This document shows, one piece after another, positions 1 through 64,000 of a stretch of 64,000 nt of DNA (positions within the stretch are counted from its first letter, which is position 1; every line of letters begins with the position of its first letter). Source of the DNA: Melghirimyces profundicolus (lineage in GTDB: Bacteria; Bacillota; Bacilli; Thermoactinomycetales; DSM-45169). A model generated the notes under the pieces. The model had not been told where the DNA came from, ran no database searches, and saw only the letters and a program-made list of their open reading frames with translations. The translations under genes and the position numbers were made by a program. Location of the stretch: assembly GCF_003054245.1 (NCBI RefSeq), contig NZ_QBKR01000015.1, positions 1 to 64,000 of the forward strand. The letters run 5' to 3'.

Positions 1-301
1 AGCACAAGTCTCGCCTGGGTCGCTTGTGCTCCCCGGTCTCGCTATGCACTCACAGAGCACAAGTCTCGCCTGGGTCGCTTGTGCTCCCCGGTCTCACTAT
101 GCTGTCCTGCAGGGATGGTTGCACGGTCCGCTCCGAATCTTCCTGCTGCGGGCAGGGGCAAACGCCTGCGGATGCAACCCAGAGAAGCTTTTGCCCCTGA
201 ACGCCCTTGCAGGCTGATTCTCCGCTGGGCAGGACAGCAAAGTCGCTATTTCGGGTAAACGCTTCCCTTCTTCTGAGCCTAACCATAAATCACAACGCTT
301 C
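1..301 (+). mobile_element. MITE-like repeat element, copy 1 (left end outside window)
   Basis: Right-hand part of a dispersed non-coding element found five times in the window. It holds two copies of the ~53-55-bp unit (an inverted repeat AGCACAAG...CTTGTGCT sits inside the unit), then a middle domain with nested inverted repeats GCTGTCCTGC/GCAGGACAGC and AGGGGCAAA/TTTTGCCCCT, and ends with the terminal inverted repeat TCACAACGCTTC at 290-301. No transposase or credible ORF is present. The terminal repeat read on the minus strand supplies the last codons and stop of the neighbouring small gene (290-535). Confidence 0.75.
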
Positions 302-535
302 CAGCCGGTTCCGAACGGGGGCTTTGACCATGTGGCCCACGTTTTCCGAGGGGGTGTTGCTCCCCCGCTTTTCATTGAATTCCGTCTTGAAGATCGAAGC
401 CAGTTCCGGGGAATTACGTTCCACGGAGTTCTGCGTGTTTCTGTCCAGGACCCGGTTGGCATCGGAGCCGTAGAGACCCGTTGTGGCAAAGTTCCGGCTC
501 CCCGTCCGGACAATCACGAGAAAGTTGTTGTGCAT
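290..535 (-). CDS. Small hypothetical protein (81 aa), end overlaps the repeat element
   Basis: I do not recognise this protein. It starts with MHNNFLVIV at an ATG preceded by a strong ribosome binding site (GGAGGGGGGA, 9 nt upstream). The codons are GC-rich at third positions like the neighbours. The product is polar and rich in N, R, S and E, with no membrane segment or signal peptide, so a small soluble (perhaps spore-associated) protein is possible but unproven. The last codons (GAA GCG TTG TGA) are the terminal inverted repeat of the element, so the element may have cut the original 3' end. The binding site also forms part of a hairpin that can act as a terminator on the + strand. It is the only minus-strand gene I can support. 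Confidence 0.45.
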   Translation of the reverse strand: MHNNFLVIVRTGSRNFATTGLYGSDANRVLDRNTQNSVERNSPELASIFKTEFNEKRGSNTPSENVGHMVKAPVRNRLEAL

Positions 536-544
536 CTGGTTGTC

Positions 545-576
545 TCCCCCCTCCGGCACGGGGGGATTTTCTTGTT
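545..576 (+). terminator. Rho-independent terminator (+ strand reading)
   Basis: Hairpin with arms TCCCCCC (545-551) and GGGGGGA (560-566) followed by TTTTCTTGTTTT. It could end transcription arriving from the left on the + strand. On the minus strand the same bases form the ribosome binding site of the small gene at 290-535. Confidence 0.5.
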
Positions 577-698
577 TTCAGGTTTAAGCAAGGAAAGTGA
601 AAAAGGTTGGGGAAGGTATGGATTACGGGGAAGCGGGATAAAGTCTCTTTAATATAAAAGGAAATCACGGATGTCCCGTTGTCTGACCTTAAGGGAAG

Positions 699-728
699 TT
701 GATTCCCGTCGGAGGGATCTGGTATGTT
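699..728 (+). promoter_or_regulatory. Putative sigma-A promoter of topA
   Basis: TTGATT (699-704), 18-bp spacer, TATGTT (723-728) with an upstream TGG that gives an extended -10. It lies about 100 bp ahead of the topA start. The assignment rests on motif and position only. Confidence 0.4.
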
Positions 729-825
729 ACAATAGCTACTCGAGGCTTTTTCCTCCGACAGGAAGGATTTGGTTGCCGAAATGTGGAAGGGAACAGCGTT
801 CCTGCAATAGAGGGGAGGACGAGAG

Positions 826-2901
826 ATGGCCGACTCGCTCGTCATCGTCGAATCGCCCGCCAAAGCGAAAACCATCGGCAAATATCTTGGAAAGAAATAC
901 ATCGTCAAAGCGTCGATGGGACATGTGCGGGATCTGCCCAAGAGTCAGTTGGGTGTGGATACCGAAAACCAATTCAAACCGAAATATATCACCATCCGGG
1001 GAAAGGGCGACGTATTGAAAGAGCTCCGGAATGCCCGTAAAAAAGTGAAGCGCGTCTATCTTGCTGCGGACCCCGACCGGGAAGGGGAGGCCATTGCCTA
1101 CCACTTGGCCCACAGCCTCAACCTGGAACTTGACGAAGAATGTCGGGTGGTTTTCAATGAAATCACCAAAGAGGCAGTGAAAGACGCCTTCAAACATCCG
1201 CGAAAGATCAACATGGACCTGGTTCAGGCCCAACAGGCCCGCCGCATTCTCGACCGACTGGTGGGCTACGGAATCAGTCCGGTGCTCTGGAAAAAAGTCA
1301 AGAAGGGGCTTTCCGCCGGCCGTGTACAATCGGTGGCCGTGAAGTTGATCATCGACCGGGAAAACGAAATCCGCAATTTTAAGCCCGAGGAATACTGGAC
1401 GGTGACAGCCGTTTTGGAGGCCGGGGAAGAAACCTTCGAAGCGAAATTCCACGGCTACGGGAAAAAGAAAACGGATCTCAAAAACAAACAGGACGTGGAT
1501 CAACTGTTGCAGGCGATCAAAGGTAAACGTTTCACCGTGGAAGAGGTGAAGAAGAGTGAGCGCCGTCGAAATCCCGCCCCGCCCTTCATCACCAGTTCCC
1601 TGCAGCAGGAAGCGGCCCGGAAACTCAATTTCCGCGCCGGAAAAACCATGGCGATCGCCCAGCAGCTTTATGAAGGGGTGGATCTGGGCAAAAAGGAAGG
1701 ATCCGTCGGTTTGATCACATACATGCGCACGGATTCCACAAGGATCGCGGAGACGGCCCGGCTTGAGGCCCGGGATTACATCCAATCCGAGTACGGGTCG
1801 TCCTACTTGCCCCGAAACCCCCGCGTCCATAAGAAGCAATCGGGGGCCCAGGACGCTCACGAGGCGATCCGGCCCACCTCCACCTTGCGGACGCCGGCCA
1901 AAATCAAACCCCACCTCTCCCGGGACCAGTATCGGTTGTACAAATTGATCTGGGAACGGTTTGTCGCAAGCCAGATGGCCCCGGCAGTCCTGGACGCCAT
2001 CTCGGCGGACATCCGGGTGGGGGACGCAATATTTCGGGCCACCGGTTCCAAGGTGAAATTCCCCGGCTTCATGAAACTTTACATTGAAGGGAACGACGAC
2101 GGGAAAAAGGAGGAGAATAAGTTCCTCCCCACTCTGAAAGAGGGACAAAAACTGAAAAAAAAGTCCCTCGATCCGAAACAGCATTTCACCCAGCCCCCGC
2201 CCCGCTACACCGAGGCGCGTCTGGTCAAAACCCTGGAAGAGAAGGGGATCGGCCGACCCAGCACCTATGCGCCCACCTTGGACACGATCCAGAAACGAGG
2301 GTACGTGACGCTGGAGGATCGCCGGTTGGTTCCGTCGGAGTTGGGAGAAATCGTGATTTCCCTGATGGAGGAGTTTTTTCCGGAGATCCTGAACGTGGAA
2401 TTCACGGTCAACATGGAGGAAGAACTGGATCGTATCGAGGAAGGGAAAGTCGATTGGGTCCAAATTTTGGAACGCTTCTACGAAAAATTCCACAAACGCC
2501 TGGAAGTGGCCGAGGAAGAAATGAGAGAAGTGGAGATCCAGGATGAAGTTTCCGATGAAGCCTGCGAAAAATGCGGCCGTCCCATGGTATATAAATTCGG
2601 CCGCTACGGGAAGTTCCTCGCCTGTTCCGGATTTCCGGACTGCCGCAACACCAAACCGATCCTGAAATCCACCGGGGTGACCTGTCCCAAGTGCAAAAAA
2701 GGGGACATCGTGGAGCGGAAAAGCAAAAAGCGCCGGACTTTCTACGGGTGTGACCGATATCCCGAATGCGACTTTGTGTCCTGGGACAAACCGATCCCCC
2801 GCCCTTGCCCGAGGTGCAGCGGGTTGAGGGTGGAGAAGCGGCGGAAAAAAGGGACTCTCCTTCAATGCACGGAATGTGAGTACCAGGAAGAGAAAAACTG
2901 A
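826..2901 (+). CDS. topA: DNA topoisomerase I
   Basis: Type IA topoisomerase that relaxes negatively supercoiled DNA. The 691-residue product opens with the TOPRIM motif ([12 protein letters not shown] near residues 6-17, DPDREGEA near 82-89) and carries the active-site tyrosine Y299 in [10 protein letters not shown]. The C-terminus has three four-cysteine zinc ribbons (CEKCG...CSGFPDC, CPKCKKG...CDRYPEC, CPRC...CTEC), the usual Bacillus arrangement. The start ATG follows GAGGGGAGGA. It heads the topA-trmFO-hslVU-codY block. The dprA and sucCD genes that often precede topA are not in view; a repeat element and a small gene are there instead. Confidence 0.97.
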
Positions 2902-2916
2902 AGGGAGGTATCCGTT

Positions 2917-4263
2917 ATGACAACACAATCGGTAACCGTAATCGGAGCGGGGCTGGCGGGGAGTGAAGCGGCGTGGCAGCTGGCCCGCCGCGGAGTCCCG
3001 GTGCGTCTGGTGGAGATGCGGCCCAAGAAACGGACTCCCGCCCACGTGACGAAAAACTTCGCCGAGCTGGTTTGCAGCAACTCCCTCCGCTCCAATGACC
3101 TGACCAACGCGGTCGGAGTGCTGAAGGAAGAGATGAGACGGCTTGATTCGGTGATCATCGAATGCGCCGACACCCATTCGGTTCCCGCTGGCGGCGCGCT
3201 GGCCGTGGACCGGGACCGTTTTTCCTCCTGCGTGACGGAAAAACTCTCCAGTCACAAGAATGTGGAGATTGTAAGGGAGGAAGTCCGGGAGATTCCGAAA
3301 GGGCTGACGATCATCGCCACCGGCCCGTTGACTTCGGATTCTCTGTCGGCGGAAATCCGAAAGCTGACGGGAGAAGAGCACCTCTATTTCTACGATGCGG
3401 CCGCTCCCATCGTGGAGAGGGAAAGCATCGACATGGAAAAGGCCTTTGTCGCTTCCAGGTACAATAAGGGTGAGGCGGCTTACATCAATTGCCCCATGAA
3501 CGAAGAGGAGTTCCGCCGGTTCTATGAAGCCCTGATCTCGGCGGAAGTCACTCCCCTGAAGGAATTCGAAAAAGAAATCTACTTCGAAGGATGCATGCCG
3601 ATCGAAGTGATGGCCAAACGGGGGGAGAAAACCGTTCTCTACGGTCCGATGAAACCGGTCGGCCTCATCGATCCGAGAACGGGGGAACAACCCTTTGCCG
3701 TGGTTCAGTTGCGCCAGGACAACAGCACGGGTACTCTCTACAACTTGGTGGGCTTCCAGACCCACCTGAAGTGGGGTGAACAGAAGCGCATCATCCGGAT
3801 GATCCCCGGCCTCGAAAATGCGGAGATCGTCCGTTTCGGTGTCATGCACCGAAATACCTTCATCAATTCCCCCCGCGTGTTAAAACCGACTTACCAGTTC
3901 CATGAACGGGAGGATCTCTTCTTTGCCGGCCAGATGACGGGAGTGGAGGGCTATGTGGAGTCCGCGGCGGCGGGGCTGATCGCCGGAATCAATGCCGCCC
4001 GGATCGCCCTGGGAAAAGAACCCGTCGTTTTTCCGGCGGAGACGGCGATGGGGAGCCTTGCCCACTACATCACCACTGCCAACCCCGATCATTTCCAGCC
4101 GATGAACGCCAATTTCGGGCTCTTCCCCCCGCTTCCGAAACGAGTCAAACCCAAAAAAGAACGGAACCGGAAGATGGCCGAACGAGCTCTTCGGACGATG
4201 GAGGCATTCAAAGAACAGCAGGGACTGAAGGGGGGAGAACAGACTCAGACCGGGTCCCTGTGA
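2917..4263 (+). CDS. trmFO: Methylenetetrahydrofolate-tRNA-(uracil-54-C5)-methyltransferase
   Basis: Folate- and FAD-dependent enzyme that makes ribothymidine at position 54 of tRNA. The 448-residue product starts with a dinucleotide-binding motif ([12 protein letters not shown], residues 8-19) followed by [10 protein letters not shown], typical of the TrmFO/GidA-like family, and has CPMNEEEF and the C-terminal [14 protein letters not shown] signature. It begins 15 bp after topA with AGGGAGG as binding site, so it is probably co-transcribed with topA. A terminator overlaps its stop. In most Bacillales xerC/codV follows; here it is absent. Confidence 0.96.
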
Positions 4264-4277
4264 GGATCCGGTTTTTC
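4249..4277 (+). terminator. Terminator of topA-trmFO
   Basis: Stem ACCGGGTCC (4249-4257) with GGATCCGGT (4264-4272), one G-U pair, six-base loop containing the trmFO stop, then a T run. It separates trmFO from the hslVU-codY unit. Confidence 0.7.
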
Positions 4278-4285
4278 CTTCCGAT

Positions 4286-4300
4286 AATGTTCAGAATATT
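4286..4300 (+). promoter_or_regulatory. CodY-box-like site upstream of hslVU-codY
   Basis: AATGTTCAGAATATT matches 13 of 15 positions of the published CodY consensus AATTTTCWGAAAATT. It lies about 23 bp upstream of the putative -35 of the operon that ends with codY, which suggests autoregulation. Binding is inferred from sequence alone. Confidence 0.5.
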
Positions 4301-4322
4301 AAAACCCGAGCCTTCTTTCGCC

Positions 4323-4352
4323 TTGCGGCGGCCAAACCCTGTGTGGTACGAT
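4323..4352 (+). promoter_or_regulatory. Putative promoter of hslVU-codY
   Basis: TTGCGG (4323-4328), 18-bp spacer, TACGAT (4347-4352) with TGG extending the -10. Transcription would start near 4359 and run through a ~70-nt leader into the hairpin at 4428-4450. Confidence 0.45.
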
Positions 4353-4427
4353 AGGATGGAGTTTGAAACTGGGAACCTTTGACACTTTTTCGAAGGATTA
4401 AATGAGCATTACCCACGGAGAGAGTAT

Positions 4428-4450
4428 AGCGGCGTATCCGCTGTTTTTTT
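4428..4450 (+). terminator. Terminator hairpin in the hslV leader (possible attenuator)
   Basis: AGCGG, loop CGTAT, CCGCT, then G and seven Ts. It ends 43 bp before the hslV start and downstream of the putative promoter, so it either attenuates the operon or ends a short leader transcript. The stem is only five pairs, so it may be leaky. Confidence 0.5.
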
Positions 4451-4492
4451 CGTCCCGGACACAGGTTTTGGGAAGACAAGGAGGAAACCCGA

Positions 4493-5032
4493 TTGAACAG
4501 CATGCACGCGACGACGATTTTCGCCATTCGGCACAGAGGTGCAGGTGCCATCGCCGGTGACGGTCAGGTGACCCTGGGAAACCAGATGGTGATGAAACAC
4601 CGGGCGAAAAAGGTCCGTCGGCTGTACCGCGGGCAGGTGGTGGCCGGCTTCGCCGGATCGGTGGCAGATGCCGTCACCCTTTTTGAGAAGTTTGAGAGCA
4701 AGCTGGAAGAGTACCATGGCAACCTGCCGAGAGCGGCGGTGGAACTGGCGAAGGAATGGCGTGCTGACAAGGTGTTGCGACGGCTGGAAGCGATGTTGGT
4801 GGTGATGGACAAGGAGCATCTGCTGTTGGTTTCCGGCACCGGGGAAGTGATCGAACCCGACGACGGGATGATGGCGATCGGTTCCGGGGGCAGTTACGCC
4901 CTGTCCGCCGGACGGGCGCTCCAGCGGTATTCCCCGGACCTGTCCGCCCGTGAAATCGCGGAAGCGGCTCTGACCGTCGCTTCCGAAATCTGCGTGTTCA
5001 CCAACGACCAAATTGTCGTGGAGGAGGTATGA
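4493..5032 (+). CDS. hslV: ATP-dependent protease subunit HslV (ClpQ)
   Basis: Peptidase subunit of the two-component HslUV (ClpYQ) cytosolic protease. The 179-residue product contains [19 protein letters not shown] and [14 protein letters not shown], matching the Bacillus ClpQ family. The start is TTG at 4493, 5-7 nt after AAGGAGGAAACCC; the next ATG (4502) is farther from the binding site. The TTG start gives N-terminus M-N-S-M-H-A-T-T. B. subtilis ClpQ starts M-S-S-F-H-A-T-T and is reported to use an exposed N-terminal serine, so the residue that becomes the nucleophile here is uncertain. hslU follows after 3 bp. Confidence 0.93.
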
Positions 5033-5035
5033 CGG

Positions 5036-6451
5036 GTGGTCAATGATCCCGAACGTCTGCAACGATGGACACCGCGCCAGATCGTGGCGGAGCTGGATAA
5101 ATACATCGTGGGGCAGAACGCGGCAAAAAGGGCGGTGGCCATCGCACTGAGAAACCGGTACCGGCGGACGTTGCTGCCGGAAGAGCTGCGTGACGAAGTG
5201 GTCCCGAAAAATATTTTGATGATCGGGCCCACCGGGGTGGGAAAGACGGAAATCGCACGCCGGTTGGCCAAACTGTCCGGTGCTCCCTTCGTCAAGGTGG
5301 AAGCCACCAAATTCACGGAAGTCGGCTATGTCGGCCGGGATGTGGAATCGATGGTGCGGGACCTGGTGGAAACGGCCATCCGCATCGTGAAAGCGGAAAA
5401 GCTGGACGAAGTGAAAGAGAAAGCGGAAGAGTTGGCCGATGAAAAAATCGTTTCTCTGCTGGTGCCTTCCAAACGGGAGGGCAATCAGTTCAAGAACCCG
5501 CTGGAGATGTTTTTCAACACCGGGAAAGATGGCCGCGGAGCGGACCAGGAGGAAGAGGAACGGGCGCACGAGGTGGAGCAGAATCGGCGCAAAGTTCGCT
5601 TTCAGTTGAAAAGCGGTGAACTGGAAGATAAAGTGATCGAGATCGAAGTGGAAGACCAGCTCCCGATGATGGATATGTTCGCCGGTTCCGGTGTGGAACA
5701 GATGGGCATCAACATGCAGGAGATGCTCGGGCAATTCATGCCCAAAAAAACGAAAAAGCGCCGGCTTCCCGTCCGGGAAGCCCGCAAAGTACTGGTCCAG
5801 GAGGAAGGGCAGAAGCTCATCGACATGGATCAGGTTCAGCAGGAATCCCTGAAACGGGTGGAGCAGACGGGGATGATCTTTATCGATGAAGTGGATAAGA
5901 TCGCGGGCAAGGACCGGCAGGGAGGTCCCGATGTTTCCCGGGAAGGGGTGCAGCGGGACATCCTGCCCATTGTGGAAGGATCCACCGTGATGACCAAATA
6001 CGGTCCGGTCAAGACGGACCACATCCTGTTCATCGCTGCCGGAGCCTTCCACACCGCCAAACCTTCGGATATGATACCGGAGTTGCAGGGGCGTTTTCCG
6101 ATCCGGGTCGAACTGACCGATCTGACCGCCGAGGACTTCGTGAGGATCCTGACCGAACCCAAAGGGGCATTGTTGAAGCAATACACCGCTTTGCTGCAGA
6201 CGGAAGGGATCCGCGTGAATTTCACGGAAGAGGCGATCCGGGAAATCGCCGCTCTCGCAGCGGATGTCAACAAAGGCACGGAAAACATCGGGGCACGCCG
6301 GCTGCACACCATGCTGGAGCGGCTCTTGGAGGAACTTTCCTTCGAGGCGCCGGACATCACCCTGGAAGAAGTTCAGATAACGCCTGAATATGTCCGTGAG
6401 CGTTTGGGCGATATTGTGGAAAACAGGGATCTCAGCCAATACATTTTGTAA
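5036..6451 (+). CDS. hslU: ATP-dependent protease ATPase subunit HslU (ClpY)
   Basis: AAA+ unfoldase that feeds substrates to HslV. The 471-residue product has [16 protein letters not shown] at the start, Walker A GPTGVGKT (about residues 64-71), the [19 protein letters not shown] segment, Walker [10 protein letters not shown] and the C-terminal [13 protein letters not shown] sensor region. An acidic insertion around residues 150-240 is the family's I-domain. The start is GTG at 5036, right after the hslV stop, with GGAGGAG in the hslV 3' end as binding site, so the two are translated together. Confidence 0.95.
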
Positions 6452-6469
6452 GGGGTGTTCATCAAGGAA

Positions 6470-7243
6470 ATGGATCTTTTGAGCAAAGCGCGGGAGATCA
6501 ACAGTCTCCTGCAGAAAACCGGGGGACAAGCCGTCAGTTTCAAAGAGATGGCCGAGGTTCTCGGGGAGATTATCATGGCCAACATTTACGTGGTCAGCCG
6601 CCGCGGAAAGATTCTCGGATACGGGGTGGCCCAGGAAAATGACACCGACGAGCTGTATCAGGGTGTCCTCCGGGAAGGGCGCCTGCCCGAAGAATACAAT
6701 GAACTCCTGAAATCGGTCCGTGAGACTTCCGCCAATCTGGATGAGACCAGTGAATACAGTTTCACGGTCTCCGGTGGTCACGAGCATCGTTACACCACCA
6801 TTGTTCCGATTATCGGAGGCGGGGACCGATTGGGGACCCTGCTTTTGACCCGTTTCGATCAACCCTTTGTGGAAGACGATCTGGTGCTGGCCGAGTACGG
6901 CGCCACCGTGGTGGGCATGGAAATTCTGCAGATGAAAGCGGAGCAAGCGGAGGAGGAGGCCCGCAACCGGGCGATGGTCCAGCTGGCCGTCGATTCCCTC
7001 TCCTACAGCGAATTGGAAGCGGTGGAGCATATTTTTGAGGAGCTGGACGGTATGGAAGGAATCCTGGTCGCCAGTAAAGTGGCTGACCGGGCCGGCATCA
7101 CCCGTTCCGTCATTGTCAACGCACTCCGGAAACTGGAGAGCGCGGGAGTGATCGACTCCCGTTCCTTGGGGATGAAAGGGACTCACATCAAAGTCCTGAA
7201 CGAAAAACTGATTCCGGCTCTGGAAAAACTGAAACGGTCCTGA
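6470..7243 (+). CDS. codY: GTP-sensing global transcriptional repressor CodY
   Basis: Nutrient-sensing repressor that binds GTP and branched-chain amino acids and controls stationary-phase and amino-acid genes. The product has an N-terminal GAF-type sensor ([31 protein letters not shown]) and a C-terminal winged helix ([37 protein letters not shown]). ATG 6470 gives 257 aa, close to the usual 259; an in-frame GTG at 6455 would add five residues but sits directly on the purine-rich AAGGGG. It is last in the hslVU-codY unit, which has a CodY-like box in front of it. Confidence 0.95.
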
Positions 7244-7260
7244 ACCTTTTCAAGCAGTTC

Positions 7261-7290
7261 TTGCGGCGGCAGAGGAGATTATGGTATATT
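7261..7290 (+). promoter_or_regulatory. Promoter of rpsB
   Basis: TTGCGG (7261-7266), 18-bp spacer, TATATT (7285-7290) with upstream TGG. It is followed by a ~100-nt leader with a small hairpin GTGTG-AATA-CACAC (near 7299-7312) and further GC-rich pairing, which may be an S2-type autoregulatory leader; I could not confirm the fold. Confidence 0.55.
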
Positions 7291-7395
7291 ATTTAGCGGT
7301 GTGAATACACACGCCGGGGGATGCGTCCGGTCGGTGCCGCAAGGTCCCGGTCGCAGCAGAAACCGGCGGAGGCAAAACCAAAAGGAGGAATAGGC

Positions 7396-8100
7396 ATGGC
7401 TGTTGTTTCCATGAAGCAACTTCTCGAAGCAGGGGTCCACTTCGGTCACCAAACCCGTCGTTGGAATCCCAAGATGGAAAAGTACATCTTCACTGAACGA
7501 AACGGGATCTACATTATCGACCTGCAAAAGACGGTCAAGATGATGGAAGACGCGTACAACTACGTGCGCGATCTGGCCTCCAAAGGCGGAAAGATCCTGT
7601 TTGTGGGAACCAAAAAACAAGCGCAGGACGCCGTGCGGGAAGAAGCCGAGCGTTCCGGCATGTTCTATGTCAACCACCGTTGGCTCGGCGGCACGCTGAC
7701 CAACTTCCAGACGATCCGTCGCCGGATCAACCGGTTGCATCAGCTGGAAGCGATGGAAGAGGACGGCACTTTCGACGTGCTTCCGAAGAAAGAGGTCGTC
7801 ATGCTGAACAAGGAAAAAGCCCGTCTTGAGAAGTTCCTCGGCGGAATCAAGCATATGAAGGACCTTCCCGATGCCGTCTTCATCATCGACCCTCGCAAAG
7901 AGCGCATCGCCGTGGCGGAAGCCCGCAAGCTGGGGATCCCGATCATCGCGATTGTGGATACCAACTGTGATCCCGACGAGATCGACCACATCATCCCCGG
8001 TAACGACGACGCCATCCGTGCGGTTCGTCTCTTCACTTCGAAAATAGCCGATGCCGTCCTGGAAGGGAAACAGGGAGAACAGACGACGACAGCGTCCTGA
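7396..8100 (+). CDS. rpsB: 30S ribosomal protein S2
   Basis: Small-subunit protein needed for assembly of the 30S head and mRNA binding. The 234-residue product has the S2 signatures [22 protein letters not shown] near the start and [20 protein letters not shown] near residue 155. ATG 7396 follows AAAGGAGGAA by 6 nt; a longer upstream frame has no binding site. It has its own promoter and leader and is followed by a terminator-like hairpin before tsf, the standard rpsB-tsf-pyrH-frr order. Confidence 0.97.
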
Positions 8101-8117
8101 CGTCAGGAAAGTAAACG

Positions 8118-8149
8118 GGGTGGCCACGGGATGCGTGACCACCCTTTTT
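8118..8149 (+). terminator. Terminator or attenuator between rpsB and tsf
   Basis: GGGTGGCCAC (8118-8127) pairs with GTGACCACCC (8135-8144) with one mismatch, followed by TTTTTA. No clear promoter follows, so partial read-through into tsf is likely. Confidence 0.7.
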
Positions 8150-8186
8150 ATACGAAATTTTGATCAAGCGATGGGAGGAATCGAGC

Positions 8187-10235
<2,049 letters not shown>

Positions 10236-10241
10236 CAGGGC

Positions 10242-10268
10242 GATCCCCCTTCGAGGGGGATCTGTTTT
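10242..10268 (+). terminator. Terminator of pyrH-frr
   Basis: Stem GATCCCCC / GGGGGATC around a TTCG-type tetraloop, then TGTTTTAT. Confidence 0.9.
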
Positions 10269-10470
10269 ATACCGATGCATCGATGAGGATTTCCGGTAGA
10301 AAACAGCGAGAAATTATTGCATACTAGAAATGCGTGCACATGAGAGGACAGGTTGCGGCAGACCACGGTTTTTCCGCCCAGAGCCGGCGGCTGCCTGAAT
10401 TCCCGCATGAAACCCCGGCACTGCCATGAAACGTCGCAATGTATGTAAAGGAACTGCGGAGGAATGAGGA

Positions 10471-11262
10471 ATGATTCGAGCACTGAAAAAATGGCTGATC
10501 GGATATAAAGAAGAGGCCCGGCAAACGGAGGAGGGCCGGGAGCGGATCGCATCCCTCCAGAAAGCCCCCCTCCCCCGGCATGTGGCGATCATCATGGATG
10601 GAAACGGCCGTTGGGCCAAAAAGCGCGGCTTGCCCCGTGTAGCCGGTCACCGGGCCGGCATGAAGACGGTTCGCCGCATCACCCGGGCAGCGGATGATCT
10701 GGGAATCGAAGCACTGACCCTGTATTCGTTTTCCACGGAAAACTGGAAGCGTCCCAAAGATGAGGTCAATTATCTGATGGGATTGCCGGAAGAATTTCTC
10801 CGCACCGACCTGGACGAATTGGTGTCGCGGAACATCCGTGTCCGCATGCTCGGCGAAGAAGAAGGTCTTCCCGAACATACGCTGGATGCGATCCGCAAGT
10901 TTAAAGAGGCGACGAAGGAGAATACGGGGATGATTCTCAGCTTTGCGTTGAACTACGGATCCCGGGCGGAAATCATCCATGCCATTGAACGGATTATAGA
11001 TGATATGAAATCGGGTAAGCTGAGTAAAGACGTTCTGGACGAATCCTTGATCGGACAATACTTGTACACGGCGGATCTGCCGGACCCCGATCTGATGATC
11101 CGAACCAGCGGCGAGGTCCGCATCAGCAATTTTATGTTGTGGCAGCTCGCTTACAGCGAACTATGGTTTACCGATGTTCAGTGGCCCGACTTTTCCAAAG
11201 AGATGTTCTATCAGGCGATCGAAGATTTTCAGCGCCGTTCCCGTCGTTACGGAGCAGTCTGA
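10471..11262 (+). CDS. uppS: Isoprenyl (undecaprenyl) diphosphate synthase
   Basis: Cis-prenyltransferase that builds undecaprenyl diphosphate, the lipid carrier for peptidoglycan and teichoic acids. The 263-residue product has HVAIIMDGNGRWAKKRG with catalytic D43, the hydrophobic LYSFSTENWKRP segment and the C-terminal DPDLMIRTSGEVRISNFMLWQ. ATG 10471 follows GCGGAGGAATGAGG. The ~200 bp between the frr terminator and this start must hold its promoter; the AT-rich stretch near 10305-10330 is a candidate, but I see no good -35/-10 pair. It leads the uppS-cdsA-dxr-rasP-proS run. Confidence 0.96.
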   Translation: MIRALKKWLIGYKEEARQTEEGRERIASLQKAPLPRHVAIIMDGNGRWAKKRGLPRVAGHRAGMKTVRRITRAADDLGIEALTLYSFSTENWKRPKDEVNYLMGLPEEFLRTDLDELVSRNIRVRMLGEEEGLPEHTLDAIRKFKEATKENTGMILSFALNYGSRAEIIHAIERIIDDMKSGKLSKDVLDESLIGQYLYTADLPDPDLMIRTSGEVRISNFMLWQLAYSELWFTDVQWPDFSKEMFYQAIEDFQRRSRRYGAV

Positions 11263-11281
11263 AGAAATCGGGTGAGATTGG

Positions 11282-12082
11282 ATGAAAAAGCGAATGATCA
11301 CGGGGGTGTTGGGTGGAGCGGGTTTTATGACTCTTCTCTGGGTGGGCGACTGGGCGTATACCGGGATGGTGGCGGTTCTGGCCACCGTGGGATATTTTGA
11401 ATTCTGCCGGATGAAGCGGATTCCCGTCTGGAAGGTCCAGACCTGGGTGGGTCTCGTTCTGGTATGGTGTCTGTTGCTGACGGGCATGGTCAAGCAGGGG
11501 GTGTTTCCACCTGGTTGGCCCTTGGAAGAGCCTGACAGCGTCCTGGTGGGGTTGGTGACCTTGCTTCTGTTAATGGTGGCGAGCCGCAACCGGATTCATG
11601 TGGACGAAATCGCATATCTGTTTTTGGGGTCTTTATACATAGGGTACGGTTTTTCTTATATGATCCAGACCCGGTTGATCACCGATGGCTTGGCATGGTC
11701 CTTTTTGGCTGTGGCGGTCACATTTGCAAATGACACCGGGGCTTATTTCCTGGGCCGGCGTTGGGGAAAGCGAAAATTGTGGCCTTCCGTCAGTCCCAAC
11801 AAAACCTGGGAAGGTTCTTTGGGAGGCGTTTTTCTTTCCCTTGTGATCAGTGGGATGATCGCGTTCTTTTTTCCGGAGCTGGGCAACCTCTCCGCCGTTT
11901 TGGGGATCGGACTCTTGGTCAGTGTGGCGGGCCAGTTCGGGGATCTGGTGGAGTCTGCGATCAAACGGACCACAGGGGTGAAGGATTCGGGGGCTCTGCT
12001 TCCGGGGCACGGAGGGGTGTTGGACCGGTTTGACAGCCTTCTGCTGGTGTTTCCTGTCCTCCATCTGTCCCAGCTTATCTGA
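11282..12082 (+). CDS. cdsA: Phosphatidate cytidylyltransferase
   Basis: Integral membrane enzyme that makes CDP-diacylglycerol from phosphatidate and CTP. The 266-residue product is very hydrophobic with about seven or eight membrane segments. It ends with the family signature SAIKRTTGVKDSG followed by LLPGHGGVLDRFDS. It begins 19 bp after uppS. CDP-diacylglycerol is the substrate of PgsA, encoded near the right end of the window. Confidence 0.95.
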   Translation: MKKRMITGVLGGAGFMTLLWVGDWAYTGMVAVLATVGYFEFCRMKRIPVWKVQTWVGLVLVWCLLLTGMVKQGVFPPGWPLEEPDSVLVGLVTLLLLMVASRNRIHVDEIAYLFLGSLYIGYGFSYMIQTRLITDGLAWSFLAVAVTFANDTGAYFLGRRWGKRKLWPSVSPNKTWEGSLGGVFLSLVISGMIAFFFPELGNLSAVLGIGLLVSVAGQFGDLVESAIKRTTGVKDSGALLPGHGGVLDRFDSLLLVFPVLHLSQLI

Positions 12083-12095
12083 GGAGTGAATGTGG

Positions 12096-13268
12096 ATGAA
12101 ACAACGAATCGCCATCCTGGGTTCCACCGGTTCCATCGGAACGAATACACTGGAAGTCATCCGTCAACACCCGGAAGAATTTGAGATCGTCGCTTTCGCC
12201 GCGGGCAACAACGTGGAGGAGATGCTCCGGCAGGTGGAGGAGTTCGGACCGTCGGTTGTCTCCATGTCTTCCCGGGAAGCGGCGAAGGAAGTGGAGTTGC
12301 GCGCCTCCCGGCCGGTCCGGGTGGTTTGGGGGGAGGAAGGGTTGGAGGAGGTGGCTTCCCATCCCGATGCCACTTACCTCGTTTCCGCCATGGTCGGGAG
12401 CCGGGGTCTCAAGCCCACCCTGGCGGGAATCCGGGCGGGGAAAACCGTGGGATTGGCCAACAAAGAAACCTTGGTCATGGGCGGTTCCATCGTCATGAAA
12501 GAGGCGAAAAAACACGGGGTGGACATCCTGCCCATCGACAGTGAACATTCGGCGATTTTCCAGTGCCTTCACGGGGAGAACACCGGCCGGGTTCGCCGCA
12601 TCATCCTGACGGCCTCCGGAGGCGCGTTTCGGGACTGGTCGCGGGAGAAGATGAAGTCGGCCACCCGGGAGGAAGCGCTGAACCACCCCAACTGGTCGAT
12701 GGGGGCCAAAATTACCGTCGATTCGGCTTCCCTGATGAACAAGGGGCTGGAAGTGATCGAAGCCCGCTGGCTGTTTGATCTTCCCTATGACCGGATTGAC
12801 ATCGTCATTCACCCGGAAAGCATCGTCCACTCCATGGTGGAGTTTGTGGACGGGGCGGTTCTGGCTGAACTGGGTTCGCCGGACATGAAGGTGCCGATCC
12901 TGTATGCTCTGAGCTATCCGGATCGTCTCCCCCTGAAAACGGAGGCGTTGGACTTGACGAAAATGGGCACTCTCCATTTCCGCGAACCGGACTTCGACCG
13001 GTTCCCCTGTCTGAAGCTGGCCTTTGAGGCGGGGCGCGCGGGCGGCACGGCTCCGACGGTGCTGAACGCCGCCAATGAGGTTGCGGTGGAGTACTTCCTG
13101 AAAGGAGACTTGCCTTTTCTCGCCATCGAGGAGATCAACGGGGAAGTTCTCTCCCGGCACATTCCGGTGGCAGATCCCGGGTTGGAAGACCTTTTTGAAG
13201 CCGACCGGTGGGCAAGGGAGACGGCCCGGCTCCGGCTGAAATCATTAAGCCCAACCCGTGACCAATGA
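12096..13268 (+). CDS. dxr: 1-deoxy-D-xylulose 5-phosphate reductoisomerase
   Basis: Second enzyme of the MEP isoprenoid pathway, NADPH-dependent. The product (390 aa) begins with the cofactor motif [17 protein letters not shown] and has the metal and substrate region [13 protein letters not shown] plus [10 protein letters not shown]. Two in-frame ATGs (12090, 12096) exist; the second is spaced better from GAGGAGTGA and is chosen. It lies 13 bp after cdsA. Its product route feeds UppS, encoded two genes upstream. Confidence 0.96.
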
Positions 13269-13283
13269 AGGCGGTGATGGAGA

Positions 13284-14621
13284 ATGCAGACGATTGTTTC
13301 CTTTATATTGCTGATCAGTGTATTGGTGTTTATACATGAACTGGGCCACTTTATCTTTGCCAAACGGGCGGGGATCCTGGTCCGGGAGTTTGCCATCGGG
13401 TTCGGACCCAAGCTGATTTCCTGGTTCCGGGGAGAGACCCTGTACTCCATCCGCCTCCTTCCTTTGGGCGGTTACGTGAGAATGGCGGGGGAAGATCCGG
13501 AAATCGTGGAGTTGAAAACCGGTTCCCGCCTGGTGATGGATCGGGATGCGGAAGGCCGGATCATTCGGATCCGGGCACCCAAGGCGCATTCCGACGGACC
13601 AACGGATGAAGTGGCCCGGGAATACGGTGAAGTGGACGATTATGCCGATGCGGATCTTCCCCGCCATCTTCCGCCTGTGAAGGATACCGTTTTCGGAAAG
13701 CTCCTGGAGGCGGACATCGAAAAGGAATTGTATCTCCTTGTGGAAGATGGGGAGGAGCGGGAAGTTCGCCACCGCATCCATCCTCAGGCGGTCATTCAGT
13801 ACGATGAGAAGAACATGGTGCAGATTGCCCCACTCGACCGCCAGTTTGCTTCCAAGAGCATCCTGGACCGGGCACTGACCATTCTCGCCGGACCGGTTTT
13901 CAATTTCCTGTTGGCGGTGGTCCTGATGGCAGTGGTGACCCTGGTGGTCGGACTGGAGACCAAAGTGTCGATTCAGGATACCGTACCGAACTCCCCTGCG
14001 GAACGGGCGGGCATTCAGCCCGGGGATATCGTGAAGCAGGTGGAGGGAAAAGACGTCAACAGCCTAAACGATATCCGACTCCCGTTGCAGGAAGCCCAGG
14101 GAAAACCGGTCAGCATCGTGTTGGAGCGGGCCAACCAAACCTACGAGACCACGTTGAAGCCCGAAAAAAAAGACGGCCGATTCATGATCGGGATCCAAAT
14201 GAAACAGGAGCTTCGGGACGCCACCATTTCCGAAGCGGCGGTCAACGGGTTTAAACAAACCTATGAACTGGCCGTGGTGATGGTGAAGGGGATCAGCCAG
14301 CTGGTGACCGGCAAAGTGGGCCTGGAAAATTTGGCCGGTCCCGTGGGAATCGCCGATATCACCGGTCAGGCGGCCGAGGCGGGATGGTTGCCCCTGGTCC
14401 GGCTGGCGGCACTTTTGAGTCTGAACCTGGGCATCCTGAACATCCTTCCGTTTCCGGCTCTGGACGGAGGACGGCTCATGTTCATTTTGGTGGAAGCTCT
14501 CCGCGGCAAGCCGTTGGATCCGAACAAAGAAAGTCTGGTTCATTTTGTAGGATTTGCTCTTTTGATGATGTTGATGCTGTTTATCACGTATAACGACATC
14601 CTGCGGGTCTTTTTCAGCTGA
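13284..14621 (+). CDS. rasP: Site-2 intramembrane zinc metalloprotease RasP/RseP
   Basis: Membrane protease that cleaves anti-sigma factors and leftover signal peptides inside the bilayer. The 445-residue product has the zinc motif HELGH (residues 18-22) in the first membrane helix, a PDZ domain (about 230-310: PNSPAERAGIQPGDIV), and the second catalytic motif NILPFPALDGGR near residue 390. An acidic insertion around residues 90-130 makes it slightly longer than the ~420-residue B. subtilis protein. ATG 13284 is 15 bp after dxr. Confidence 0.95.
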   Translation: MQTIVSFILLISVLVFIHELGHFIFAKRAGILVREFAIGFGPKLISWFRGETLYSIRLLPLGGYVRMAGEDPEIVELKTGSRLVMDRDAEGRIIRIRAPKAHSDGPTDEVAREYGEVDDYADADLPRHLPPVKDTVFGKLLEADIEKELYLLVEDGEEREVRHRIHPQAVIQYDEKNMVQIAPLDRQFASKSILDRALTILAGPVFNFLLAVVLMAVVTLVVGLETKVSIQDTVPNSPAERAGIQPGDIVKQVEGKDVNSLNDIRLPLQEAQGKPVSIVLERANQTYETTLKPEKKDGRFMIGIQMKQELRDATISEAAVNGFKQTYELAVVMVKGISQLVTGKVGLENLAGPVGIADITGQAAEAGWLPLVRLAALLSLNLGILNILPFPALDGGRLMFILVEALRGKPLDPNKESLVHFVGFALLMMLMLFITYNDILRVFFS

Positions 14622-14650
14622 CTCCGGGTACTGAGTAAGGAGCGGGAACC

Positions 14651-16375
14651 ATGAGACAGAAAAACATGCTGATCCCTACGCTCCGCCACGTGGGGGCGGA
14701 AGCGGAAATGGCCAGTCACCGGCTGATGCTGCGTGCGGGAATGATCCGGCAACTGGCCGCGGGGGTGTACACTTATCTCCCCCTCGCGTACCGAACGCTT
14801 CGCAAAGTGGAGCAGGTGGTCCGGGAAGAGATGGACCGCATCGGGGCCCAAGAGCTTCTCCTGCCGGCGATGAATCCCGCCGAACTGTGGAAGGAATCGG
14901 GACGATGGGAGACCTACGGGCCGGAACTGGTGAAACTTCAGGACCGGCACGAACGGGAATTTCTGCTGGGACCCACCCACGAGGAAGTGATCACGGACCT
15001 GGTGCGGAACGAGGTCAATTCTTACAAAAAGTTGCCGATGGCACTCTACCAGATCCAAACCAAATTCCGGGACGAGAGACGGCCGAGGTCGGGGCTGCTC
15101 CGGGGACGGGAATTCCTGATGAAAGACGCCTATTCCTTCCATGCAGATCAGGAGACCCTGGACGAAACTTACCAGGACATGTATGAAGCCTACCGGCGGA
15201 TCTTTACCCGCCTGGGACTGGATTTCCGGGCGGTGGAAGCCGATTCCGGCGCCATCGGGGGATCCGAAAACCACGAATTCATGGTATTATCGGAATCCGG
15301 CGAAGACACCCTTGCTCTGTGCGGCTCCTGTGATTACGCTGCCAACATCGAGACCGCCGAGGTGGGGGCTTTGACAGAGGCAGCCGCCCCAACAGCCACC
15401 GACGTACCGGGGGTGGAGAAGGTTTCCACTCCCCGTGCGTCCACCATCGACGAAGTGACCCGGATGCTCGGAAAAAAACCGGAAGAGCTGGTGAAAAGCC
15501 TTTTGTTCACCGTGGACGGGGAACCGGTGCTGGTACTGGTCCGGGGAGACCATGAGGCGAATGAAGTGAAGGTGAAACACGTCCTGGACGCGGAACAATG
15601 CGAGCTGGCTGACGATGACACCGTTCGCCGGGTGACGGGATCACCGGCGGGATTTGCCGGCCCCGTCGGGCTGAAACAACCAGTGAAAGTGGTGGCCGAT
15701 CATGCCGTGAAAGGGATGCGTGAGGCCGTCGTCGGGGCAAATGAAGCCGATGCCCATTTGGTGCATGTCCGTCCGGCCCGGGATTTTCAGGTGGATCTCT
15801 ATGCCGATGTGCGGACCGCACAGGAGGGAGACGCCTGTCCCCGTTGCGGAGGAACCCTCCGGTTTTCACGCGGGATTGAAGTGGGGCATGTCTTCAAGTT
15901 GGGCACCCGGTACAGTGAGGCGATGAACGCCACCTTTCTCGACCGGGAAGGGAAAGAACGCCCGTATATCATGGGATGCTACGGGATCGGCATTTCCCGG
16001 GTGGTTGCCGCCATCGTGGAACAATGCCACGATGAGAACGGGATCATCTGGCCTTCCGGGGCGGCTCCGTATCAGGTGCATTTGATTGCGGTCAACCCGA
16101 AGGACCCGGATCAGTCGCGCCTGGCGGAAGAACTTTATGCCCAGCTGACGGCGGACGGCATCGAAGTCCTTTTTGACGACCGTCAGGAACGGGCCGGTGT
16201 CAAGTTCAAGGATGCCGACCTGCTCGGAATACCTCTTCGCATCACTGTGGGGAAGATGGCCTCGGATGGTCGCGTCGAATACAAGTTTCGGCGTTCCGGA
16301 AAGAGCGGTGATTTGTCGGCAGAGGAGTTGCCTTTGAAGCTGCCGGATCTCCTGAAGAAAGCAGATGAAAAGTGA
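14651..16375 (+). CDS. proS: Prolyl-tRNA synthetase (bacterial type, with editing domain)
   Basis: Charges tRNA-Pro. The 574-residue product has the class II catalytic core (LMLRAGMIRQLAAGVYTYLPLAYR; GPTHEEVITDLV; QIQTKFRDERRPRSGLLRGREF), a YbaK-like insertion around residues 230-380 that removes mischarged alanine, and the C-terminal anticodon-binding domain (YQVHLIAVNPKD...). The length is usual for the family. ATG 14651 follows AAGGAGCGGGAACC. It is the last gene of the uppS-proS run, with a terminator about 100 bp downstream. Confidence 0.97.
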   Translation: MRQKNMLIPTLRHVGAEAEMASHRLMLRAGMIRQLAAGVYTYLPLAYRTLRKVEQVVREEMDRIGAQELLLPAMNPAELWKESGRWETYGPELVKLQDRHEREFLLGPTHEEVITDLVRNEVNSYKKLPMALYQIQTKFRDERRPRSGLLRGREFLMKDAYSFHADQETLDETYQDMYEAYRRIFTRLGLDFRAVEADSGAIGGSENHEFMVLSESGEDTLALCGSCDYAANIETAEVGALTEAAAPTATDVPGVEKVSTPRASTIDEVTRMLGKKPEELVKSLLFTVDGEPVLVLVRGDHEANEVKVKHVLDAEQCELADDDTVRRVTGSPAGFAGPVGLKQPVKVVADHAVKGMREAVVGANEADAHLVHVRPARDFQVDLYADVRTAQEGDACPRCGGTLRFSRGIEVGHVFKLGTRYSEAMNATFLDREGKERPYIMGCYGIGISRVVAAIVEQCHDENGIIWPSGAAPYQVHLIAVNPKDPDQSRLAEELYAQLTADGIEVLFDDRQERAGVKFKDADLLGIPLRITVGKMASDGRVEYKFRRSGKSGDLSAEELPLKLPDLLKKADEK

Positions 16376-16477
16376 CTGGCTCCGCACGGCAACAGCACCT
16401 CAAGGGTGACCGAAGGAATGCCTATGGTGCACTTTGCTGAAGCCGTGGGTTTTTCGGCGCTTTTTCTAACGGTACCC

Positions 16478-16507
16478 AGCCCCCGTCGCTTCGGCGGGGG
16501 CTTTATT
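16478..16507 (+). terminator. Terminator of proS
   Basis: AGCCCCCG / CGGGGGCT stem with a TCGCTTCG-containing loop, then TTTATT. A repeat element starts immediately downstream. Confidence 0.8.
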
Positions 16508-16510
16508 CTG

Positions 16511-16818
16511 GAAGCGTTGTGAAAAAGTGAGCGGCAGCATTTATCCAAAGCCGCTCCGGCTGCACTCACAGAGCACAAGTCTCGCCTGGGTCGCTTGCGC
16601 TCCCCGGTCTCGCTATGCTGTCCGGCAGAGATGGTTGTACTGTCCGCTCCAAATCATCCTGCTGCGGGCAGGGGCAAAAGCCTTCGGATGCCACACAGAG
16701 AAGCTTTTGCCCCTGAACGCCCTTGCTGGCTGATTCTCCGCCGTGCAGGACAGCAAAGTCGCTATTTTGGGTAAACGCTTCCCCTTTTCTCGAAACGAAC
16801 ATTCAATCACAACGCTTC
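16511..16818 (+). mobile_element. MITE-like repeat element, copy 2 (complete, 308 bp)
   Basis: The most intact copy. Terminal inverted repeats are GAAGCGTTGTGA (16511-16522) and TCACAACGCTTC (16807-16818), perfect over 12 bp. Inside, in order: GAGCGGC/GCCGCTC hairpin, one ~53-bp unit, then nested arms CTGTCC...GGACAG and AGGGGCAAAAG...CTTTTGCCCCT, and a second AAACGCTTCCCC near the right end. No ORF of quality. It fills the space between the proS terminator and polC. No clear target-site duplication is visible. Confidence 0.75.
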
Positions 16819-16904
16819 TAGTCCGGCCGGACGGTTTCTGATAAACTCGGAAAAGAAGAGAGAAGCAACACGGAGAGCGGATACTGGAGGTGAAGGGTTT
16901 GTCG

Positions 16905-19900
16905 ATGGAGGCTTTTAAACGGGACCGGTTGGAAGAAGTGTTCCGGCGTGCCCGGATTCCCGATGAAGCCGCGAAGTATTTCGAAGGTGCGTACATAGAA
17001 AAAGTGAAAGTGAGTCGGCGGGACCGGAGTTGGACCTTTTATCTCCAATTGGTTCACCCCGTGCCGCCCAACATTCTGTTCGGGGTTCGGGACCGGATCG
17101 CATCCGCCTTCCATCCGGTTGCGGACGTGCGGTTTGTCGTTCGGTACGGACGTGCCGATCTCTCCCAATTGATGGAGATGTACTGGCACTGGATTCGGAA
17201 GCGGGTGGCGGATAACCTCTCTCCGTCAGCGGCCGGGTGGCTTTCCCGGGGAGAGTGGCAGATGGAGGGGAATCGGTTGACCATCGCCTTCCCCAACCCG
17301 GTCATGAATAAAATGGCGGTCGCCAAGCAGTTGGATCAGGTGGTGGCCTCCCTTTTCCATGAGATTTCCGGTACCCGAATCCAGGTGGACCTCGCCTGCC
17401 GGGAATCGGATGAGGCAAAGGAAAAGTTCCTGGAAGAACGGGAGGAAGCCGATCGTCAGCTGTTGGAGGAAGCGATGAGCCATCTGGAAGAGTCGTCGCC
17501 TCCGCCGGCGGAGGAGGCGGAGGAGGAGTCTCCGGTGACTCTCGGTTACGACTTTCATGATGAACCGGTTCTGATCAAGGAAATTACCGATGAGGAACGC
17601 CGGGTGACGATTCGCGGAACGGTCTTCAAGGCCGAAACCCGGGAACTTCGCAGCGGGAGAACCCTTTTGACCTTCAATATGACGGATTACAGTGACTCCA
17701 TCGCGGTCAAGATCTTTGCCCGGGACAAAGAAGACGCCGCCAAGCTGAACCGGGTGAAAAACGGGATGTGGCTCGCTGTCCGCGGGTCGGTCCAATACGA
17801 TACCTTTGCCCGGGATCTGGTGGTGATGGCCAACGATCTGAAAGAGGTGCCTCCCTACCGGCGAGAGGACCGGGCGGAGGAAAAACGGGTGGAGCTTCAC
17901 CTTCACACGGCGATGAGTGCCATGGACGGCGTTTACGATCCCGCCGTCATGGTGAAACAGGCGGCGGATTGGGGACATCCCGCGGTGGCCGTGACGGATC
18001 ACGGCGTTCTTCAGGCATACCCCGACGCCTTTTCCGCCGGAGAGAAACACGGAATCAAAGTGATTTTCGGGCTGGAGGCCTTCGTGGTGGATGACGGCGT
18101 ACCGATCGTGATGAATGCCTCAAGCCGGGTCATGAAAGAGGACAGCTATGTCGTTTTTGACGTGGAGACGACGGGGTTGTCCGCTGTCCATGACGAAATC
18201 ATCGAACTTGCCGCGGTCAAGGTGAAGAACGGCGAAATCGTGGACCGGTTTGAATCTTTTATCAACCCTCACCGGAGGCTTTCGGCCACCATCACCGATT
18301 TGACCGGTATCACCGATGACATGGTGAAGGATGCCCCGGATCTGTCCGATGTTCTGCCCCGGTTCCTCCGTTTTCTCGAAGGCACGGTCCTGGTGGCCCA
18401 CAATGCCCGCTTTGACATGGGATTTCTTCAGGAAGCCTGCCGCAAAACCGGTCGGTCCCCGGTGGAGAACCCGGTCGTGGACACGTTGGAACTGGGCCGG
18501 TTTCTGTATCCCCGGTTGAAAAACCACCGTCTCAACACGCTCTGCAGGCAGTTTGACATCGAACTCACCCAACACCACCGGGCGATCTATGATGCCGAAG
18601 CGACCGGATACCTGCTCTGGAGGATGGTTCTCGACTGCGGGGAAAGGAACATCCACCGACTGGATCAGCTGAACGAATATATGGGGGACCGGGACTTGAG
18701 CCGCCTGCGTCCTTTTCATGCCATCGTGCTGGTGCAAAACGAGAAAGGTCTGAAAAACCTGTACAAACTGGTCTCCAAATCCCACCTGGAATATTTTCAC
18801 CGGATGCCTCGGATTCCCAGAAGTCTTCTGGAACGGTACCGGGAAGGGTTGATGATAGGCTCGGGATGTGAAAAAGGGGAGCTCTTTGAGGCCGCTCTTC
18901 AAAAATCCCCGCAGGAAGTGGAAGAGTTGGCCCGCTTTTACGATTACCTCGAAATTCAGCCGGTGGAAGTGAACCGGCATCTGGTGGAAAAGGAACTCGT
19001 GGACAGCGAGGAACGGCTCCGGGAAGCCAACCGGCTGTTGGTACAGATCGGTGAGAAATTGAACAAGCCGGTGGTGGCCACTTCCAACGCCCACTATCTC
19101 AACCGGTGGGACGCCACGTTCCGGGAGATCCTCGCCTTCAACCAAACGGGTGGTTTTCGCAACCAAGGTCCGCTGGCCCCCGCGTACTTCCGGACCACCG
19201 ATGAGATGTTGGAAGAGTTCTCGTATCTGGGGGAGGAGAAGGCCCGCGAGGTCGTGGTGACCAATCCCCGGGCCATCGCGGATCGGATCGGGAAATTAAA
19301 GCCATTTCCGGATAACCTGCACACACCGATTATCGAAGGGGCGGACGAGGAACTTCGCCGGATTTGCTATGAGACGGCGGAAGGTCTTTACGGGAGTCCG
19401 TTGCCGGAGATCGTTGAAAGCCGGCTGGAAAAAGAGCTTGGAAGTATCATCAAGCACGGATTCGGGGTCATCTATCTGATCTCCCACAAGCTGGTGACCA
19501 AATCCCTGGAGGACGGATACTTGGTCGGTTCCCGAGGTTCCGTCGGATCTTCCTTTGTAGCCACGATGAGCCACATCACGGAGGTGAATCCCCTGCCTCC
19601 CCACTACGTCTGTCCGGAGTGCAAGTACAGCGAGTTCATCCGGGACGGATCCGTCGCATCCGGTTTTGATCTTCCCGACAAAGATTGTCCCGAATGCGGC
19701 GAAAAGCTGAAGAAAGACGGCCACGACATTCCCTTTGAAACCTTTCTCGGTTTCAAAGGGGACAAGGTTCCGGATATCGATCTGAACTTTTCCGGGGAAT
19801 ATCAGCCCCGCGCCCACAAATACACAGAGGAACTTTTCGGTAAAGACTATGTCTACCGGGCGGGAACGATTTCGACGGTGGCTCAGAAAACCGCGTTTGG

Positions 19901-21191
19901 GTACGTGAAGAAATACCAGGAAGAGAAAGGCCACCAATGGAGAAACGCCGAGGTCGACCGGATGGTGGAAGGATGCACGGGTGTGAAACGGACGACCGGT
20001 CAGCATCCCGGCGGGTTGATGGTCATCCCTCAGAACAAGGAAGTCTTCGATTTTACGCCGATCCAGCGTCCCGCCGACGACGTCAAATCGGAAACGATCA
20101 CCACCCACTTCGATTATCATGCGATCAGCGGGCGTCTGTTGAAGCTGGACATCCTGGGGCACGATGACCCGACCGTGATTCGGATGCTGCAGGATTTGAC
20201 GGGGGTCGATCCCAAGACCATTCCCGTGGACGATCCGAAAGTGATGAAGCTGTTCAGCAGCACCGAATCCCTCGGGGTGAAGCCGGAGGAGATCGGAACG
20301 GTGACCGGAACCCTCGGCATACCCGAATTCGGGACCCGCTTTGTCAGGCAGATGCTGGAGGATACGAAACCGACGACCTTCGGGGAGCTGGTCCGCATCT
20401 CCGGTCTTTCCCACGGAACCGATGTCTGGTTGAACAACGCCCAGGATTTGGTCCGTTCCAAGACCGCGGTGCTGTCGGAAGTGATCTCCACCCGGGACGA
20501 CATCATGGTCTATCTCATCTATAAAGGAATGGAACCCTCCATCGCCTTCAAGTTGATGGAAAAGGTGCGGAAGGGAAAAGGGCTGACCGATGAGGAGGCC
20601 GACCTGATGAGGAACCATGACGTTCCGGAGTGGTACATCGAATCCTGCCGGAAAATCAAGTACATGTTCCCCAAAGCCCACGCGGTTGCTTATGTGTTGA
20701 TGGCCGTTCGGATCGCCTGGTTTAAAGTCCACTACCCGATCGAATACTATGCCACTTACTTCACCGTCCGTGCCGACGACTTCGATGTGGAATTGGTCCT
20801 GAAGGGGCCGGAAGCGGTGAAAAAGAAGATCGTCGAGATTGAAGAGAAAGGCGTGGGAGCCAGCCCGAAGGAAAAAGGGCTTCTGACTGTGCTGGAATCG
20901 GTGCGGGAGATGTTGGCCCGCGGTCTCACTTTTCAGCGGGTGGACCTCTACCGATCCGACGCCGAGCGGTTTCTGGTGGACGGGAACAGTCTGATCCCAC
21001 CCTTCTCATCCGTCTCGGGCATCGGAACCAACGCTGCGAAGAATATCGCCCGGGCGCGGGAGGAAGGCGAGTTTTTGTCCGTTGAAGATCTTACGAAACG
21101 GAGTCGCATCTCCAGCGCTGTCGTGGACGTTTTAAAACGACTCGGTTGCCTGGAGGATATGCCGGAGAGCAACCAGCTGTCTCTGTTCTGA
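16905..21191 (+). CDS. polC: DNA polymerase III alpha subunit, Gram-positive PolC type
   Basis: Replicative polymerase of low- to mid-GC Gram-positives with built-in proofreading. Domains in order in the ~1428-residue product: N-terminal domain and OB fold (to ~320), PHP domain starting at LHLHTAMSAMDG (~330), 3'-5' exonuclease inserted in the PHP domain (YVVFDVETTG at ~415 to about 585), zinc-binding CPECKYS...CPECGE (~905-930), palm with PDIDLNFSGE (~955), then fingers and duplex-binding region. ATG 16905 is 11 nt after GGAGGTGA; GTG 16890 overlaps that site and TTG 16899 is the alternative. Confidence 0.97.
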   Translation: MEAFKRDRLEEVFRRARIPDEAAKYFEGAYIEKVKVSRRDRSWTFYLQLVHPVPPNILFGVRDRIASAFHPVADVRFVVRYGRADLSQLMEMYWHWIRKRVADNLSPSAAGWLSRGEWQMEGNRLTIAFPNPVMNKMAVAKQLDQVVASLFHEISGTRIQVDLACRESDEAKEKFLEEREEADRQLLEEAMSHLEESSPPPAEEAEEESPVTLGYDFHDEPVLIKEITDEERRVTIRGTVFKAETRELRSGRTLLTFNMTDYSDSIAVKIFARDKEDAAKLNRVKNGMWLAVRGSVQYDTFARDLVVMANDLKEVPPYRREDRAEEKRVELHLHTAMSAMDGVYDPAVMVKQAADWGHPAVAVTDHGVLQAYPDAFSAGEKHGIKVIFGLEAFVVDDGVPIVMNASSRVMKEDSYVVFDVETTGLSAVHDEIIELAAVKVKNGEIVDRFESFINPHRRLSATITDLTGITDDMVKDAPDLSDVLPRFLRFLEGTVLVAHNARFDMGFLQEACRKTGRSPVENPVVDTLELGRFLYPRLKNHRLNTLCRQFDIELTQHHRAIYDAEATGYLLWRMVLDCGERNIHRLDQLNEYMGDRDLSRLRPFHAIVLVQNEKGLKNLYKLVSKSHLEYFHRMPRIPRSLLERYREGLMIGSGCEKGELFEAALQKSPQEVEELARFYDYLEIQPVEVNRHLVEKELVDSEERLREANRLLVQIGEKLNKPVVATSNAHYLNRWDATFREILAFNQTGGFRNQGPLAPAYFRTTDEMLEEFSYLGEEKAREVVVTNPRAIADRIGKLKPFPDNLHTPIIEGADEELRRICYETAEGLYGSPLPEIVESRLEKELGSIIKHGFGVIYLISHKLVTKSLEDGYLVGSRGSVGSSFVATMSHITEVNPLPPHYVCPECKYSEFIRDGSVASGFDLPDKDCPECGEKLKKDGHDIPFETFLGFKGDKVPDIDLNFSGEYQPRAHKYTEELFGKDYVYRAGTISTVAQKTAFGYVKKYQEEKGHQWRNAEVDRMVEGCTGVKRTTGQHPGGLMVIPQNKEVFDFTPIQRPADDVKSETITTHFDYHAISGRLLKLDILGHDDPTVIRMLQDLTGVDPKTIPVDDPKVMKLFSSTESLGVKPEEIGTVTGTLGIPEFGTRFVRQMLEDTKPTTFGELVRISGLSHGTDVWLNNAQDLVRSKTAVLSEVISTRDDIMVYLIYKGMEPSIAFKLMEKVRKGKGLTDEEADLMRNHDVPEWYIESCRKIKYMFPKAHAVAYVLMAVRIAWFKVHYPIEYYATYFTVRADDFDVELVLKGPEAVKKKIVEIEEKGVGASPKEKGLLTVLESVREMLARGLTFQRVDLYRSDAERFLVDGNSLIPPFSSVSGIGTNAAKNIARAREEGEFLSVEDLTKRSRISSAVVDVLKRLGCLEDMPESNQLSLF

Positions 21192-21210
21192 CCGTCTCAG
21201 AGGAATTTTT

Positions 21211-21240
21211 TGCGAATGGATGCCGGATTGTGTTATGATG
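21211..21240 (+). promoter_or_regulatory. Putative first promoter of the rimP-nusA operon
   Basis: TTGCGA (21211-21216), 18-bp spacer, TATGAT (21235-21240). A transcript would contain the GC-rich hairpin at 21276-21298 (AGTCCCGGG / CCCGGGACT), which lacks a T run. Confidence 0.45.
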
Positions 21241-21312
21241 TCGTAGAACATTCCCTTCAACTCTGCCGCTCGGAAAGTCCCGGGTGGCTCCCGGGACTCC
21301 CGTCTTTCGACG

Positions 21313-21341
21313 TTGTAGTTTGGAATCTTTTTGGCTATACT
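21313..21341 (+). promoter_or_regulatory. Putative second promoter of the rimP-nusA operon
   Basis: TTGTAG (21313-21318), 17-bp spacer, TATACT (21336-21341). It lies just ahead of the leader hairpin at 21366-21391. Confidence 0.5.
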
Positions 21342-21365
21342 GATTTGTAGATATGTCTCGGCCGA

Positions 21366-21391
21366 AAAGAGTGGGTTGTCGCCCACTCTTT
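21366..21391 (+). promoter_or_regulatory. Leader hairpin of the rimP-nusA operon
   Basis: Perfect 10-bp stem AAAGAGTGGG / CCCACTCTTT with loop TTGTCG, followed by the weakly T-rich CCCTTTG. It is placed 60 bp before rimP and may be an attenuator or a protein-binding leader. Function is inferred from position only. Confidence 0.5.
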
Positions 21392-21450
21392 CCCTTTGTG
21401 ATGGAGTCTTCCTCACGGGGGTGGAGGGCTTGGATAAGGAGGTACAAAAG

Positions 21451-21912
21451 ATGAGCCGTAAGGTGATTGAAGCGGTGGAGCAACTGGCCGAACCGATCCT
21501 TGATGAGGAAGGCTTGGAACTGTACGATACGGAATATACAAGGGAAGGGAATAACTGGTATCTCCGCGTATATATCGACCGTCCGGAAGGAAAAGTGGAT
21601 CTGGACGACTGCAGTCGTGTGAGCGAACGTCTCGGCGCGGAGTTGGACCGGGTGGACCCGGTTTCGGGTCAGTATTTTCTGGAGGTTTCGTCCCCGGGGG
21701 CCGAACGCCCGCTGAAAAAGCCGGGCCATTTCAAACAGGCGCTGGGAAAACGGATTTTTCTGACCACCTATGAACCGATCGACGGACGGAAGAAATTCGA
21801 GGGCACTCTGACCCGGTATACCCCGGAAAGCCTGACGATCGATCTTGAGGGAGATCCCGTCGAGATCCCTGTGGATAAAGTGGCCAAGGCGCGTCTGGTC
21901 CTCGTGTTTTAA
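21451..21912 (+). CDS. rimP: Ribosome maturation factor RimP
   Basis: 30S assembly factor. The 153-residue product contains EQLAEPILDEEGLELYD, the central DCSRVSERLGAELD and VSSPGAERPL motif and a C-terminal SH3-like domain. ATG 21451 is 8 nt after AAGGAGG; the longer upstream frame runs through the leader hairpin and is rejected. It opens the conserved rimP-nusA-rnpM-ylxQ-infB-ylxP-rbfA operon. Confidence 0.95.
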   Translation: MSRKVIEAVEQLAEPILDEEGLELYDTEYTREGNNWYLRVYIDRPEGKVDLDDCSRVSERLGAELDRVDPVSGQYFLEVSSPGAERPLKKPGHFKQALGKRIFLTTYEPIDGRKKFEGTLTRYTPESLTIDLEGDPVEIPVDKVAKARLVLVF

Positions 21913-21934
21913 TTGAAGGGAGGAGAAGAAAACG

Positions 21935-23152
21935 ATGAATGCGGAGTTCATCGAAGCCCTCAACCAGCTGGAGAAAGAGAAGGGCATCAGCAAAGAAGTG
22001 TTGATTGAGGCCATCGAGGCAGCGTTGATCTCGGCATATAAACGGAATTTCCATTCCGCACAGAACGTGCGGGTGGATATTGACCGGGATACGGGCCGGG
22101 TCCGGGTGTTTGCCCGAAAGACGGTGGTGGAAGAAGTTCTCGACCCCCGGCTGGAGATATCCGCCGACGCTGCCGCCGAAATCAACCCTTCCTATGAATT
22201 GGGGGACATTGTCGAAATTGAAGTGACCCCGGCGGATTTCGGCCGGATCGCCGCTCAGACCGCCAAACAGGTGGTCACCCAACGAATCCGGGAAGCGGAA
22301 CGCAACATCATCTATGAACAATTCGTGGACCGGGAAGAAGATATCGTGACCGGAGTGGTGCAGCGCTCCGACAACCGGCAATACTACATCGATCTGGGCC
22401 GTGTCGAGGCGTTGTTGCCCTTCCAGGAAACGATGCCGGGAGAACGATTTAAGCATAATGACCGGGTCAAAGCCTATATCACCCGTGTCGAGAAGTCGAC
22501 CAAAGGGCCCCAGGTCTTTGTTTCGAGAACGCATCCGGGCCTTCTGAAGCGTCTTTTCGAGCTGGAGGTCCCCGAGATTTTCGAGGGAATCGTGGAAATC
22601 CGTTCGGTGGCAAGGGAAGCGGGTCACCGTTCCAAAATTGCCGTCTCTTCCCGGGAAGAACAGGTGGACCCTGTCGGAGCCTGCGTGGGACATCGGGGGA
22701 TGCGCGTTCAGACCGTAGTGAATGAGTTGAGGGGAGAGAAGATCGACATCGTCCGCTGGTCGGAGGATCCGGTGGAATTTGTCTCCAACGCCCTCAGCCC
22801 TTCCAAAGTGGTGAGTGTCGATATCCGCGAGGATGAAAAAGTGGCCCGGGTGGTGGTTCCCGATCACCAACTTTCTCTGGCCATCGGAAAAGAAGGCCAA
22901 AATGCCCGCCTGGCGGCCAAACTGACGAACTGGAAAATCGATATCAAGAGTGAATCCGAAGCGGATCAGACAGAGGAAGAAGAAACCGAAATCCCCGACG
23001 GGGAGATCGTCGCTGAGGAAAGGGTGGAAACGGAAGCACCCGACGGGGAAATCGACGCCGAAGAAAGGGCGGAAACGGAACCCCGGGACGAATCCGAGGC
23101 GGCGGATGCCGCCGAGCCTTCTGACAGAGCCAAGGAAAAGGACGGGATTTGA
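21935..23152 (+). CDS. nusA: Transcription termination/antitermination factor NusA
   Basis: RNA polymerase-bound factor controlling pausing, termination and antitermination. The 405-residue product has the N-terminal polymerase-binding domain (1-125), an S1 domain (~135-200), and two KH domains (GACVGHRGMRVQTVVNEL; LAIGKEGQNARLAAKLTNW). After about residue 345 follows an acidic tail of ~60 residues with a 15-residue tandem duplication (PDGEIVAEERVETEA then PDGEIDAEERAETEP). The B. subtilis protein is ~370 residues and lacks this tail, so the extension is an oddity here. Confidence 0.96.
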   Translation: MNAEFIEALNQLEKEKGISKEVLIEAIEAALISAYKRNFHSAQNVRVDIDRDTGRVRVFARKTVVEEVLDPRLEISADAAAEINPSYELGDIVEIEVTPADFGRIAAQTAKQVVTQRIREAERNIIYEQFVDREEDIVTGVVQRSDNRQYYIDLGRVEALLPFQETMPGERFKHNDRVKAYITRVEKSTKGPQVFVSRTHPGLLKRLFELEVPEIFEGIVEIRSVAREAGHRSKIAVSSREEQVDPVGACVGHRGMRVQTVVNELRGEKIDIVRWSEDPVEFVSNALSPSKVVSVDIREDEKVARVVVPDHQLSLAIGKEGQNARLAAKLTNWKIDIKSESEADQTEEEETEIPDGEIVAEERVETEAPDGEIDAEERAETEPRDESEAADAAEPSDRAKEKDGI

Positions 23153-23187
23153 CCGTCCGGCTATCTTTGTGAGGAGGTGGGTGGAGC

Positions 23188-23466
23188 ATGAAAAAGAGAA
23201 AAACGCCGATGAGAAAGTGCGTGGCTTCCCAGGAGCTGTACCCGAAAAAAGATCTGATTCGGGTGGTTCGCACACCGGAAAACGAGATTGAAATCGATCC
23301 CACCGGGAAAAAATCCGGCCGGGGAGCGTACATCTGCGCCAAAGAGGAATACGTGGAACTGGCAAAAAAGAAACGGGCGCTGGATCGGGCGCTGAAGACC
23401 AAAGTGGGCGAGGAAGTCTACCAGCGGTTACGTGAATACATCGCGACGGGAAAAACCGATGGATAA
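23188..23466 (+). CDS. rnpM: YlxR family protein, RNase P modulator RnpM
   Basis: Small basic RNA-binding protein of the DUF448 family; the B. subtilis homologue has been described as modulating RNase P. The 92-residue product has the family pattern RKCVASQELYPKKDLIRVV and GRGAYICAKEEYVELAKKKRALDRAL. ATG 23188 follows GAGGAGGTGGGTGG. It overlaps the next gene ylxQ by 8 bp. Confidence 0.93.
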   Translation: MKKRKTPMRKCVASQELYPKKDLIRVVRTPENEIEIDPTGKKSGRGAYICAKEEYVELAKKKRALDRALKTKVGEEVYQRLREYIATGKTDG

Positions 23467-23755
23467 AGTGCACCAGATGCTGGGGATGGCGATGCGTGCC
23501 GGCAAAGTGGTCTCCGGGGAAGAGCAGGTGGTTTCCGCGATCCGGTCCGGAGCGGCTTCCCTCGTTTTCCTCTCCGATGACGCCGCATCCAACGCCAGAA
23601 AGAAAATCACGGACAAATGCACCCACTATCGAGTGCCCTTGGTGACGGTCGGTTCGCGGGAGGCTCTGGGCAGAGCGATCGGAAAGCCGGAACGGGTGAC
23701 CGTCGCCGTGACCGATCCCGGTTTTGCCGATGCCATGCGGAAGTGGTGCGAGTAA
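23459..23755 (+). CDS. ylxQ: L7Ae-family K-turn-binding protein YlxQ
   Basis: Ribosomal L7Ae/L30e-like protein that binds kink-turn RNA; the precise role is not established. The 98-residue product begins MDKVHQMLGMAMRAGKVVSGEEQV and contains LVFLSDDAASNARKKITDKC, the family's RNA-binding segment. ATG 23459 lies inside the rnpM end, giving an 8-bp overlap and likely coupling. The usual position is between rnpM and infB. Confidence 0.92.
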   Translation: MDKVHQMLGMAMRAGKVVSGEEQVVSAIRSGAASLVFLSDDAASNARKKITDKCTHYRVPLVTVGSREALGRAIGKPERVTVAVTDPGFADAMRKWCE

Positions 23756-23773
23756 CTGACGGGGGTGAGCAAT

Positions 23774-25996
23774 GTGGCGAAAATCCGCGTTTATGAATAC
23801 GCCAAAAAAATGAATATGAGCAGCAAGGAAATCCTGACCATCTTAAAACGCCTGAACGTACCGGTCAACAACCATATGAGTGTGATGGACGATGAGATGG
23901 TCAACAAGGTGGAGAAATTTTTCAAAGACGTGAAACAGGGGGCGGAGAAATCGGAACCGAAAACCAAGAACAAGCCGAAAGCGGCCAAGCAGGAAGAGAA
24001 AACGAACCGCACCGGTGGAAGCCAGAAACAGGGGAACGGACAAAACCGGAACCGGGGGAACAAGTCCAAAGGAGGAGGCCAAGTTGCTGCGCAACACGCG
24101 GGAGGCAGGGACCGCCGGCGCAACCGGGGAAGCGGGAACCCTTCCGCCAACCGGGGAGGCAAAGGTGGAAACCGCGGCCGCGGCCGCAAAGGACGGCGAT
24201 CCGATCGCAGGAACCCGCAACACCGTGAAAAGCAGGCTCCCGTCCTGCCCGCGGAGATTGAAGTTTCCGGTCCGATGACGGTCGGAGAGTTGGCGCGCCT
24301 GTTGCGCCGGGAGGCCTCGGAAGTGATCAAAAAGCTGATGACTCTGGGGACAATGGCCACCATCAACCAGGAAATCGATGTGGATACCATCACCCTCGTT
24401 TCCGAGGAATTCGGCGTCAAAGTGAACTACAAAGAAGTCATCGATGAGTCCGCCTTCGAAGAACTGGAAGAACACGATGACCCCGAAACCCTCCGGGAAC
24501 GTCCGCCGGTCGTAACCATCATGGGGCATGTGGACCACGGAAAAACCACTCTTTTGGATACGATCCGCAAAACGAAAGTGACCGCCGGTGAAGCGGGCGG
24601 CATCACCCAACACATCGGAGCCTACCAGGTGGTATCCAACGATAAGAAAATCACTTTTCTGGACACCCCCGGTCACGCGGCATTTACCACCATGCGCGCA
24701 CGCGGTGCTCAGGTGACGGACATCACCATCCTCGTGATCGCTGCCGACGACGGCGTGATGCCCCAAACCGTGGAAGCGATCAATCATGCCAAGGCCGCCG
24801 ATGTCCCCATCATCGTGGCCATGAATAAGATGGATAAACCGGAGGCCAATCCCGACCGCGTCAAACAGCAACTGACGGAACACGGGCTGATTCCGGAAGA
24901 TTGGGGCGGAGACAATATTTTCGTGCCGGTTTCCGCTGTTACCGGTGAGGGGATCGACGAGCTTCTGGAAATGATTCTTCTGGTGGCCGAAGTTCAGGAA
25001 TACAAAGCCAATCCGGATAAACGGGCCCGGGGCATCGTCATCGAAGCGGAGCTGGACAAAGGACGCGGCGCCGTCGCCCGCCTGCTGGTCCAAAACGGAA
25101 CCCTGAAGGTGGGGGACGCCCTTGTGGCCGGGACCCACTTCGGAAAAGTGCGGGCCATGATCAACGACCGCGGGCAACGGGTGAAAAGCGCGGAACCGTC
25201 CATGCCTGTCGAGGTGCTTGGTCTTTCCGACGTGCCGGAGGCCGGTGATCCCTTCATCGTTTACCAGGACGAGAAAAAAGCAAGGGAGATCGCTGCCCGC
25301 CGGGCGGAGAAGAAACGTCAGGAAGAGCTGGGAGCCACCACTCGGGTCACCCTGGATGATCTGTACAAACAGATCCGTGAAGGCGAAATGAAAGATCTGA
25401 ACGTGATCATCAAAGCGGACGTCCAGGGATCTGTGGAAGCGTTGCGCGGATCTTTTGAGAAGATCGAAGTGGAAGGCGTCCGGGTCAACATCATTCACTC
25501 CGGGGTCGGTGCCATCACGGAATCCGATGTCACCCTGGCTTCCGCCTCCAATGCGATCATCGTCGGCTTTAATGTACGCCCCGAACCCCAGGCACGCGTG
25601 GCGGCGGAACAGGACAAAGTGGATATCCGCCTGTATCGGGTGATCTACGACGCCATTGAAGAAATCGAATCCGCCATGAAGGGAATGCTGGATCCGGAAT
25701 ACCGGAACAAAATGGTGGGACGCGCCGAAGTCCGGCAAACCTTCAAAGTGTCCAAAGTGGGGACCATTGCCGGCTGCTATGTAACGGAAGGCAAGATCGT
25801 CCGTGACGGCAAGGCACAGTTAATCCGCGACGGCGTGGTGATCCACGAAGGCGACATCGATACCCTCAAACGCTATAAGGATGACGCCAAGGAAGTGTCC
25901 CAAGGTTACGAGTGCGGCGTCACCCTGAAGAATTACAACGATATTAAAGAGGGCGATATCATCGAAGTGTTTGTCCTGGAAGAAGTGGAGCGGTAA
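23774..25996 (+). CDS. infB: Translation initiation factor IF-2
   Basis: GTPase that delivers initiator tRNA to the 30S subunit. The ~740-residue product has an N-terminal domain ([22 protein letters not shown]), a basic, low-complexity linker rich in G, N, R, K (about 55-155), a second N2 domain, and the G domain with GHVDHGKTT (~251), [14 protein letters not shown] and SAVTGEG, followed by domains II-IV. The start chosen is GTG 23774, 5 nt after GGGGGTGA; an in-frame GTG at 23765 overlaps that site. Confidence 0.97.
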
Positions 25997-26002
25997 CGTT
26001 CC

Positions 26003-26284
26003 ATGCATGTCGGTGTTTTGGACTGCCGTTGTAAGATCCTGGGTTCCACCTCGCTCAAGGAGAAGCGCCGGGCGGTCAAAAGCGGGCTTTCCCGAATCCG
26101 TCACCGGCTCAACCTGTCCGCATCCGAGGTGGGTTCCCAGGATGACCGGCAGTGGGCCGACCTGGCGATCGCGGGGGTCGGAAGCGACAGAAGCATCGTG
26201 GAGAAGGAACTGCGGGAAGCCATGCGTCTCTTGGAAACCATCGACGGTATGGAGATCGTCGAGGCGGAGATCGCCTTCCTGTAA
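26003..26284 (+). CDS. ylxP: DUF503 family protein YlxP
   Basis: Conserved small protein of unknown biochemical role, almost always between infB and rbfA. The 93-residue product has the DUF503 features HVGVLDCRCKILGSTSLKEKRRAVKS and DDRQWADLAIAGVGSD. The ATG is 6 bp after infB; the binding site is weak (GAGCGG overlapping the infB end), suggesting translational coupling. Confidence 0.93.
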   Translation: MHVGVLDCRCKILGSTSLKEKRRAVKSGLSRIRHRLNLSASEVGSQDDRQWADLAIAGVGSDRSIVEKELREAMRLLETIDGMEIVEAEIAFL

Positions 26285-26335
26285 CGAGAGGAAACTTTTC
26301 GTTCCGTCAAGAGTGGCGAACAGGAGGTGTCGGCG

Positions 26336-26695
26336 TTGGCGCGCATTCGGGCGAGTCGAGTCGGCGAACAGGTGAAAAAGGAATTGAGCCATGTGTTACA
26401 ACATGAAATGAAGGATCCCCGGGTCGGATTCGTGACGGTGACTGCCGTTGAGATGAGCGGGGACCTGCAGCAGGCGAAGGTGTTCATCAGCGTTCTCGGA
26501 GACGAGGAGCAGAAAAAACAGACCCTGAGGGGTCTGGATAAAGCCAAAGGGTACCTCAGGACGGAGATCGGAAGGCGGGTTCAGCTCCGTCACACTCCGG
26601 AACTGATCTTCAAGTTTGACGAATCGATCGAACACGGCCAACACATTTCCAAATTGCTGGAAGAAGTGAACCGCAATGACCCCGAACCGGAGTGA
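26336..26695 (+). CDS. rbfA: Ribosome-binding factor A
   Basis: Late 16S rRNA processing and 30S assembly factor with a KH-like fold. The 119-residue product starts [20 protein letters not shown] and contains [28 protein letters not shown]. The start is TTG at 26336, 6 nt after a perfect AGGAGGTG; a GTG at 26327 lies inside that site and is not usable. It overlaps the next gene by 20 bp. Confidence 0.95.
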
Positions 26696-27671
26696 GGATT
26701 TCAAGCGTGCAACTGCTTTTGTGACGGGGGAGGGACCCTATTTGGTGGTCTCCCACATTCACCCGGACGGGGACGCGATCGGATCCACCCTGGCCGTCGG
26801 ACGGGTTCTGAGCAAATTGGGCAAGGCGGTGGTGATGGTCAATGAATCCCCTGTTCCCCATAAGTTTCGGTTTCTTCCCGGAGCCGGCGAGATCCGTTCT
26901 CCGGAGGAGGCGAAAAGCGCCGCCCCCTACCGCCGGGTGATCGCTGTCGATGTGGCCGATGCGGAACGGATGGGGCAAGTACGGCCTTTGTTGGCCGATG
27001 ATGCCGAAGTGCTGAATATCGACCACCACCCCACCAATGACCGGTTCGGCACGGTCAACTTGGTGGAACCCGATGCTGCCGCCACGGCCGAGATCCTGTG
27101 TCGTTGGTCCGAAGGACTCGGGGTGGAATGGGATCCGTCATTGGCTGCCTGCCTTTATACCGGTCTTCTCACAGACACCGGCGGTTTTCGTTATTCCAAC
27201 ACCACACCGGAGGTATTGGAACGTGCCTCCGATCTGCTCCGCCACGGAGTGGACCCCGGAGAGGTTGCCGACCGCGTCATCGAGACGGTGACCCGGGAAC
27301 AGCTGGCGATCCTCCGCCGTGCGCTGGACACCCTTTCTTTTTCCGAGCAGGGGAAGGTGAGCTGGATGTGGTTGACCCAGAGGGATTTTCAGGAGACCGG
27401 TGCCAAGGAAGAAGATCTGGACGGGATCGTCAATTATGCCCGCAATGTGGCCGGTGTGGATGTCGGCATTCTGTTCCGTGAAACCGCGGAGGGAACGGTG
27501 AAGGCCAGCCTTCGTTCCCGCGAAATCGTGGATGTGGGGGAACTGGCTCAGTCCCTGGGCGGAGGAGGACACGCCCGAGCGGCGGGTTGTAACTTGAGGG
27601 GGAACCGAAAAGAGGCGGAGCGGGCGATTTTGGATCGGGTAGCCGCCGCTTTGAGACGGGGGGGATGCTGA
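26676..27671 (+). CDS. nrnA: DHH/DHHA1 phosphoesterase NrnA (oligoribonuclease/pAp phosphatase)
   Basis: Degrades short RNA oligonucleotides and 3'-phosphoadenosine 5'-phosphate. The 331-residue product shows the DHH motifs [12 protein letters not shown] (~25-36), [19 protein letters not shown] (~112-120) and [11 protein letters not shown], then the DHHA1 substrate motif [10 protein letters not shown] near the end. It starts within rbfA and ends within the truB start, so the rbfA-nrnA-truB genes are tightly coupled. Confidence 0.94.
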
Positions 27672-28585
27672 TGTTGCACGGGGTAATTCCCGTCCGGAAG
27701 GCCAGAGGGATGACCTCCCATGATGTCGTGAGCCGAATCCGCCGCCTGGCGGGCCAGAAAAAGGTGGGGCACACCGGCACCCTGGATCCGGAGGTGGAAG
27801 GTGTGCTCCCTGTCTGTCTGGGACAAGCCACCCGTATTGCCGAATACATTCAGGAGTTGCCGAAACGATACCGGGGGACGATGACATTGGGCTCGGCCAC
27901 CGACACCCAGGATCAGACAGGCCGGGTGGTGGAGGAAAGAGAAGTCGGATCCCTCGATCCTGAGGAGATCGATGAAGTGTTCCGGCGGTTCACCGGTGAA
28001 ATCGAACAGATCCCCCCTATGTTTTCCGCCGTCAAGGTGGGAGGCCGGAAACTCTATGAATGGGCACGGGAAGGCAGGGAAGTCCCTCGGAAACCCCGGA
28101 AGGTCACCATCCACTCCCTTCGAAGGATCGGAATGGAAAAGGGAAAACAGCCTCGGATCCATTTCGACGTCCAGTGTTCCAAAGGGACTTATGTGAGAAC
28201 CCTCTGTGTGGACCTGGGCAGGGCGCTGGGGTATCCCGCCCACATGTCCGGCCTGATCCGGACCGAAAGCGGCCCTTTTTCCCTGGAGGACGCCCGTTCA
28301 CTGGAAGAATTGGAATCCATGGCGGAAAACGGGGAATTGGACCGGGCTCTGACCGGGATCGGGGAAGCTCTCGGCCATCTCCCAGCCGTCATGGTTCCCC
28401 GGGAAACGTTCCCCGATGTGATGAATGGGAGACCTCTCGGAATGGAGGAACAGAAAGAAGAACAAGGGCCCGTCCCGGTGGGGACCCTTTTCCGGGTTTA
28501 CACCGACGACGGCCGGTTTTGTGCCCTGTACACCCTGAAAGACAAATCCAAGGCGATTCCTGTAAAAGTGTTTCGGGTCAGGTGA
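27665..28585 (+). CDS. truB: tRNA pseudouridine(55) synthase
   Basis: Makes pseudouridine 55 in the T-loop of tRNAs. The 306-residue product has the catalytic motif GHTGTLDPEVEG with nucleophile D41, plus KRYRGTMTLGSATDTQD and VQCSKGTYVRTLC. Two in-frame ATGs lie close together (27665, 27671), both overlapping the end of nrnA and served by GGGGGGG. It ends in GTGA/ATG contact with ribF. Confidence 0.95.
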   Translation: MLMLHGVIPVRKARGMTSHDVVSRIRRLAGQKKVGHTGTLDPEVEGVLPVCLGQATRIAEYIQELPKRYRGTMTLGSATDTQDQTGRVVEEREVGSLDPEEIDEVFRRFTGEIEQIPPMFSAVKVGGRKLYEWAREGREVPRKPRKVTIHSLRRIGMEKGKQPRIHFDVQCSKGTYVRTLCVDLGRALGYPAHMSGLIRTESGPFSLEDARSLEELESMAENGELDRALTGIGEALGHLPAVMVPRETFPDVMNGRPLGMEEQKEEQGPVPVGTLFRVYTDDGRFCALYTLKDKSKAIPVKVFRVR

Positions 28586-28593
28586 ATCAATTG

Positions 28594-29538
28594 ATGGAAA
28601 CCATCCATTTGTCGTATCCCTTCAAGCAAAAAGGATCTTTTCCTCCCGTCTCCCTTGCGATCGGTTATTTCGACGGAGTGCACCGGGGGCACCGGACCGT
28701 GATCGAAAAAGCACGGAGGTTCGCAACGGCTATTGGGACGACCCCGGCAGTGATGACCTTTCATCCCCATCCGAGGGAAGTGCTGGGCAAGGCCGAAGTT
28801 ACCCGGTACCTCACCCCCCTTCCCGAAAAGCTGAAACGCTTCGAAGAATTAGGGGTGGACAGGGTTTATGTGATGCGTTTTGACCGTGAGCTGGCCGCCC
28901 GGACCAAGGAGCAGTTTGTCGAGGAAGTGCTGCTCCCCTTGGAAGTGAAATCGGTGGCGGTGGGATACAACTTCACCTTCGGCAGGGGGGCGGAAGGAAA
29001 AGCGGAGGACCTCGCCCGCCTCGGGGCGGACCGGTTCCGGGTGGAAGTGGTCCAGCCGGTCCGCGGAAACGGAGGGTCCTTCAGCAGCACCCGGGTCCGG
29101 GAAGCGTTGGGGGAAGGCCGGGTTTCCGAAGCGGCGGAAATCCTCGGCCGTCCCTATTCCCTCTGGGGAAGAGTGACGGTGGGGGACCGACGGGGACGGA
29201 AAATCGGTTTTCCCACCGCAAACCTCCGGTTGGAGGAGCCTTTTCTCGTTCCCGCCACGGGAGTTTACATCGTCCGGGTCAAAGTGGGAGCGCGAATCCA
29301 TCACGGGATGATGAACATCGGGTTTCGTCCCACGTTTGACGACCCCGAACCGAAAAAAACCCTGGAGGTCCATCTGTTCGATGTGAATGAAGATCTCTAC
29401 GGTTTCCGGATGGAAGTGCAGTTCCTCCGGCATCTCAGAAACGAAGTCCGCTTTGATTCGGTGGAATCCCTGATCGACCAGCTCAAAAGCGACGAACGGG
29501 AGGCACGGGATTGGTTGAAAAACCAAAATCGTTTTTGA
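28594..29538 (+). CDS. ribF: Bifunctional riboflavin kinase / FAD synthetase
   Basis: Converts riboflavin to FMN and FAD. The 314-residue product has an N-terminal FMN adenylyltransferase domain (AIGYFDGVHRGHRTVI; GYNFTFGRGAEG; STRVREAL) and a C-terminal riboflavin kinase domain (RKIGFPTANLRL; GVYIVRVKV; MNIGFRPTF). ATG 28594 is 8 nt after AGGTGA at the truB stop; GTG 28582 and TTG 28591 are alternatives. A much longer frame runs back into truB but is only an out-of-frame shadow of it. Confidence 0.95.
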   Translation: METIHLSYPFKQKGSFPPVSLAIGYFDGVHRGHRTVIEKARRFATAIGTTPAVMTFHPHPREVLGKAEVTRYLTPLPEKLKRFEELGVDRVYVMRFDRELAARTKEQFVEEVLLPLEVKSVAVGYNFTFGRGAEGKAEDLARLGADRFRVEVVQPVRGNGGSFSSTRVREALGEGRVSEAAEILGRPYSLWGRVTVGDRRGRKIGFPTANLRLEEPFLVPATGVYIVRVKVGARIHHGMMNIGFRPTFDDPEPKKTLEVHLFDVNEDLYGFRMEVQFLRHLRNEVRFDSVESLIDQLKSDEREARDWLKNQNRF

Positions 29539-29549
29539 GCAAGGACTCA

Positions 29550-29578
29550 TTTACTCCAACACTCTTCTATGATATACT
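29550..29578 (+). promoter_or_regulatory. Promoter of rpsO
   Basis: TTTACT (29550-29555), 17-bp spacer, TATACT (29573-29578). The predicted start near 29585 coincides with the first base of the GTGTCG that pairs near the rpsO binding site. Confidence 0.55.
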
Positions 29579-29584
29579 GATCAA

Positions 29585-29703
29585 GTGTCGGTTGGGATGG
29601 ATCCCAGCCGGTCTACGTTTTCATGCGCAAAACAACCCTGGCGTGGATCATCGACTGCCTCGGCGATGGCCTGGGCCACGGGGGTTTTCGACACAAGGAG
29701 GTG
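29585..29703 (+). promoter_or_regulatory. Structured rpsO leader, candidate S15 autoregulation site
   Basis: The leader begins with GTGTCG (29585-29590), which is complementary to CGACAC (29689-29694) directly next to the Shine-Dalgarno AAGGAGGTG. The same 5' end also forms a competing hairpin CGGTTGGGA / TCCCAGCCG (29589-29610). S15 mRNAs in many bacteria carry autoregulatory leaders; the competing pairings here fit that idea but are not proof. Confidence 0.5.
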
Positions 29704-29709
29704 AAAGGG

Positions 29710-29979
29710 ATGAGTCTGTCCCTGGAACGGAAGCGGGAAATTATCAACGAGTTCAAAACGCACGAGAACGATACCGGATCTCCCGAAGTTCAAATCGCAA
29801 TCCTGACACACCGGATCAACGAACTGAACGAACACCTCCGGGAGCACAAGAAGGATCATCATTCCCGCCGCGGGCTTCTGAAGATGGTCGGGCAACGCCG
29901 CAACCTGCTCAACTATCTGAAGAAAAACGACATTCAGCGGTATCGGGTGCTGATTCAAAAATTGGGCTTGCGCCGGTAA
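29710..29979 (+). CDS. rpsO: 30S ribosomal protein S15
   Basis: Primary binding protein of the 16S central domain. The 89-residue product shows the S15 pattern: [61 protein letters not shown] 29710 follows AAGGAGGTGAAAGGG; the longer upstream frame is the structured leader. It has its own promoter, leader and terminator, and pnp follows, as in most bacteria. Confidence 0.97.
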
Positions 29980-29990
29980 CGAAGGACAAA

Positions 29991-30014
29991 AGCGGGGAGA
30001 ATCCCCGCTTTTTT
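29991..30014 (+). terminator. Terminator of rpsO
   Basis: AGCGGGGA / TCCCCGCT stem with a three-base loop and a run of Ts. Confidence 0.9.
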
Positions 30015-30108
30015 CAATCAGCCCCCCTCTAAAAGCCCCGATGGAAGGAAATAATGCTACCATGAAGAAGGTATATGTGCGTGTACGAGAGGAGGATTAA
30101 GAGCGTAG

Positions 30109-32199
30109 ATGGAATCGACCGTATTCGAGACCGAATTGGCAGGCAAGCGTTTGCAGTTGGAGTTTGGCAAATTCGCCAACCAAGCGAACGGAGCCGTCTT
30201 TGTCCGTTACGGTGAGACCGCGGTGCTTGCAACGGCCACCGCGTCGGAGGAACCGAAGGACCTGCCGTTTTTTCCATTAACGGTGAACTATGAAGAACGG
30301 CTGTACGCGGTGGGTAAAATCCCCGGTGGGTTTATCAAACGGGAAGGACGGCCCAGTGAAAAGGCGGTATTGGCAAGCCGTCTGATTGATCGGCCCATCC
30401 GTCCGCTTTTTCCGGAGGGGTATCGCAATGATGTACAGGTGGTTACGACTGTCATGTCAGTGGATCAGGACTGTTCTTCCGAGATCGCGGCCATGATCGG
30501 CGCATCCGCGGCCCTTTCTGTTTCCGACATCCCTTTTTCCGGCCCCATCGCCGGGGTGATCGTCGGCCGGGTGGACGGAGAACTGGTGCTCAATCCAACC
30601 GTTGAACAGGCGGAAAAAAGCGATTTGCACCTGGTGGTCGCCGGAACGAAACAAGGGGTCAACATGGTGGAAGCCGGCGCGGACGAGGTGCCGGAGGACA
30701 TTATGCTGGAAGCGATCCTTTTTGGACATGAAGCGATCAAAGAGTTGGTGGCATTTCAGGAAAACATCGCGGAACAGATCGGAAAGGACAAGATGCAGCC
30801 GGTGTTGCACCGGGTGGACGCCGAATTGGAACAAAGGGTCCGGGAACTGGCGGCTGTTCCCATGGCTGAAGCGGCACAGGCAGTGGAAAAACAGGAACAG
30901 GAGGATGCCATCAACCGGGTGAAGGAAATGGTCTTGGAAAAGATCGCCGGAGAGGAACCCGACGAGGAACTCCGGCAGGAGATCGAGGAAATCCTTCAAA
31001 CGGTGTTGAAAGAGGAAGTCCGCCGCATGATCCTGGAAGAGAAAAAGCGTCCGGACGGTCGTTCTCCGGAAGAGATTCGGGAACTCACCAGCGAAGTCGG
31101 GACTCTTCCCCGGACTCACGGATCCGGACATTTTCGCCGCGGACAGACCCAGGTTTTGAGCGTCTGCACCCTGGGAGCCCTGGGGGATGTGCAGATTCTG
31201 GACGGGTTGGATCTGGAAGAGTCGAAACGGTTTATGCACCATTACAATTTTCCACCGTTCTCCGTCGGGGAGTCCCGGCCGATCAGAGGACCGGGACGGC
31301 GGGAAATCGGACACGGCGCATTGGGGGAACGGGCCTTGGAGCCGGTCATCCCTTCGGAAGATGAGTTTCCTTATACCATCCGGCTGGTTTCCGAGGTGCT
31401 GGAATCCAACGGGTCCACTTCCCAAGCCAGTATTTGCGCCTCCACCCTGGCCATGATGGATGCCGGCGTGCCGATCAAATCTCCGGTGGGTGGAATCGCC
31501 ATGGGATTGGTGAAAGAAGGGGATCAGGTCACCGTGCTGACGGATATTCAAGGCATGGAAGACCATCTCGGAGACATGGATTTCAAGGTGGCGGGAACCC
31601 GCAAAGGGGTGACGGCTCTGCAGATGGACATCAAGATCCAGGAAATCGACCGGAATATCCTTTCCCAGGCACTGAAAGAGGCGCATCGGGCACGGCAGAA
31701 GATCCTGGACAACATGGAGGCCACCCTGAAAGAACCGCGCAAGGAGTTGTCTCCGTTCGCTCCGAAAATCCTTACCCTGAAGATCCATCCGGACAAGATC
31801 CGGGAGGTGATCGGACCCAGCGGACGGGTGATCAACAAGATTATCGACGAGACCGGGGTGAAAATCGATATCGAACAGGACGGGCGCATCTTCATCTCCT
31901 CCACCGATCCCGAGCAAAACCAGAAGGCGAAAAACATCATTGAAGATCTGGTGCGGGAAGTGACGGTGGGCGAGACGTACACCGGTACGGTGAAACGGGT
32001 GGAGAAGTACGGAGCCTTTGTGGAAGTTCTTCCCGGAAAGGAAGGTTTGGTACATATCTCCCAACTGGATAAAAACCGGGTGAATAAGGTGACGGACGTC
32101 GTAAACCTGGGTGATAAGATTCTGGTGAAGGTGACGGAAATCGACAATCAGGGCCGGATCAACCTTTCGAGAAAAGCAGTCCTGACAGAGGAATCCTGA
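30109..32199 (+). CDS. pnp: Polyribonucleotide nucleotidyltransferase (PNPase)
   Basis: Phosphorolytic 3'-5' exoribonuclease of the RNA-degradation machinery. The 696-residue product has two RNase PH-like domains ([38 protein letters not shown]), catalytic-region residues in MGLVKEGDQ...[15 protein letters not shown], then KH ([17 protein letters not shown]) and S1 ([22 protein letters not shown]) domains at the C-terminus. ATG 30109 is about 13 nt from GAGGAGGAT. A terminator follows. Confidence 0.97.
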
Positions 32200-32236
32200 C
32201 AAGAGTTCCGCTTTGTTCCGGTCTCTTCTTCCACAA

Positions 32237-32267
32237 AAAGAGTCAGAGCGATCTGTCTCTTTTTTTA
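32237..32267 (+). terminator. Terminator of pnp
   Basis: Stem AAAGAG-T-CAGA / TCTG-T-CTCTTT with GCGA loop and one T-T mismatch, followed by a long T run. Confidence 0.85.
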
Positions 32268-32358
32268 TGTGGTTTGGGAGAGGTCCATCCTCGTATAGGA
32301 GACCGTGAGGGTGCATAAGTTATTAGCATCTGACCGAGGATGCCGAGGTGTTTGATCC

Positions 32359-33348
32359 GTGAGACGTGGCAGATTTACATGGTGGCTGATCCTGGCGGTT
32401 CCCCTGGTGTGGCTGGGGGTTTATTCCCCGTCGGTGACGGCGTACGTGAAAGCAGTCAAAAAGGGAACAGCGGAGCCGGTTTTTAAGCCGTTCCACCGGA
32501 ACGATGAGTGGAGGGATCTGATTGAAAGTGGCGCCCGTGTTCGAAATGAACCTCCGGTGGATGCCCGGGTGGACCGGGTTTGGAAGGCAATCCCGGGTTA
32601 CAACGGACTGGAGGTGGACCAGGAAGTCACGTATCGTCTGGCCGTCAAACAGAAAAAGAAGAAGTCGATTCCTTGGGTTTACAGGGAAATTCCGGCGCGG
32701 GTGAACCTGGATCAACTGGGGGCGCAACCGATCTATCGGGGGAATGAACACAAGCCCATGGCGGCACTGATGATCAATGTGGCGTGGGGAAGCGAATACC
32801 TCCCGAAAATGCTGAAAATCCTGGAGGAAGAAGGGGTCGCCGCCACTTTTTTTCTGGATGGGTCCTGGTTGAAAAAACATCCCGCCGAAGCCAAACAGAT
32901 TCTTCAGAAAGGGCACGAGGTGGGAAATCACGCCTACAGCCATCCGTTGATGAGCCGTATTTCCAGGGAACGGGTGAGGTCGGAAATCCGGAAAACCGAA
33001 GATCTGGTCGGCCGGTTGGGAGTCCGTTCCGTTTATTTCGCCCCTCCCGCCGGGGACTTCAATCGCAACGTTCTGGAGGAGGCTCATCGGATGGGGATGA
33101 AAACGGTCCTGTGGACCGTGGATACGGTGGACTGGAAAGAAAGTTCCACACCGCAATGGATGATCCAACGAATCCGAAATCACATCAGCAAAGGCAGCTT
33201 GGTGCTGATGCACCCGACAGGGAGGACGGTGGAAGCTCTTCCTCAAATCATAAGCACGATCAAGGAAAAGGGATTAAGATTAGGCACGGTGGGGGAGGTG
33301 CTCTCTCCAAACCGGGTGGAACGTCTTGAGCCGATCGGGACCTTTTGA
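32359..33348 (+). CDS. ylxY: Polysaccharide deacetylase family protein, YlxY-like (probably inactive)
   Basis: NodB-fold protein, at the ylxY position between pnp and mlpA. The 329-residue product has an N-terminal signal or anchor helix (TWWLILAVPLVWLGVYSP, residues 7-24) and a NodB domain from ~135. The catalytic aspartate motif of active deacetylases (TFDDG type) is replaced by INVAWG, and the RPP motif by APP, while NHAYSHP and LVLMHPTG remain. So it likely binds polysaccharide or has a structural role outside the membrane, perhaps in sporulation. The start is GTG at 32359 after CGAGGTG. Confidence 0.85.
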   Translation: MRRGRFTWWLILAVPLVWLGVYSPSVTAYVKAVKKGTAEPVFKPFHRNDEWRDLIESGARVRNEPPVDARVDRVWKAIPGYNGLEVDQEVTYRLAVKQKKKKSIPWVYREIPARVNLDQLGAQPIYRGNEHKPMAALMINVAWGSEYLPKMLKILEEEGVAATFFLDGSWLKKHPAEAKQILQKGHEVGNHAYSHPLMSRISRERVRSEIRKTEDLVGRLGVRSVYFAPPAGDFNRNVLEEAHRMGMKTVLWTVDTVDWKESSTPQWMIQRIRNHISKGSLVLMHPTGRTVEALPQIISTIKEKGLRLGTVGEVLSPNRVERLEPIGTF

Positions 33349-33438
33349 TATAGTGGGGATGCTTTGCGGCCATTCCTAACATCGTTGAGATGACACAGCG
33401 ATGACATGTCCATGGGACGAGGAGGAATTCGGATTACG

Positions 33439-34695
33439 GTGATTCTGAAACATACTCTCCCCAACGGGGTTCGCGTGGTGGCCGAGTCCATTCCGTATGT
33501 CCGGTCCGTCGCTTTCGGTTTATGGGTCGGCACCGGATCCCGGTATGAAACGTGGCAGAACAACGGGATTTCCCATTTTTTGGAACACATGATGTTTAAA
33601 GGAACAGAAAATCGGACCGCCCGCCAGTTGGCAGAGACGTTTGATGAAATCGGAGGGCAGGTCAATGCTTTCACCTCCAAGGAGATCACCTGTTATTATG
33701 CAAAGGTGCTGGACGAACATCTGATGATCGCCGTCGATGTGCTTGCGGACATGTTTTTCAGGTCTCTTTTCGACCCGGAAGAGATCCGGAAGGAGCAAAA
33801 GGTGGTGGATGAAGAGATCCGCATGGTGGAGGACACGCCGGATGACGTCGTTCACGACCGACTTTCTTCCGTCGCCCTGGAGGGCCACCCTCTCGGGTGG
33901 TCTGTTTTGGGCCGTGTCGAAAACCTCCGGAGGTTTGACCGGTCGCTCCTGCTGGACTACAAAAGTCGGCGATATCGCCCGCAGGAACTGGTGATTGCAT
34001 GCGCGGGAAACCTTCCCGAAAACTACCTGGACATGATTGAGGCTCATTTCGGCGACTTCCAGGGCGGGCCGGCGGTTTCCGAAAGAGTGAAACCGGAATT
34101 CACAGGGGGAATTTCCGTTAAGAAAAAGGAGACGGAACAATCCCATATCTGTTTGGGGCTTCCCGGGATTCCGGCCGGCGATCAGCGGATTTATTCCTAC
34201 ATATTGCTGAACAATCTGGTGGGAGGGAACATGAGTTCCCGTCTGTTTCAGGAAGTCCGTGAGGAACGGGGGCTGGCCTATTCGGTATATTCCTATCACA
34301 GTGCCTACAGCGATACCGGTCTTTTCACCATTTATGCAGGTACGTCTCCGGATCAGGAAAACGAAGTGATCCGAGTCATATTGGGGATTCTGGATGAAAT
34401 CCGCAATCACGGGATCACTGCGGAAGAGCTCGCCAAGGGGAAAGAACAGCTGAAAGGCAGTCTGATGATGAGCTTGGAGAGTACCAACAACCGGATGAGC
34501 CGGTTGGGAAAGAACGAACTGCTCTTGGGCCGGCATAAGTCGATGGACGAAGTGGTGGAAGCGGTGGAGAGCCTCACCCGGGAAGACCTTCTGGAAGCGG
34601 CCCGATCGATCTTTTCCCACCCGCTGGCCTTGTCGGTGATTTCACCGGGTGGAACCGTTCCCCCGGCGTACAGGAGGGACGCTCTTGCGGTTTGA
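33439..34695 (+). CDS. mlpA: M16B zinc peptidase MlpA/YmxG
   Basis: Processing-peptidase-like protease, intracellular. The product (about 418 aa) has the inverted zinc motif HFLEH in ISHFLEHMMFKGTENR with the downstream glutamate region in EQKVVDEEIRMVEDTPDD, and the M16 C-terminal half (SSRLFQEVREERGLAYSVYSY). The start is uncertain: GTG 33439 (MILKHTLPNG) matches family N-termini and lies 13 nt after AGGAGGAA; ATG 33406 or 33412 would add about 10 residues including that site. It overlaps dut by 11 bp. Confidence 0.9.
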   Translation: MILKHTLPNGVRVVAESIPYVRSVAFGLWVGTGSRYETWQNNGISHFLEHMMFKGTENRTARQLAETFDEIGGQVNAFTSKEITCYYAKVLDEHLMIAVDVLADMFFRSLFDPEEIRKEQKVVDEEIRMVEDTPDDVVHDRLSSVALEGHPLGWSVLGRVENLRRFDRSLLLDYKSRRYRPQELVIACAGNLPENYLDMIEAHFGDFQGGPAVSERVKPEFTGGISVKKKETEQSHICLGLPGIPAGDQRIYSYILLNNLVGGNMSSRLFQEVREERGLAYSVYSYHSAYSDTGLFTIYAGTSPDQENEVIRVILGILDEIRNHGITAEELAKGKEQLKGSLMMSLESTNNRMSRLGKNELLLGRHKSMDEVVEAVESLTREDLLEAARSIFSHPLALSVISPGGTVPPAYRRDALAV

Positions 34696-35131
34696 CGTCA
34701 TGATCCGGAAGTTGCCCGGAAATGAAGATCTCCCCCTTCCCACCAGAATGTCGGACGGGGCGAGTGGATTCGATCTGTATGCGGCGATCCCTGAAGAATT
34801 CTTTTTGGAACCGGGAGAATGGAAATTGATTCCGGCGGGCTTTGCATTGGAGATGCCCGAGGGGCTGGAAGCCCAGGTGCGCCCGCGGAGCGGGTTGGCA
34901 TTGAAATACGGGGTCACGGTGTTGAACGCGCCGGGAACCGTGGATGCGGATTACCGGGGTGAGGTTTCCGTGCTCCTTCACAATTTGGGGAAACAGCCAT
35001 TTCCGGTTCGTCGGGGGGATCGAATCGCCCAGCTGGTGTTTCAGGAGGTGGCCCCCGTCCGCCTCCGGGAGACCGAACACCTGAAGGACACCCCCAGGGG
35101 AGCCGGAGGCTTCGGGCATACCGGAAAGTAA
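34685..35131 (+). CDS. dut: dUTP diphosphatase
   Basis: Hydrolyses dUTP to dUMP, keeping uracil out of DNA. The 148-residue product has the trimeric dUTPase motifs in order: SDGASGFDLYA (1), RPRSGLALKYG (2), LNAPGTVDADYRGE (3), RGDRIAQLVF (4) and RGAGGFGHTG (5; the usual serine before TG is histidine here). TTG 34685 is 6 nt after AGGAGGG and overlaps the end of mlpA; ATG 34700 is the alternative. A repeat element begins 40 bp after its stop. Confidence 0.93.
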   Translation: MRFDVMIRKLPGNEDLPLPTRMSDGASGFDLYAAIPEEFFLEPGEWKLIPAGFALEMPEGLEAQVRPRSGLALKYGVTVLNAPGTVDADYRGEVSVLLHNLGKQPFPVRRGDRIAQLVFQEVAPVRLRETEHLKDTPRGAGGFGHTGK

Positions 35132-35170
35132 GCAGCCCCCGGAGGGGCCCCGTCCTGCACAATCCTCCTA

Positions 35171-35643
35171 AAAGCGTTGTGATTTCGACCCCAGGCGAGA
35201 CTTGTGCTCTGTGAGTGCATAGTGAGACCGGGGAGTGAAGCGACCCCAGGCGAGACTTGTGCTCTGTGAGTGCATAGCGAGACCGGGGAGTGAAGCGACC
35301 CAGGCGAGACTTGTGCTCTGTGAGTGCATAGCGAGACCGGGGAGTGAGCGACCCAGGCGAGACTTGTGCTCTGTGAGTGCATAGCGAGACCGGGGAGTGA
35401 GCGACCCAGGCGAGACTTGTGCTCTGTGAGTGCATAGCGAGACCGGGGAGTGAGCGACCCAGGCGAGACTTGTGCTCTGTGAGTGCATAGCGAGACCGGG
35501 GAGTGAGCGACCCAGGCGAGACTTGTGCTCTGTGAGTGCATAGCGAGACCGGGGAGTGAGCGACCCAGGCGAGACTTGTGCTCTGTGAGTGCAGCCGGAG
35601 CGGCTTTGGGTGAATGCTGCCGCTCACTTTTTCACAACACTTC
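35171..35643 (-). mobile_element. MITE-like repeat element, copy 3 (expanded, 473 bp)
   Basis: Inverted copy bounded by AAAGCGTTGTGA (35171-35182) and TCACAACACTTC (35632-35643). The middle domain seen in copy 2 (GCTGTCC and GGGGCAAAA arms) is missing, and the space is taken by eight tandem ~53-bp units. The conserved GAGCGGCAGCAT...GCCGCTCCGGCTG end block is kept at the right side. It fills the 660-bp gap between dut and ymxH. Confidence 0.75.
35196..35593 (-). repeat. Tandem array of eight ~53-bp units
   Basis: The hexamer CGAGAC that marks the unit starts at 35196, 35251, 35305, 35358, 35411, 35464, 35517 and 35570, so spacing is 55, 54 and then 53 bp five times. The last five intervals are essentially identical, pointing to recent expansion. 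There is no unique spacer between units, so it is not a CRISPR. Because 53 is not a multiple of three, open frames across it cycle through all three phases and are not genes. Confidence 0.9.
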
Positions 35644-35794
35644 TAAAGTGTTCCGGTCCGTCAGCCCGATTGGACATTCCCAGATCCATACCGCGCCGAA
35701 AAGATAAAAACGTTCTGGTTGTGGAAGGGGCGTTTTTTTCTTTCCGGCATAAGTTCGTCCCTGCTCCGATAATATCTGGTAAGGGGGAGTTCTT

Positions 35795-36043
35795 ATGCGC
35801 TGGAGCGAGTTTGCGGAAAAAGAACTGATCGATGTGGGAGGGGGCGAGCGGATCGGTTCGGTGGGGCAGGCGGATCTTCTCATCGACCCCGAGACGGGGG
35901 AGATCCGGTCCATGCTGTTGCCTGTCGGCTCCTCCTGGTTCGGAAAAAGACAGGAGGTCCGGGAAGTCATTTGGAGCCACATCAAAAAGATCGGTCCCGA
36001 AATGGTGATCGTGGAACGGGGGAACGGCTTCTTTTACAAATGA
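35795..36043 (+). CDS. ymxH: YlmC/YmxH family sporulation protein (PRC-barrel)
   Basis: Small PRC-barrel protein found in spore formers next to the dipicolinate synthase genes; exact function unknown. The 82-residue product has MRWSEFAEKELIDV, the barrel core GERIGSVGQADLLIDPETGEIRSMLLP and a C-terminal region typical of the family. ATG 35795 follows AAGGGGGAG. A terminator follows, so it is likely expressed separately from spoVFA. Confidence 0.92.
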   Translation: MRWSEFAEKELIDVGGGERIGSVGQADLLIDPETGEIRSMLLPVGSSWFGKRQEVREVIWSHIKKIGPEMVIVERGNGFFYK

Positions 36044-36071
36044 TTCAGGATTCCGGCCGACATGACGGCCG

Positions 36072-36107
36072 CGGGCAGGGGCCCATCGCCCCCGCCCGTT
36101 TTATTTT
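36072..36107 (+). terminator. Terminator of ymxH
   Basis: CGGGC-A-GGGGC pairs with GCCCC-C-GCCCG around CCATC, followed by TTTTATTTT. Confidence 0.85.
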
Positions 36108-36142
36108 GCATGGATACCCGAAAGGAGACGGGGCTTCCGGTA

Positions 36143-36170
36143 ACCGAAGCGGAAGTCCTGACATATGATG
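36143..36170 (+). promoter_or_regulatory. Candidate sigma-K promoter of spoVFA-spoVFB
   Basis: AC at 36143-36144, 17-bp spacer, CATATGATG at 36162-36170; this resembles the sigma-K consensus AC...CATANNNTA. The B. subtilis spoVF operon is under sigma-K in the mother cell, which supports the call, but the -35 is short and could occur by chance. Confidence 0.4.
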
Positions 36171-36252
36171 CAGGAGAAAGCGGCGACTTCCCATAGGGAG
36201 AGGTCCCCGCCGCCAAGGGGTGCTCCCCCGGGAAAGGGGTCATTCAGGCGAA

Positions 36253-37146
36253 ATGTTGACAGGAAAACACGTGGCCTTTATCGGTGGCGACGCCAGACAA
36301 TTGGAAGTGATCAAAAGCTGCATTGAACAAAATGCCAAGGTCAGTCTCATCGGGTTTGACAATTTGCAGAGTCCATTCAGCGGAGCCAGCAACCGGGAAC
36401 TGACTCCCTCCCTTTTAAAGACCGTGGATATGTTGATTTTGCCCATCCTGGGGACTGACGAAGAAGGATATGTCAGCAGTATATTCACGACAAAAAAACT
36501 GGCATTGTCGGAAGAACATATCGCTTCATTGACGTCCCGTGCCATGGTTTACACAGGGATCGCGAAATCATACTTAAAAAATCTTTGTGATCAACATTCC
36601 ATCCGGCTCGTGGAGCTCCTGAAACGGGACGACGTGGCGATATACAACTCCATCCCCACGGTGGAGGGGGCTCTGATGATGGCCATCCAGCACACAAACA
36701 TCACGATCCACGGGTCTGTTTGTGCCGTACTGGGTCTGGGGCGGGTGGGAATGACCCTCGGCAGGACGTTGGCGGCATTGGGTGCCCGGGTGAAGATGGG
36801 GGTGCGCCGGACCGATCAGGCGGCCCGCTCGGAGGAGATGGGTCTCTCGCCTTTTTTCATGAAGGACCTCCATCGGCACGCCGGGGATGTGGACCTTTTG
36901 TTCAATACGGTTCCCGCCCTGGTGGTGACCGCCAAAGTGTTGAACCGAATGCCTTACAGCGCAGTGATCATTGATTTGGCTTCGAAACCGGGGGGAGTGG
37001 ACTTCACATATGCCGAAAAACGGGGAATCAAGGCCTTGCTGGCTCCCAGCCTGCCCGGAATTGTCGCTTCCAAGACCGCTGGCCGGATTCTGGCCCAGAC
37101 CATGACCCGGCTGATGTCGGAAGAACTCGAAGAGGAGGGTTCTTAA
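36253..37146 (+). CDS. spoVFA: Dipicolinate synthase subunit A
   Basis: Dehydrogenase-like subunit that converts the dihydrodipicolinate-pathway intermediate to dipicolinic acid in the mother cell. The 297-residue product equals the B. subtilis length. It has an N-terminal Rossmann-like half (LTGKHVAFIGGDARQLEVIK) and a second NAD(P)-binding motif VCAVLGLGRVGMTLGRTLAALGA around residue 155. ATG 36253 has only a weak binding site; an in-frame GTG 33 bp upstream lies next to AAGGGG. spoVFB follows after 3 bp. Confidence 0.94.
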   Translation: MLTGKHVAFIGGDARQLEVIKSCIEQNAKVSLIGFDNLQSPFSGASNRELTPSLLKTVDMLILPILGTDEEGYVSSIFTTKKLALSEEHIASLTSRAMVYTGIAKSYLKNLCDQHSIRLVELLKRDDVAIYNSIPTVEGALMMAIQHTNITIHGSVCAVLGLGRVGMTLGRTLAALGARVKMGVRRTDQAARSEEMGLSPFFMKDLHRHAGDVDLLFNTVPALVVTAKVLNRMPYSAVIIDLASKPGGVDFTYAEKRGIKALLAPSLPGIVASKTAGRILAQTMTRLMSEELEEEGS

Positions 37147-37149
37147 AGC

Positions 37150-37752
37150 ATGAATCTGGAAGGGAAAACCATCGGATTCGGGATGACGGGTTCCCACTGC
37201 ACCCACGACGAAGCACTTCCCCAGATGAAACGTCTGGTTGAATTGGGGGCCCGGGTGATCCCGATCCTTTCCCACACCGTTCAGACAGTGGACAGCAAGT
37301 TCGGCGATGCGGCGGATTGGCTGAAGAAAATCAAGGAAATCACGGGGGAGAAGATCATCACTTCGGTGCCGGAAGCGGAGCCCATCGGCCCCAAAAAGCT
37401 TCTGGACGGTATGTTGATCGCTCCGTGCACGGGCAACAGCCTGGCCCGGCTGGCCAATGCGCTGACGGACGGACCGGTCCTGATGGCTGCCAAAGCGCAA
37501 ATGAGGAACCAGCGGCCGGTGGTTTTGGCGATATCCACCAACGACGCCCTCGGTTTGAATGCGGCCAACCTGGCCCGCCTGCTTCCGGCCCGACACATTT
37601 ATTTTGTTCCCTTCGGACAGGATTCACCCGAAAAAAAGCCGAATTCCTTGGTTGCACGCATGGAATTAATCCCTGAGACTGTCGAGTCGGCCATCAACGG
37701 CCGTCAGATCCAGCCTTTGATAGTTGAAAAATACCGCGATTTAATCTCATAA
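37150..37752 (+). CDS. spoVFB: Dipicolinate synthase subunit B
   Basis: Flavoprotein partner of SpoVFA in dipicolinate synthesis. The 200-residue product has the flavoprotein-family start KTIGFGMTGSHCTHDEALPQM, LIAPCTGNSLARLANALTDGPVLMA and the tail NSLVARMELIPETV. ATG 37150 follows GAGGAGG in the spoVFA end. The substrate is made by Asd, DapG and DapA encoded immediately downstream, so the region couples spore dipicolinate and cell-wall DAP supply. Confidence 0.95.
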   Translation: MNLEGKTIGFGMTGSHCTHDEALPQMKRLVELGARVIPILSHTVQTVDSKFGDAADWLKKIKEITGEKIITSVPEAEPIGPKKLLDGMLIAPCTGNSLARLANALTDGPVLMAAKAQMRNQRPVVLAISTNDALGLNAANLARLLPARHIYFVPFGQDSPEKKPNSLVARMELIPETVESAINGRQIQPLIVEKYRDLIS

Positions 37753-37792
37753 TAGAGAATGATGCATTGATAGAATTTCAAAAGAGGACGAA

Positions 37793-37832
37793 GGCCTTCC
37801 TTCATTCGTGAACGAAGGCCCTCATAACTTTT
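37793..37832 (+). terminator. Hairpin between spoVFB and asd (weak terminator)
   Basis: GGCCTTC (37793-37799) pairs with GAAGGCC (37814-37820), with TTCGT/ACGAA inside the loop region, then CTCATAACTTTTT. The T run starts 7 bases after the stem, so termination may be inefficient. Confidence 0.5.
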
Positions 37833-37862
37833 TGGCCGACTCAAATGAGGGGGATTTATAAC

Positions 37863-38894
37863 ATGCCTGTAAAAGAAGCAACTGTTGCGGTTTTGGGTGC
37901 GACAGGGGCGGTCGGAGAACAGATCCTGCGTAACCTGGAAAAGCGTTCTTTTCCGCTGAAAGACCTTCGGCTTTTGGCCTCGAAGCGTTCCGCGGGCAAA
38001 AAAGTCCGCTTCAACGGCGGCGAAGTGACCGTGCAGGAAGCGACGCCGGAGGCTTTTGAAGGGGTGGACATCGCTTTGTTCAGCGCCGGCGGAAGCGTCA
38101 GTGAGAAGTTCGCTCCCGAAGCAGTGAAGCGGGGAGCCGTTGTCGTCGATAACACCAACGCTTTCCGTATGGACCCGGAAGTTCCCCTGATCGTTCCCGA
38201 GGTGAACAAAGAAGAGATCAAACATCACAAGGGTATCATTGCCAACCCCAACTGTTCCACCATCCAGATGGTGGTGGCTCTTAAACCGCTGTATGATCGC
38301 TTCGGCTTTGACCGGGTGATCGTTTCCACCTACCAGGCGGTTTCCGGTTCTGGAGCGAAAGCCATGGAGGAGCTGAACGAACAATCCCGGGCTGTGCTGG
38401 AGGGCCGGGAAGTGGTGAAGAAGATCATGCCGGTGGGCAAACTTGACAAACACTATCAGATCGCTTTCAATGCCCTTCCCCAATGCGACGTTGCCCAGGA
38501 AAACGGGTTCACACTGGAAGAAATGAAGATGGTACGCGAAACGAAAAAGATCTTCGGCGACGAACAGATCGGCGTGACCGCCACCTGTGTCCGGGTCCCG
38601 GTCCAGCGTGGACACAGTGAATCGATCTACGTGGAGTTGAAAAAGGATTTTGATCTGGAAGAGGTGCGCCAAGCGCTCCGCGAAGCGGATGGGGTGATCC
38701 TCGAAGACGACATCCACAACCAGGTGTATCCGACCCCGCTCGATTCCGCCGGTCGGGACGAAGTTTTCGTCGGTCGGGTACGGAAGGACACCGTCCATCC
38801 GAAGGGACTCAACCTCTGGGTGGTCTCCGATAACCTTCTGAAAGGGGCCGCCACCAACGCCGTTCAGATTGCCGAACATCTTGTCCGCGAGTAG
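37863..38894 (+). CDS. asd: Aspartate-semialdehyde dehydrogenase
   Basis: Reduces aspartyl phosphate to aspartate semialdehyde, the branch point to lysine/DAP, threonine and methionine. The 343-residue product has the NADP motif VAVLGATGAVGEQILRNLE and the active-site cysteine C131 in ANPNCSTIQMV, plus VPVQRGHSES. ATG 37863 is 9-10 nt after GAGGGGG. dapG follows after 13 bp. Confidence 0.97.
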   Translation: MPVKEATVAVLGATGAVGEQILRNLEKRSFPLKDLRLLASKRSAGKKVRFNGGEVTVQEATPEAFEGVDIALFSAGGSVSEKFAPEAVKRGAVVVDNTNAFRMDPEVPLIVPEVNKEEIKHHKGIIANPNCSTIQMVVALKPLYDRFGFDRVIVSTYQAVSGSGAKAMEELNEQSRAVLEGREVVKKIMPVGKLDKHYQIAFNALPQCDVAQENGFTLEEMKMVRETKKIFGDEQIGVTATCVRVPVQRGHSESIYVELKKDFDLEEVRQALREADGVILEDDIHNQVYPTPLDSAGRDEVFVGRVRKDTVHPKGLNLWVVSDNLLKGAATNAVQIAEHLVRE

Positions 38895-38907
38895 AAGGGA
38901 ATGTTCC

Positions 38908-40143
38908 ATGAAAATCCGAGTACAGAAGTTTGGCGGAACTTCCGTCGCCACTCCGGAACGGCGGGGACGGGTGGTTCATCATATCCGCCAGGCTTTGAAT
39001 GAAGGCTGCAACGTTGTTGTTGTCGTATCCGCGATGGGTCGAAAAGGCGATCCCTATGCGACGGACACCCTCCTCCATTGGATTGAGGAAAACGGGCAAT
39101 CCCTGTCCCCGCGCGAACAGGATTTGCTGCTGTCCTGCGGGGAAATCATCTCCGCTTCCACTCTGTCCAGCCTGCTGAACAAGGAAGGCATCCCCAACAC
39201 GGTACTGACCGGGGGGCAGGCCGGTATCATCACCAACAACCAGTACAATAACGCCCAGATCCTCACCATCAACCCGAGCCGGGTGGAAAGCGAACTGGAG
39301 AAGGGAAAAGTGGTGGTCCTGGCCGGTTATCAGGGAAAGACCATCGATGGAGAGGTGACCACGCTGGGACGCGGGGGGAGCGATACCACCGCGACGGCCA
39401 TCGGGGTTGCCCTGAATGCCGATATGGTGGATATTTTCACCGACGTGGAAGGCATCATGACGGCCGATCCCCGGATCGTGGAAGATGCTGCTCCACTGGA
39501 GGCGGTCACCTATACAGAAATCTGCAACCTGGCTTTTCAAGGTGCCAAAGTGATCCATCCCCGTGCGGTGGAACTGGCCATGCAGACAAATGTTCCCATT
39601 CGGGTGCGTTCCACGATGAGTGATCACCCCGGGACGCTCGTTTCCAGCACCCATGAAAAGAACAAACTGGCGGGGGAAGTGAGCGACCGTCTGATCACGG
39701 GCATCACCCAGATGGCCAATGTGACTCAGATCAAAGTGCCGGCCAAGGAAGACCAATACGACCTCCAGCTGAAGGTGTTCAAAGCGATGGCGGAGAACGG
39801 CATCAGTGTGGATTTTATCAATATTAATCCCAGCGGGGTGATCTACACCGTTTACGACCATGTGGCGGATGCGGCGGAGGAAATTCTCCGTTCGATGGAG
39901 CTGGAGCCGGAACTGTTGCGCGGGTGCGCCAAAATTTCGGTTGTGGGCGCCGGCATCGCGGGTGTTCCCGGTGTGATGTCCAAGATTGCCGAAGCCTTGA
40001 CGGAAGAGGATATCCCAATCCTTCAGTCCGCCGATTCCCATACGACCATCTGGGTTTTGGTTCCGGGGAACCACATGGTCAAAGCGGTCCGCTCCCTCCA
40101 CCGCAAGTTCGATCTTCATAAGGTCCATGTGACCAATTCCTAA
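38908..40143 (+). CDS. dapG: Aspartate kinase (DapG type)
   Basis: Phosphorylates aspartate; the DapG isozyme in B. subtilis is inhibited by meso-diaminopimelate. The 411-residue product has the kinase motif KFGGTSVATPERR at the start, GRGGSDTTATAIGVAL and TDVEGIMTADPRIV, then two C-terminal ACT domains (DLQLKVFKAMAENGISVDFIN; SVVGAGIAGVPGVMSKI). ATG 38908 follows AGAAGGGAATG. Co-operonic with asd and dapA. Confidence 0.95.
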   Translation: MKIRVQKFGGTSVATPERRGRVVHHIRQALNEGCNVVVVVSAMGRKGDPYATDTLLHWIEENGQSLSPREQDLLLSCGEIISASTLSSLLNKEGIPNTVLTGGQAGIITNNQYNNAQILTINPSRVESELEKGKVVVLAGYQGKTIDGEVTTLGRGGSDTTATAIGVALNADMVDIFTDVEGIMTADPRIVEDAAPLEAVTYTEICNLAFQGAKVIHPRAVELAMQTNVPIRVRSTMSDHPGTLVSSTHEKNKLAGEVSDRLITGITQMANVTQIKVPAKEDQYDLQLKVFKAMAENGISVDFININPSGVIYTVYDHVADAAEEILRSMELEPELLRGCAKISVVGAGIAGVPGVMSKIAEALTEEDIPILQSADSHTTIWVLVPGNHMVKAVRSLHRKFDLHKVHVTNS

Positions 40144-40197
40144 ACCAAAAGAAAACAGATCTACAGGATAGATCGGGAGACTAGGGGGATGGACGTC

Positions 40198-41082
40198 GTG
40201 CAATTTGGTAGACTGCTGACTGCTATGATCACTCCCATGACCCATCATGGGGCCATTGATTGGCCGCGTGTCGATTCCGTGATCGACCATCTGATTCAAA
40301 CCGGGACCGACTCCATCGTCATTGCGGGAACGACGGGGGAGTCACCGACACTGAGCCATCAGGAAAAGCTGGATCTGTTTCGGCGCGCGGTCCGGCAAGC
40401 CGATGGTCGCGTCAAGATTATCGCAGGGACCGGGACCAATAACACCGATGCCTCCGTCCAGCTGACCCGTGAAGCGGAAGAAACGGGTGTGGACGGAGTG
40501 ATGTTGGTGGTTCCGTATTACAACAAACCGACGCAGGAAGGGTTATACCAACATTTCAGGACGGTGGCCGAGTCCACATCCCTCCCGGTCATGCTTTACA
40601 ACATTCCCGGACGAAGTTCGGTCAACCTGGGTGTGGACACCATGGTCCGCCTGACCCACGAAGTGGAAAACATCAGCCTCATCAAGGAATCCAGCGGAGA
40701 TCTGGTTCAGGTGATGGAATTGGTGGAGCGGAAGCGGGAAGGTGTGGCCGTCTACAGCGGGATGGATGAGCTGACGGTTCCTTACCTTTCCGTCGGCAGC
40801 GTCGGGATCGTCAGCGTGGCGAGCCACGTGGTCGGACGGGAAATGAAAGAAATGATCGAGGCCTTTATCGGCGGAGATGTGGAAAGAGCGGGACGGATTC
40901 AGCGGCGGATCGTTCCCCTGTGGCGCGCCCTGTTCATGACGTCCAGCCCGGCCCCCCTGAAATACGCCCTGTCTTTGATGGGGGTGTGCGAAGACCACGT
41001 CCGTCTGCCGATGGTTCCGTTGAACCAAGCGGAAAAAACCCATATGCAAACGATTCTTCAAACGATGCAGGTAATCAAATGA
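40198..41082 (+). CDS. dapA: 4-hydroxy-tetrahydrodipicolinate synthase
   Basis: Condenses pyruvate with aspartate semialdehyde; its product feeds both DAP and dipicolinate. The 294-residue product has GTTGESPTLSHQEKLDL, VPYYNKPTQEGLYQHF, MLYNIPGRS and the Schiff-base lysine K163 in LIKESSGD. GTG 40198 is 9 nt after AGGGGG and matches the family N-terminus (MQFGRLLTAMITPM); ATG 40189 touches the binding site and is less likely. It ends 1 bp before a perfect terminator palindrome. Confidence 0.95.
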   Translation: MQFGRLLTAMITPMTHHGAIDWPRVDSVIDHLIQTGTDSIVIAGTTGESPTLSHQEKLDLFRRAVRQADGRVKIIAGTGTNNTDASVQLTREAEETGVDGVMLVVPYYNKPTQEGLYQHFRTVAESTSLPVMLYNIPGRSSVNLGVDTMVRLTHEVENISLIKESSGDLVQVMELVERKREGVAVYSGMDELTVPYLSVGSVGIVSVASHVVGREMKEMIEAFIGGDVERAGRIQRRIVPLWRALFMTSSPAPLKYALSLMGVCEDHVRLPMVPLNQAEKTHMQTILQTMQVIK

Positions 41083-41132
41083 GACGGTGGTGAAAAACCG
41101 GGCCCTCGCGGGCCCGGTTTTTCACCACCGTC
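41083..41132 (+). terminator. Strong, symmetrical terminator after dapA
   Basis: Perfect 23-bp arms (41083-41105 and 41110-41132) around a TCGC loop. Each arm contains an A5/T5 block, so it can terminate in both directions. Confidence 0.9.
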
Positions 41133-41161
41133 ACTCTGGAAGGATTTTCGCATGGGGTTTC

Positions 41162-41191
41162 TTGCAACGGATCAAATGGTTCGTGTATAAT
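41162..41191 (+). promoter_or_regulatory. Promoter of rnjB
   Basis: TTGCAA (41162-41167), 18-bp spacer, consensus TATAAT (41186-41191). Confidence 0.65.
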
Positions 41192-41257
41192 ATCAGTAAG
41201 TGACTTGTGCGGTTTTTGGGTGATCGACAACTGAATAGGGTACAGGAGGAATTTTTT

Positions 41258-42937
41258 TTGACAAAAAACAACTCACGAAGCAAATTGTCCATTTTTGCTC
41301 TCGGTGGGTTGGATGAAATCGGGAAAAATATGTATGTGGTGAGGTACGGCGACGACATCGCGGTGGTGGACGCCGGCCTGATGTTTCCGGAAGAAGAGAT
41401 GCTGGGAATCGACGTCGTGATTCCGGATATCACGTATTTGATTGAAAACCGCGATAAAGTGCGCGGAATTCTTTTAACGCACGGGCATGAGGACCATATT
41501 GGCGGCCTTCCTTACATCCTGAAGGAATTGAACGTGCCGGTGTTCGGCACAAAACTGACCATGGGTCTGGTGGAACACAAGTTGCGGGAAGCCCATCTGT
41601 TGAACCAAACCAAGCGGGTTGTGATCAACAACCGTTCGGAAGTGAAGTTGGGTTCGATGAGGGCGACCTTCTTTAAGACGAACCACAGCATTCCCGATTC
41701 AGTCGGAGTCTGCCTCGAGACGCCGGAGGGTCGGGTGGTTCACACCGGTGACTTTAAATTTGACATGACACCGGTGAACGGACAGGCCGCAGACATGCAT
41801 AAAATGGCAGAAATCGGAAAGAAGGGGGTTCTGTGCCTTCTTTCCGACAGCACCAATGCGGAACGGGCCGGTTTCACGGGATCGGAACGGACGGTGGGTG
41901 AAGCGCTGGAAGCCGTGTTCCGCAAAGCCAAGCAACGGGTGATTGTGGCGACGTTCGCTTCCAATATTCACCGTATTCAACAGGTGGTGGACGCCGCCCA
42001 TATGCACAACCGCAAACTGGCGGTCGTGGGACGCAGCATGGTCAATGTGGTCAACATCAGTATGGAGCTCGGTTACCTCCGGGTTCCCTCCGACCTTTTG
42101 ATCGATCCCGACGAGATTAATCGTCTGCCCGCCCACCGGGTGGCGGTGATCTCGACGGGGAGTCAGGGGGAGCCGATGTCGGCATTGACCCGGATGGCCC
42201 ACGGCGCCCACCGCAAGATTGAAATTCTGCCCGGGGACACGGTGGTTTTGGCTGCCACTCCGATTCCCGGCAACGAAAAACTGGTTTCCAAAACGGTCGA
42301 CCAACTCTTCCGGGTCGGGGCCAACGTGGTTTACAGCACCACTTCCCAGCACGGTGTTCACGTATCCGGCCACGGTTCCCAGGAAGATCTGAAACTCATG
42401 CTCAATCTGATGAGACCGAAATATTTTATCCCGATTCACGGTGAGCACCGTATGTTGCGGGCTCACGGCCAACTCGCCGAGTCCGTCGGTATTCGTCCGG
42501 AGAATATCTTCATCAGTGATAACGGAGATGTGGTGGAGTTTTCCGACGGAAAAGCACGCTACGGATCCAAAGTTCAGACGGGCAATGTCCTGATTGACGG
42601 ATTAGGTGTCGGAGATGTGGGGAACATCGTTCTTCGCGATCGGAAATTGCTGTCCCAGGACGGCATTCTGGTGGTTGTGGTCACCCTTGGAAAGAACAAC
42701 GGCAAAATTTTGTCCGGACCCGATATCATCTCACGTGGCTTCGTCTATGTGCGCGAATCAGAAAAACTGCTGGAAGAAGCCAACCGCATTGTCACCCAAA
42801 CGATGGAAAAATGTGCAAATGAACGGGTCAGCGAATGGGCGTCGCTCAAGACGAGCATCCGGGATGCCCTCAGCCGGTTTTTGTATGATAAGACCCGTCG
42901 TCGTCCGATGATCCTGCCGATTATCATGGAAGTCTGA
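41258..42937 (+). CDS. rnjB: Ribonuclease J
   Basis: Metallo-beta-lactamase/beta-CASP ribonuclease with endo- and 5'-3' exonuclease activity. The 559-residue product has the complete zinc motif HGHEDH (H75, H77, D79, H80), GDFKFD, the beta-CASP motifs including STGSQGEPMSAL and IHGEHRML, and a C-terminal dimerisation domain. Position after dapA and before tepA equals B. subtilis rnjB (J2), although the intact catalytic residues could also fit a J1-type role. TTG 41258 is 9 nt after AGGAGG. Confidence 0.93.
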   Translation: MTKNNSRSKLSIFALGGLDEIGKNMYVVRYGDDIAVVDAGLMFPEEEMLGIDVVIPDITYLIENRDKVRGILLTHGHEDHIGGLPYILKELNVPVFGTKLTMGLVEHKLREAHLLNQTKRVVINNRSEVKLGSMRATFFKTNHSIPDSVGVCLETPEGRVVHTGDFKFDMTPVNGQAADMHKMAEIGKKGVLCLLSDSTNAERAGFTGSERTVGEALEAVFRKAKQRVIVATFASNIHRIQQVVDAAHMHNRKLAVVGRSMVNVVNISMELGYLRVPSDLLIDPDEINRLPAHRVAVISTGSQGEPMSALTRMAHGAHRKIEILPGDTVVLAATPIPGNEKLVSKTVDQLFRVGANVVYSTTSQHGVHVSGHGSQEDLKLMLNLMRPKYFIPIHGEHRMLRAHGQLAESVGIRPENIFISDNGDVVEFSDGKARYGSKVQTGNVLIDGLGVGDVGNIVLRDRKLLSQDGILVVVVTLGKNNGKILSGPDIISRGFVYVRESEKLLEEANRIVTQTMEKCANERVSEWASLKTSIRDALSRFLYDKTRRRPMILPIIMEV

Positions 42938-42942
42938 ACATG

Positions 42943-42965
42943 AGCCCCCTGAACGGGGGCTTTTT
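42943..42965 (+). terminator. Terminator of rnjB
   Basis: AGCCCCC / GGGGGCT stem with TGAAC loop and TTTTT. Confidence 0.9.
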
Positions 42966-43015
42966 GCATGGGAACAGCCCCCCTTTCGCATACTAGAGAG
43001 GGAAGGGGGATGAGT

Positions 43016-43801
43016 ATGAACGATAAGACCGAATTGACGCCGCAAACCAACCCTGCGGGACAACCTCCCGGCACCCCCGTTCCCGGACAGCAACCGGGAA
43101 CGGAACCGCAGAAAAAGGAAGATCCGAAGAAAAAAGGGATCGTCGACGCGATCCAGCAACTGGGCCAGACCAACATACCCCAAATGCAATCCAACGTCCA
43201 CTGCTTGTCGGTGATCGGGCAAGTGGAAGGACACTTGGTGATGCCCGCCCAGAACAAGACGACCAAATACGAACACGTGATTCCGCAAATTGTGGCAGCC
43301 GAACAGAACCCCAACATCGAAGGGGTTGTCATCATCCTGAACACTGTCGGCGGAGACGTGGAGGCGGGCCTTGCGATCGCCGAGATGATTTCCTCCATGA
43401 GCAAACCGACGGTTTCCCTGGTGTTGGGAGGAGGACACAGCATCGGGGTTCCGATCGCGGTTTCCGCAGACATGAGCTTTATCGCCGAGACAGCCACCAT
43501 GACCATTCACCCTGTCCGGTTGACGGGGATGGTGGTGGGAGTGCCGCAGACCTTTGAGTACATGGAGAAGATGCAGGACCGCGTCATCCGTTTTGTCGCC
43601 CAACACTCCAACATCAGTGAAGAACAATTCCGGGAATTGATGTTCCGCACGGGGGAACTGGCGCGGGACATCGGAACCAACGTCATCGGATCGGATGCCG
43701 TGAATTACGGGCTGATCGACCGTGTCGGCGGATTGGGGGACGCTCTGGCGGAACTGAACCGGCGGATTGAACTCAACCGGCAGGGCGGCGTGGTTCAATG
43801 A
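43016..43801 (+). CDS. tepA: ClpP-family serine protease TepA
   Basis: Translocation-enhancing protein, a ClpP-like protease. The 261-residue product has a disordered P/Q/K-rich N-terminus (1-45), then a ClpP fold with the serine in [12 protein letters not shown] and a histidine in [11 protein letters not shown]; the family acts in the cytoplasm, possibly on signal peptides or spore proteins. ATG 43016 is 6 nt after AAGGGGGA; ATG 43010 touches it. The stop overlaps the ylzJ start. Confidence 0.9.
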
Positions 43802-44010
43802 TCCACTACTCCGTCATTCCCGCAGAATTCGCCTGGGTCGACCCCTCCCAAGAACCCGAAACCCGTGAAGTCGAAGTGGAAGGGGTTTCGATGTTAGTGG
43901 AGATGACAGGTTCGGGGGAAGGTCGGATCGTGCGCCTCTTCTCCACCGATCCCCGGCACTATCTCGATTCCCGCTATCAGCCGGGGGCGAGGATTCATGT
44001 CCAACCCTGA
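43798..44010 (+). CDS. ylzJ: YlzJ-like protein
   Basis: Short conserved protein of unknown function found between tepA and spoIIIE in Bacillales. The 70-residue product shows [32 protein letters not shown] in part and the tail [14 protein letters not shown], typical of the family. Its ATG shares four bases with the tepA stop (ATGA), so it is coupled to tepA. Confidence 0.9.
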
Positions 44011-44054
44011 CTCCGGCTTTGACCCTCCGGTTTGATTACTGGAGGGTCTTTCCA

Positions 44055-44063
44055 TGTTATAAT
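44055..44063 (+). promoter_or_regulatory. Extended -10 promoter of spoIIIE
   Basis: TGTTATAAT (44055-44063) is a TGn-TATAAT extended -10, 40 bp before the gene. A hairpin GACCCTCC / GGAGGGTC (44021-44048) directly upstream may end the tepA-ylzJ transcript but lacks a good T run. Confidence 0.5.
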
Positions 44064-44103
44064 GGAAAGACAGGCACGGTTTGGACAGAAAAGGGGGTCG
44101 GTT

Positions 44104-46437
44104 ATGGCGAAAAAAAAGAAAAAATCGTCCGAAAGACTTTCGAACGCGATCCTTTTTGAACTTTACGGAATCGTCATCTTGACGCTGGCGTTGATGGCGA
44201 TGGCCAGAATGGGAGCGGTGGGGCGTTCCCTGAGTTACCTGTCCCGCTTCTTCGTTGGGAACTGGGATTTTCTCCTTCCCCTTGGCGGGCTCATCCTCGC
44301 CGTCCGCATCATGGTCAAACGTCAGTGGCCAAACCGATGGTCCGCCCGCTGGACGGGAATCCTGCTCCTGATTCTGGCGTTTCTCATCTGGAACCATATG
44401 GACACTTTCGACACCTTGGAAGCACGCGGCCGGGGCGGCCCCATCCTTTCCGTCACCTGGGAGCGGATTCTGGAAGAGAAGAATTCCCGCCTTCCAACCG
44501 ATATCGGGGGCGGGATGATCGGAGCCCTGGGTTATGCCTTGTTTCATTTTCTGTTTGATCGGACGGGTTCCACCCTGGCCACCATCGCTCTCGGTTTGGC
44601 GGGAGGGATCCTGGCCACGGGTGTCTCTTATGTCAACACCCTCCGTTCTATGAGGGAACGGTGGAAGGAGTTTGTTGCGGAGTGGAAGTTCCGACTGTCC
44701 CGGCGGTATTCAAATAACCGAAAAAAAGCCGCCGGGGGGAAGCGGAGGAAGAGCCCCAAGAGAGACCAAGGGCCGGTGGCGGATCCGAGGGAGCCTTCGG
44801 ATATTCCGGTGATTCATGACTTTTCCGAAAAGGAAGAGGAGACCCGCCGAACCGATTGGTCGGAACAACAGGAGCTCTTTCCGCCGCAAACCCGGCAGCC
44901 GGTTAAACCGGAACCGGCTGCGACGGAGCCCCGCAGTTCCGGAAAATCCGTTGAGGAGGACTCGAAGGGAGCTGTGGTGGTTCAATTCAATAAAGACCGG
45001 GATCTTCCCGAGTACCGTTTGCCTCCGTTCACCCTCCTCGGAAAGCCGAAGAAAAGCGGGAACAACCAGGACCGGAGAGGAATGGCGGACAACGCCAAAA
45101 AACTGGAAACCACATTGGAAAGTTTCGGGGTGAAGGCGAAGGTGACTCAGATCCACCGGGGCCCCGCGGTGACCCGGTACGAAGTGCAGCCGGACACGGG
45201 GGTGAAGGTGAGCCGGATCGTCAATTTGGCGGACGATATCGCCCTTGCCTTGGCGGCCAAAGATATCCGGATCGAAGCGCCGATTCCGGGAAAAGCCGCT
45301 CTCGGGATCGAAGTGCCCAACCCGGAAACCTCGGTTGTGGGGCTGAGGGATGTATTGGAAAGCTCTCAGTACCACGAGGCGGACTCCAAACTTTCCATCG
45401 CCTTGGGGCGGGACATTTCCGGGGAACCCATCGTCGGGGATTTGTCCCGAATGCCTCACCTGCTGGTGGCGGGTGCGACCGGTTCCGGCAAAAGTGTCTG
45501 CATCAATGATATCATCTGCAGCATCCTGTACAAAGCGAAACCCAATGAAGTCAAATTCATGATGATCGACCCCAAAATGGTGGAGCTGAACATCTACAAC
45601 GGCATTCCCCATCTCCTGTCCCCGGTGGTGACCGACTCCCGCCGGGCCGCTGTTGCATTGAAGAAAGTGGTCGCCGAAATGGAAAAACGGTATGAATTGT
45701 TTGCGGAGACCGGGGCCCGGGACATCGAGCGGTACAACCGGCTGATCCGTGAGAAGGGGGAGGAAGAACGGACCCTGCCCTATATCGTGGTCATCGTGGA
45801 TGAGCTGGCCGATTTGATGATGGTGGCCCCGGCCGATGTGGAAGACGCCATCTGCCGGTTGGCTCAGATGGCCCGGGCCGCGGGGATTCATCTGATCATC
45901 GCCACCCAACGTCCCTCGGTGGATGTGATCACCGGCGTGATCAAGGCGAACATTCCTTCCCGGATCGCTTTTGGTGTCTCTTCTTCCGCGGACTCCCGGA
46001 CGATTTTGGATATGGGCGGAGCGGAAAAACTTCTGGGTCGGGGGGACATGCTGTACCTTCCCACGGGGGCTTCCAAACCGATCCGGGTGCAGGGTTCCTT
46101 CGTTTCGGATCAGGAGGTGGAGTCCGTGGTCCAATACGTGAAGGATCAGCAACAGGCACGCTATCATGAAGAAATGATCCCCGAGAAACAGGAGGGCGGT
46201 GGCGGGGGGGAGAAAGTGGAAGATGCACTCTTCCCCCAGGCAGTGCAGTTGGTGGTGGAAGCCAAAACCGCCTCCGTCTCCCTCCTTCAACGGCGCCTCC
46301 GAGTGGGCTACACCCGTGCCGCCCGTCTGATCGATTACATGGAACAGCGGGGGATCGTCGGCCCTTATGAGGGCAGTAAACCGCGGGAGGTGCTGATGAC
46401 ATCGGAACAGCTTTCCAAACACAATATTTCCGTTTAG
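44104..46437 (+). CDS. spoIIIE: DNA translocase FtsK/SpoIIIE
   Basis: Septal ATP-driven DNA pump that moves the chromosome into the forespore and clears DNA at division. The 777-residue product has four N-terminal membrane helices (about 20-170), a charged linker, and the RecA-like motor with Walker A GATGSGKS (~456) and Walker [14 protein letters not shown]. The C-terminal winged-helix gamma domain ([30 protein letters not shown]) reads polar sequences. ATG 44104 follows AAGGGGGTC. Confidence 0.96.
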
Positions 46438-46700
46438 AGTTTCACCTGATTTCAACAAAACAGTGGCCAATTGAAAGGTTGCATGGTATAACAGAAAAGG
46501 GACTGGGAGAAGCCTTCAGACACCCGGAAATGAAAAGAAATGGGAATCGGATCCGCCGAGGGACAAAGCCCGGACGTGATTGGCCGTTTTTGGTTTACCC
46601 AAAGCGCTTTTCACCACTTTAGGTAACGCGGTTTCACGGGGGTCTCATTGTCTATTCCGGTCTGCCCACTGTTTGAAAACACTCAAGGGGGTTTTAGTTT
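46438..46700 (+). other. Intergenic leader region before nupN
   Basis: No gene is visible in these 263 bp. TGGTATAAC near 46482-46490 could be an extended -10. The remaining ~200 nt would be a long untranslated leader; I searched by eye for a purine-type riboswitch and a CodY box and found neither. The binding site AAGGGGG lies just before the nupN start. Confidence 0.4.
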
Positions 46701-47741
46701 ATGGGCAAACAATCCTGGGGCATTTTGCTTCTCTGTGCGTTGCTCGTCATCACAGCGGGTTGCGGCACCGCCGGTAATCAGGGTGGCGGAAACGGCGAAG
46801 AGGGTTTTTCCGCCGGCCTGGTGACCGATACCGGGGGGCTCAACGATGAGTCCTTCAACCAGACGGCCTGGGAAGGGATGACAAGAGCCAAAAAAGAGTT
46901 GGGTGCGGATATCAAACCCTTGGAATCAAAACGGGATGATGACTATATTCCCAATCTGACCAAATTTGCCCGGGAAAAACGGGATATCATCTGGGGAATC
47001 GGATTCAAGTTCAACAAGGCGATTCCCGATGTGGCAAAACAATTCCCCGATCAGAAATTCGGCATCGTCGATGACAGTCTGGGCGGCAACATTCCCGAAA
47101 ATGTGGTGGCGGTCACTTTCAAGGAGGAGGAAGGCTCCTTCCTGATGGGCGTGATCGCGGGATCCATGACCCAATCGGACAAAGTGGGTTTCATCGGAGG
47201 CATCACCTCGCCTCTCATCAAGAAATTCGAGTCCGGCTTCCGGGCCGGAGTGAAAGCGGTGAACCCGGATGCCAAAGTGACGGTGGCCTACGCGGAAAGC
47301 TTCACTGATGTGGCCAAAGGGCGCTCGCTGGCCGCCAACATGTACAACGGCGGGACCGATATCATCTTTCATGCCGCCGGCGGGGTGGGCAAAGGTCTCT
47401 TCGACGAAGTGAAGACCCGGAAAAAAGGGAAGTACTGGGCCATCGGGGTGGACATGGACCAGTCCGGACTGGCTCCGGACCACACGCTGTCCTCCATGGT
47501 GAAACGGGTCGATGTGGCGGTCTTCGATATCATGAAAGACATAAAAGAGAACGATCAATTCCCCGGCGGCAAAGAGGTGCAACTCGGATTGAAGGAAGGC
47601 GGTGTGGGTCTGGCCGAGAACACCGACAAGCACGTTCCGGAGAAAGTCATGAAAAAAGTGGAGGACTACAAACAACAGATCATCGACGGAAAGATCGAGG
47701 TCCCTTCCACCGAAAAAGAACTGAAGGATTTTAAGGGATAA
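46701..47741 (+). CDS. nupN: BMP-family nucleoside-binding lipoprotein
   Basis: Substrate-binding lipoprotein of a nucleoside ABC importer. The 346-residue product has a lipoprotein signal with lipobox VITAGC (C21), then the BMP/PnrA family motifs GLVTDTGGLNDESFNQ, EEEGSFLMGVIAGSMTQSDKVGFIGG and AAGGVGKGLFDEV. The gene order binding protein, double ATPase and two permeases equals B. subtilis nupN-nupOPQ (guanosine uptake); the substrate here is inferred. An intercistronic hairpin follows. Confidence 0.92.
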   Translation: MGKQSWGILLLCALLVITAGCGTAGNQGGGNGEEGFSAGLVTDTGGLNDESFNQTAWEGMTRAKKELGADIKPLESKRDDDYIPNLTKFAREKRDIIWGIGFKFNKAIPDVAKQFPDQKFGIVDDSLGGNIPENVVAVTFKEEEGSFLMGVIAGSMTQSDKVGFIGGITSPLIKKFESGFRAGVKAVNPDAKVTVAYAESFTDVAKGRSLAANMYNGGTDIIFHAAGGVGKGLFDEVKTRKKGKYWAIGVDMDQSGLAPDHTLSSMVKRVDVAVFDIMKDIKENDQFPGGKEVQLGLKEGGVGLAENTDKHVPEKVMKKVEDYKQQIIDGKIEVPSTEKELKDFKG

Positions 47742-47767
47742 CCAGACAACATTTCAGTGGACCGGGC

Positions 47768-47799
47768 CGAAAAGGGCTAGCATTCGCTAGCCCTTTTCG
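47768..47799 (+). terminator. Intercistronic hairpin between nupN and nupO
   Basis: Perfect 14-bp stem CGAAAAGGGCTAGC / GCTAGCCCTTTTCG with ATTC loop. It lacks a T run outside the stem, so it may protect the upstream lipoprotein mRNA or partially terminate, giving more binding protein than transporter. Confidence 0.65.
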
Positions 47800-47824
47800 C
47801 CGGTAACAGAGAAGGGGGATCCCC

Positions 47825-49348
47825 ATGAATGTCGTCGAAATGAAAGGCATCACCAAACGCTTCCCCGGGATCGTGGCGAACGACAACATCCATCTGACGG
47901 TCAAGGAAGGCGAGATCCATGCCCTGCTCGGGGAAAACGGAGCGGGAAAATCGACCCTGATGAACATTCTCTTCGGCCTGTACCAGCCTGATGAAGGGGA
48001 AATCCGGATTAAGGGGGAAAAAGTTCACGTCACCGGTCCCAGCATGGCGGGGAAACTGGGAATCGGAATGGTCCACCAACATTTCATGCTGGTGGATCCC
48101 TTCACGGTTACGGAGAACATTATTCTGGGCAGCGAACCGACCATTCAAGGAAGGATCGACCGAGAGAAGGCGGAAAGAGAAGTTCAGGAAATCTCCGACC
48201 GCTACGGTCTTCGTGTGGACCCCCGGGCCAGAATACGGGACATTTCCGTCGGGATGCAGCAACGGGTGGAAATTCTGAAAACCCTGTACAGGGGTGCCGA
48301 CATTCTGATTTTCGACGAGCCGACGGCGGTTCTGTCACCCCAGGAGATCGACGAATTGATCGAGATCATGGGCAACCTGGTCAGAGAGGGAAAAACCATT
48401 ATCTTCATCACCCACAAACTGAAGGAGATCATGCGGGTCTGTGACTCGGTGACCATCATTCGACGGGGGAAAACCATCGACACCCTCCAGGTGAAGGAAA
48501 CCGACGAAAACCGGTTGGCTTCGATGATGGTCGGACGGGAGGTTTCCTTCGATGTCGAAAAAGAACAACGTGAGCCGGGTGAGACGGTTCTCTCGATCCG
48601 TGATCTCCGGGTGGCCGATTCCCGCGGGGCGGATGCGGTCAAAGGCCTTGATCTGGAAGTCCGGGCCGGGGAAATCGTCGGAATTGCCGGCGTCGACGGC
48701 AACGGACAGACAGAACTTCTGGAAGCGATCACGGGGCTCAGAAAAACGAAGTCGGGCCGTGTCCGGTTAAACGGCAAGGATATTACCAATCTGAAGCCCC
48801 GTTCAGTGACGCGGTCCGGGGTGGGGCACATTCCGGAGGACCGGCACCGCCGGGGCCTGGTCCTGGACTTTTCCATCGGGGAAAACATGGTGCTTCAAAC
48901 CTACAACCTTCCCCCCTTCGCCAAGGGATTTCGTCTTCAGTATTCCGAAATTCAAGAGCATGCGGAAAAGCTGGTCAAAGAATACGATGTTCGCACTCCG
49001 GACATCCACACCCCTGCCCGGGCCCTTTCCGGAGGGAACCAGCAGAAGGCGGTCATCGCCCGGGAAGTGGAACGTGACCCCGATCTGTTGATCGCTGCGC
49101 AACCCACCCGGGGGTTGGACGTCGGCGCGATCGAATTCATCCACCGGCGGCTGATCGAACAGCGGGACAAAGGAAAGGCGGTTCTTCTGATGTCGCTGGA
49201 ACTGGATGAGGTGTTGAAGCTGAGTGACCGGATCGCGGTGATTTACGAAGGGAAAATCGCGGGTTGGGTGGATCCTTCCACCGCTGCCGAAGAAGAAGTG
49301 GGACTGTTGATGGCCGGCGGCAAGTCCGGCGCGGAGGTGAAGTCATAA
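47825..49348 (+). CDS. nupO: Nucleoside ABC transporter ATP-binding protein (two ABC domains)
   Basis: Energises nucleoside import. The 507-residue product has two fused ABC cassettes: the first with Walker A GENGAGKS (~36), signature ISVGMQQRVEIL and Walker B ILIFDEPTAVL; the second with a degenerate Walker A GVDGNGQTE, signature LSGGNQQKAVIAREV and LLIAAQPTRGLD. This matches the RbsA/NupO type where one site is degenerate. ATG 47825 follows AAGGGGGATCCCC. The stop overlaps the nupP start. Confidence 0.94.
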   Translation: MNVVEMKGITKRFPGIVANDNIHLTVKEGEIHALLGENGAGKSTLMNILFGLYQPDEGEIRIKGEKVHVTGPSMAGKLGIGMVHQHFMLVDPFTVTENIILGSEPTIQGRIDREKAEREVQEISDRYGLRVDPRARIRDISVGMQQRVEILKTLYRGADILIFDEPTAVLSPQEIDELIEIMGNLVREGKTIIFITHKLKEIMRVCDSVTIIRRGKTIDTLQVKETDENRLASMMVGREVSFDVEKEQREPGETVLSIRDLRVADSRGADAVKGLDLEVRAGEIVGIAGVDGNGQTELLEAITGLRKTKSGRVRLNGKDITNLKPRSVTRSGVGHIPEDRHRRGLVLDFSIGENMVLQTYNLPPFAKGFRLQYSEIQEHAEKLVKEYDVRTPDIHTPARALSGGNQQKAVIAREVERDPDLLIAAQPTRGLDVGAIEFIHRRLIEQRDKGKAVLLMSLELDEVLKLSDRIAVIYEGKIAGWVDPSTAAEEEVGLLMAGGKSGAEVKS

Positions 49349-50415
49349 TGCAGGTGCAACAACGACAGATGCGGCAGTCCCCGTTGCTGACATCGATCGT
49401 TTCCGTGATCCTGGGCATGCTGGTGGGGGCGGTCATGATGTTGGTGGCCGGGTATAATCCGATTCAAGCTTATATCGCCCTTTTCACCAGCGCTTTTTTG
49501 ATGCCCTATGACATCGGGGAGACCATCCGGACTATCACCCCCCTCATCCTGACCGGACTTTCGGTGGGATTGGCTTTTCGGACGGGGCTTTTCAACATCG
49601 GGGTGGAAGGGCAGTTCATCATCGGTCAGTTGATGTCGGTCATCGTGGCGTTGAAACTGGACCTTCCACCGGTGGTGCACGTGATCGTCGCCGTGATCGC
49701 GGGGGCCGTGGGAGGGGCGTTGTGGGCGTTTCTTCCCGGTTTTCTGAAAGCGACGCGCGGCGTGCATGAAGTGATCACCACCATCATGCTGAACTTCATC
49801 GCCCTCTACCTCGCCAACACCTTGGTTCGCAATTGGTTGTCCGCGGGTTCCGACTCCACGGAGAAGATTCCGGAGTCCGCTTCCCTGAGATGGGACGTTC
49901 TCTCTTCCCTCTTTGGAAATGCACGCATCCACCTGGGTCTCTTTTTGGCTCTGGCGGCCGCTTTTGTCATGTATTACCTTCTCTGGCGAACCACCTGGGG
50001 ATTTGAATTGCGGTCCGTCGGATTCAACCCCCAGGCCTCTGAATATGCGGGGATGAGCGTCAAAAAAAATCTGGTGATGTCCATGATGATCAGCGGTTGC
50101 TTCGCCGGGCTCGGCGGGGCCACCGAGTTGCTCGGAACCGCCGAGTATCTCTCCATCCACGGTTCTCACACCGGGATCGGGTTTGACGGGATCGCCGTCG
50201 CTCTACTCGGGGCCAACTCCCCGGTGGGAATTCTGTTGGCGGCATCCCTGTTCGGGATCCTGACCTACGGAGGAAGCGTCATGCAATTTGAAGCCAGTGT
50301 TCCTTATGAGGTCATTCGGATCGTGTTCGCCGCCATCATCTTTTTCGTTGCGGCCAACATTGTCCGCTGGGCCGGTACCAAGTTCCGCAAGAAGGCGGTG
50401 ACGAAAGATGCTTGA
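49348..50415 (+). CDS. nupP: Nucleoside ABC transporter permease NupP
   Basis: Membrane subunit of the same importer (BPD_transp_2 family). The 355-residue product has about nine hydrophobic helices and the family motifs GLAFRTGLFNIGVEGQFIIGQ and ATRGVHEVITTIMLNFIA. ATG 49348 follows GGAGGTGAAG and shares one base with the nupO stop. It overlaps nupQ by 8 bp. Confidence 0.92.
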   Translation: MQVQQRQMRQSPLLTSIVSVILGMLVGAVMMLVAGYNPIQAYIALFTSAFLMPYDIGETIRTITPLILTGLSVGLAFRTGLFNIGVEGQFIIGQLMSVIVALKLDLPPVVHVIVAVIAGAVGGALWAFLPGFLKATRGVHEVITTIMLNFIALYLANTLVRNWLSAGSDSTEKIPESASLRWDVLSSLFGNARIHLGLFLALAAAFVMYYLLWRTTWGFELRSVGFNPQASEYAGMSVKKNLVMSMMISGCFAGLGGATELLGTAEYLSIHGSHTGIGFDGIAVALLGANSPVGILLAASLFGILTYGGSVMQFEASVPYEVIRIVFAAIIFFVAANIVRWAGTKFRKKAVTKDA

Positions 50416-51343
50416 TGTCCTCACCAATGTCCTTCAAACCACGGTCCTCTACGCGACACCGCTCATCCTGACCGCCATCGGCGGGCTGTACTCGGAACGC
50501 TCCGGCGTGGTGAACATTGGTCTGGAAGGGTTGATGACCATCGGCGCGTTTACGGCGGCCGTTGTGACCCTGGCCACCCACAGCCCGTGGGTGGGATTGT
50601 TGGCCGCCGTGGCGGCGGGAGTGTTGATGGCGCTTCCCCATGCGATCGCCTCCGTCACCTTCCGGGCAGATCAGGTGGTGAGCGGGGTCGCGATCAACTT
50701 TCTGGCCCTGGGGGTCTCCGTCTACCTGGTGAAGGCCATGTATGACGGAGCGGCCCAAACCCCATCGGTACCCGAGACGCTCAAGCGGCTGCCCATCCCG
50801 GGGCTGGATCAGATCCCGGTGATCGGTCCCGCGCTGTTCAACGCGTTCCCGACCACTTATCTCGCGGTGATTGTCGTTTTCCTTTCCTATTACATCCTGT
50901 ATAAAACTCCCTTCGGAATGCGCCTGCGCGCGGTCGGGGAGCATCCCCGCGCAGCGGAGACCATGGGAGTGAATGTTTTCCGCATGCGATATGTTGCCGT
51001 CCTGATCAGCGGTGCCTTGGCGTCGGCGGGAGGGGCCGGACTTTCGATCGCCATCGGCAGTGAATTCAACGAGACCACGGTGGCGGGGCATGGATTTATC
51101 TCCCTTGCGGCGTTGATCTTCGGAAAATGGCATCCCTTCGGTGCCTTCGGGGCCGCCACTTTCTTCGGGTTTGCCGTGTCCCTGGCCCTGATCGGTCAAA
51201 TCTTCGGTTTGACTGCGTACGTACCCAGTGAAGTGCTCAACATGCTGCCCTATATCCTCACCATTCTGGCCCTGGCCGGTTTTGTGGGGCGGGCGGAAGC
51301 CCCGGCCGCCATTGGCAAACCTTATGAAACGGGCGGACGTTGA
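50408..51343 (+). CDS. nupQ: Nucleoside ABC transporter permease NupQ
   Basis: Second permease of the importer. The 311-residue product has about eight membrane helices and the family signature LTAIGGLYSERSGVVNIGLEGLM near the start and RLRAVGEHPRAAETMGVNV in the middle. It starts inside nupP, and a terminator follows 8 bp after the stop. Confidence 0.93.
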   Translation: MLDVLTNVLQTTVLYATPLILTAIGGLYSERSGVVNIGLEGLMTIGAFTAAVVTLATHSPWVGLLAAVAAGVLMALPHAIASVTFRADQVVSGVAINFLALGVSVYLVKAMYDGAAQTPSVPETLKRLPIPGLDQIPVIGPALFNAFPTTYLAVIVVFLSYYILYKTPFGMRLRAVGEHPRAAETMGVNVFRMRYVAVLISGALASAGGAGLSIAIGSEFNETTVAGHGFISLAALIFGKWHPFGAFGAATFFGFAVSLALIGQIFGLTAYVPSEVLNMLPYILTILALAGFVGRAEAPAAIGKPYETGGR

Positions 51344-51350
51344 ACCGATG

Positions 51351-51388
51351 ACAAAAACGCTTCTCTTCGGGGAGGGGCGTTTTTGTTG
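51351..51388 (+). terminator. Terminator of the nup operon
   Basis: ACAAAAACGC / GCGTTTTTGT outer stem with a TTCG loop region inside; the right arm itself carries the T run. Confidence 0.8.
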
Positions 51389-51548
51389 TAACCGCCACGA
51401 TTCGGAGTACCATGGCTCCGGGTCTGGAAGGAAAAAGGGGAACGAGCTTCAGAATCATGAGCCGAGGTTTTGATCATGCGAAACATTTCCGTCCAAAACC
51501 GTCATACTATCAAGCAGGGGTCTTTCTTTCTTATACGGACAGACACGA

Positions 51549-51802
51549 GAAGTGTTGTGAAAAAGTGAGCGGCAGCATGTACCCAAAGCCGCTCCGGCTC
51601 CACTCACAGAGCACAAGTCTCGCCTGGGGTCGCTTGCGCTCCCCGGTCTCGCTATGCACTCACAGAGCACAAGTCTCGCCTGGGTCGCTTGCGCTCCCCG
51701 GTCTCGCTATGCACTCACAGAGCACAAGTCTCGTCTGGGTCGCTTGCGCTCCCCGGTCTCGCTGTGCTGTCCTGCAGAGATGCAGGCACTGTCCAACGCT
51801 TC
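51549..51802 (+). mobile_element. MITE-like repeat element, copy 4 (254 bp)
   Basis: Left end GAAGTGTTGTGA (51549-51560), the GAGCGGCAGCAT...GCCGCTCCGGCT block, three ~53-bp units, then GCTGTCCTGCAG and a shortened right side ending at a decayed terminal repeat (51791-51802, ending CAACGCTTC). The middle GGGGCAAAA arms are deleted. It sits between the nup terminator and ymfF. Confidence 0.7.
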
Positions 51803-51838
51803 GAGGAGAGGCTCCTCCTCGCATGGCCCTTTCGTTTT

Positions 51839-51847
51839 TGGTACAAT
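51839..51847 (+). promoter_or_regulatory. Extended -10 promoter of ymfF
   Basis: TGGTACAAT (51839-51847) lies directly after the repeat element and 90 bp before ymfF. The stretch 51803-51936 otherwise shows no gene. Confidence 0.45.
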
Positions 51848-51936
51848 TTAGCTGTTGGATGCGAAAACCGTTACCAACTGGTATAGCGTCTTCCGTCCCG
51901 AAAGGAAACATCAGAATTGGGAAACGGGGTGTGGAT

Positions 51937-53232
51937 GTGACTGAATTGCGTTTTGAAACAGTGGACGTGGGGAACCTGAGGGTTCACGTGTGTTCCACGG
52001 ATAAATTCAAGACCCATATGATGGTGGCCATGGTGCAGCAGGAGCTTTCTCCGGAAACGGTGACCTTGCATGCGCTCCTTCCGAGTGTTCTTCAGCGGGG
52101 AACCCGTTCTTATCCTTCCACCGTTCAATTAAAACGGAAACTGGATGAACTCTATGGAGCCAACATGTTTGGCGACGTTTTCAAACGGGGGGAACGACAT
52201 ATCCTCCAAATGGGACTGGAGTTGCCTGATGCCGCTTACCTGTCGGAGGCGGACGCCTTGCTGGACGATGGAGCGGCCTTTTTGGGTGAGCTTTTGCACC
52301 AGCCGGTGACCGAAGGAGAAGCCTTTCGGGAAAGCTACGTCAAAGCGGAAAAGAAAAACCTCAGACAGAAAATCGAGAGCCTGATGGACGACAAAATCCG
52401 TTTTGCCGCCCACCGCTGCGTGGAAGAAATGTGCGAGGGGGAACCTTATGCTCTCTTTAACCACGGCCGTCTGCAGGATCTGGATGCCATTGATCCCCAA
52501 AACCTCTATACATACTACCAAGAGTTGTTGAGCAGTCGGCCGATCGATCTGTATTTTGTGGGAAACCTGGACACCGACCGGGCGGTGAGATTGGTGGAGA
52601 ACCACTTCCCCTCGGGGAACGGCGCACGCAGGGAGATCTCTCCGGCGGCTGTCCGGGAGGGGGCGGGAGAAGTCCGGGAAGTGGTCGACCGGCTGGATGT
52701 GAACCAAGGGAAACTGAATATGGGATGCCGGACCGGGGTGACCCTGGCGGACGACGACTACCCGGCCCTGCAGATGTACAACGGGATTCTCGGAGGATTC
52801 CCCCATTCCAAATTGTTCATCAATGTCCGGGAGAAGGCCAGCCTCGCTTATTACGCGGCTTCCCGGCTGGAAAGCCACAAAGGGATTCTGACCGTTCAGT
52901 CGGGTATTGAGATCGACAACTATCAAAAAGCCGTCGATATCATCCGTGAGCAGTTTGACTTGATGGAGCGCGGGGAGTTCACCGACGCCGAAGTGAATCA
53001 AACCCGGGCCATGCTCACCAACCAGCTGAAGGAGCGGCAGGACCGGGCCCATGACCTCGTCGATTCCCACTATCACGGCATGCTGAGCGGTCGCAAGCGT
53101 CCTCTGGATCAAATGATCGATGAGGTCCAGCGGGTCACCGCGGACCAGGTGAAGGCGGTTGCCGGAAAAGTCCGGTTGGATACCATTTACTTTCTGAGGG
53201 ATAAGGGGGGAGTCGGGAATGAAAAAGCTTGA
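51937..53232 (+). CDS. ymfF: M16-family protein YmfF (EF-P modification-associated), zinc site absent
   Basis: Insulinase-like protein; with YmfH it is annotated in Bacilli as associated with EF-P 5-aminopentanol modification. The 431-residue product keeps the M16 fold (RGTRSYPSTVQLKRKLDELYGANM; PHSKLFINVREKASLAYYAASR) but lacks the HxxEH zinc motif, so it should be the non-catalytic partner. GTG 51937 follows ACGGGGTG; the long upstream frame is repeat-element sequence. Its stop overlaps the ymfH start. Confidence 0.9.
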   Translation: MTELRFETVDVGNLRVHVCSTDKFKTHMMVAMVQQELSPETVTLHALLPSVLQRGTRSYPSTVQLKRKLDELYGANMFGDVFKRGERHILQMGLELPDAAYLSEADALLDDGAAFLGELLHQPVTEGEAFRESYVKAEKKNLRQKIESLMDDKIRFAAHRCVEEMCEGEPYALFNHGRLQDLDAIDPQNLYTYYQELLSSRPIDLYFVGNLDTDRAVRLVENHFPSGNGARREISPAAVREGAGEVREVVDRLDVNQGKLNMGCRTGVTLADDDYPALQMYNGILGGFPHSKLFINVREKASLAYYAASRLESHKGILTVQSGIEIDNYQKAVDIIREQFDLMERGEFTDAEVNQTRAMLTNQLKERQDRAHDLVDSHYHGMLSGRKRPLDQMIDEVQRVTADQVKAVAGKVRLDTIYFLRDKGGVGNEKA

Positions 53233-54508
53233 ACACACACAGCTGAAGGAAACGCTCCACTTTGAGAAACTCCCTAACGGCCTGCAGGTTTACCTGCTTC
53301 CCAAACCGGGTTTCAACAAAACGTATGCGACGTTCACCACCCGGTACGGTTCCATCGATAACCACTTCATTCCTCCGGGGAAAGAGGAGGTCCGGGTTCC
53401 CGACGGAATCGCCCACTTTCTGGAACACAAGATGTTTGAGGAACCTGACGGGGACGTTTTCAGGAAATTCTCCAACCAGGGGGCTTCCGCCAACGCGTTT
53501 ACCAGCTTCGAGCGGACGGCGTATCTCTTTTCCTGTACGGAGAACGTAAAGAAGAACCTGACCACCCTGATTGACTTCGTGCAAAATCCGTACTTCACCG
53601 ATCAATCCGTGGAAAAAGAGAAGGGGATCATCGGACAGGAGATCCGCATGTATGACGATAACCCCGACTGGCGTTCTTATTTCGGTTTGATCGAGGCCAT
53701 GTTCCAAAACCACCCTGTCAAGATCGACATTGCAGGTACGGTGGAGTCGATCGCCAAGATTGACAAGGAGACACTTTACACTTGTTATGAAACGTTTTAC
53801 CACCCGAGCAACATGCTGCTGTTCGTGGTGGGGCCGATTGAACCGGAAGACATCATGGAACTGGTTCGTCAAAACCAAGCAGGAAAATCCTACGACTCCC
53901 AGGGAGAAATCCGCCGTATTTACCCGGATGAACCACTCCAGGTGGCGGAGCAGAAAAAAGAAGTGAGCCTGTCGGTCGGGATTTCCAAGTGTCTGTTCGG
54001 TTTCAAGGAAAGCCGGACCGGCTTGACCGGAGATGATCTTGTCCGACAGGAACTGGCGACGGAAGTGATGTTGGAAGCCATTTTCGGTCAGGGCTCCGAC
54101 CTGTATCAGGCTTTGTACGATGAGGGCTTAATCGATGACCATTTCGGTTACGATTACAATCTGGAAGAAGGGTACGGGTTTTCCATGGCGGGAGGGGACA
54201 CCCCCGATCCGGATGCCCTCCTCGGCCGGATCCGTGAAGAATTGCCCCGCATCGCCGAAGCGGGGATCCCCGAAGAGGTGGTGGAACGCATCCGGAAGAA
54301 GAAGCTGGGTACTTACCTCCGGTATTACAACTCCCCGGAATGGATTGCCAATCAGTTCACCAGCTACAAATTCAGGGGGACGGATCTGTTCAACATCATT
54401 CCCTTGCTGGAGAGATTGAAGGTCTCCGAGGTGAACCGCCGTCTGAATGAGCATGTCAACTGGGATTGCTTTGCCGCCTCCATTGTCCGCCCTCTTGAAG
54501 GGGATTGA
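53219..54508 (+). CDS. ymfH: M16-family zinc protease YmfH (EF-P modification-associated)
   Basis: Catalytic M16 partner of YmfF. The 429-residue product has the zinc motif HFLEH in GIAHFLEHKMFEE and the downstream glutamate in EKGIIGQEIRMYDDNPDW, plus YQALYDEGLIDDHFGYDYN in the second half. ATG 53219 lies inside the ymfF end after AAGGGGGGAG. A pair of one active and one inactive M16 protein is common for the M16B family. Confidence 0.92.
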   Translation: MKKLEHTQLKETLHFEKLPNGLQVYLLPKPGFNKTYATFTTRYGSIDNHFIPPGKEEVRVPDGIAHFLEHKMFEEPDGDVFRKFSNQGASANAFTSFERTAYLFSCTENVKKNLTTLIDFVQNPYFTDQSVEKEKGIIGQEIRMYDDNPDWRSYFGLIEAMFQNHPVKIDIAGTVESIAKIDKETLYTCYETFYHPSNMLLFVVGPIEPEDIMELVRQNQAGKSYDSQGEIRRIYPDEPLQVAEQKKEVSLSVGISKCLFGFKESRTGLTGDDLVRQELATEVMLEAIFGQGSDLYQALYDEGLIDDHFGYDYNLEEGYGFSMAGGDTPDPDALLGRIREELPRIAEAGIPEEVVERIRKKKLGTYLRYYNSPEWIANQFTSYKFRGTDLFNIIPLLERLKVSEVNRRLNEHVNWDCFAASIVRPLEGD

Positions 54509-54523
54509 CACTCTGTGTAAAAG

Positions 54524-54547
54524 GCGTGCCTTCCGGCACGCTTTTTT
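54524..54547 (+). terminator. Terminator of ymfFH
   Basis: GCGTGCC / GGCACGC stem with TTCC loop and six Ts. ymfI begins 20 bp later, so read-through or internal initiation is needed for it. Confidence 0.85.
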
Positions 54548-54567
54548 GATGAAAGGAGAAACGCAAC

Positions 54568-55323
54568 ATGCACCCACCGTTGTCGGGGGAAGTGGCCCTG
54601 GTTTCCGGGGGAAGCCGGGGCATCGGTGCCGCCATTGCCCTTCATCTGGCCGCCGCCGGAGCGGATGTGGCTCTGACCTATCGCAGTTCCGCAGAGAAGG
54701 CAAAACGCGTGTCCGAAGGATGCCGGGCGTACGGAGTCCGTTCCTCGGCCTACCGCTCCGATGTCCGATCCCGCTCCGATGTGAGAGGGATGTTGGATGA
54801 GGTGACCCGGGAATTGGGCCGGCCAAGCCTTTTGATTCACAATGCGGGAGTGGCGGGGAACAGCCTCTTCTTCCAGGATGTGACCGGGGAGGAATACGAT
54901 CGGGTGATGGACACCCACGTGAGAGGGGCTTACCACCTGATCCAGGAAGTGTTGCCGGACATGGTGAGCCGGCGTTTCGGACGGATCATCCTGCTTTCCT
55001 CGATCTGGGGGGAGTCGGGCGGAGCGGGTGAAGTGCTTTATTCAGCGGCAAAAGGAGCCATCAACGCCATGGCCCGTTCACTGGCAAAGGAGACGGCCCC
55101 ATCCGGAATCACCGTGAACGCCGTCGCGCCAGGTGCGATCCGGACGGATATGCTGAATGAACAGTTATCCGATGCCGAAAAAGAGGAACTGGCCGGACGG
55201 ATTCCGTCGGGACGTCTGGGGGAGCCGGAAGATGTGGCTGCCATGATTGGCTGGCTCTGCAGAAGGGAAGCGGGTTATGTCACCGGGCAGGTGATCCATG
55301 TCAACGGAGGCTGGTATCCTTAA
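54568..55323 (+). CDS. ymfI: SDR oxidoreductase YmfI (EF-P 5-aminopentanone reductase)
   Basis: Short-chain dehydrogenase; the B. subtilis homologue reduces the 5-aminopentanone group on EF-P to 5-aminopentanol. The 251-residue product has the cofactor motif SGGSRGIGAAIA (13-24), NNAG-like HNAGVAG, the catalytic serine in LLSSIWG, YSAAKGAINAM and the tail HVNGGWYP. ATG 54568 follows AAAGGAG. Locus context (ymfF-ymfH-ymfI) supports the specific role over a generic FabG-like one. Confidence 0.88.
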   Translation: MHPPLSGEVALVSGGSRGIGAAIALHLAAAGADVALTYRSSAEKAKRVSEGCRAYGVRSSAYRSDVRSRSDVRGMLDEVTRELGRPSLLIHNAGVAGNSLFFQDVTGEEYDRVMDTHVRGAYHLIQEVLPDMVSRRFGRIILLSSIWGESGGAGEVLYSAAKGAINAMARSLAKETAPSGITVNAVAPGAIRTDMLNEQLSDAEKEELAGRIPSGRLGEPEDVAAMIGWLCRREAGYVTGQVIHVNGGWYP

Positions 55324-55357
55324 GAAAAGCACGACAGGCACTCCCCTTGTCAGGCAC

Positions 55358-55652
55358 AGAAGAAGGGAAGCGTTTGAATGGCGATGGCGGAGACAGCCGG
55401 CAAGGGCTTCAGGGGCAAAAGCTTCACTGTGTTGCATCCAAAGGCGTTTTGCCCCTGCCCGGGACGATTTGGAGCGGACAGTGCCACCTCCCTGCAGGAC
55501 AGCATAGCGAGACCGGGGAGAGAAGCGACCCAGGCGAGACTTGTGCTCTGTGAGTGCATAGCGAGACCGGGGAGAGAAGCGACCCAGGCGGGACTTGTGC
55601 TCTGTGAGTACAGCCGGAGCGGCTTTGGGTACATGCTGCCGCTCACTTTATC
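55358..55652 (-). mobile_element. MITE-like repeat element, copy 5 (ends decayed)
   Basis: Inverted copy containing, left to right, GGGAAGCGTTT, the AGGGGCAAAAG...GTTTTGCCCCT arms, GGACAGC, two ~53-bp units, and the GCCGGAGCGGC...GCTGCCGCTCAC block. Both outer terminal repeats are lost: the right end changes from the conserved CACTTTTTCACAAC to CACTTTATCAGGG. It lies between ymfI and ymfJ. Confidence 0.7.
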
Positions 55653-55999
55653 AGGGTGTCCGCTTCCGTTTCGGACACCGCCCCAATTTACGGCCGTGCC
55701 CAACGGAAGTACCCGTGGTATAACCAATACGTCAGTTCCTTTTTGCACTCCCATGGTTTTACCCGATCCCATACCATGACGTACGGAGGGACGACCCGCA
55801 ACCAGCGGGGTGAGCCCATACTCCCTGTGATACCAATAACTTCCTGACGCATCCCGTAAGGGACACCGAGCAACGCCGCCTTTCATCCCAAGATGAAAAT
55901 GGGACTTTCAGTCGGACCCTTCTTTTTTGAATAAAGATGTCTGCTTTGTTTCATATTACCCATAGAAGACATCACCCGGATTAAAGGAGGGTTTGATCC
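55653..55999. other. Unassigned 347-bp intergenic region before ymfJ
   Basis: It starts with a hairpin GGTGTCCG / CGGACACC (55655-55679) without a T run. Then come two overlapping short frames: + strand 55656-55847 (63 codons, ending PVIPITS) and - strand 55688-55873 (61 codons, W- and Y-rich). Neither has a convincing start and binding site, and I recognise neither. A TGGTATAAC motif sits near 55718. The last 100 bp are AT-rich and probably hold the ymfJ promoter. Confidence 0.3.
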
Positions 56000-56260
56000 A
56001 TGTCGGTCTTAAACAACTTTCAGGATTGGAAGAACTTCCTGAACGAGCGCGTCGAACAGGCACAGGGTGTGGGGATGGACAAAGAGACCATCAACGATGT
56101 GGCCTATCAACTCGGTGATTATCTTTCCAAGGAGATCGATCCCAAAAACGAACAGGAACGTCTGTTGAAAGAGTTGTGGGATGCCGCGGATGAGCAGGAG
56201 CAGCGCATGATGGCTGGATTGATGGTCAAACTGGTTCACGGCGGTCAAAACCGGCAATAA
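56000..56260 (+). CDS. ymfJ: DUF3243 family protein YmfJ
   Basis: Conserved small protein of unknown function. The 86-residue product contains FQDWKNFLNERVEQAQGVGMDKETI in parts, YQLGDYLSKEIDPKNEQERLLKELWDAADEQEQ and a short tail, all characteristic of DUF3243. ATG 56000 follows AAAGGAGGGTTTGATCC. A strong terminator follows directly. Confidence 0.93.
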   Translation: MSVLNNFQDWKNFLNERVEQAQGVGMDKETINDVAYQLGDYLSKEIDPKNEQERLLKELWDAADEQEQRMMAGLMVKLVHGGQNRQ

Positions 56261-56268
56261 CGTTCGGA

Positions 56269-56301
56269 TGAAGCACCCTTTAAGGGGTGTTTCATTTTTT
56301 T
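56269..56301 (+). terminator. Terminator of ymfJ
   Basis: TGAAGCACCCTT / AGGGGTGTTTCA stem (two G-U pairs) followed by a T run. Confidence 0.85.
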
Positions 56302-56329
56302 GCCCAACAATTTTCTTAATCCCCCGGGG

Positions 56330-56358
56330 TTCGATTCTGACGCGACATATGATATACT
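56330..56358 (+). promoter_or_regulatory. Putative promoter of ymfK-rodZ1-rodZ2
   Basis: TTCGAT (56330-56335), 17-bp spacer, TATACT (56353-56358). Confidence 0.5.
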
Positions 56359-56432
56359 ATTAACAAATTTGCAAGGTTCTTTTAGAGTCTACTGAACAAT
56401 TTGACAGCCGGCATGGGGAAAGGTGTGTGGAG

Positions 56433-57206
56433 ATGGGCGGACACGATTGGTATCTCGAATACCAGATTCATAAAAACCGTCCCGGTCTGCTCGGGGACAT
56501 CGCTTCCCTCCTGGGGATGCTCTCCATCAACATCCTGACGATCAACGGGGTGGAGAACAAAAGAAGGGGGATGCTCCTCAACACCGACGACAGGGAAAAA
56601 ATCCATGCCCTGAAGCATATCCTCAACCGCGTGAACAACATCACGGTCACGGCCATCCGCCCTCCCACCCTGATGGATCGCATGGCGGTCCGCCACGGGC
56701 GCTATCTTGACCGGTGTATCGAAGATAAGCGTACATATCGATTCACACGGGAAGAGCTCGGGCTTTTGGTGGATTTCCTGGCCGAGATCTTCAAAAAAGA
56801 AGGTCATCAACTGATCGGAGTTCGCGGGATGCCCCGGGTGGGAAAAACGGAATCCGTGGTCGCCTCCAGTGTTTGTGCGAACAAGCGATGGACCTTCGTC
56901 TCTTCCACGCTTCTCCGGCAAACGGTCCGCAAACAGTTGGCCGACGATGAGATGAGCGCCGACAACGTCTATATCATCGACGGAATCGTTTCCACCATGC
57001 GTTCGACCGAGCGTCATCACATGCTGGTTCAGGAGATTATGCGCATGCCCGCCACCAAAGTAGTGGAACATCCGGATATCTTCGTCAGGGAGACGGAATA
57101 CGATCTGGAAGATTTCGATTACATCATCGAGTTGCGGAACGACCCGGATGAAGTGATCAGTTACGAGGTTTTGGACGAAGATATGGCAGGTTTTGATATA
57201 GGATAG
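56433..57206 (+). CDS. ymfK: DUF3388 family protein YmfK
   Basis: Conserved Bacillales protein of unknown role. The 257-residue product has an N-terminal ACT-like segment (YLEYQIHKNRPGLLGDIASL; INILTINGVENKRRG) and a C-terminal part with a P-loop-like motif GMPRVGKTES near residue 137 and VYIIDGIVSTMRSTERHH. This suggests ligand sensing coupled to nucleotide binding, which is an inference. ATG 56433 is 7 nt after AAAGGTG; GTG 56427 is an alternative. rodZ1 follows after 31 bp. Confidence 0.9.
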   Translation: MGGHDWYLEYQIHKNRPGLLGDIASLLGMLSINILTINGVENKRRGMLLNTDDREKIHALKHILNRVNNITVTAIRPPTLMDRMAVRHGRYLDRCIEDKRTYRFTREELGLLVDFLAEIFKKEGHQLIGVRGMPRVGKTESVVASSVCANKRWTFVSSTLLRQTVRKQLADDEMSADNVYIIDGIVSTMRSTERHHMLVQEIMRMPATKVVEHPDIFVRETEYDLEDFDYIIELRNDPDEVISYEVLDEDMAGFDIG

Positions 57207-57237
57207 AGAAATGGATGGGATTTCAGGAGGTGCAGTT

Positions 57238-58425
57238 ATGCCAGGTATCGGATCTCAACTGAGGGAAACCCGGGAATCAATGGGGCTTTCCCTCGAACAG
57301 GTGCAACAGAGCACCAAAATTCATATCGAATATTTGCGTGCTTTGGAAAACGACCAGTTTGACACGCTGCCCAGCCCTTTCTATGTACGGGCTTTTCTGC
57401 GGACCTACGCCCACAGCTTGGGGCTGGATGCCCAGCCCCTTCTCGAACGGTATGAGCGGATGGCGGGCGCCGGAGGGGGCGGGAGAGTCCCCGGCCGACA
57501 GCCTTCCCGTGGTCGCGGGCGGGGAGAAGCGGGGGCGGAGCATCCCCCCTTCCGTCAGGCACCCCGGCTCGGGCGCACCTACTCGCCCCGGCCCCAACGA
57601 ACGGAGCGACCGAGGGGGCAAGAGCCCCCACCCTTTGCCGGCGATCAAGGCAACCGGCCCCGGTCTTTCGGTCAGACCCGTTCTTTTTCGAGGGAACAAA
57701 TGCCGCCCCAACAGGGGACAGGCCGTTTCCCTGCCGTTACCGGCCAGCACCCTGTCACCCGCGGTGGAACCCAGGGGCATCCGATGCCCGCGCCGGCTCC
57801 TGGAGCGAGCGGGCGGGGAACCGGCCAACCGGAACAGCTCCAGCATACCCTCACCCCGCGCAAAGTTTCCATGGAAGTCAAGCGGGGGATTGAGGAAGGG
57901 GACGGAAAGCCGAAAAAAGGCGGCGCCAGCAGGTGGATGGTCCGTGTGGCAGCGATCGGTGCCCTGTTGTTGGTTTCCATTGGCAGTTACACCGTCGCCA
58001 TGAACGGTTTTGGGACCGAAGAGGCACAACCGGAAACCCCGGATAAATCCGGAGATCAAGTAAGTGCCTCGGGCTCGGGCACCGATCAGGCCAAGGCTGA
58101 CCCCCTGGATACCCCCACCCTCAATAAAGTGGAGTCGGGAAGCGAGATCGAGGGAGATCTCTACGTGCTGGAAAACGCGAAAAAACTGGAAGTGCAAATC
58201 AAAGCCACCAAAGGGGACACCAACATCCGGTTCGGTGACAAAGTGAATCAAGTGGACGACTCTTATGACCTCAAGGCGGGACAGCAGCGGACCCTGCCCT
58301 ATGACAAGTATGTCTGGTTTCGGCTGACCAAACCGTCCAACACCGAGATCAAAGTAAACGGAGAAGAAATCGATACCATGGCCCAGGATGTTCCCAGAAG
58401 CTATCGGGTCAAGCTGAAAAAATAA
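57238..58425 (+). CDS. RodZ-type helix-turn-helix membrane protein, paralog 1
   Basis: First of three consecutive RodZ-like proteins. RodZ links the MreB cytoskeleton to the membrane. The 395-residue product has an N-terminal HTH_25 domain (GSQLRETRESMGLSLEQVQ; PFYVRAFLRTYAHSLGL), a disordered linker of ~135 residues rich in P, G, R and Q (about 85-220), one membrane helix (~234-254, VRVAAIGALLLVSIGSYTV) and an extracellular DUF4115-like domain ending VKVNGEEID...YRVKLKK style. ATG 57238 is 5 nt after AGGAGGTG. The long linker is unlike the compact B. subtilis RodZ (YmfM). Confidence 0.85.
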   Translation: MPGIGSQLRETRESMGLSLEQVQQSTKIHIEYLRALENDQFDTLPSPFYVRAFLRTYAHSLGLDAQPLLERYERMAGAGGGGRVPGRQPSRGRGRGEAGAEHPPFRQAPRLGRTYSPRPQRTERPRGQEPPPFAGDQGNRPRSFGQTRSFSREQMPPQQGTGRFPAVTGQHPVTRGGTQGHPMPAPAPGASGRGTGQPEQLQHTLTPRKVSMEVKRGIEEGDGKPKKGGASRWMVRVAAIGALLLVSIGSYTVAMNGFGTEEAQPETPDKSGDQVSASGSGTDQAKADPLDTPTLNKVESGSEIEGDLYVLENAKKLEVQIKATKGDTNIRFGDKVNQVDDSYDLKAGQQRTLPYDKYVWFRLTKPSNTEIKVNGEEIDTMAQDVPRSYRVKLKK

Positions 58426-58460
58426 ACCATCAGACAAACCAACAGTAGGAGGTGGGCCGG

Positions 58461-59705
58461 GTGTCTGCAGAAATCGGTCACCGGCTCAGACAAGCCCGGG
58501 AGTCCCAGGGACTTTCCCTGGAAGAGATGGAACATCATACCCGGATTCCCGCCCATGATCTGGCGGTACTGGAGGCGGGGGATTTCAGCCGGATTTCCAG
58601 TCCTTATTATGTCCGCGCGTATTTAAGGACTTATGCCCAAACTCTCGGCCTTAACCCCCGGGAGATCCTGGATGAGTACCGGAGGGGAGTGGCCGCTGGG
58701 GGGATGCAGACGCCCGACCGCAGACGAAAAGGTCCGTTTGCCGGGACCGGCTCCGACCCGGGGGAAGGGCGGGGCCGGTCCCGGCTTCCTTCCCGGCGGC
58801 CGAGGAACTCGCCTCCCCCGGCGGCCCCGCCTTTTGGCAGCCAGGAGAGTTTGGAAGCGGGTGAGCCGGGACGAAATTTGCCTGCCTCCGGGGGAATGAA
58901 TCGGTTTCCCAGGGGGCGCGGCCGGACGGGAGTGGATGAACGGGACCGCTTTCATGAAGAAGCGGCAGCGGGGCTCATGCCCGGAGAGGATGGAGCGCCC
59001 GGAGGCGGAGGCTCCCGCAGGGTCAGCATGCCGCCGGATCTTCCGGAACCTCAGGAGCTGGGTCTCTCCCCGCGTAAACCGGGGGAAACGGAAGGCTCCG
59101 AGGTTTCCGAAGACGTGGGTCCTTCCCGCCGGGCGGACGGGGACGTTCGCCAAGGTCGCGGCCACCGCAAACAGGGTGGAAAAACAAAAGCTCAGAGAAA
59201 AAAGGAGAGCAATCTTGGAACGTGGTATACCCGGTTTCTGATCGTGATGGCCATTCTTTTAATCCCTGCCGCCATTTACCTTTTCGCCCTCATGTCCGAA
59301 GCCGGATCCGGTGATGCCGAAAATCAAGTGCCCCAAAAGGAAGACAAAGGGACGGAGGGGGCGGACAAACCGGAGTCAAATTCTGCAGCTGAACCGATTC
59401 TCACCCCGGTGGAGACCGGCGGGAAAGGAACGGACCGTTATGAGCTGATGAAAGCGGACCACATCGAACTGAAGCTGAAGGGAAAAGGGGAATGCTGGCT
59501 CCAGATCCGGGCGCAGGAAGTCGGGGCGGTGTTGAAAGAAGCTGTCCTCAAAAAAGGCGAAACGTTATCCTTCCCCTATAAAAAAGGAAACGAGCTTTAC
59601 CTGTTCCTGGGACGGCCTCCCGATGTCGATGTGACCGTAAACGGTAAAAAGATCAAAACCTCTTACGAGAACCGAAAATTGATACACATTTCCCTTGTCA
59701 AATGA
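58461..59705 (+). CDS. RodZ-type helix-turn-helix membrane protein, paralog 2
   Basis: The 414-residue product has the same plan as its neighbours: HTH_25 (IGHRLRQARESQGLSLEEM; SPYYVRAYLRTYAQTLGL), a ~170-residue disordered linker rich in P, G, R and E, a membrane helix at about 258-279 (FLIVMAILLIPAAIYLFAL) and a DUF4115-like domain with VTVNGKKIKTSY. GTG 58461 is 6 nt after AGGAGGTG; an in-frame GTG at 58452 lies in that site. It is 35 bp after paralog 1, so probably the same transcript, and is followed by a terminator. Confidence 0.85.
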   Translation: MSAEIGHRLRQARESQGLSLEEMEHHTRIPAHDLAVLEAGDFSRISSPYYVRAYLRTYAQTLGLNPREILDEYRRGVAAGGMQTPDRRRKGPFAGTGSDPGEGRGRSRLPSRRPRNSPPPAAPPFGSQESLEAGEPGRNLPASGGMNRFPRGRGRTGVDERDRFHEEAAAGLMPGEDGAPGGGGSRRVSMPPDLPEPQELGLSPRKPGETEGSEVSEDVGPSRRADGDVRQGRGHRKQGGKTKAQRKKESNLGTWYTRFLIVMAILLIPAAIYLFALMSEAGSGDAENQVPQKEDKGTEGADKPESNSAAEPILTPVETGGKGTDRYELMKADHIELKLKGKGECWLQIRAQEVGAVLKEAVLKKGETLSFPYKKGNELYLFLGRPPDVDVTVNGKKIKTSYENRKLIHISLVK

Positions 59706-59730
59706 GGCTCCCGGGAGGCGGGAGCCTTTT
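59706..59730 (+). terminator. Terminator between rodZ paralogs 2 and 3
   Basis: GGCTCCCG / CGGGAGCC stem with GGAGG loop and TTTT; flanking TGTCAAA and TTTTGACA can extend the stem. Confidence 0.85.
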
Positions 59731-59758
59731 GACATGACCTTGGAAACTCGGTTATACT
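59729..59758 (+). promoter_or_regulatory. Promoter of rodZ paralog 3
   Basis: Consensus TTGACA (59729-59734), 18-bp spacer, TATACT (59753-59758). The -35 is inside the 3' edge of the terminator, so paralog 3 can be expressed apart from the first two. Confidence 0.65.
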
Positions 59759-59850
59759 GTATCGGGACTTCAGACCCGGGTTTCCCTCATCTTCTGAAAG
59801 TGGAGAAGAGTCGGGCCCCCGCAGGTGGCGGCAGGAGGTGTCACAGACTG

Positions 59851-60678
59851 ATGGCGAAACCGACCGACCGGTTGCGAGAGATGCGGGAGAGAGCCGGTTT
59901 GTCACTGGAAGAAGTACAGGACCGGACTAAAATCCAGGTGAGATATCTTCGGGCTGCGGAAGAAGGGGATTTCGACCGTTTTCCCGGGAAATTCTACACC
60001 CGTGCGTTTTTGCGGGCCTACGGAGAGTTTCTGGGGCTGGATCCGGCTCCCCTTCTCCGGCAATTGGAAGAAGTCACGGCTTCTTCGGAAGAGCCGGAAC
60101 CTTCTCCGGCGGCAACGCTCAGCCGAAAAGAGCGTTATGCGGCGGGGCGGCGTTCTTCTTCCGTGAGAGTCCGCCGTCTGCTGCCGGGATCGAACCCGCC
60201 TTCCCGGAAAAGGTACGCTTGGTTGCTTCTCGTGTTGTTCGTCTTGTTGATCCCCGCGGTCATCTATTACTTCTCCGCGGCGGAGAAACAGACAGGGGAC
60301 CCGGAAAAGCCGGCGGCGGCTGAAGCCCAGGGTGGACAGGCTGGAAAGGAGAAACCATCGGCTGAGATTGAATTGGTAAAACCCTCGGAAACGTATGAGT
60401 ACGGAGATCTGTTTCTGGTGACGAAAGCAAAAGAAGTGGAAGTGACCCTGGAAGCAAAGAAGGACACTTGGTTCCGGTATCGTGCGGGCGGCCCGACAAA
60501 GGACGTGACCGAAGAAGCGGATCTTCCGGCGGGAGAGAAGAAGACATTCCGACATCCCGAATGGGTCTCCCTTCTGCTGAAGAATCCGAACCATGTCAAA
60601 CTGACCGTCAACGGCCATGTGATTGAAACCTCGGAGACGACAGAGTCCCACGCCTACCAATTGAAACTGAAGAAATGA
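59851..60678 (+). CDS. rodZ: RodZ-type helix-turn-helix membrane protein, paralog 3 (closest to classical RodZ)
   Basis: The 275-residue product has HTH_25 (DRLREMRERAGLSLEEVQDRTKIQVRYL in parts; GKFYTRAFLRAYGEFLGLDP), a short basic linker, a membrane helix at about 122-142 (WLLLVLFVLLIPAVIYYF) and a DUF4115-like domain (VEVTLEAKKDTWFRYR; VKLTVNGHVIE). Size and HTH match B. subtilis RodZ (YmfM) best, and it is the copy nearest pgsA as in that species. ATG 59851 is 10 nt after AGGAGGTG. It has its own promoter and terminator. Confidence 0.88.
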   Translation: MAKPTDRLREMRERAGLSLEEVQDRTKIQVRYLRAAEEGDFDRFPGKFYTRAFLRAYGEFLGLDPAPLLRQLEEVTASSEEPEPSPAATLSRKERYAAGRRSSSVRVRRLLPGSNPPSRKRYAWLLLVLFVLLIPAVIYYFSAAEKQTGDPEKPAAAEAQGGQAGKEKPSAEIELVKPSETYEYGDLFLVTKAKEVEVTLEAKKDTWFRYRAGGPTKDVTEEADLPAGEKKTFRHPEWVSLLLKNPNHVKLTVNGHVIETSETTESHAYQLKLKK

Positions 60679-60683
60679 CCCGG

Positions 60684-60722
60684 GCAGGGGCCGACGGTTG
60701 CCGGTCGGGCCTCTGCTTTTTT
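60684..60722 (+). terminator. Terminator of rodZ paralog 3
   Basis: GCAGGGGCC-GAC pairs with GGTC-GGGCCTCTGC (one mismatch, small bulge), followed by TTTTTT. Confidence 0.8.
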
Positions 60723-60761
60723 GACGGGGCACCCAACACGCTCGCAAGTCACGCCGGGATC

Positions 60762-60770
60762 TGGTATAAT
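60762..60770 (+). promoter_or_regulatory. Extended -10 promoter before pgsA region
   Basis: TGGTATAAT, a TGn extended consensus -10. No good -35 is seen. Transcription would start near 60777. Confidence 0.55.
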
Positions 60771-60776
60771 CGGGCC

Positions 60777-60978
60777 ATAAGTGCGGAAAGACTGAAAACG
60801 AACACGCATGCCCCCGGACTCGGGAGAACCGACGGTATTTCCCGCGACTGTGGCGGTGCCCGCTTTGAGCCCTGCTTGCCGAAAGGGCTTGTTTTGTTCA
60901 ACAGGTTTTGCCATTGAATACATATTCCTGCCTTCGAGGGTCCGGCGGGAACCGCGGTTATGCTTCCGCCGGTTTTTG
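60777..60978 (+). ncRNA. Putative ~200-nt small RNA or attenuated leader upstream of pgsA
   Basis: Bounded by the TGGTATAAT promoter and a strong terminator (60942-60978). It contains several hairpins (CCCG/CGGG near 60812-60825; AGCCCT/AGGGCT near 60868-60890), and GCGGAA near the 5' end can pair with TTCCGC of the terminator stem, a possible antiterminator. No ORF inside is convincing. I could not match it to a known riboswitch or housekeeping RNA by eye. Confidence 0.35.
60942..60978 (+). terminator. Terminator in the pgsA leader
   Basis: CCGGCGG (60942-60948) pairs with CCGCCGG (60966-60972), extended by GAA/TTC with one bulge, followed by TTTTT. Confidence 0.85.
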
Positions 60979-60991
60979 ATTCAGCCCGATT

Positions 60992-61153
60992 ATGGTAAGG
61001 TTAGATGAGCGAGACCTGGTCGGTGGAGACGAACACCTGCCGGGGAGCCCGGGTTATGCGGGTGACGAATACAAAACGGACGCGGAGAAGTGGCGGGAGA
61101 TACGCCCGCACCCTGCGCCCTTCGATCCTGCGGGGGGAGGTTCGCTGACGTGA
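60992..61153 (+). CDS. Possible 53-residue protein coupled to pgsA
   Basis: ATG 60992 opens a frame beginning MVRLDERDLVGGDEH and ending FDPAGGGSLT, whose TGA stop overlaps the GTG start of pgsA (GTGA at 61150-61153). Codon choice is GC-rich at third positions and the product is hydrophilic and acidic, as expected for a real small protein. Against it: no good binding site precedes the ATG, and an overlapping frame from 61005 is also open. I do not recognise the sequence. It may serve mainly as a translational coupler for pgsA. Confidence 0.35.
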   Translation: MVRLDERDLVGGDEHLPGSPGYAGDEYKTDAEKWREIRPHPAPFDPAGGGSLT

Positions 61154-61734
61154 ATCTGGCCAACAAGATCACACTGGCCCGAATTTTCCTCGTACCAGTG
61201 GTGATGCTGTTCCTGCTTGTAAGATACGATCTGGGTCAAATCCGTTTCGGCGAAGGGGTTATCACCGTCAGTGAAATTATCGCCACGTTGGTGTTCATCC
61301 TGGCGGCGGTGACCGACGGCTTGGACGGCTATATCGCCCGAAAGCGGAGGCTGGTGACCAATCTGGGGAAATTTCTCGACCCCCTGGCGGACAAGTTGTT
61401 GATCTCCGCTGCATTGATCTCCCTGGTGGAGATGCAGCGGTTGGACGCCTGGATTGCCATTGTGATCATCAGCCGGGAGTTTGCGGTGACGGGCTTAAGG
61501 CTGGTGGCTGCAGCCGAAGGAAAGGTCATTTCGGCCAGCCGCCTCGGAAAGTTGAAAACGATCGTACAAATCATCGCCTTGGCGGCTCTGATGTTGAACA
61601 ACTTTCCGTTCTCCTCCATCGCCTTTCCTTTTTCCCTGATTTTAATTTGGTTGGCAGTCATTATTACGATTGTATCCGGGATTGATTATTTCTTAAAAAA
61701 CCGAAGTGTGATCCGTTTTTCGAAATCGCGTTGA
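61150..61734 (+). CDS. pgsA: CDP-diacylglycerol-glycerol-3-phosphate 3-phosphatidyltransferase
   Basis: Makes phosphatidylglycerol phosphate, first step to phosphatidylglycerol. The 194-residue product has six hydrophobic helices and the CDP-alcohol phosphotransferase motif DGLDGYIARKRRLVTNLG followed by KFLDPLADK. GTG 61150 follows GGGGGGAGG by 8-10 nt. The substrate comes from CdsA (11282-12082). It follows rodZ and precedes cinA as in B. subtilis. Confidence 0.96.
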   Translation: MNLANKITLARIFLVPVVMLFLLVRYDLGQIRFGEGVITVSEIIATLVFILAAVTDGLDGYIARKRRLVTNLGKFLDPLADKLLISAALISLVEMQRLDAWIAIVIISREFAVTGLRLVAAAEGKVISASRLGKLKTIVQIIALAALMLNNFPFSSIAFPFSLILIWLAVIITIVSGIDYFLKNRSVIRFSKSR

Positions 61735-61758
61735 TCACGGACGAAAGGAAGTCGTCGG

Positions 61759-63021
61759 ATGCGCGCTGAACTCGTGGCGGTCGGGACCGAACTGTTGTTG
61801 GGTCAAATCGTGGACACCCACTCCGCTTTTCTGTCGCGGGAGTTATCGGAACTGGGGATCGATGTCTACTTTCATACATCCGTGGGGGACAACCGGGAGC
61901 GGCTCCGGGAAGTGGTTCGCCAGGCGGTTTCCCGCTCCGATCTGGTCATTTTCACCGGAGGACTGGGCCCCACCGAAGATGACTTAACCAAAGAGACAGT
62001 GGCTGAGGTCCTGGGGGTTCCGCTGGTGGAACACCCCCCGTCGGTCGCCGTACTGGAACGGATGTTTTCGGATCGGGGGCTTTCCGTCCCGGCATCCAAC
62101 TATAAGCAGGCACTGATGTTCGAGGGGGGGACTGTCTTCGCCAACCCCAACGGGACCGCCCCCGGCGCGGCGGTCACCGTTCGCGGCACCACCTGCGTTC
62201 TTCTTCCGGGTCCGCCCACGGAGCTTTATCCGATGTACCGTGCGGAAGTGCGGCCCTTTCTGATGTCGATCCGCCCGTCGGAGGAAGTGGTGGTCTCCAA
62301 GGTACTCCGCTTTTACGGAATCGGGGAATCCCATCTGATGGAACGAATCGATGAACGGATCCGCAATCAGGATAATCCGACGCTGGCTCCCTTGGCGAAG
62401 GAGGGAGAGGTGACCCTCCGACTGACAGCGAAAGCGGCGGACCGCAAACGGGCCCTTGACATGATTGAGCCGGTGAAAAAAGCGATCCTCCGGTCCGTCG
62501 GCCGATATGTCTACGGTGAAGATGAGAAAACCCTGGAGAAGGCGGTTGTCCGGGCTCTGGTCCGGAGGGGAAAAACGATGGCGCTGGCAGAAAGCTGCAC
62601 CGGGGGGGGCCTGGCCCGGATGGTGACCTCGGTTCCCGGCAGCAGTGCCGCCTTCAGCGGCGGGATCGTCTGTTACACCCATGCGGTGAAAGAACATCAG
62701 TTGGGGGTGCCTTCGAACATTCTGAAGAGCCGGGGGGCCGTCAGCATGGAAGCTGCCAAGGCCCTCGCGGAGGGAGCTTCCCACCGGATCGGTGCCGATT
62801 ACGGCATCGGAGTCACCGGTGTGGCCGGTCCCGATCCGGCGGAGGGAAAACCCGTCGGCCTCGTTTACGTGGGACTGGCTGAACGGGGAAGACCGACACG
62901 CGTCCACCGGCTCTTCCTGAGCGGTTCGCGGGAGAAGATCCAGATCCGGGCGGCGAAACATGCACTCTTTATTCTCTTGGAACGATTGAAGAAAGGTGAA
63001 GCGACCCATGAAGTCATTTGA
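61759..63021 (+). CDS. cinA: CinA family competence/damage-inducible protein
   Basis: The 420-residue product has an N-terminal MoCF-like domain ([32 protein letters not shown]) and a C-terminal nicotinamide-mononucleotide amidase-like domain ([41 protein letters not shown]). The role is in pyridine-nucleotide salvage, and it is linked with recA in many Gram-positives. ATG 61759 follows AAAGGAAG. It overlaps the next gene by 14 bp, and that gene is not recA. Confidence 0.95.
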
Positions 63022-64000
63022 CAGTTTTGAGTTGGATCCCCTCATTCTGAAAGGGATCCGGGACATGGGCTTTGAAGAGCCCTCTCCGATCCAGGCGGAA
63101 TGCATTCCCGCTGTTCTCCGCGGGGAGGATGTCATCGGTCAGGCGCAGACGGGGACCGGAAAAACGGCGGCTTTCGGTATTCCGCTCCTGGAACATGTGG
63201 ACACCAGCCGTCAGAAGGTCCAGGCCGTGGTGCTGGCTCCCACGCGGGAACTGGCCATCCAGGTTTCCGAGGAACTTCGCAAAATCGGGCGGCCCAAGCG
63301 GGTCAAAACTCTGCCCATTTACGGGGGACAGCCGATCGGCCGCCAGATTAAAGCCCTGAAGCAGGGGGTTCATGTGGTGATCGGGACACCGGGGCGGATG
63401 CTGGATCACCTCCGTCGGAAAACCCTCCGGCTGGACGATGTGGAAACCTTGGTGTTGGATGAGGCCGATGAAATGCTGGATATGGGCTTCATCGAAGACA
63501 TTGAAGCGGTGATGGACTATTTACCGGAAAGCCGGCAATTGCTTCTCTTCTCGGCCACCATCCCGCCGGCCATTCGTCGCCTGGCCCAGAAATATATGAA
63601 AAAACCTCACTATATCACCGTGAGCCGGGGGGAAGTGACGGCCCCGGTGATTGAGCAGGTCTATTACAGGGTGCTGGAAAACAACAAATTGGAATCCCTG
63701 TGCCGGATTCTGGACAGCGAAGATGTGGAGCAAGGGATCCTGTTTTGCCGAACGAAAAAAGGAGTGGACGAGTTGGCGGAATCTCTCTCGGCACGGGGAT
63801 ATCTCGCCGACGGCCTTCACGGGGACATGGCTCAGCAGCAGCGGGACCGGGTGATGAACGCGTTCCGTCGCGGGGACATCGAGCTCTTGGTGGCCACGGA
63901 CGTGGCGGCCCGGGGAATCGACGTCGGCACGGTTTCCCACGTGATTAACTACGACATTCCCCAGGACGCGGAGAGCTACGTCCACCGGATCGGCCGGACC
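63008..64000 (+). CDS. DEAD-box ATP-dependent RNA helicase (partial, runs off window)
   Basis: 331 codons are visible, without a stop. All helicase motifs up to VI are present in order: Q motif [23 protein letters not shown], Ia PTRELA, Ib [43 protein letters not shown] and VI HRIGRT at the very end. It resembles CshA/DeaD-type cold-shock and mRNA-decay helicases; the missing C-terminal tail decides the exact class. ATG 63008 follows AAAGGTGA, and it overlaps cinA. Confidence 0.93.

Follow-up and report, generated by a model that had tools for sequence, protein, structure and literature searches.

The first 64,000 nucleotides of a Melghirimyces profundicolus contig, the stretch analysed here as a whole and called the window below, hold five related elements that carry a ~53-nt unit. 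The question raised by this locus, and by copy 2 in particular (the focal element), is whether a single kind of mobile DNA is present or one kind inside another. We consider it probable that two mobile elements are nested, namely an IS1182/IS5-like MITE and a mobile unit of 53-56 nt, for which a single-strand mover is most likely. The interest of the locus lies in this apparent nesting of mobile DNA in mobile DNA, in which the unit is carried by MITEs with several end types. The movement of the smallest bacterial hairpin repeats is mostly unsolved, and a covarying unit with exact ends, for which filled and empty sites can be paired, makes mobility directly testable.

The outer element in the window and in the genome

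The source genome (G000) is a 3.77-Mb draft in 67 contigs, and the window is the beginning of one of them. Units were located using a covariance model built from 21 aligned seed units that came from eight genomes. The model finds 16 units in the window, with two in copy 1, one in copy 2, eight in copy 3, three in copy 4 and two in copy 5. The initial annotation had described five copies of a common design with 1 to 8 units each; all five were recovered close to where it had placed them. The features are as follows.

1-300, minus strand: copy 1, truncated at the contig start, with its right end TCACAACGCTT at 290-300
1-44 (cut by the window start) and 45-99, minus strand: the units of copy 1 (covariance model)
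16480-16506, plus strand: terminator-like hairpin that belongs to the gene upstream and lies immediately ahead of the copy 2 insertion (by eye)
16508-16511, no strand: left 4-bp flank of copy 2, CTGG; the right flank is CTAG at 16818-16821, a target duplication with one mismatch
16512-16817, plus strand: copy 2, the focal MITE, with 11-bp inverted ends at 16512-16522 and 16807-16817
16529-16556, plus strand: end block hairpin of copy 2, GAGCGGC (16529-16535) and GCCGCTC (16550-16556), read from the sequence
16561-16615, minus strand: the single double-hairpin unit of copy 2 (covariance model, 83.6 bits)
16617-16754, plus strand: middle domain of copy 2, with nested inverted repeats GCTGTCC...GGACAGC, read from the sequence
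35172-35642, plus strand: copy 3, with a CTAA flank on either side
35181-35593, plus strand: tandem array of eight units in copy 3, of 39 (the first, partial), 55, 54, 53, 53, 53, 53 and 53 nt
51550-51801, minus strand: copy 4, its right end shortened with 7 bp kept, and CGAG at both flanks (read by eye)
51599-51654, 51655-51709 and 51710-51764, minus strand: the units of copy 4 (covariance model)
55358-55652, plus strand: copy 5, its ends diverged (read by eye)
55505-55558 and 55559-55612: the units of copy 5 (covariance model)

The true inverted end measures 11 bp (AAGCGTTGTGA), and the next outer base is part of a 4-bp target duplication. Terminal inverted repeats, which had been proposed for the whole set, are present in this form, with both ends at two or fewer mismatches in copies 2 and 3 only among the five window copies. 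Relatives of the copy 2 middle domain (query 135-259 of the focal element) occur in other genera. In G005 this domain stands twice in tandem, in an array without a unit match (L033, G005:C1:112019-112412; read by eye).

Throughout the source genome, the 11-mer AAGCGTTGTGA has 228 exact occurrences, compared with a single one for a control with its letters reversed. The 321 bp of the focal element give at least 51 matches (the best 40 of 325 candidate stretches were scored), and the unit is found at least 189 times (137 candidate stretches scored). The prediction of hundreds per genome is borne out by these end and unit counts. The density, from which it had been drawn as one per ~13 kb, is uneven: 16 units lie in the 64-kb window and 0 in another 20-kb stretch.

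In the G000 sequence examined, 34 elements have both ends at two or fewer mismatches. Their 4-bp flank pairs are identical in 18 cases, with one mismatch in 11, two in 2 and three in 3, while exact pairs would be expected in 6.4% when left flanks are compared with the right flanks of other elements. YTAR, the target sequence of IS5, fits 10 of the 18 exact target duplications.

Empty sites were sought in G008, a genome of the same genus. At the copy 2 site, neither ends nor units are present in 1.3 kb, and a similar terminator-like hairpin stands at the same place (by eye). Ends and units are likewise absent at the copy 3 site, yet this is not a clean empty site because both G008 and G009 have a small ORF at that place. 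This ORF, which follows the gene at the copy 3 site and does not occur in G000 (window 35132-36219; L231; L233 684-887; by eye), may be a small gene that was lost with the insertion. The copy 3 gap in G009 holds two other, unit-free elements with different ends (L233 1003-1131 and about 1195-1340), the first of which has IS1182-type ends and CTAG at both flanks. The inverted ends, the 4-bp target duplication and the absence of copy 2 from the sister genome support the designation of the outer element as a MITE, a kind of element already known, to which it adds a new member. A phage or plasmid origin was rejected, copy 2 having no match in a plasmid collection and copy 3 none in a phage collection.

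A crude ORF survey of 30 G000 copies placed 17 between same-direction genes, 4 between convergent and 2 between divergent genes, with 7 unclassifiable. An ORF of at least 90 aa, not necessarily a gene, overlaps the element in 15 of these 30 copies, so that the description of the copies as lying only between genes is not proven. Long open frames enter or begin in the element at three G000 loci (L007 818-1765, L010 1-1722 and L022 1512-2504). Judging by such frames, some element copies may supply protein ends.

Decayed IS1182/IS5-like transposase genes flanked by MITE ends occur in Paludifilum halophilum (G009) and Kroppenstedtia guangzhouensis (G004), both Thermoactinomycetaceae according to the NCBI taxonomy. 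In K. guangzhouensis (L081), a broken IS1182-like gene has TCACAACGCTT followed by CTAG on its right side and a shortened left end beside CTAG. In P. halophilum (L095), a frameshifted IS1182-like gene starts with CTAG followed by AAGCGTTGTGAAAAAGT and adjoins a MITE copy; the right end of this relic was not found. The P. halophilum relic pieces carry DUF772 and DDE_Tnp_1 and have their best match in the IS1182 model (151 and 88 bits, cut-off 270), with IS5 models next. The partner of the MITE is IS1182/IS5-like, with no narrower assignment. Elements of the G008 IS1182 type were discarded as partners, as no such end was found in those loci. A full-length transposase element sharing the MITE ends, envisaged by the initial annotation, was found in broken copies only (L081 and L095) and nowhere intact. 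Its reading of the copies as MITE-like is supported by the 4-bp duplications and the unoccupied copy 2 site in G008. Because the IS1182/IS5-like relics bear the same ends, mobilisation in trans by a transposase of the relic type, though not necessarily at present, is likely.

Bacterial MITEs of IS1182/IS5-type IS resemble the outer element in their inverted ends, target duplication, lack of a gene and IS relics with the same ends; the outer element differs in that it carries between 1 and 8 copies of a unit that itself looks mobile. IS1272, a member of the IS1182 group, leaves no target duplication according to the part of the source consulted (PMC5678879), in contrast to the 4 bp found here.

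Exact insertions of the unit

The unit is a module of ~53-56 nt. One of its strands forms two hairpins, and (T)AGCGAGAC stands before each of them. The covariance model matches 17 of 42 genomes of the order at E <=0.001 and 30 of 398 genomes of the class (Bacilli) at E <=1e-5, with copy counts that are lower bounds since 137 (order) and 14 (class) candidates were scored per genome. G003, a single-contig genome, has 183 unit matches. Among the genera, the outer ends vary while the unit is common (loci read by eye).

Pairs of sequences with and without the unit define its ends. A 5S rRNA gene of 222 nt in G040 (L157 1369-1590, G040:C23:62607-62828) contains two different units, of 53 and 52 nt, and compared with an intact 5S gene of the same genome it gives 116 matches and 1 mismatch with 0 bases lost. 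G040 also has three 5S matches of normal length, one being the compared gene, and seven that are short and partial. A unit in G034 is interrupted by a second, divergent one of 54 nt, and the 56 bases of the interrupted unit are those of its neighbour. An element context in G009 has a 55-nt unit that is missing from another copy of the context in the same genome, namely the copy beside the copy 3 site (97 matches and 9 mismatches, with other differences farther out). Two element copies of G003 differ by a 53-nt unit (unit A; L034 versus L056), with 25 mismatches elsewhere. A second module of 50 nt with a similar last hairpin (module C) occurs at one place in some elements of G003 and G004 and is lacking there in others. 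Precise loss is possible in the G009, G003 and module C pairs, because those copies differ elsewhere too.

The common frame is insertion of the unit directly 3' of a C, with the unit starting in A and ending in GTGC; equivalently, a single C is doubled. In the clean pairs no target is lost, and no duplication beyond the C is needed. The base before the unit is C in 52 of 57 contexts, which were hand-picked from 94 model matches with later array members and near-duplicates left out and some related contexts remaining. The unit had at first been taken for an internal part of the element. It is instead a separate module, because other genera carry it together with different outer ends (loci read by eye), and because it is found in 30 of the 398 Bacilli genomes and inside a 5S rRNA gene.

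An alternative is that only the MITE is mobile, and that the unit is an internal tandem repeat which lengthens and shortens by slippage and came into other MITE families by recombination between similar hairpins. Units are indeed often in tandem, many stand at homologous places of related elements, and half units lie inside arrays, such as the single-hairpin half unit of ~26 nt within an array of full units in G003 (L150). We nevertheless judge this explanation improbable, in view of the precise insertion of single units in a 5S gene and within another unit, and of exact ends common to contexts without shared flanks.

Several G000 contigs (C2, C3, C4, C7, C12, C14, C19, C26, C42, C45 and others) start or end in unit arrays. 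The arrays seem to break the assembly, and their true lengths may therefore be larger.

Structure, strand and conservation of the unit

In the seed alignment, both partners vary in 6 of 14 pairs, and its covariation score was reached by 0 of 500 shuffles. Four of five measures were above the shuffles; the exception was further pair types, a value reached by 243 of 500. In the 94 matches, 131 cells were changed on both sides, compared with 38.6 after shuffling and at most 21 with slid partners; these matches came from 60 chosen loci, 78 of them were distinct, and all were aligned to the model, which biases them towards it. In the 3' hairpin, U-G and G-U predominate at two neighbouring pairs (60/75 and 60/76). 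They would be mismatches on the other strand, which would make the structure strand-specific. Several units have GNRA-type loops. Weak model matches at L159, L161 and L219 are without the usual unit ends and may be due to chance.

Mobility by itself does not account for this RNA-like structure. A functional RNA, either a cis element or a small RNA, that is under selection and merely spread by MITEs would be expected to show covariation, G-U pairs confined to one strand and GNRA-type loops. The genomic positions argue otherwise. Among 17 tandem gene contexts, 8 units are sense and 9 antisense to the genes, which is no strand bias, and units are nested in other elements and absent from G006. No unit stands at the copy 2 and copy 3 sites in G008 or in the adjoining stretches read in G009 and G007; neither of these two sites gives support for conservation of an RNA at the same positions, which the initial annotation had set against mobile DNA. 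A named family is not apparent either, as Rfam 15 gave no match at the gathering score over the unit in the window and 30 loci. The Rfam matches in unit loci are tRNA, 5S rRNA, L21 leader and Bacillaceae-1 only, none of them a unit family, and units lie inside the 222-nt 5S match of L157/L236. We regard an RNA function as the origin of the pattern as unlikely too.

The unit is up to 97% identical to that of another genus (G002), whereas around copies 2 and 3 the identity of the larger collinear pieces to G008, G009 and G007 is 67-77%. The greater similarity of the unit across genera is only suggestive, because the genome pairs differ.

The focal element matches 9 of 10 genomes of the family. 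A BIME/REP-like structural role, in which the unit would be a protein-binding chromosomal repeat, could draw on its high copy number and frequent location between same-direction genes, and is very improbable given that G006, of the same family, has no focal-element or unit match, that G005 has only 3 units, and that neither the GTAG nor the CGTC tag given for the REP superfamilies in the part of PMC3733652 consulted is seen beside the unit hairpins (by eye).

A possible route of movement and related repeats

Two nested mobile elements are the explanation that we prefer. The outer ~300 bp would be a gene-less MITE derived from an IS1182/IS5-like IS, whose 11-bp ends would be recognised in trans by a transposase that inserts the MITE with a 4-bp duplication, often at YTAR. 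The unit would be a mobile element itself, inserting directly 3' of a C and having C as its own last base, as suggested by the precise insertions. Because the last bases of an inserted unit resemble those preceding it, a new target would be formed at the unit end, and insertion at this target, or slippage, could give rise to arrays of 1 to 8. The unit would also spread along with the MITEs that carry it.

In the movement of IS200/IS605 and REP elements, HUH/Y1 transposases cut and rejoin hairpin-bearing single-stranded DNA. IS200/IS605-type enzymes insert 3' of a fixed base without target duplication, and gene-less derivatives of these elements are known as PATEs. The unit is like PATEs in its insertion 3' of a fixed base, in the lack of a duplication and in strand-specific hairpins near its ends; it is far shorter, and no Y1 element with unit ends occurs among the loci examined. 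By this analogy, a single-strand, HUH-like route is our best guess, with a mover that most likely cuts and rejoins hairpin-bearing single-stranded DNA in an HUH/Y1-like manner, although none was linked to the unit.

In order to find such an enzyme, units were compared with Y1 genes. Y1 matches are absent from G003, G004 and G008, all of which are unit-rich. Among 42 genomes, 13 have both units and Y1 genes, 4 units only, 9 Y1 genes only and 16 neither, a loose association (p = 0.014, kinship not corrected). An end-motif scan of 22 Y1 loci, an end comparison and the unit model applied to 33 Y1 loci revealed no Y1 element with unit-like ends; the three matches of the scan are two complete units (L062 and L067) and one end-like match (L076). 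No unit lies within about 1.2-1.6 kb of the RAYT-like Y1 genes at L283 and L284. Since Y1 is absent from these three unit-rich genomes and no Y1 locus examined has unit-like ends, either the mover is a non-Y1 enzyme or many unit copies are old.

REP/REPIN sequences with RAYT are similar to the unit as short hairpin repeats of high copy number with tandem or paired units. The unit differs in having two hairpins in direct order, and several unit-rich genomes are without RAYT. The small dispersed repeats of cyanobacteria, reportedly treated by Elhai in 2008, and the double-hairpin elements of Allomyces mitochondria are tiny, hairpin-forming and situated inside other repeats or RNA genes, like the unit; their sequence and hosts differ from it. 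No description of the unit itself was found in the open-access literature searched. Pieces of its sequence were matched in papers that, going by their titles, concern Trypanosoma, Leishmania and Ralstonia.

A broader claim, to which we give slightly less than an even chance, is that the ~53-nt double hairpin forms by itself a complete mobile element of Bacilli, one of the smallest known, that moves as a folded strand by a single-strand mechanism. It would use MITEs with many different ends as vehicles, form tandem arrays and enter structural RNA genes, and it could be the source of 5S rRNA expansion segments.

The unit is a concrete candidate source for insertions in 5S rRNA genes. In the part of PMC7812874 consulted, 5S expansion segments are foldable insertions of 13-109 nt, often beside normal copies, reported in Clostridiales, Halanaerobiales, Thermoanaerobacterales, Alteromonadales and Halobacterales. 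The present case differs from these in that the host belongs to Bacilli and the insert is a member of a dispersed repeat. The literature examined, including that part of PMC7812874, gave no dispersed repeat as a source of 5S expansion segments in Bacilli.

Of 13 unit-bearing genomes, 6 have no 5S match; in one that was followed, part of the rRNA operon reads N. In G059 (L215 125-410, G059:C32), a Bacillaceae-1 match (RF01690) lies directly before a 5S-like remnant, not called as 5S by Rfam, that has a unit at the corresponding 5S place and unit-like sequence farther on. In G054 (L209 / L241, L242), the spaces between tRNA genes that follow a 5S gene contain units, in two cases with an identical left flank.
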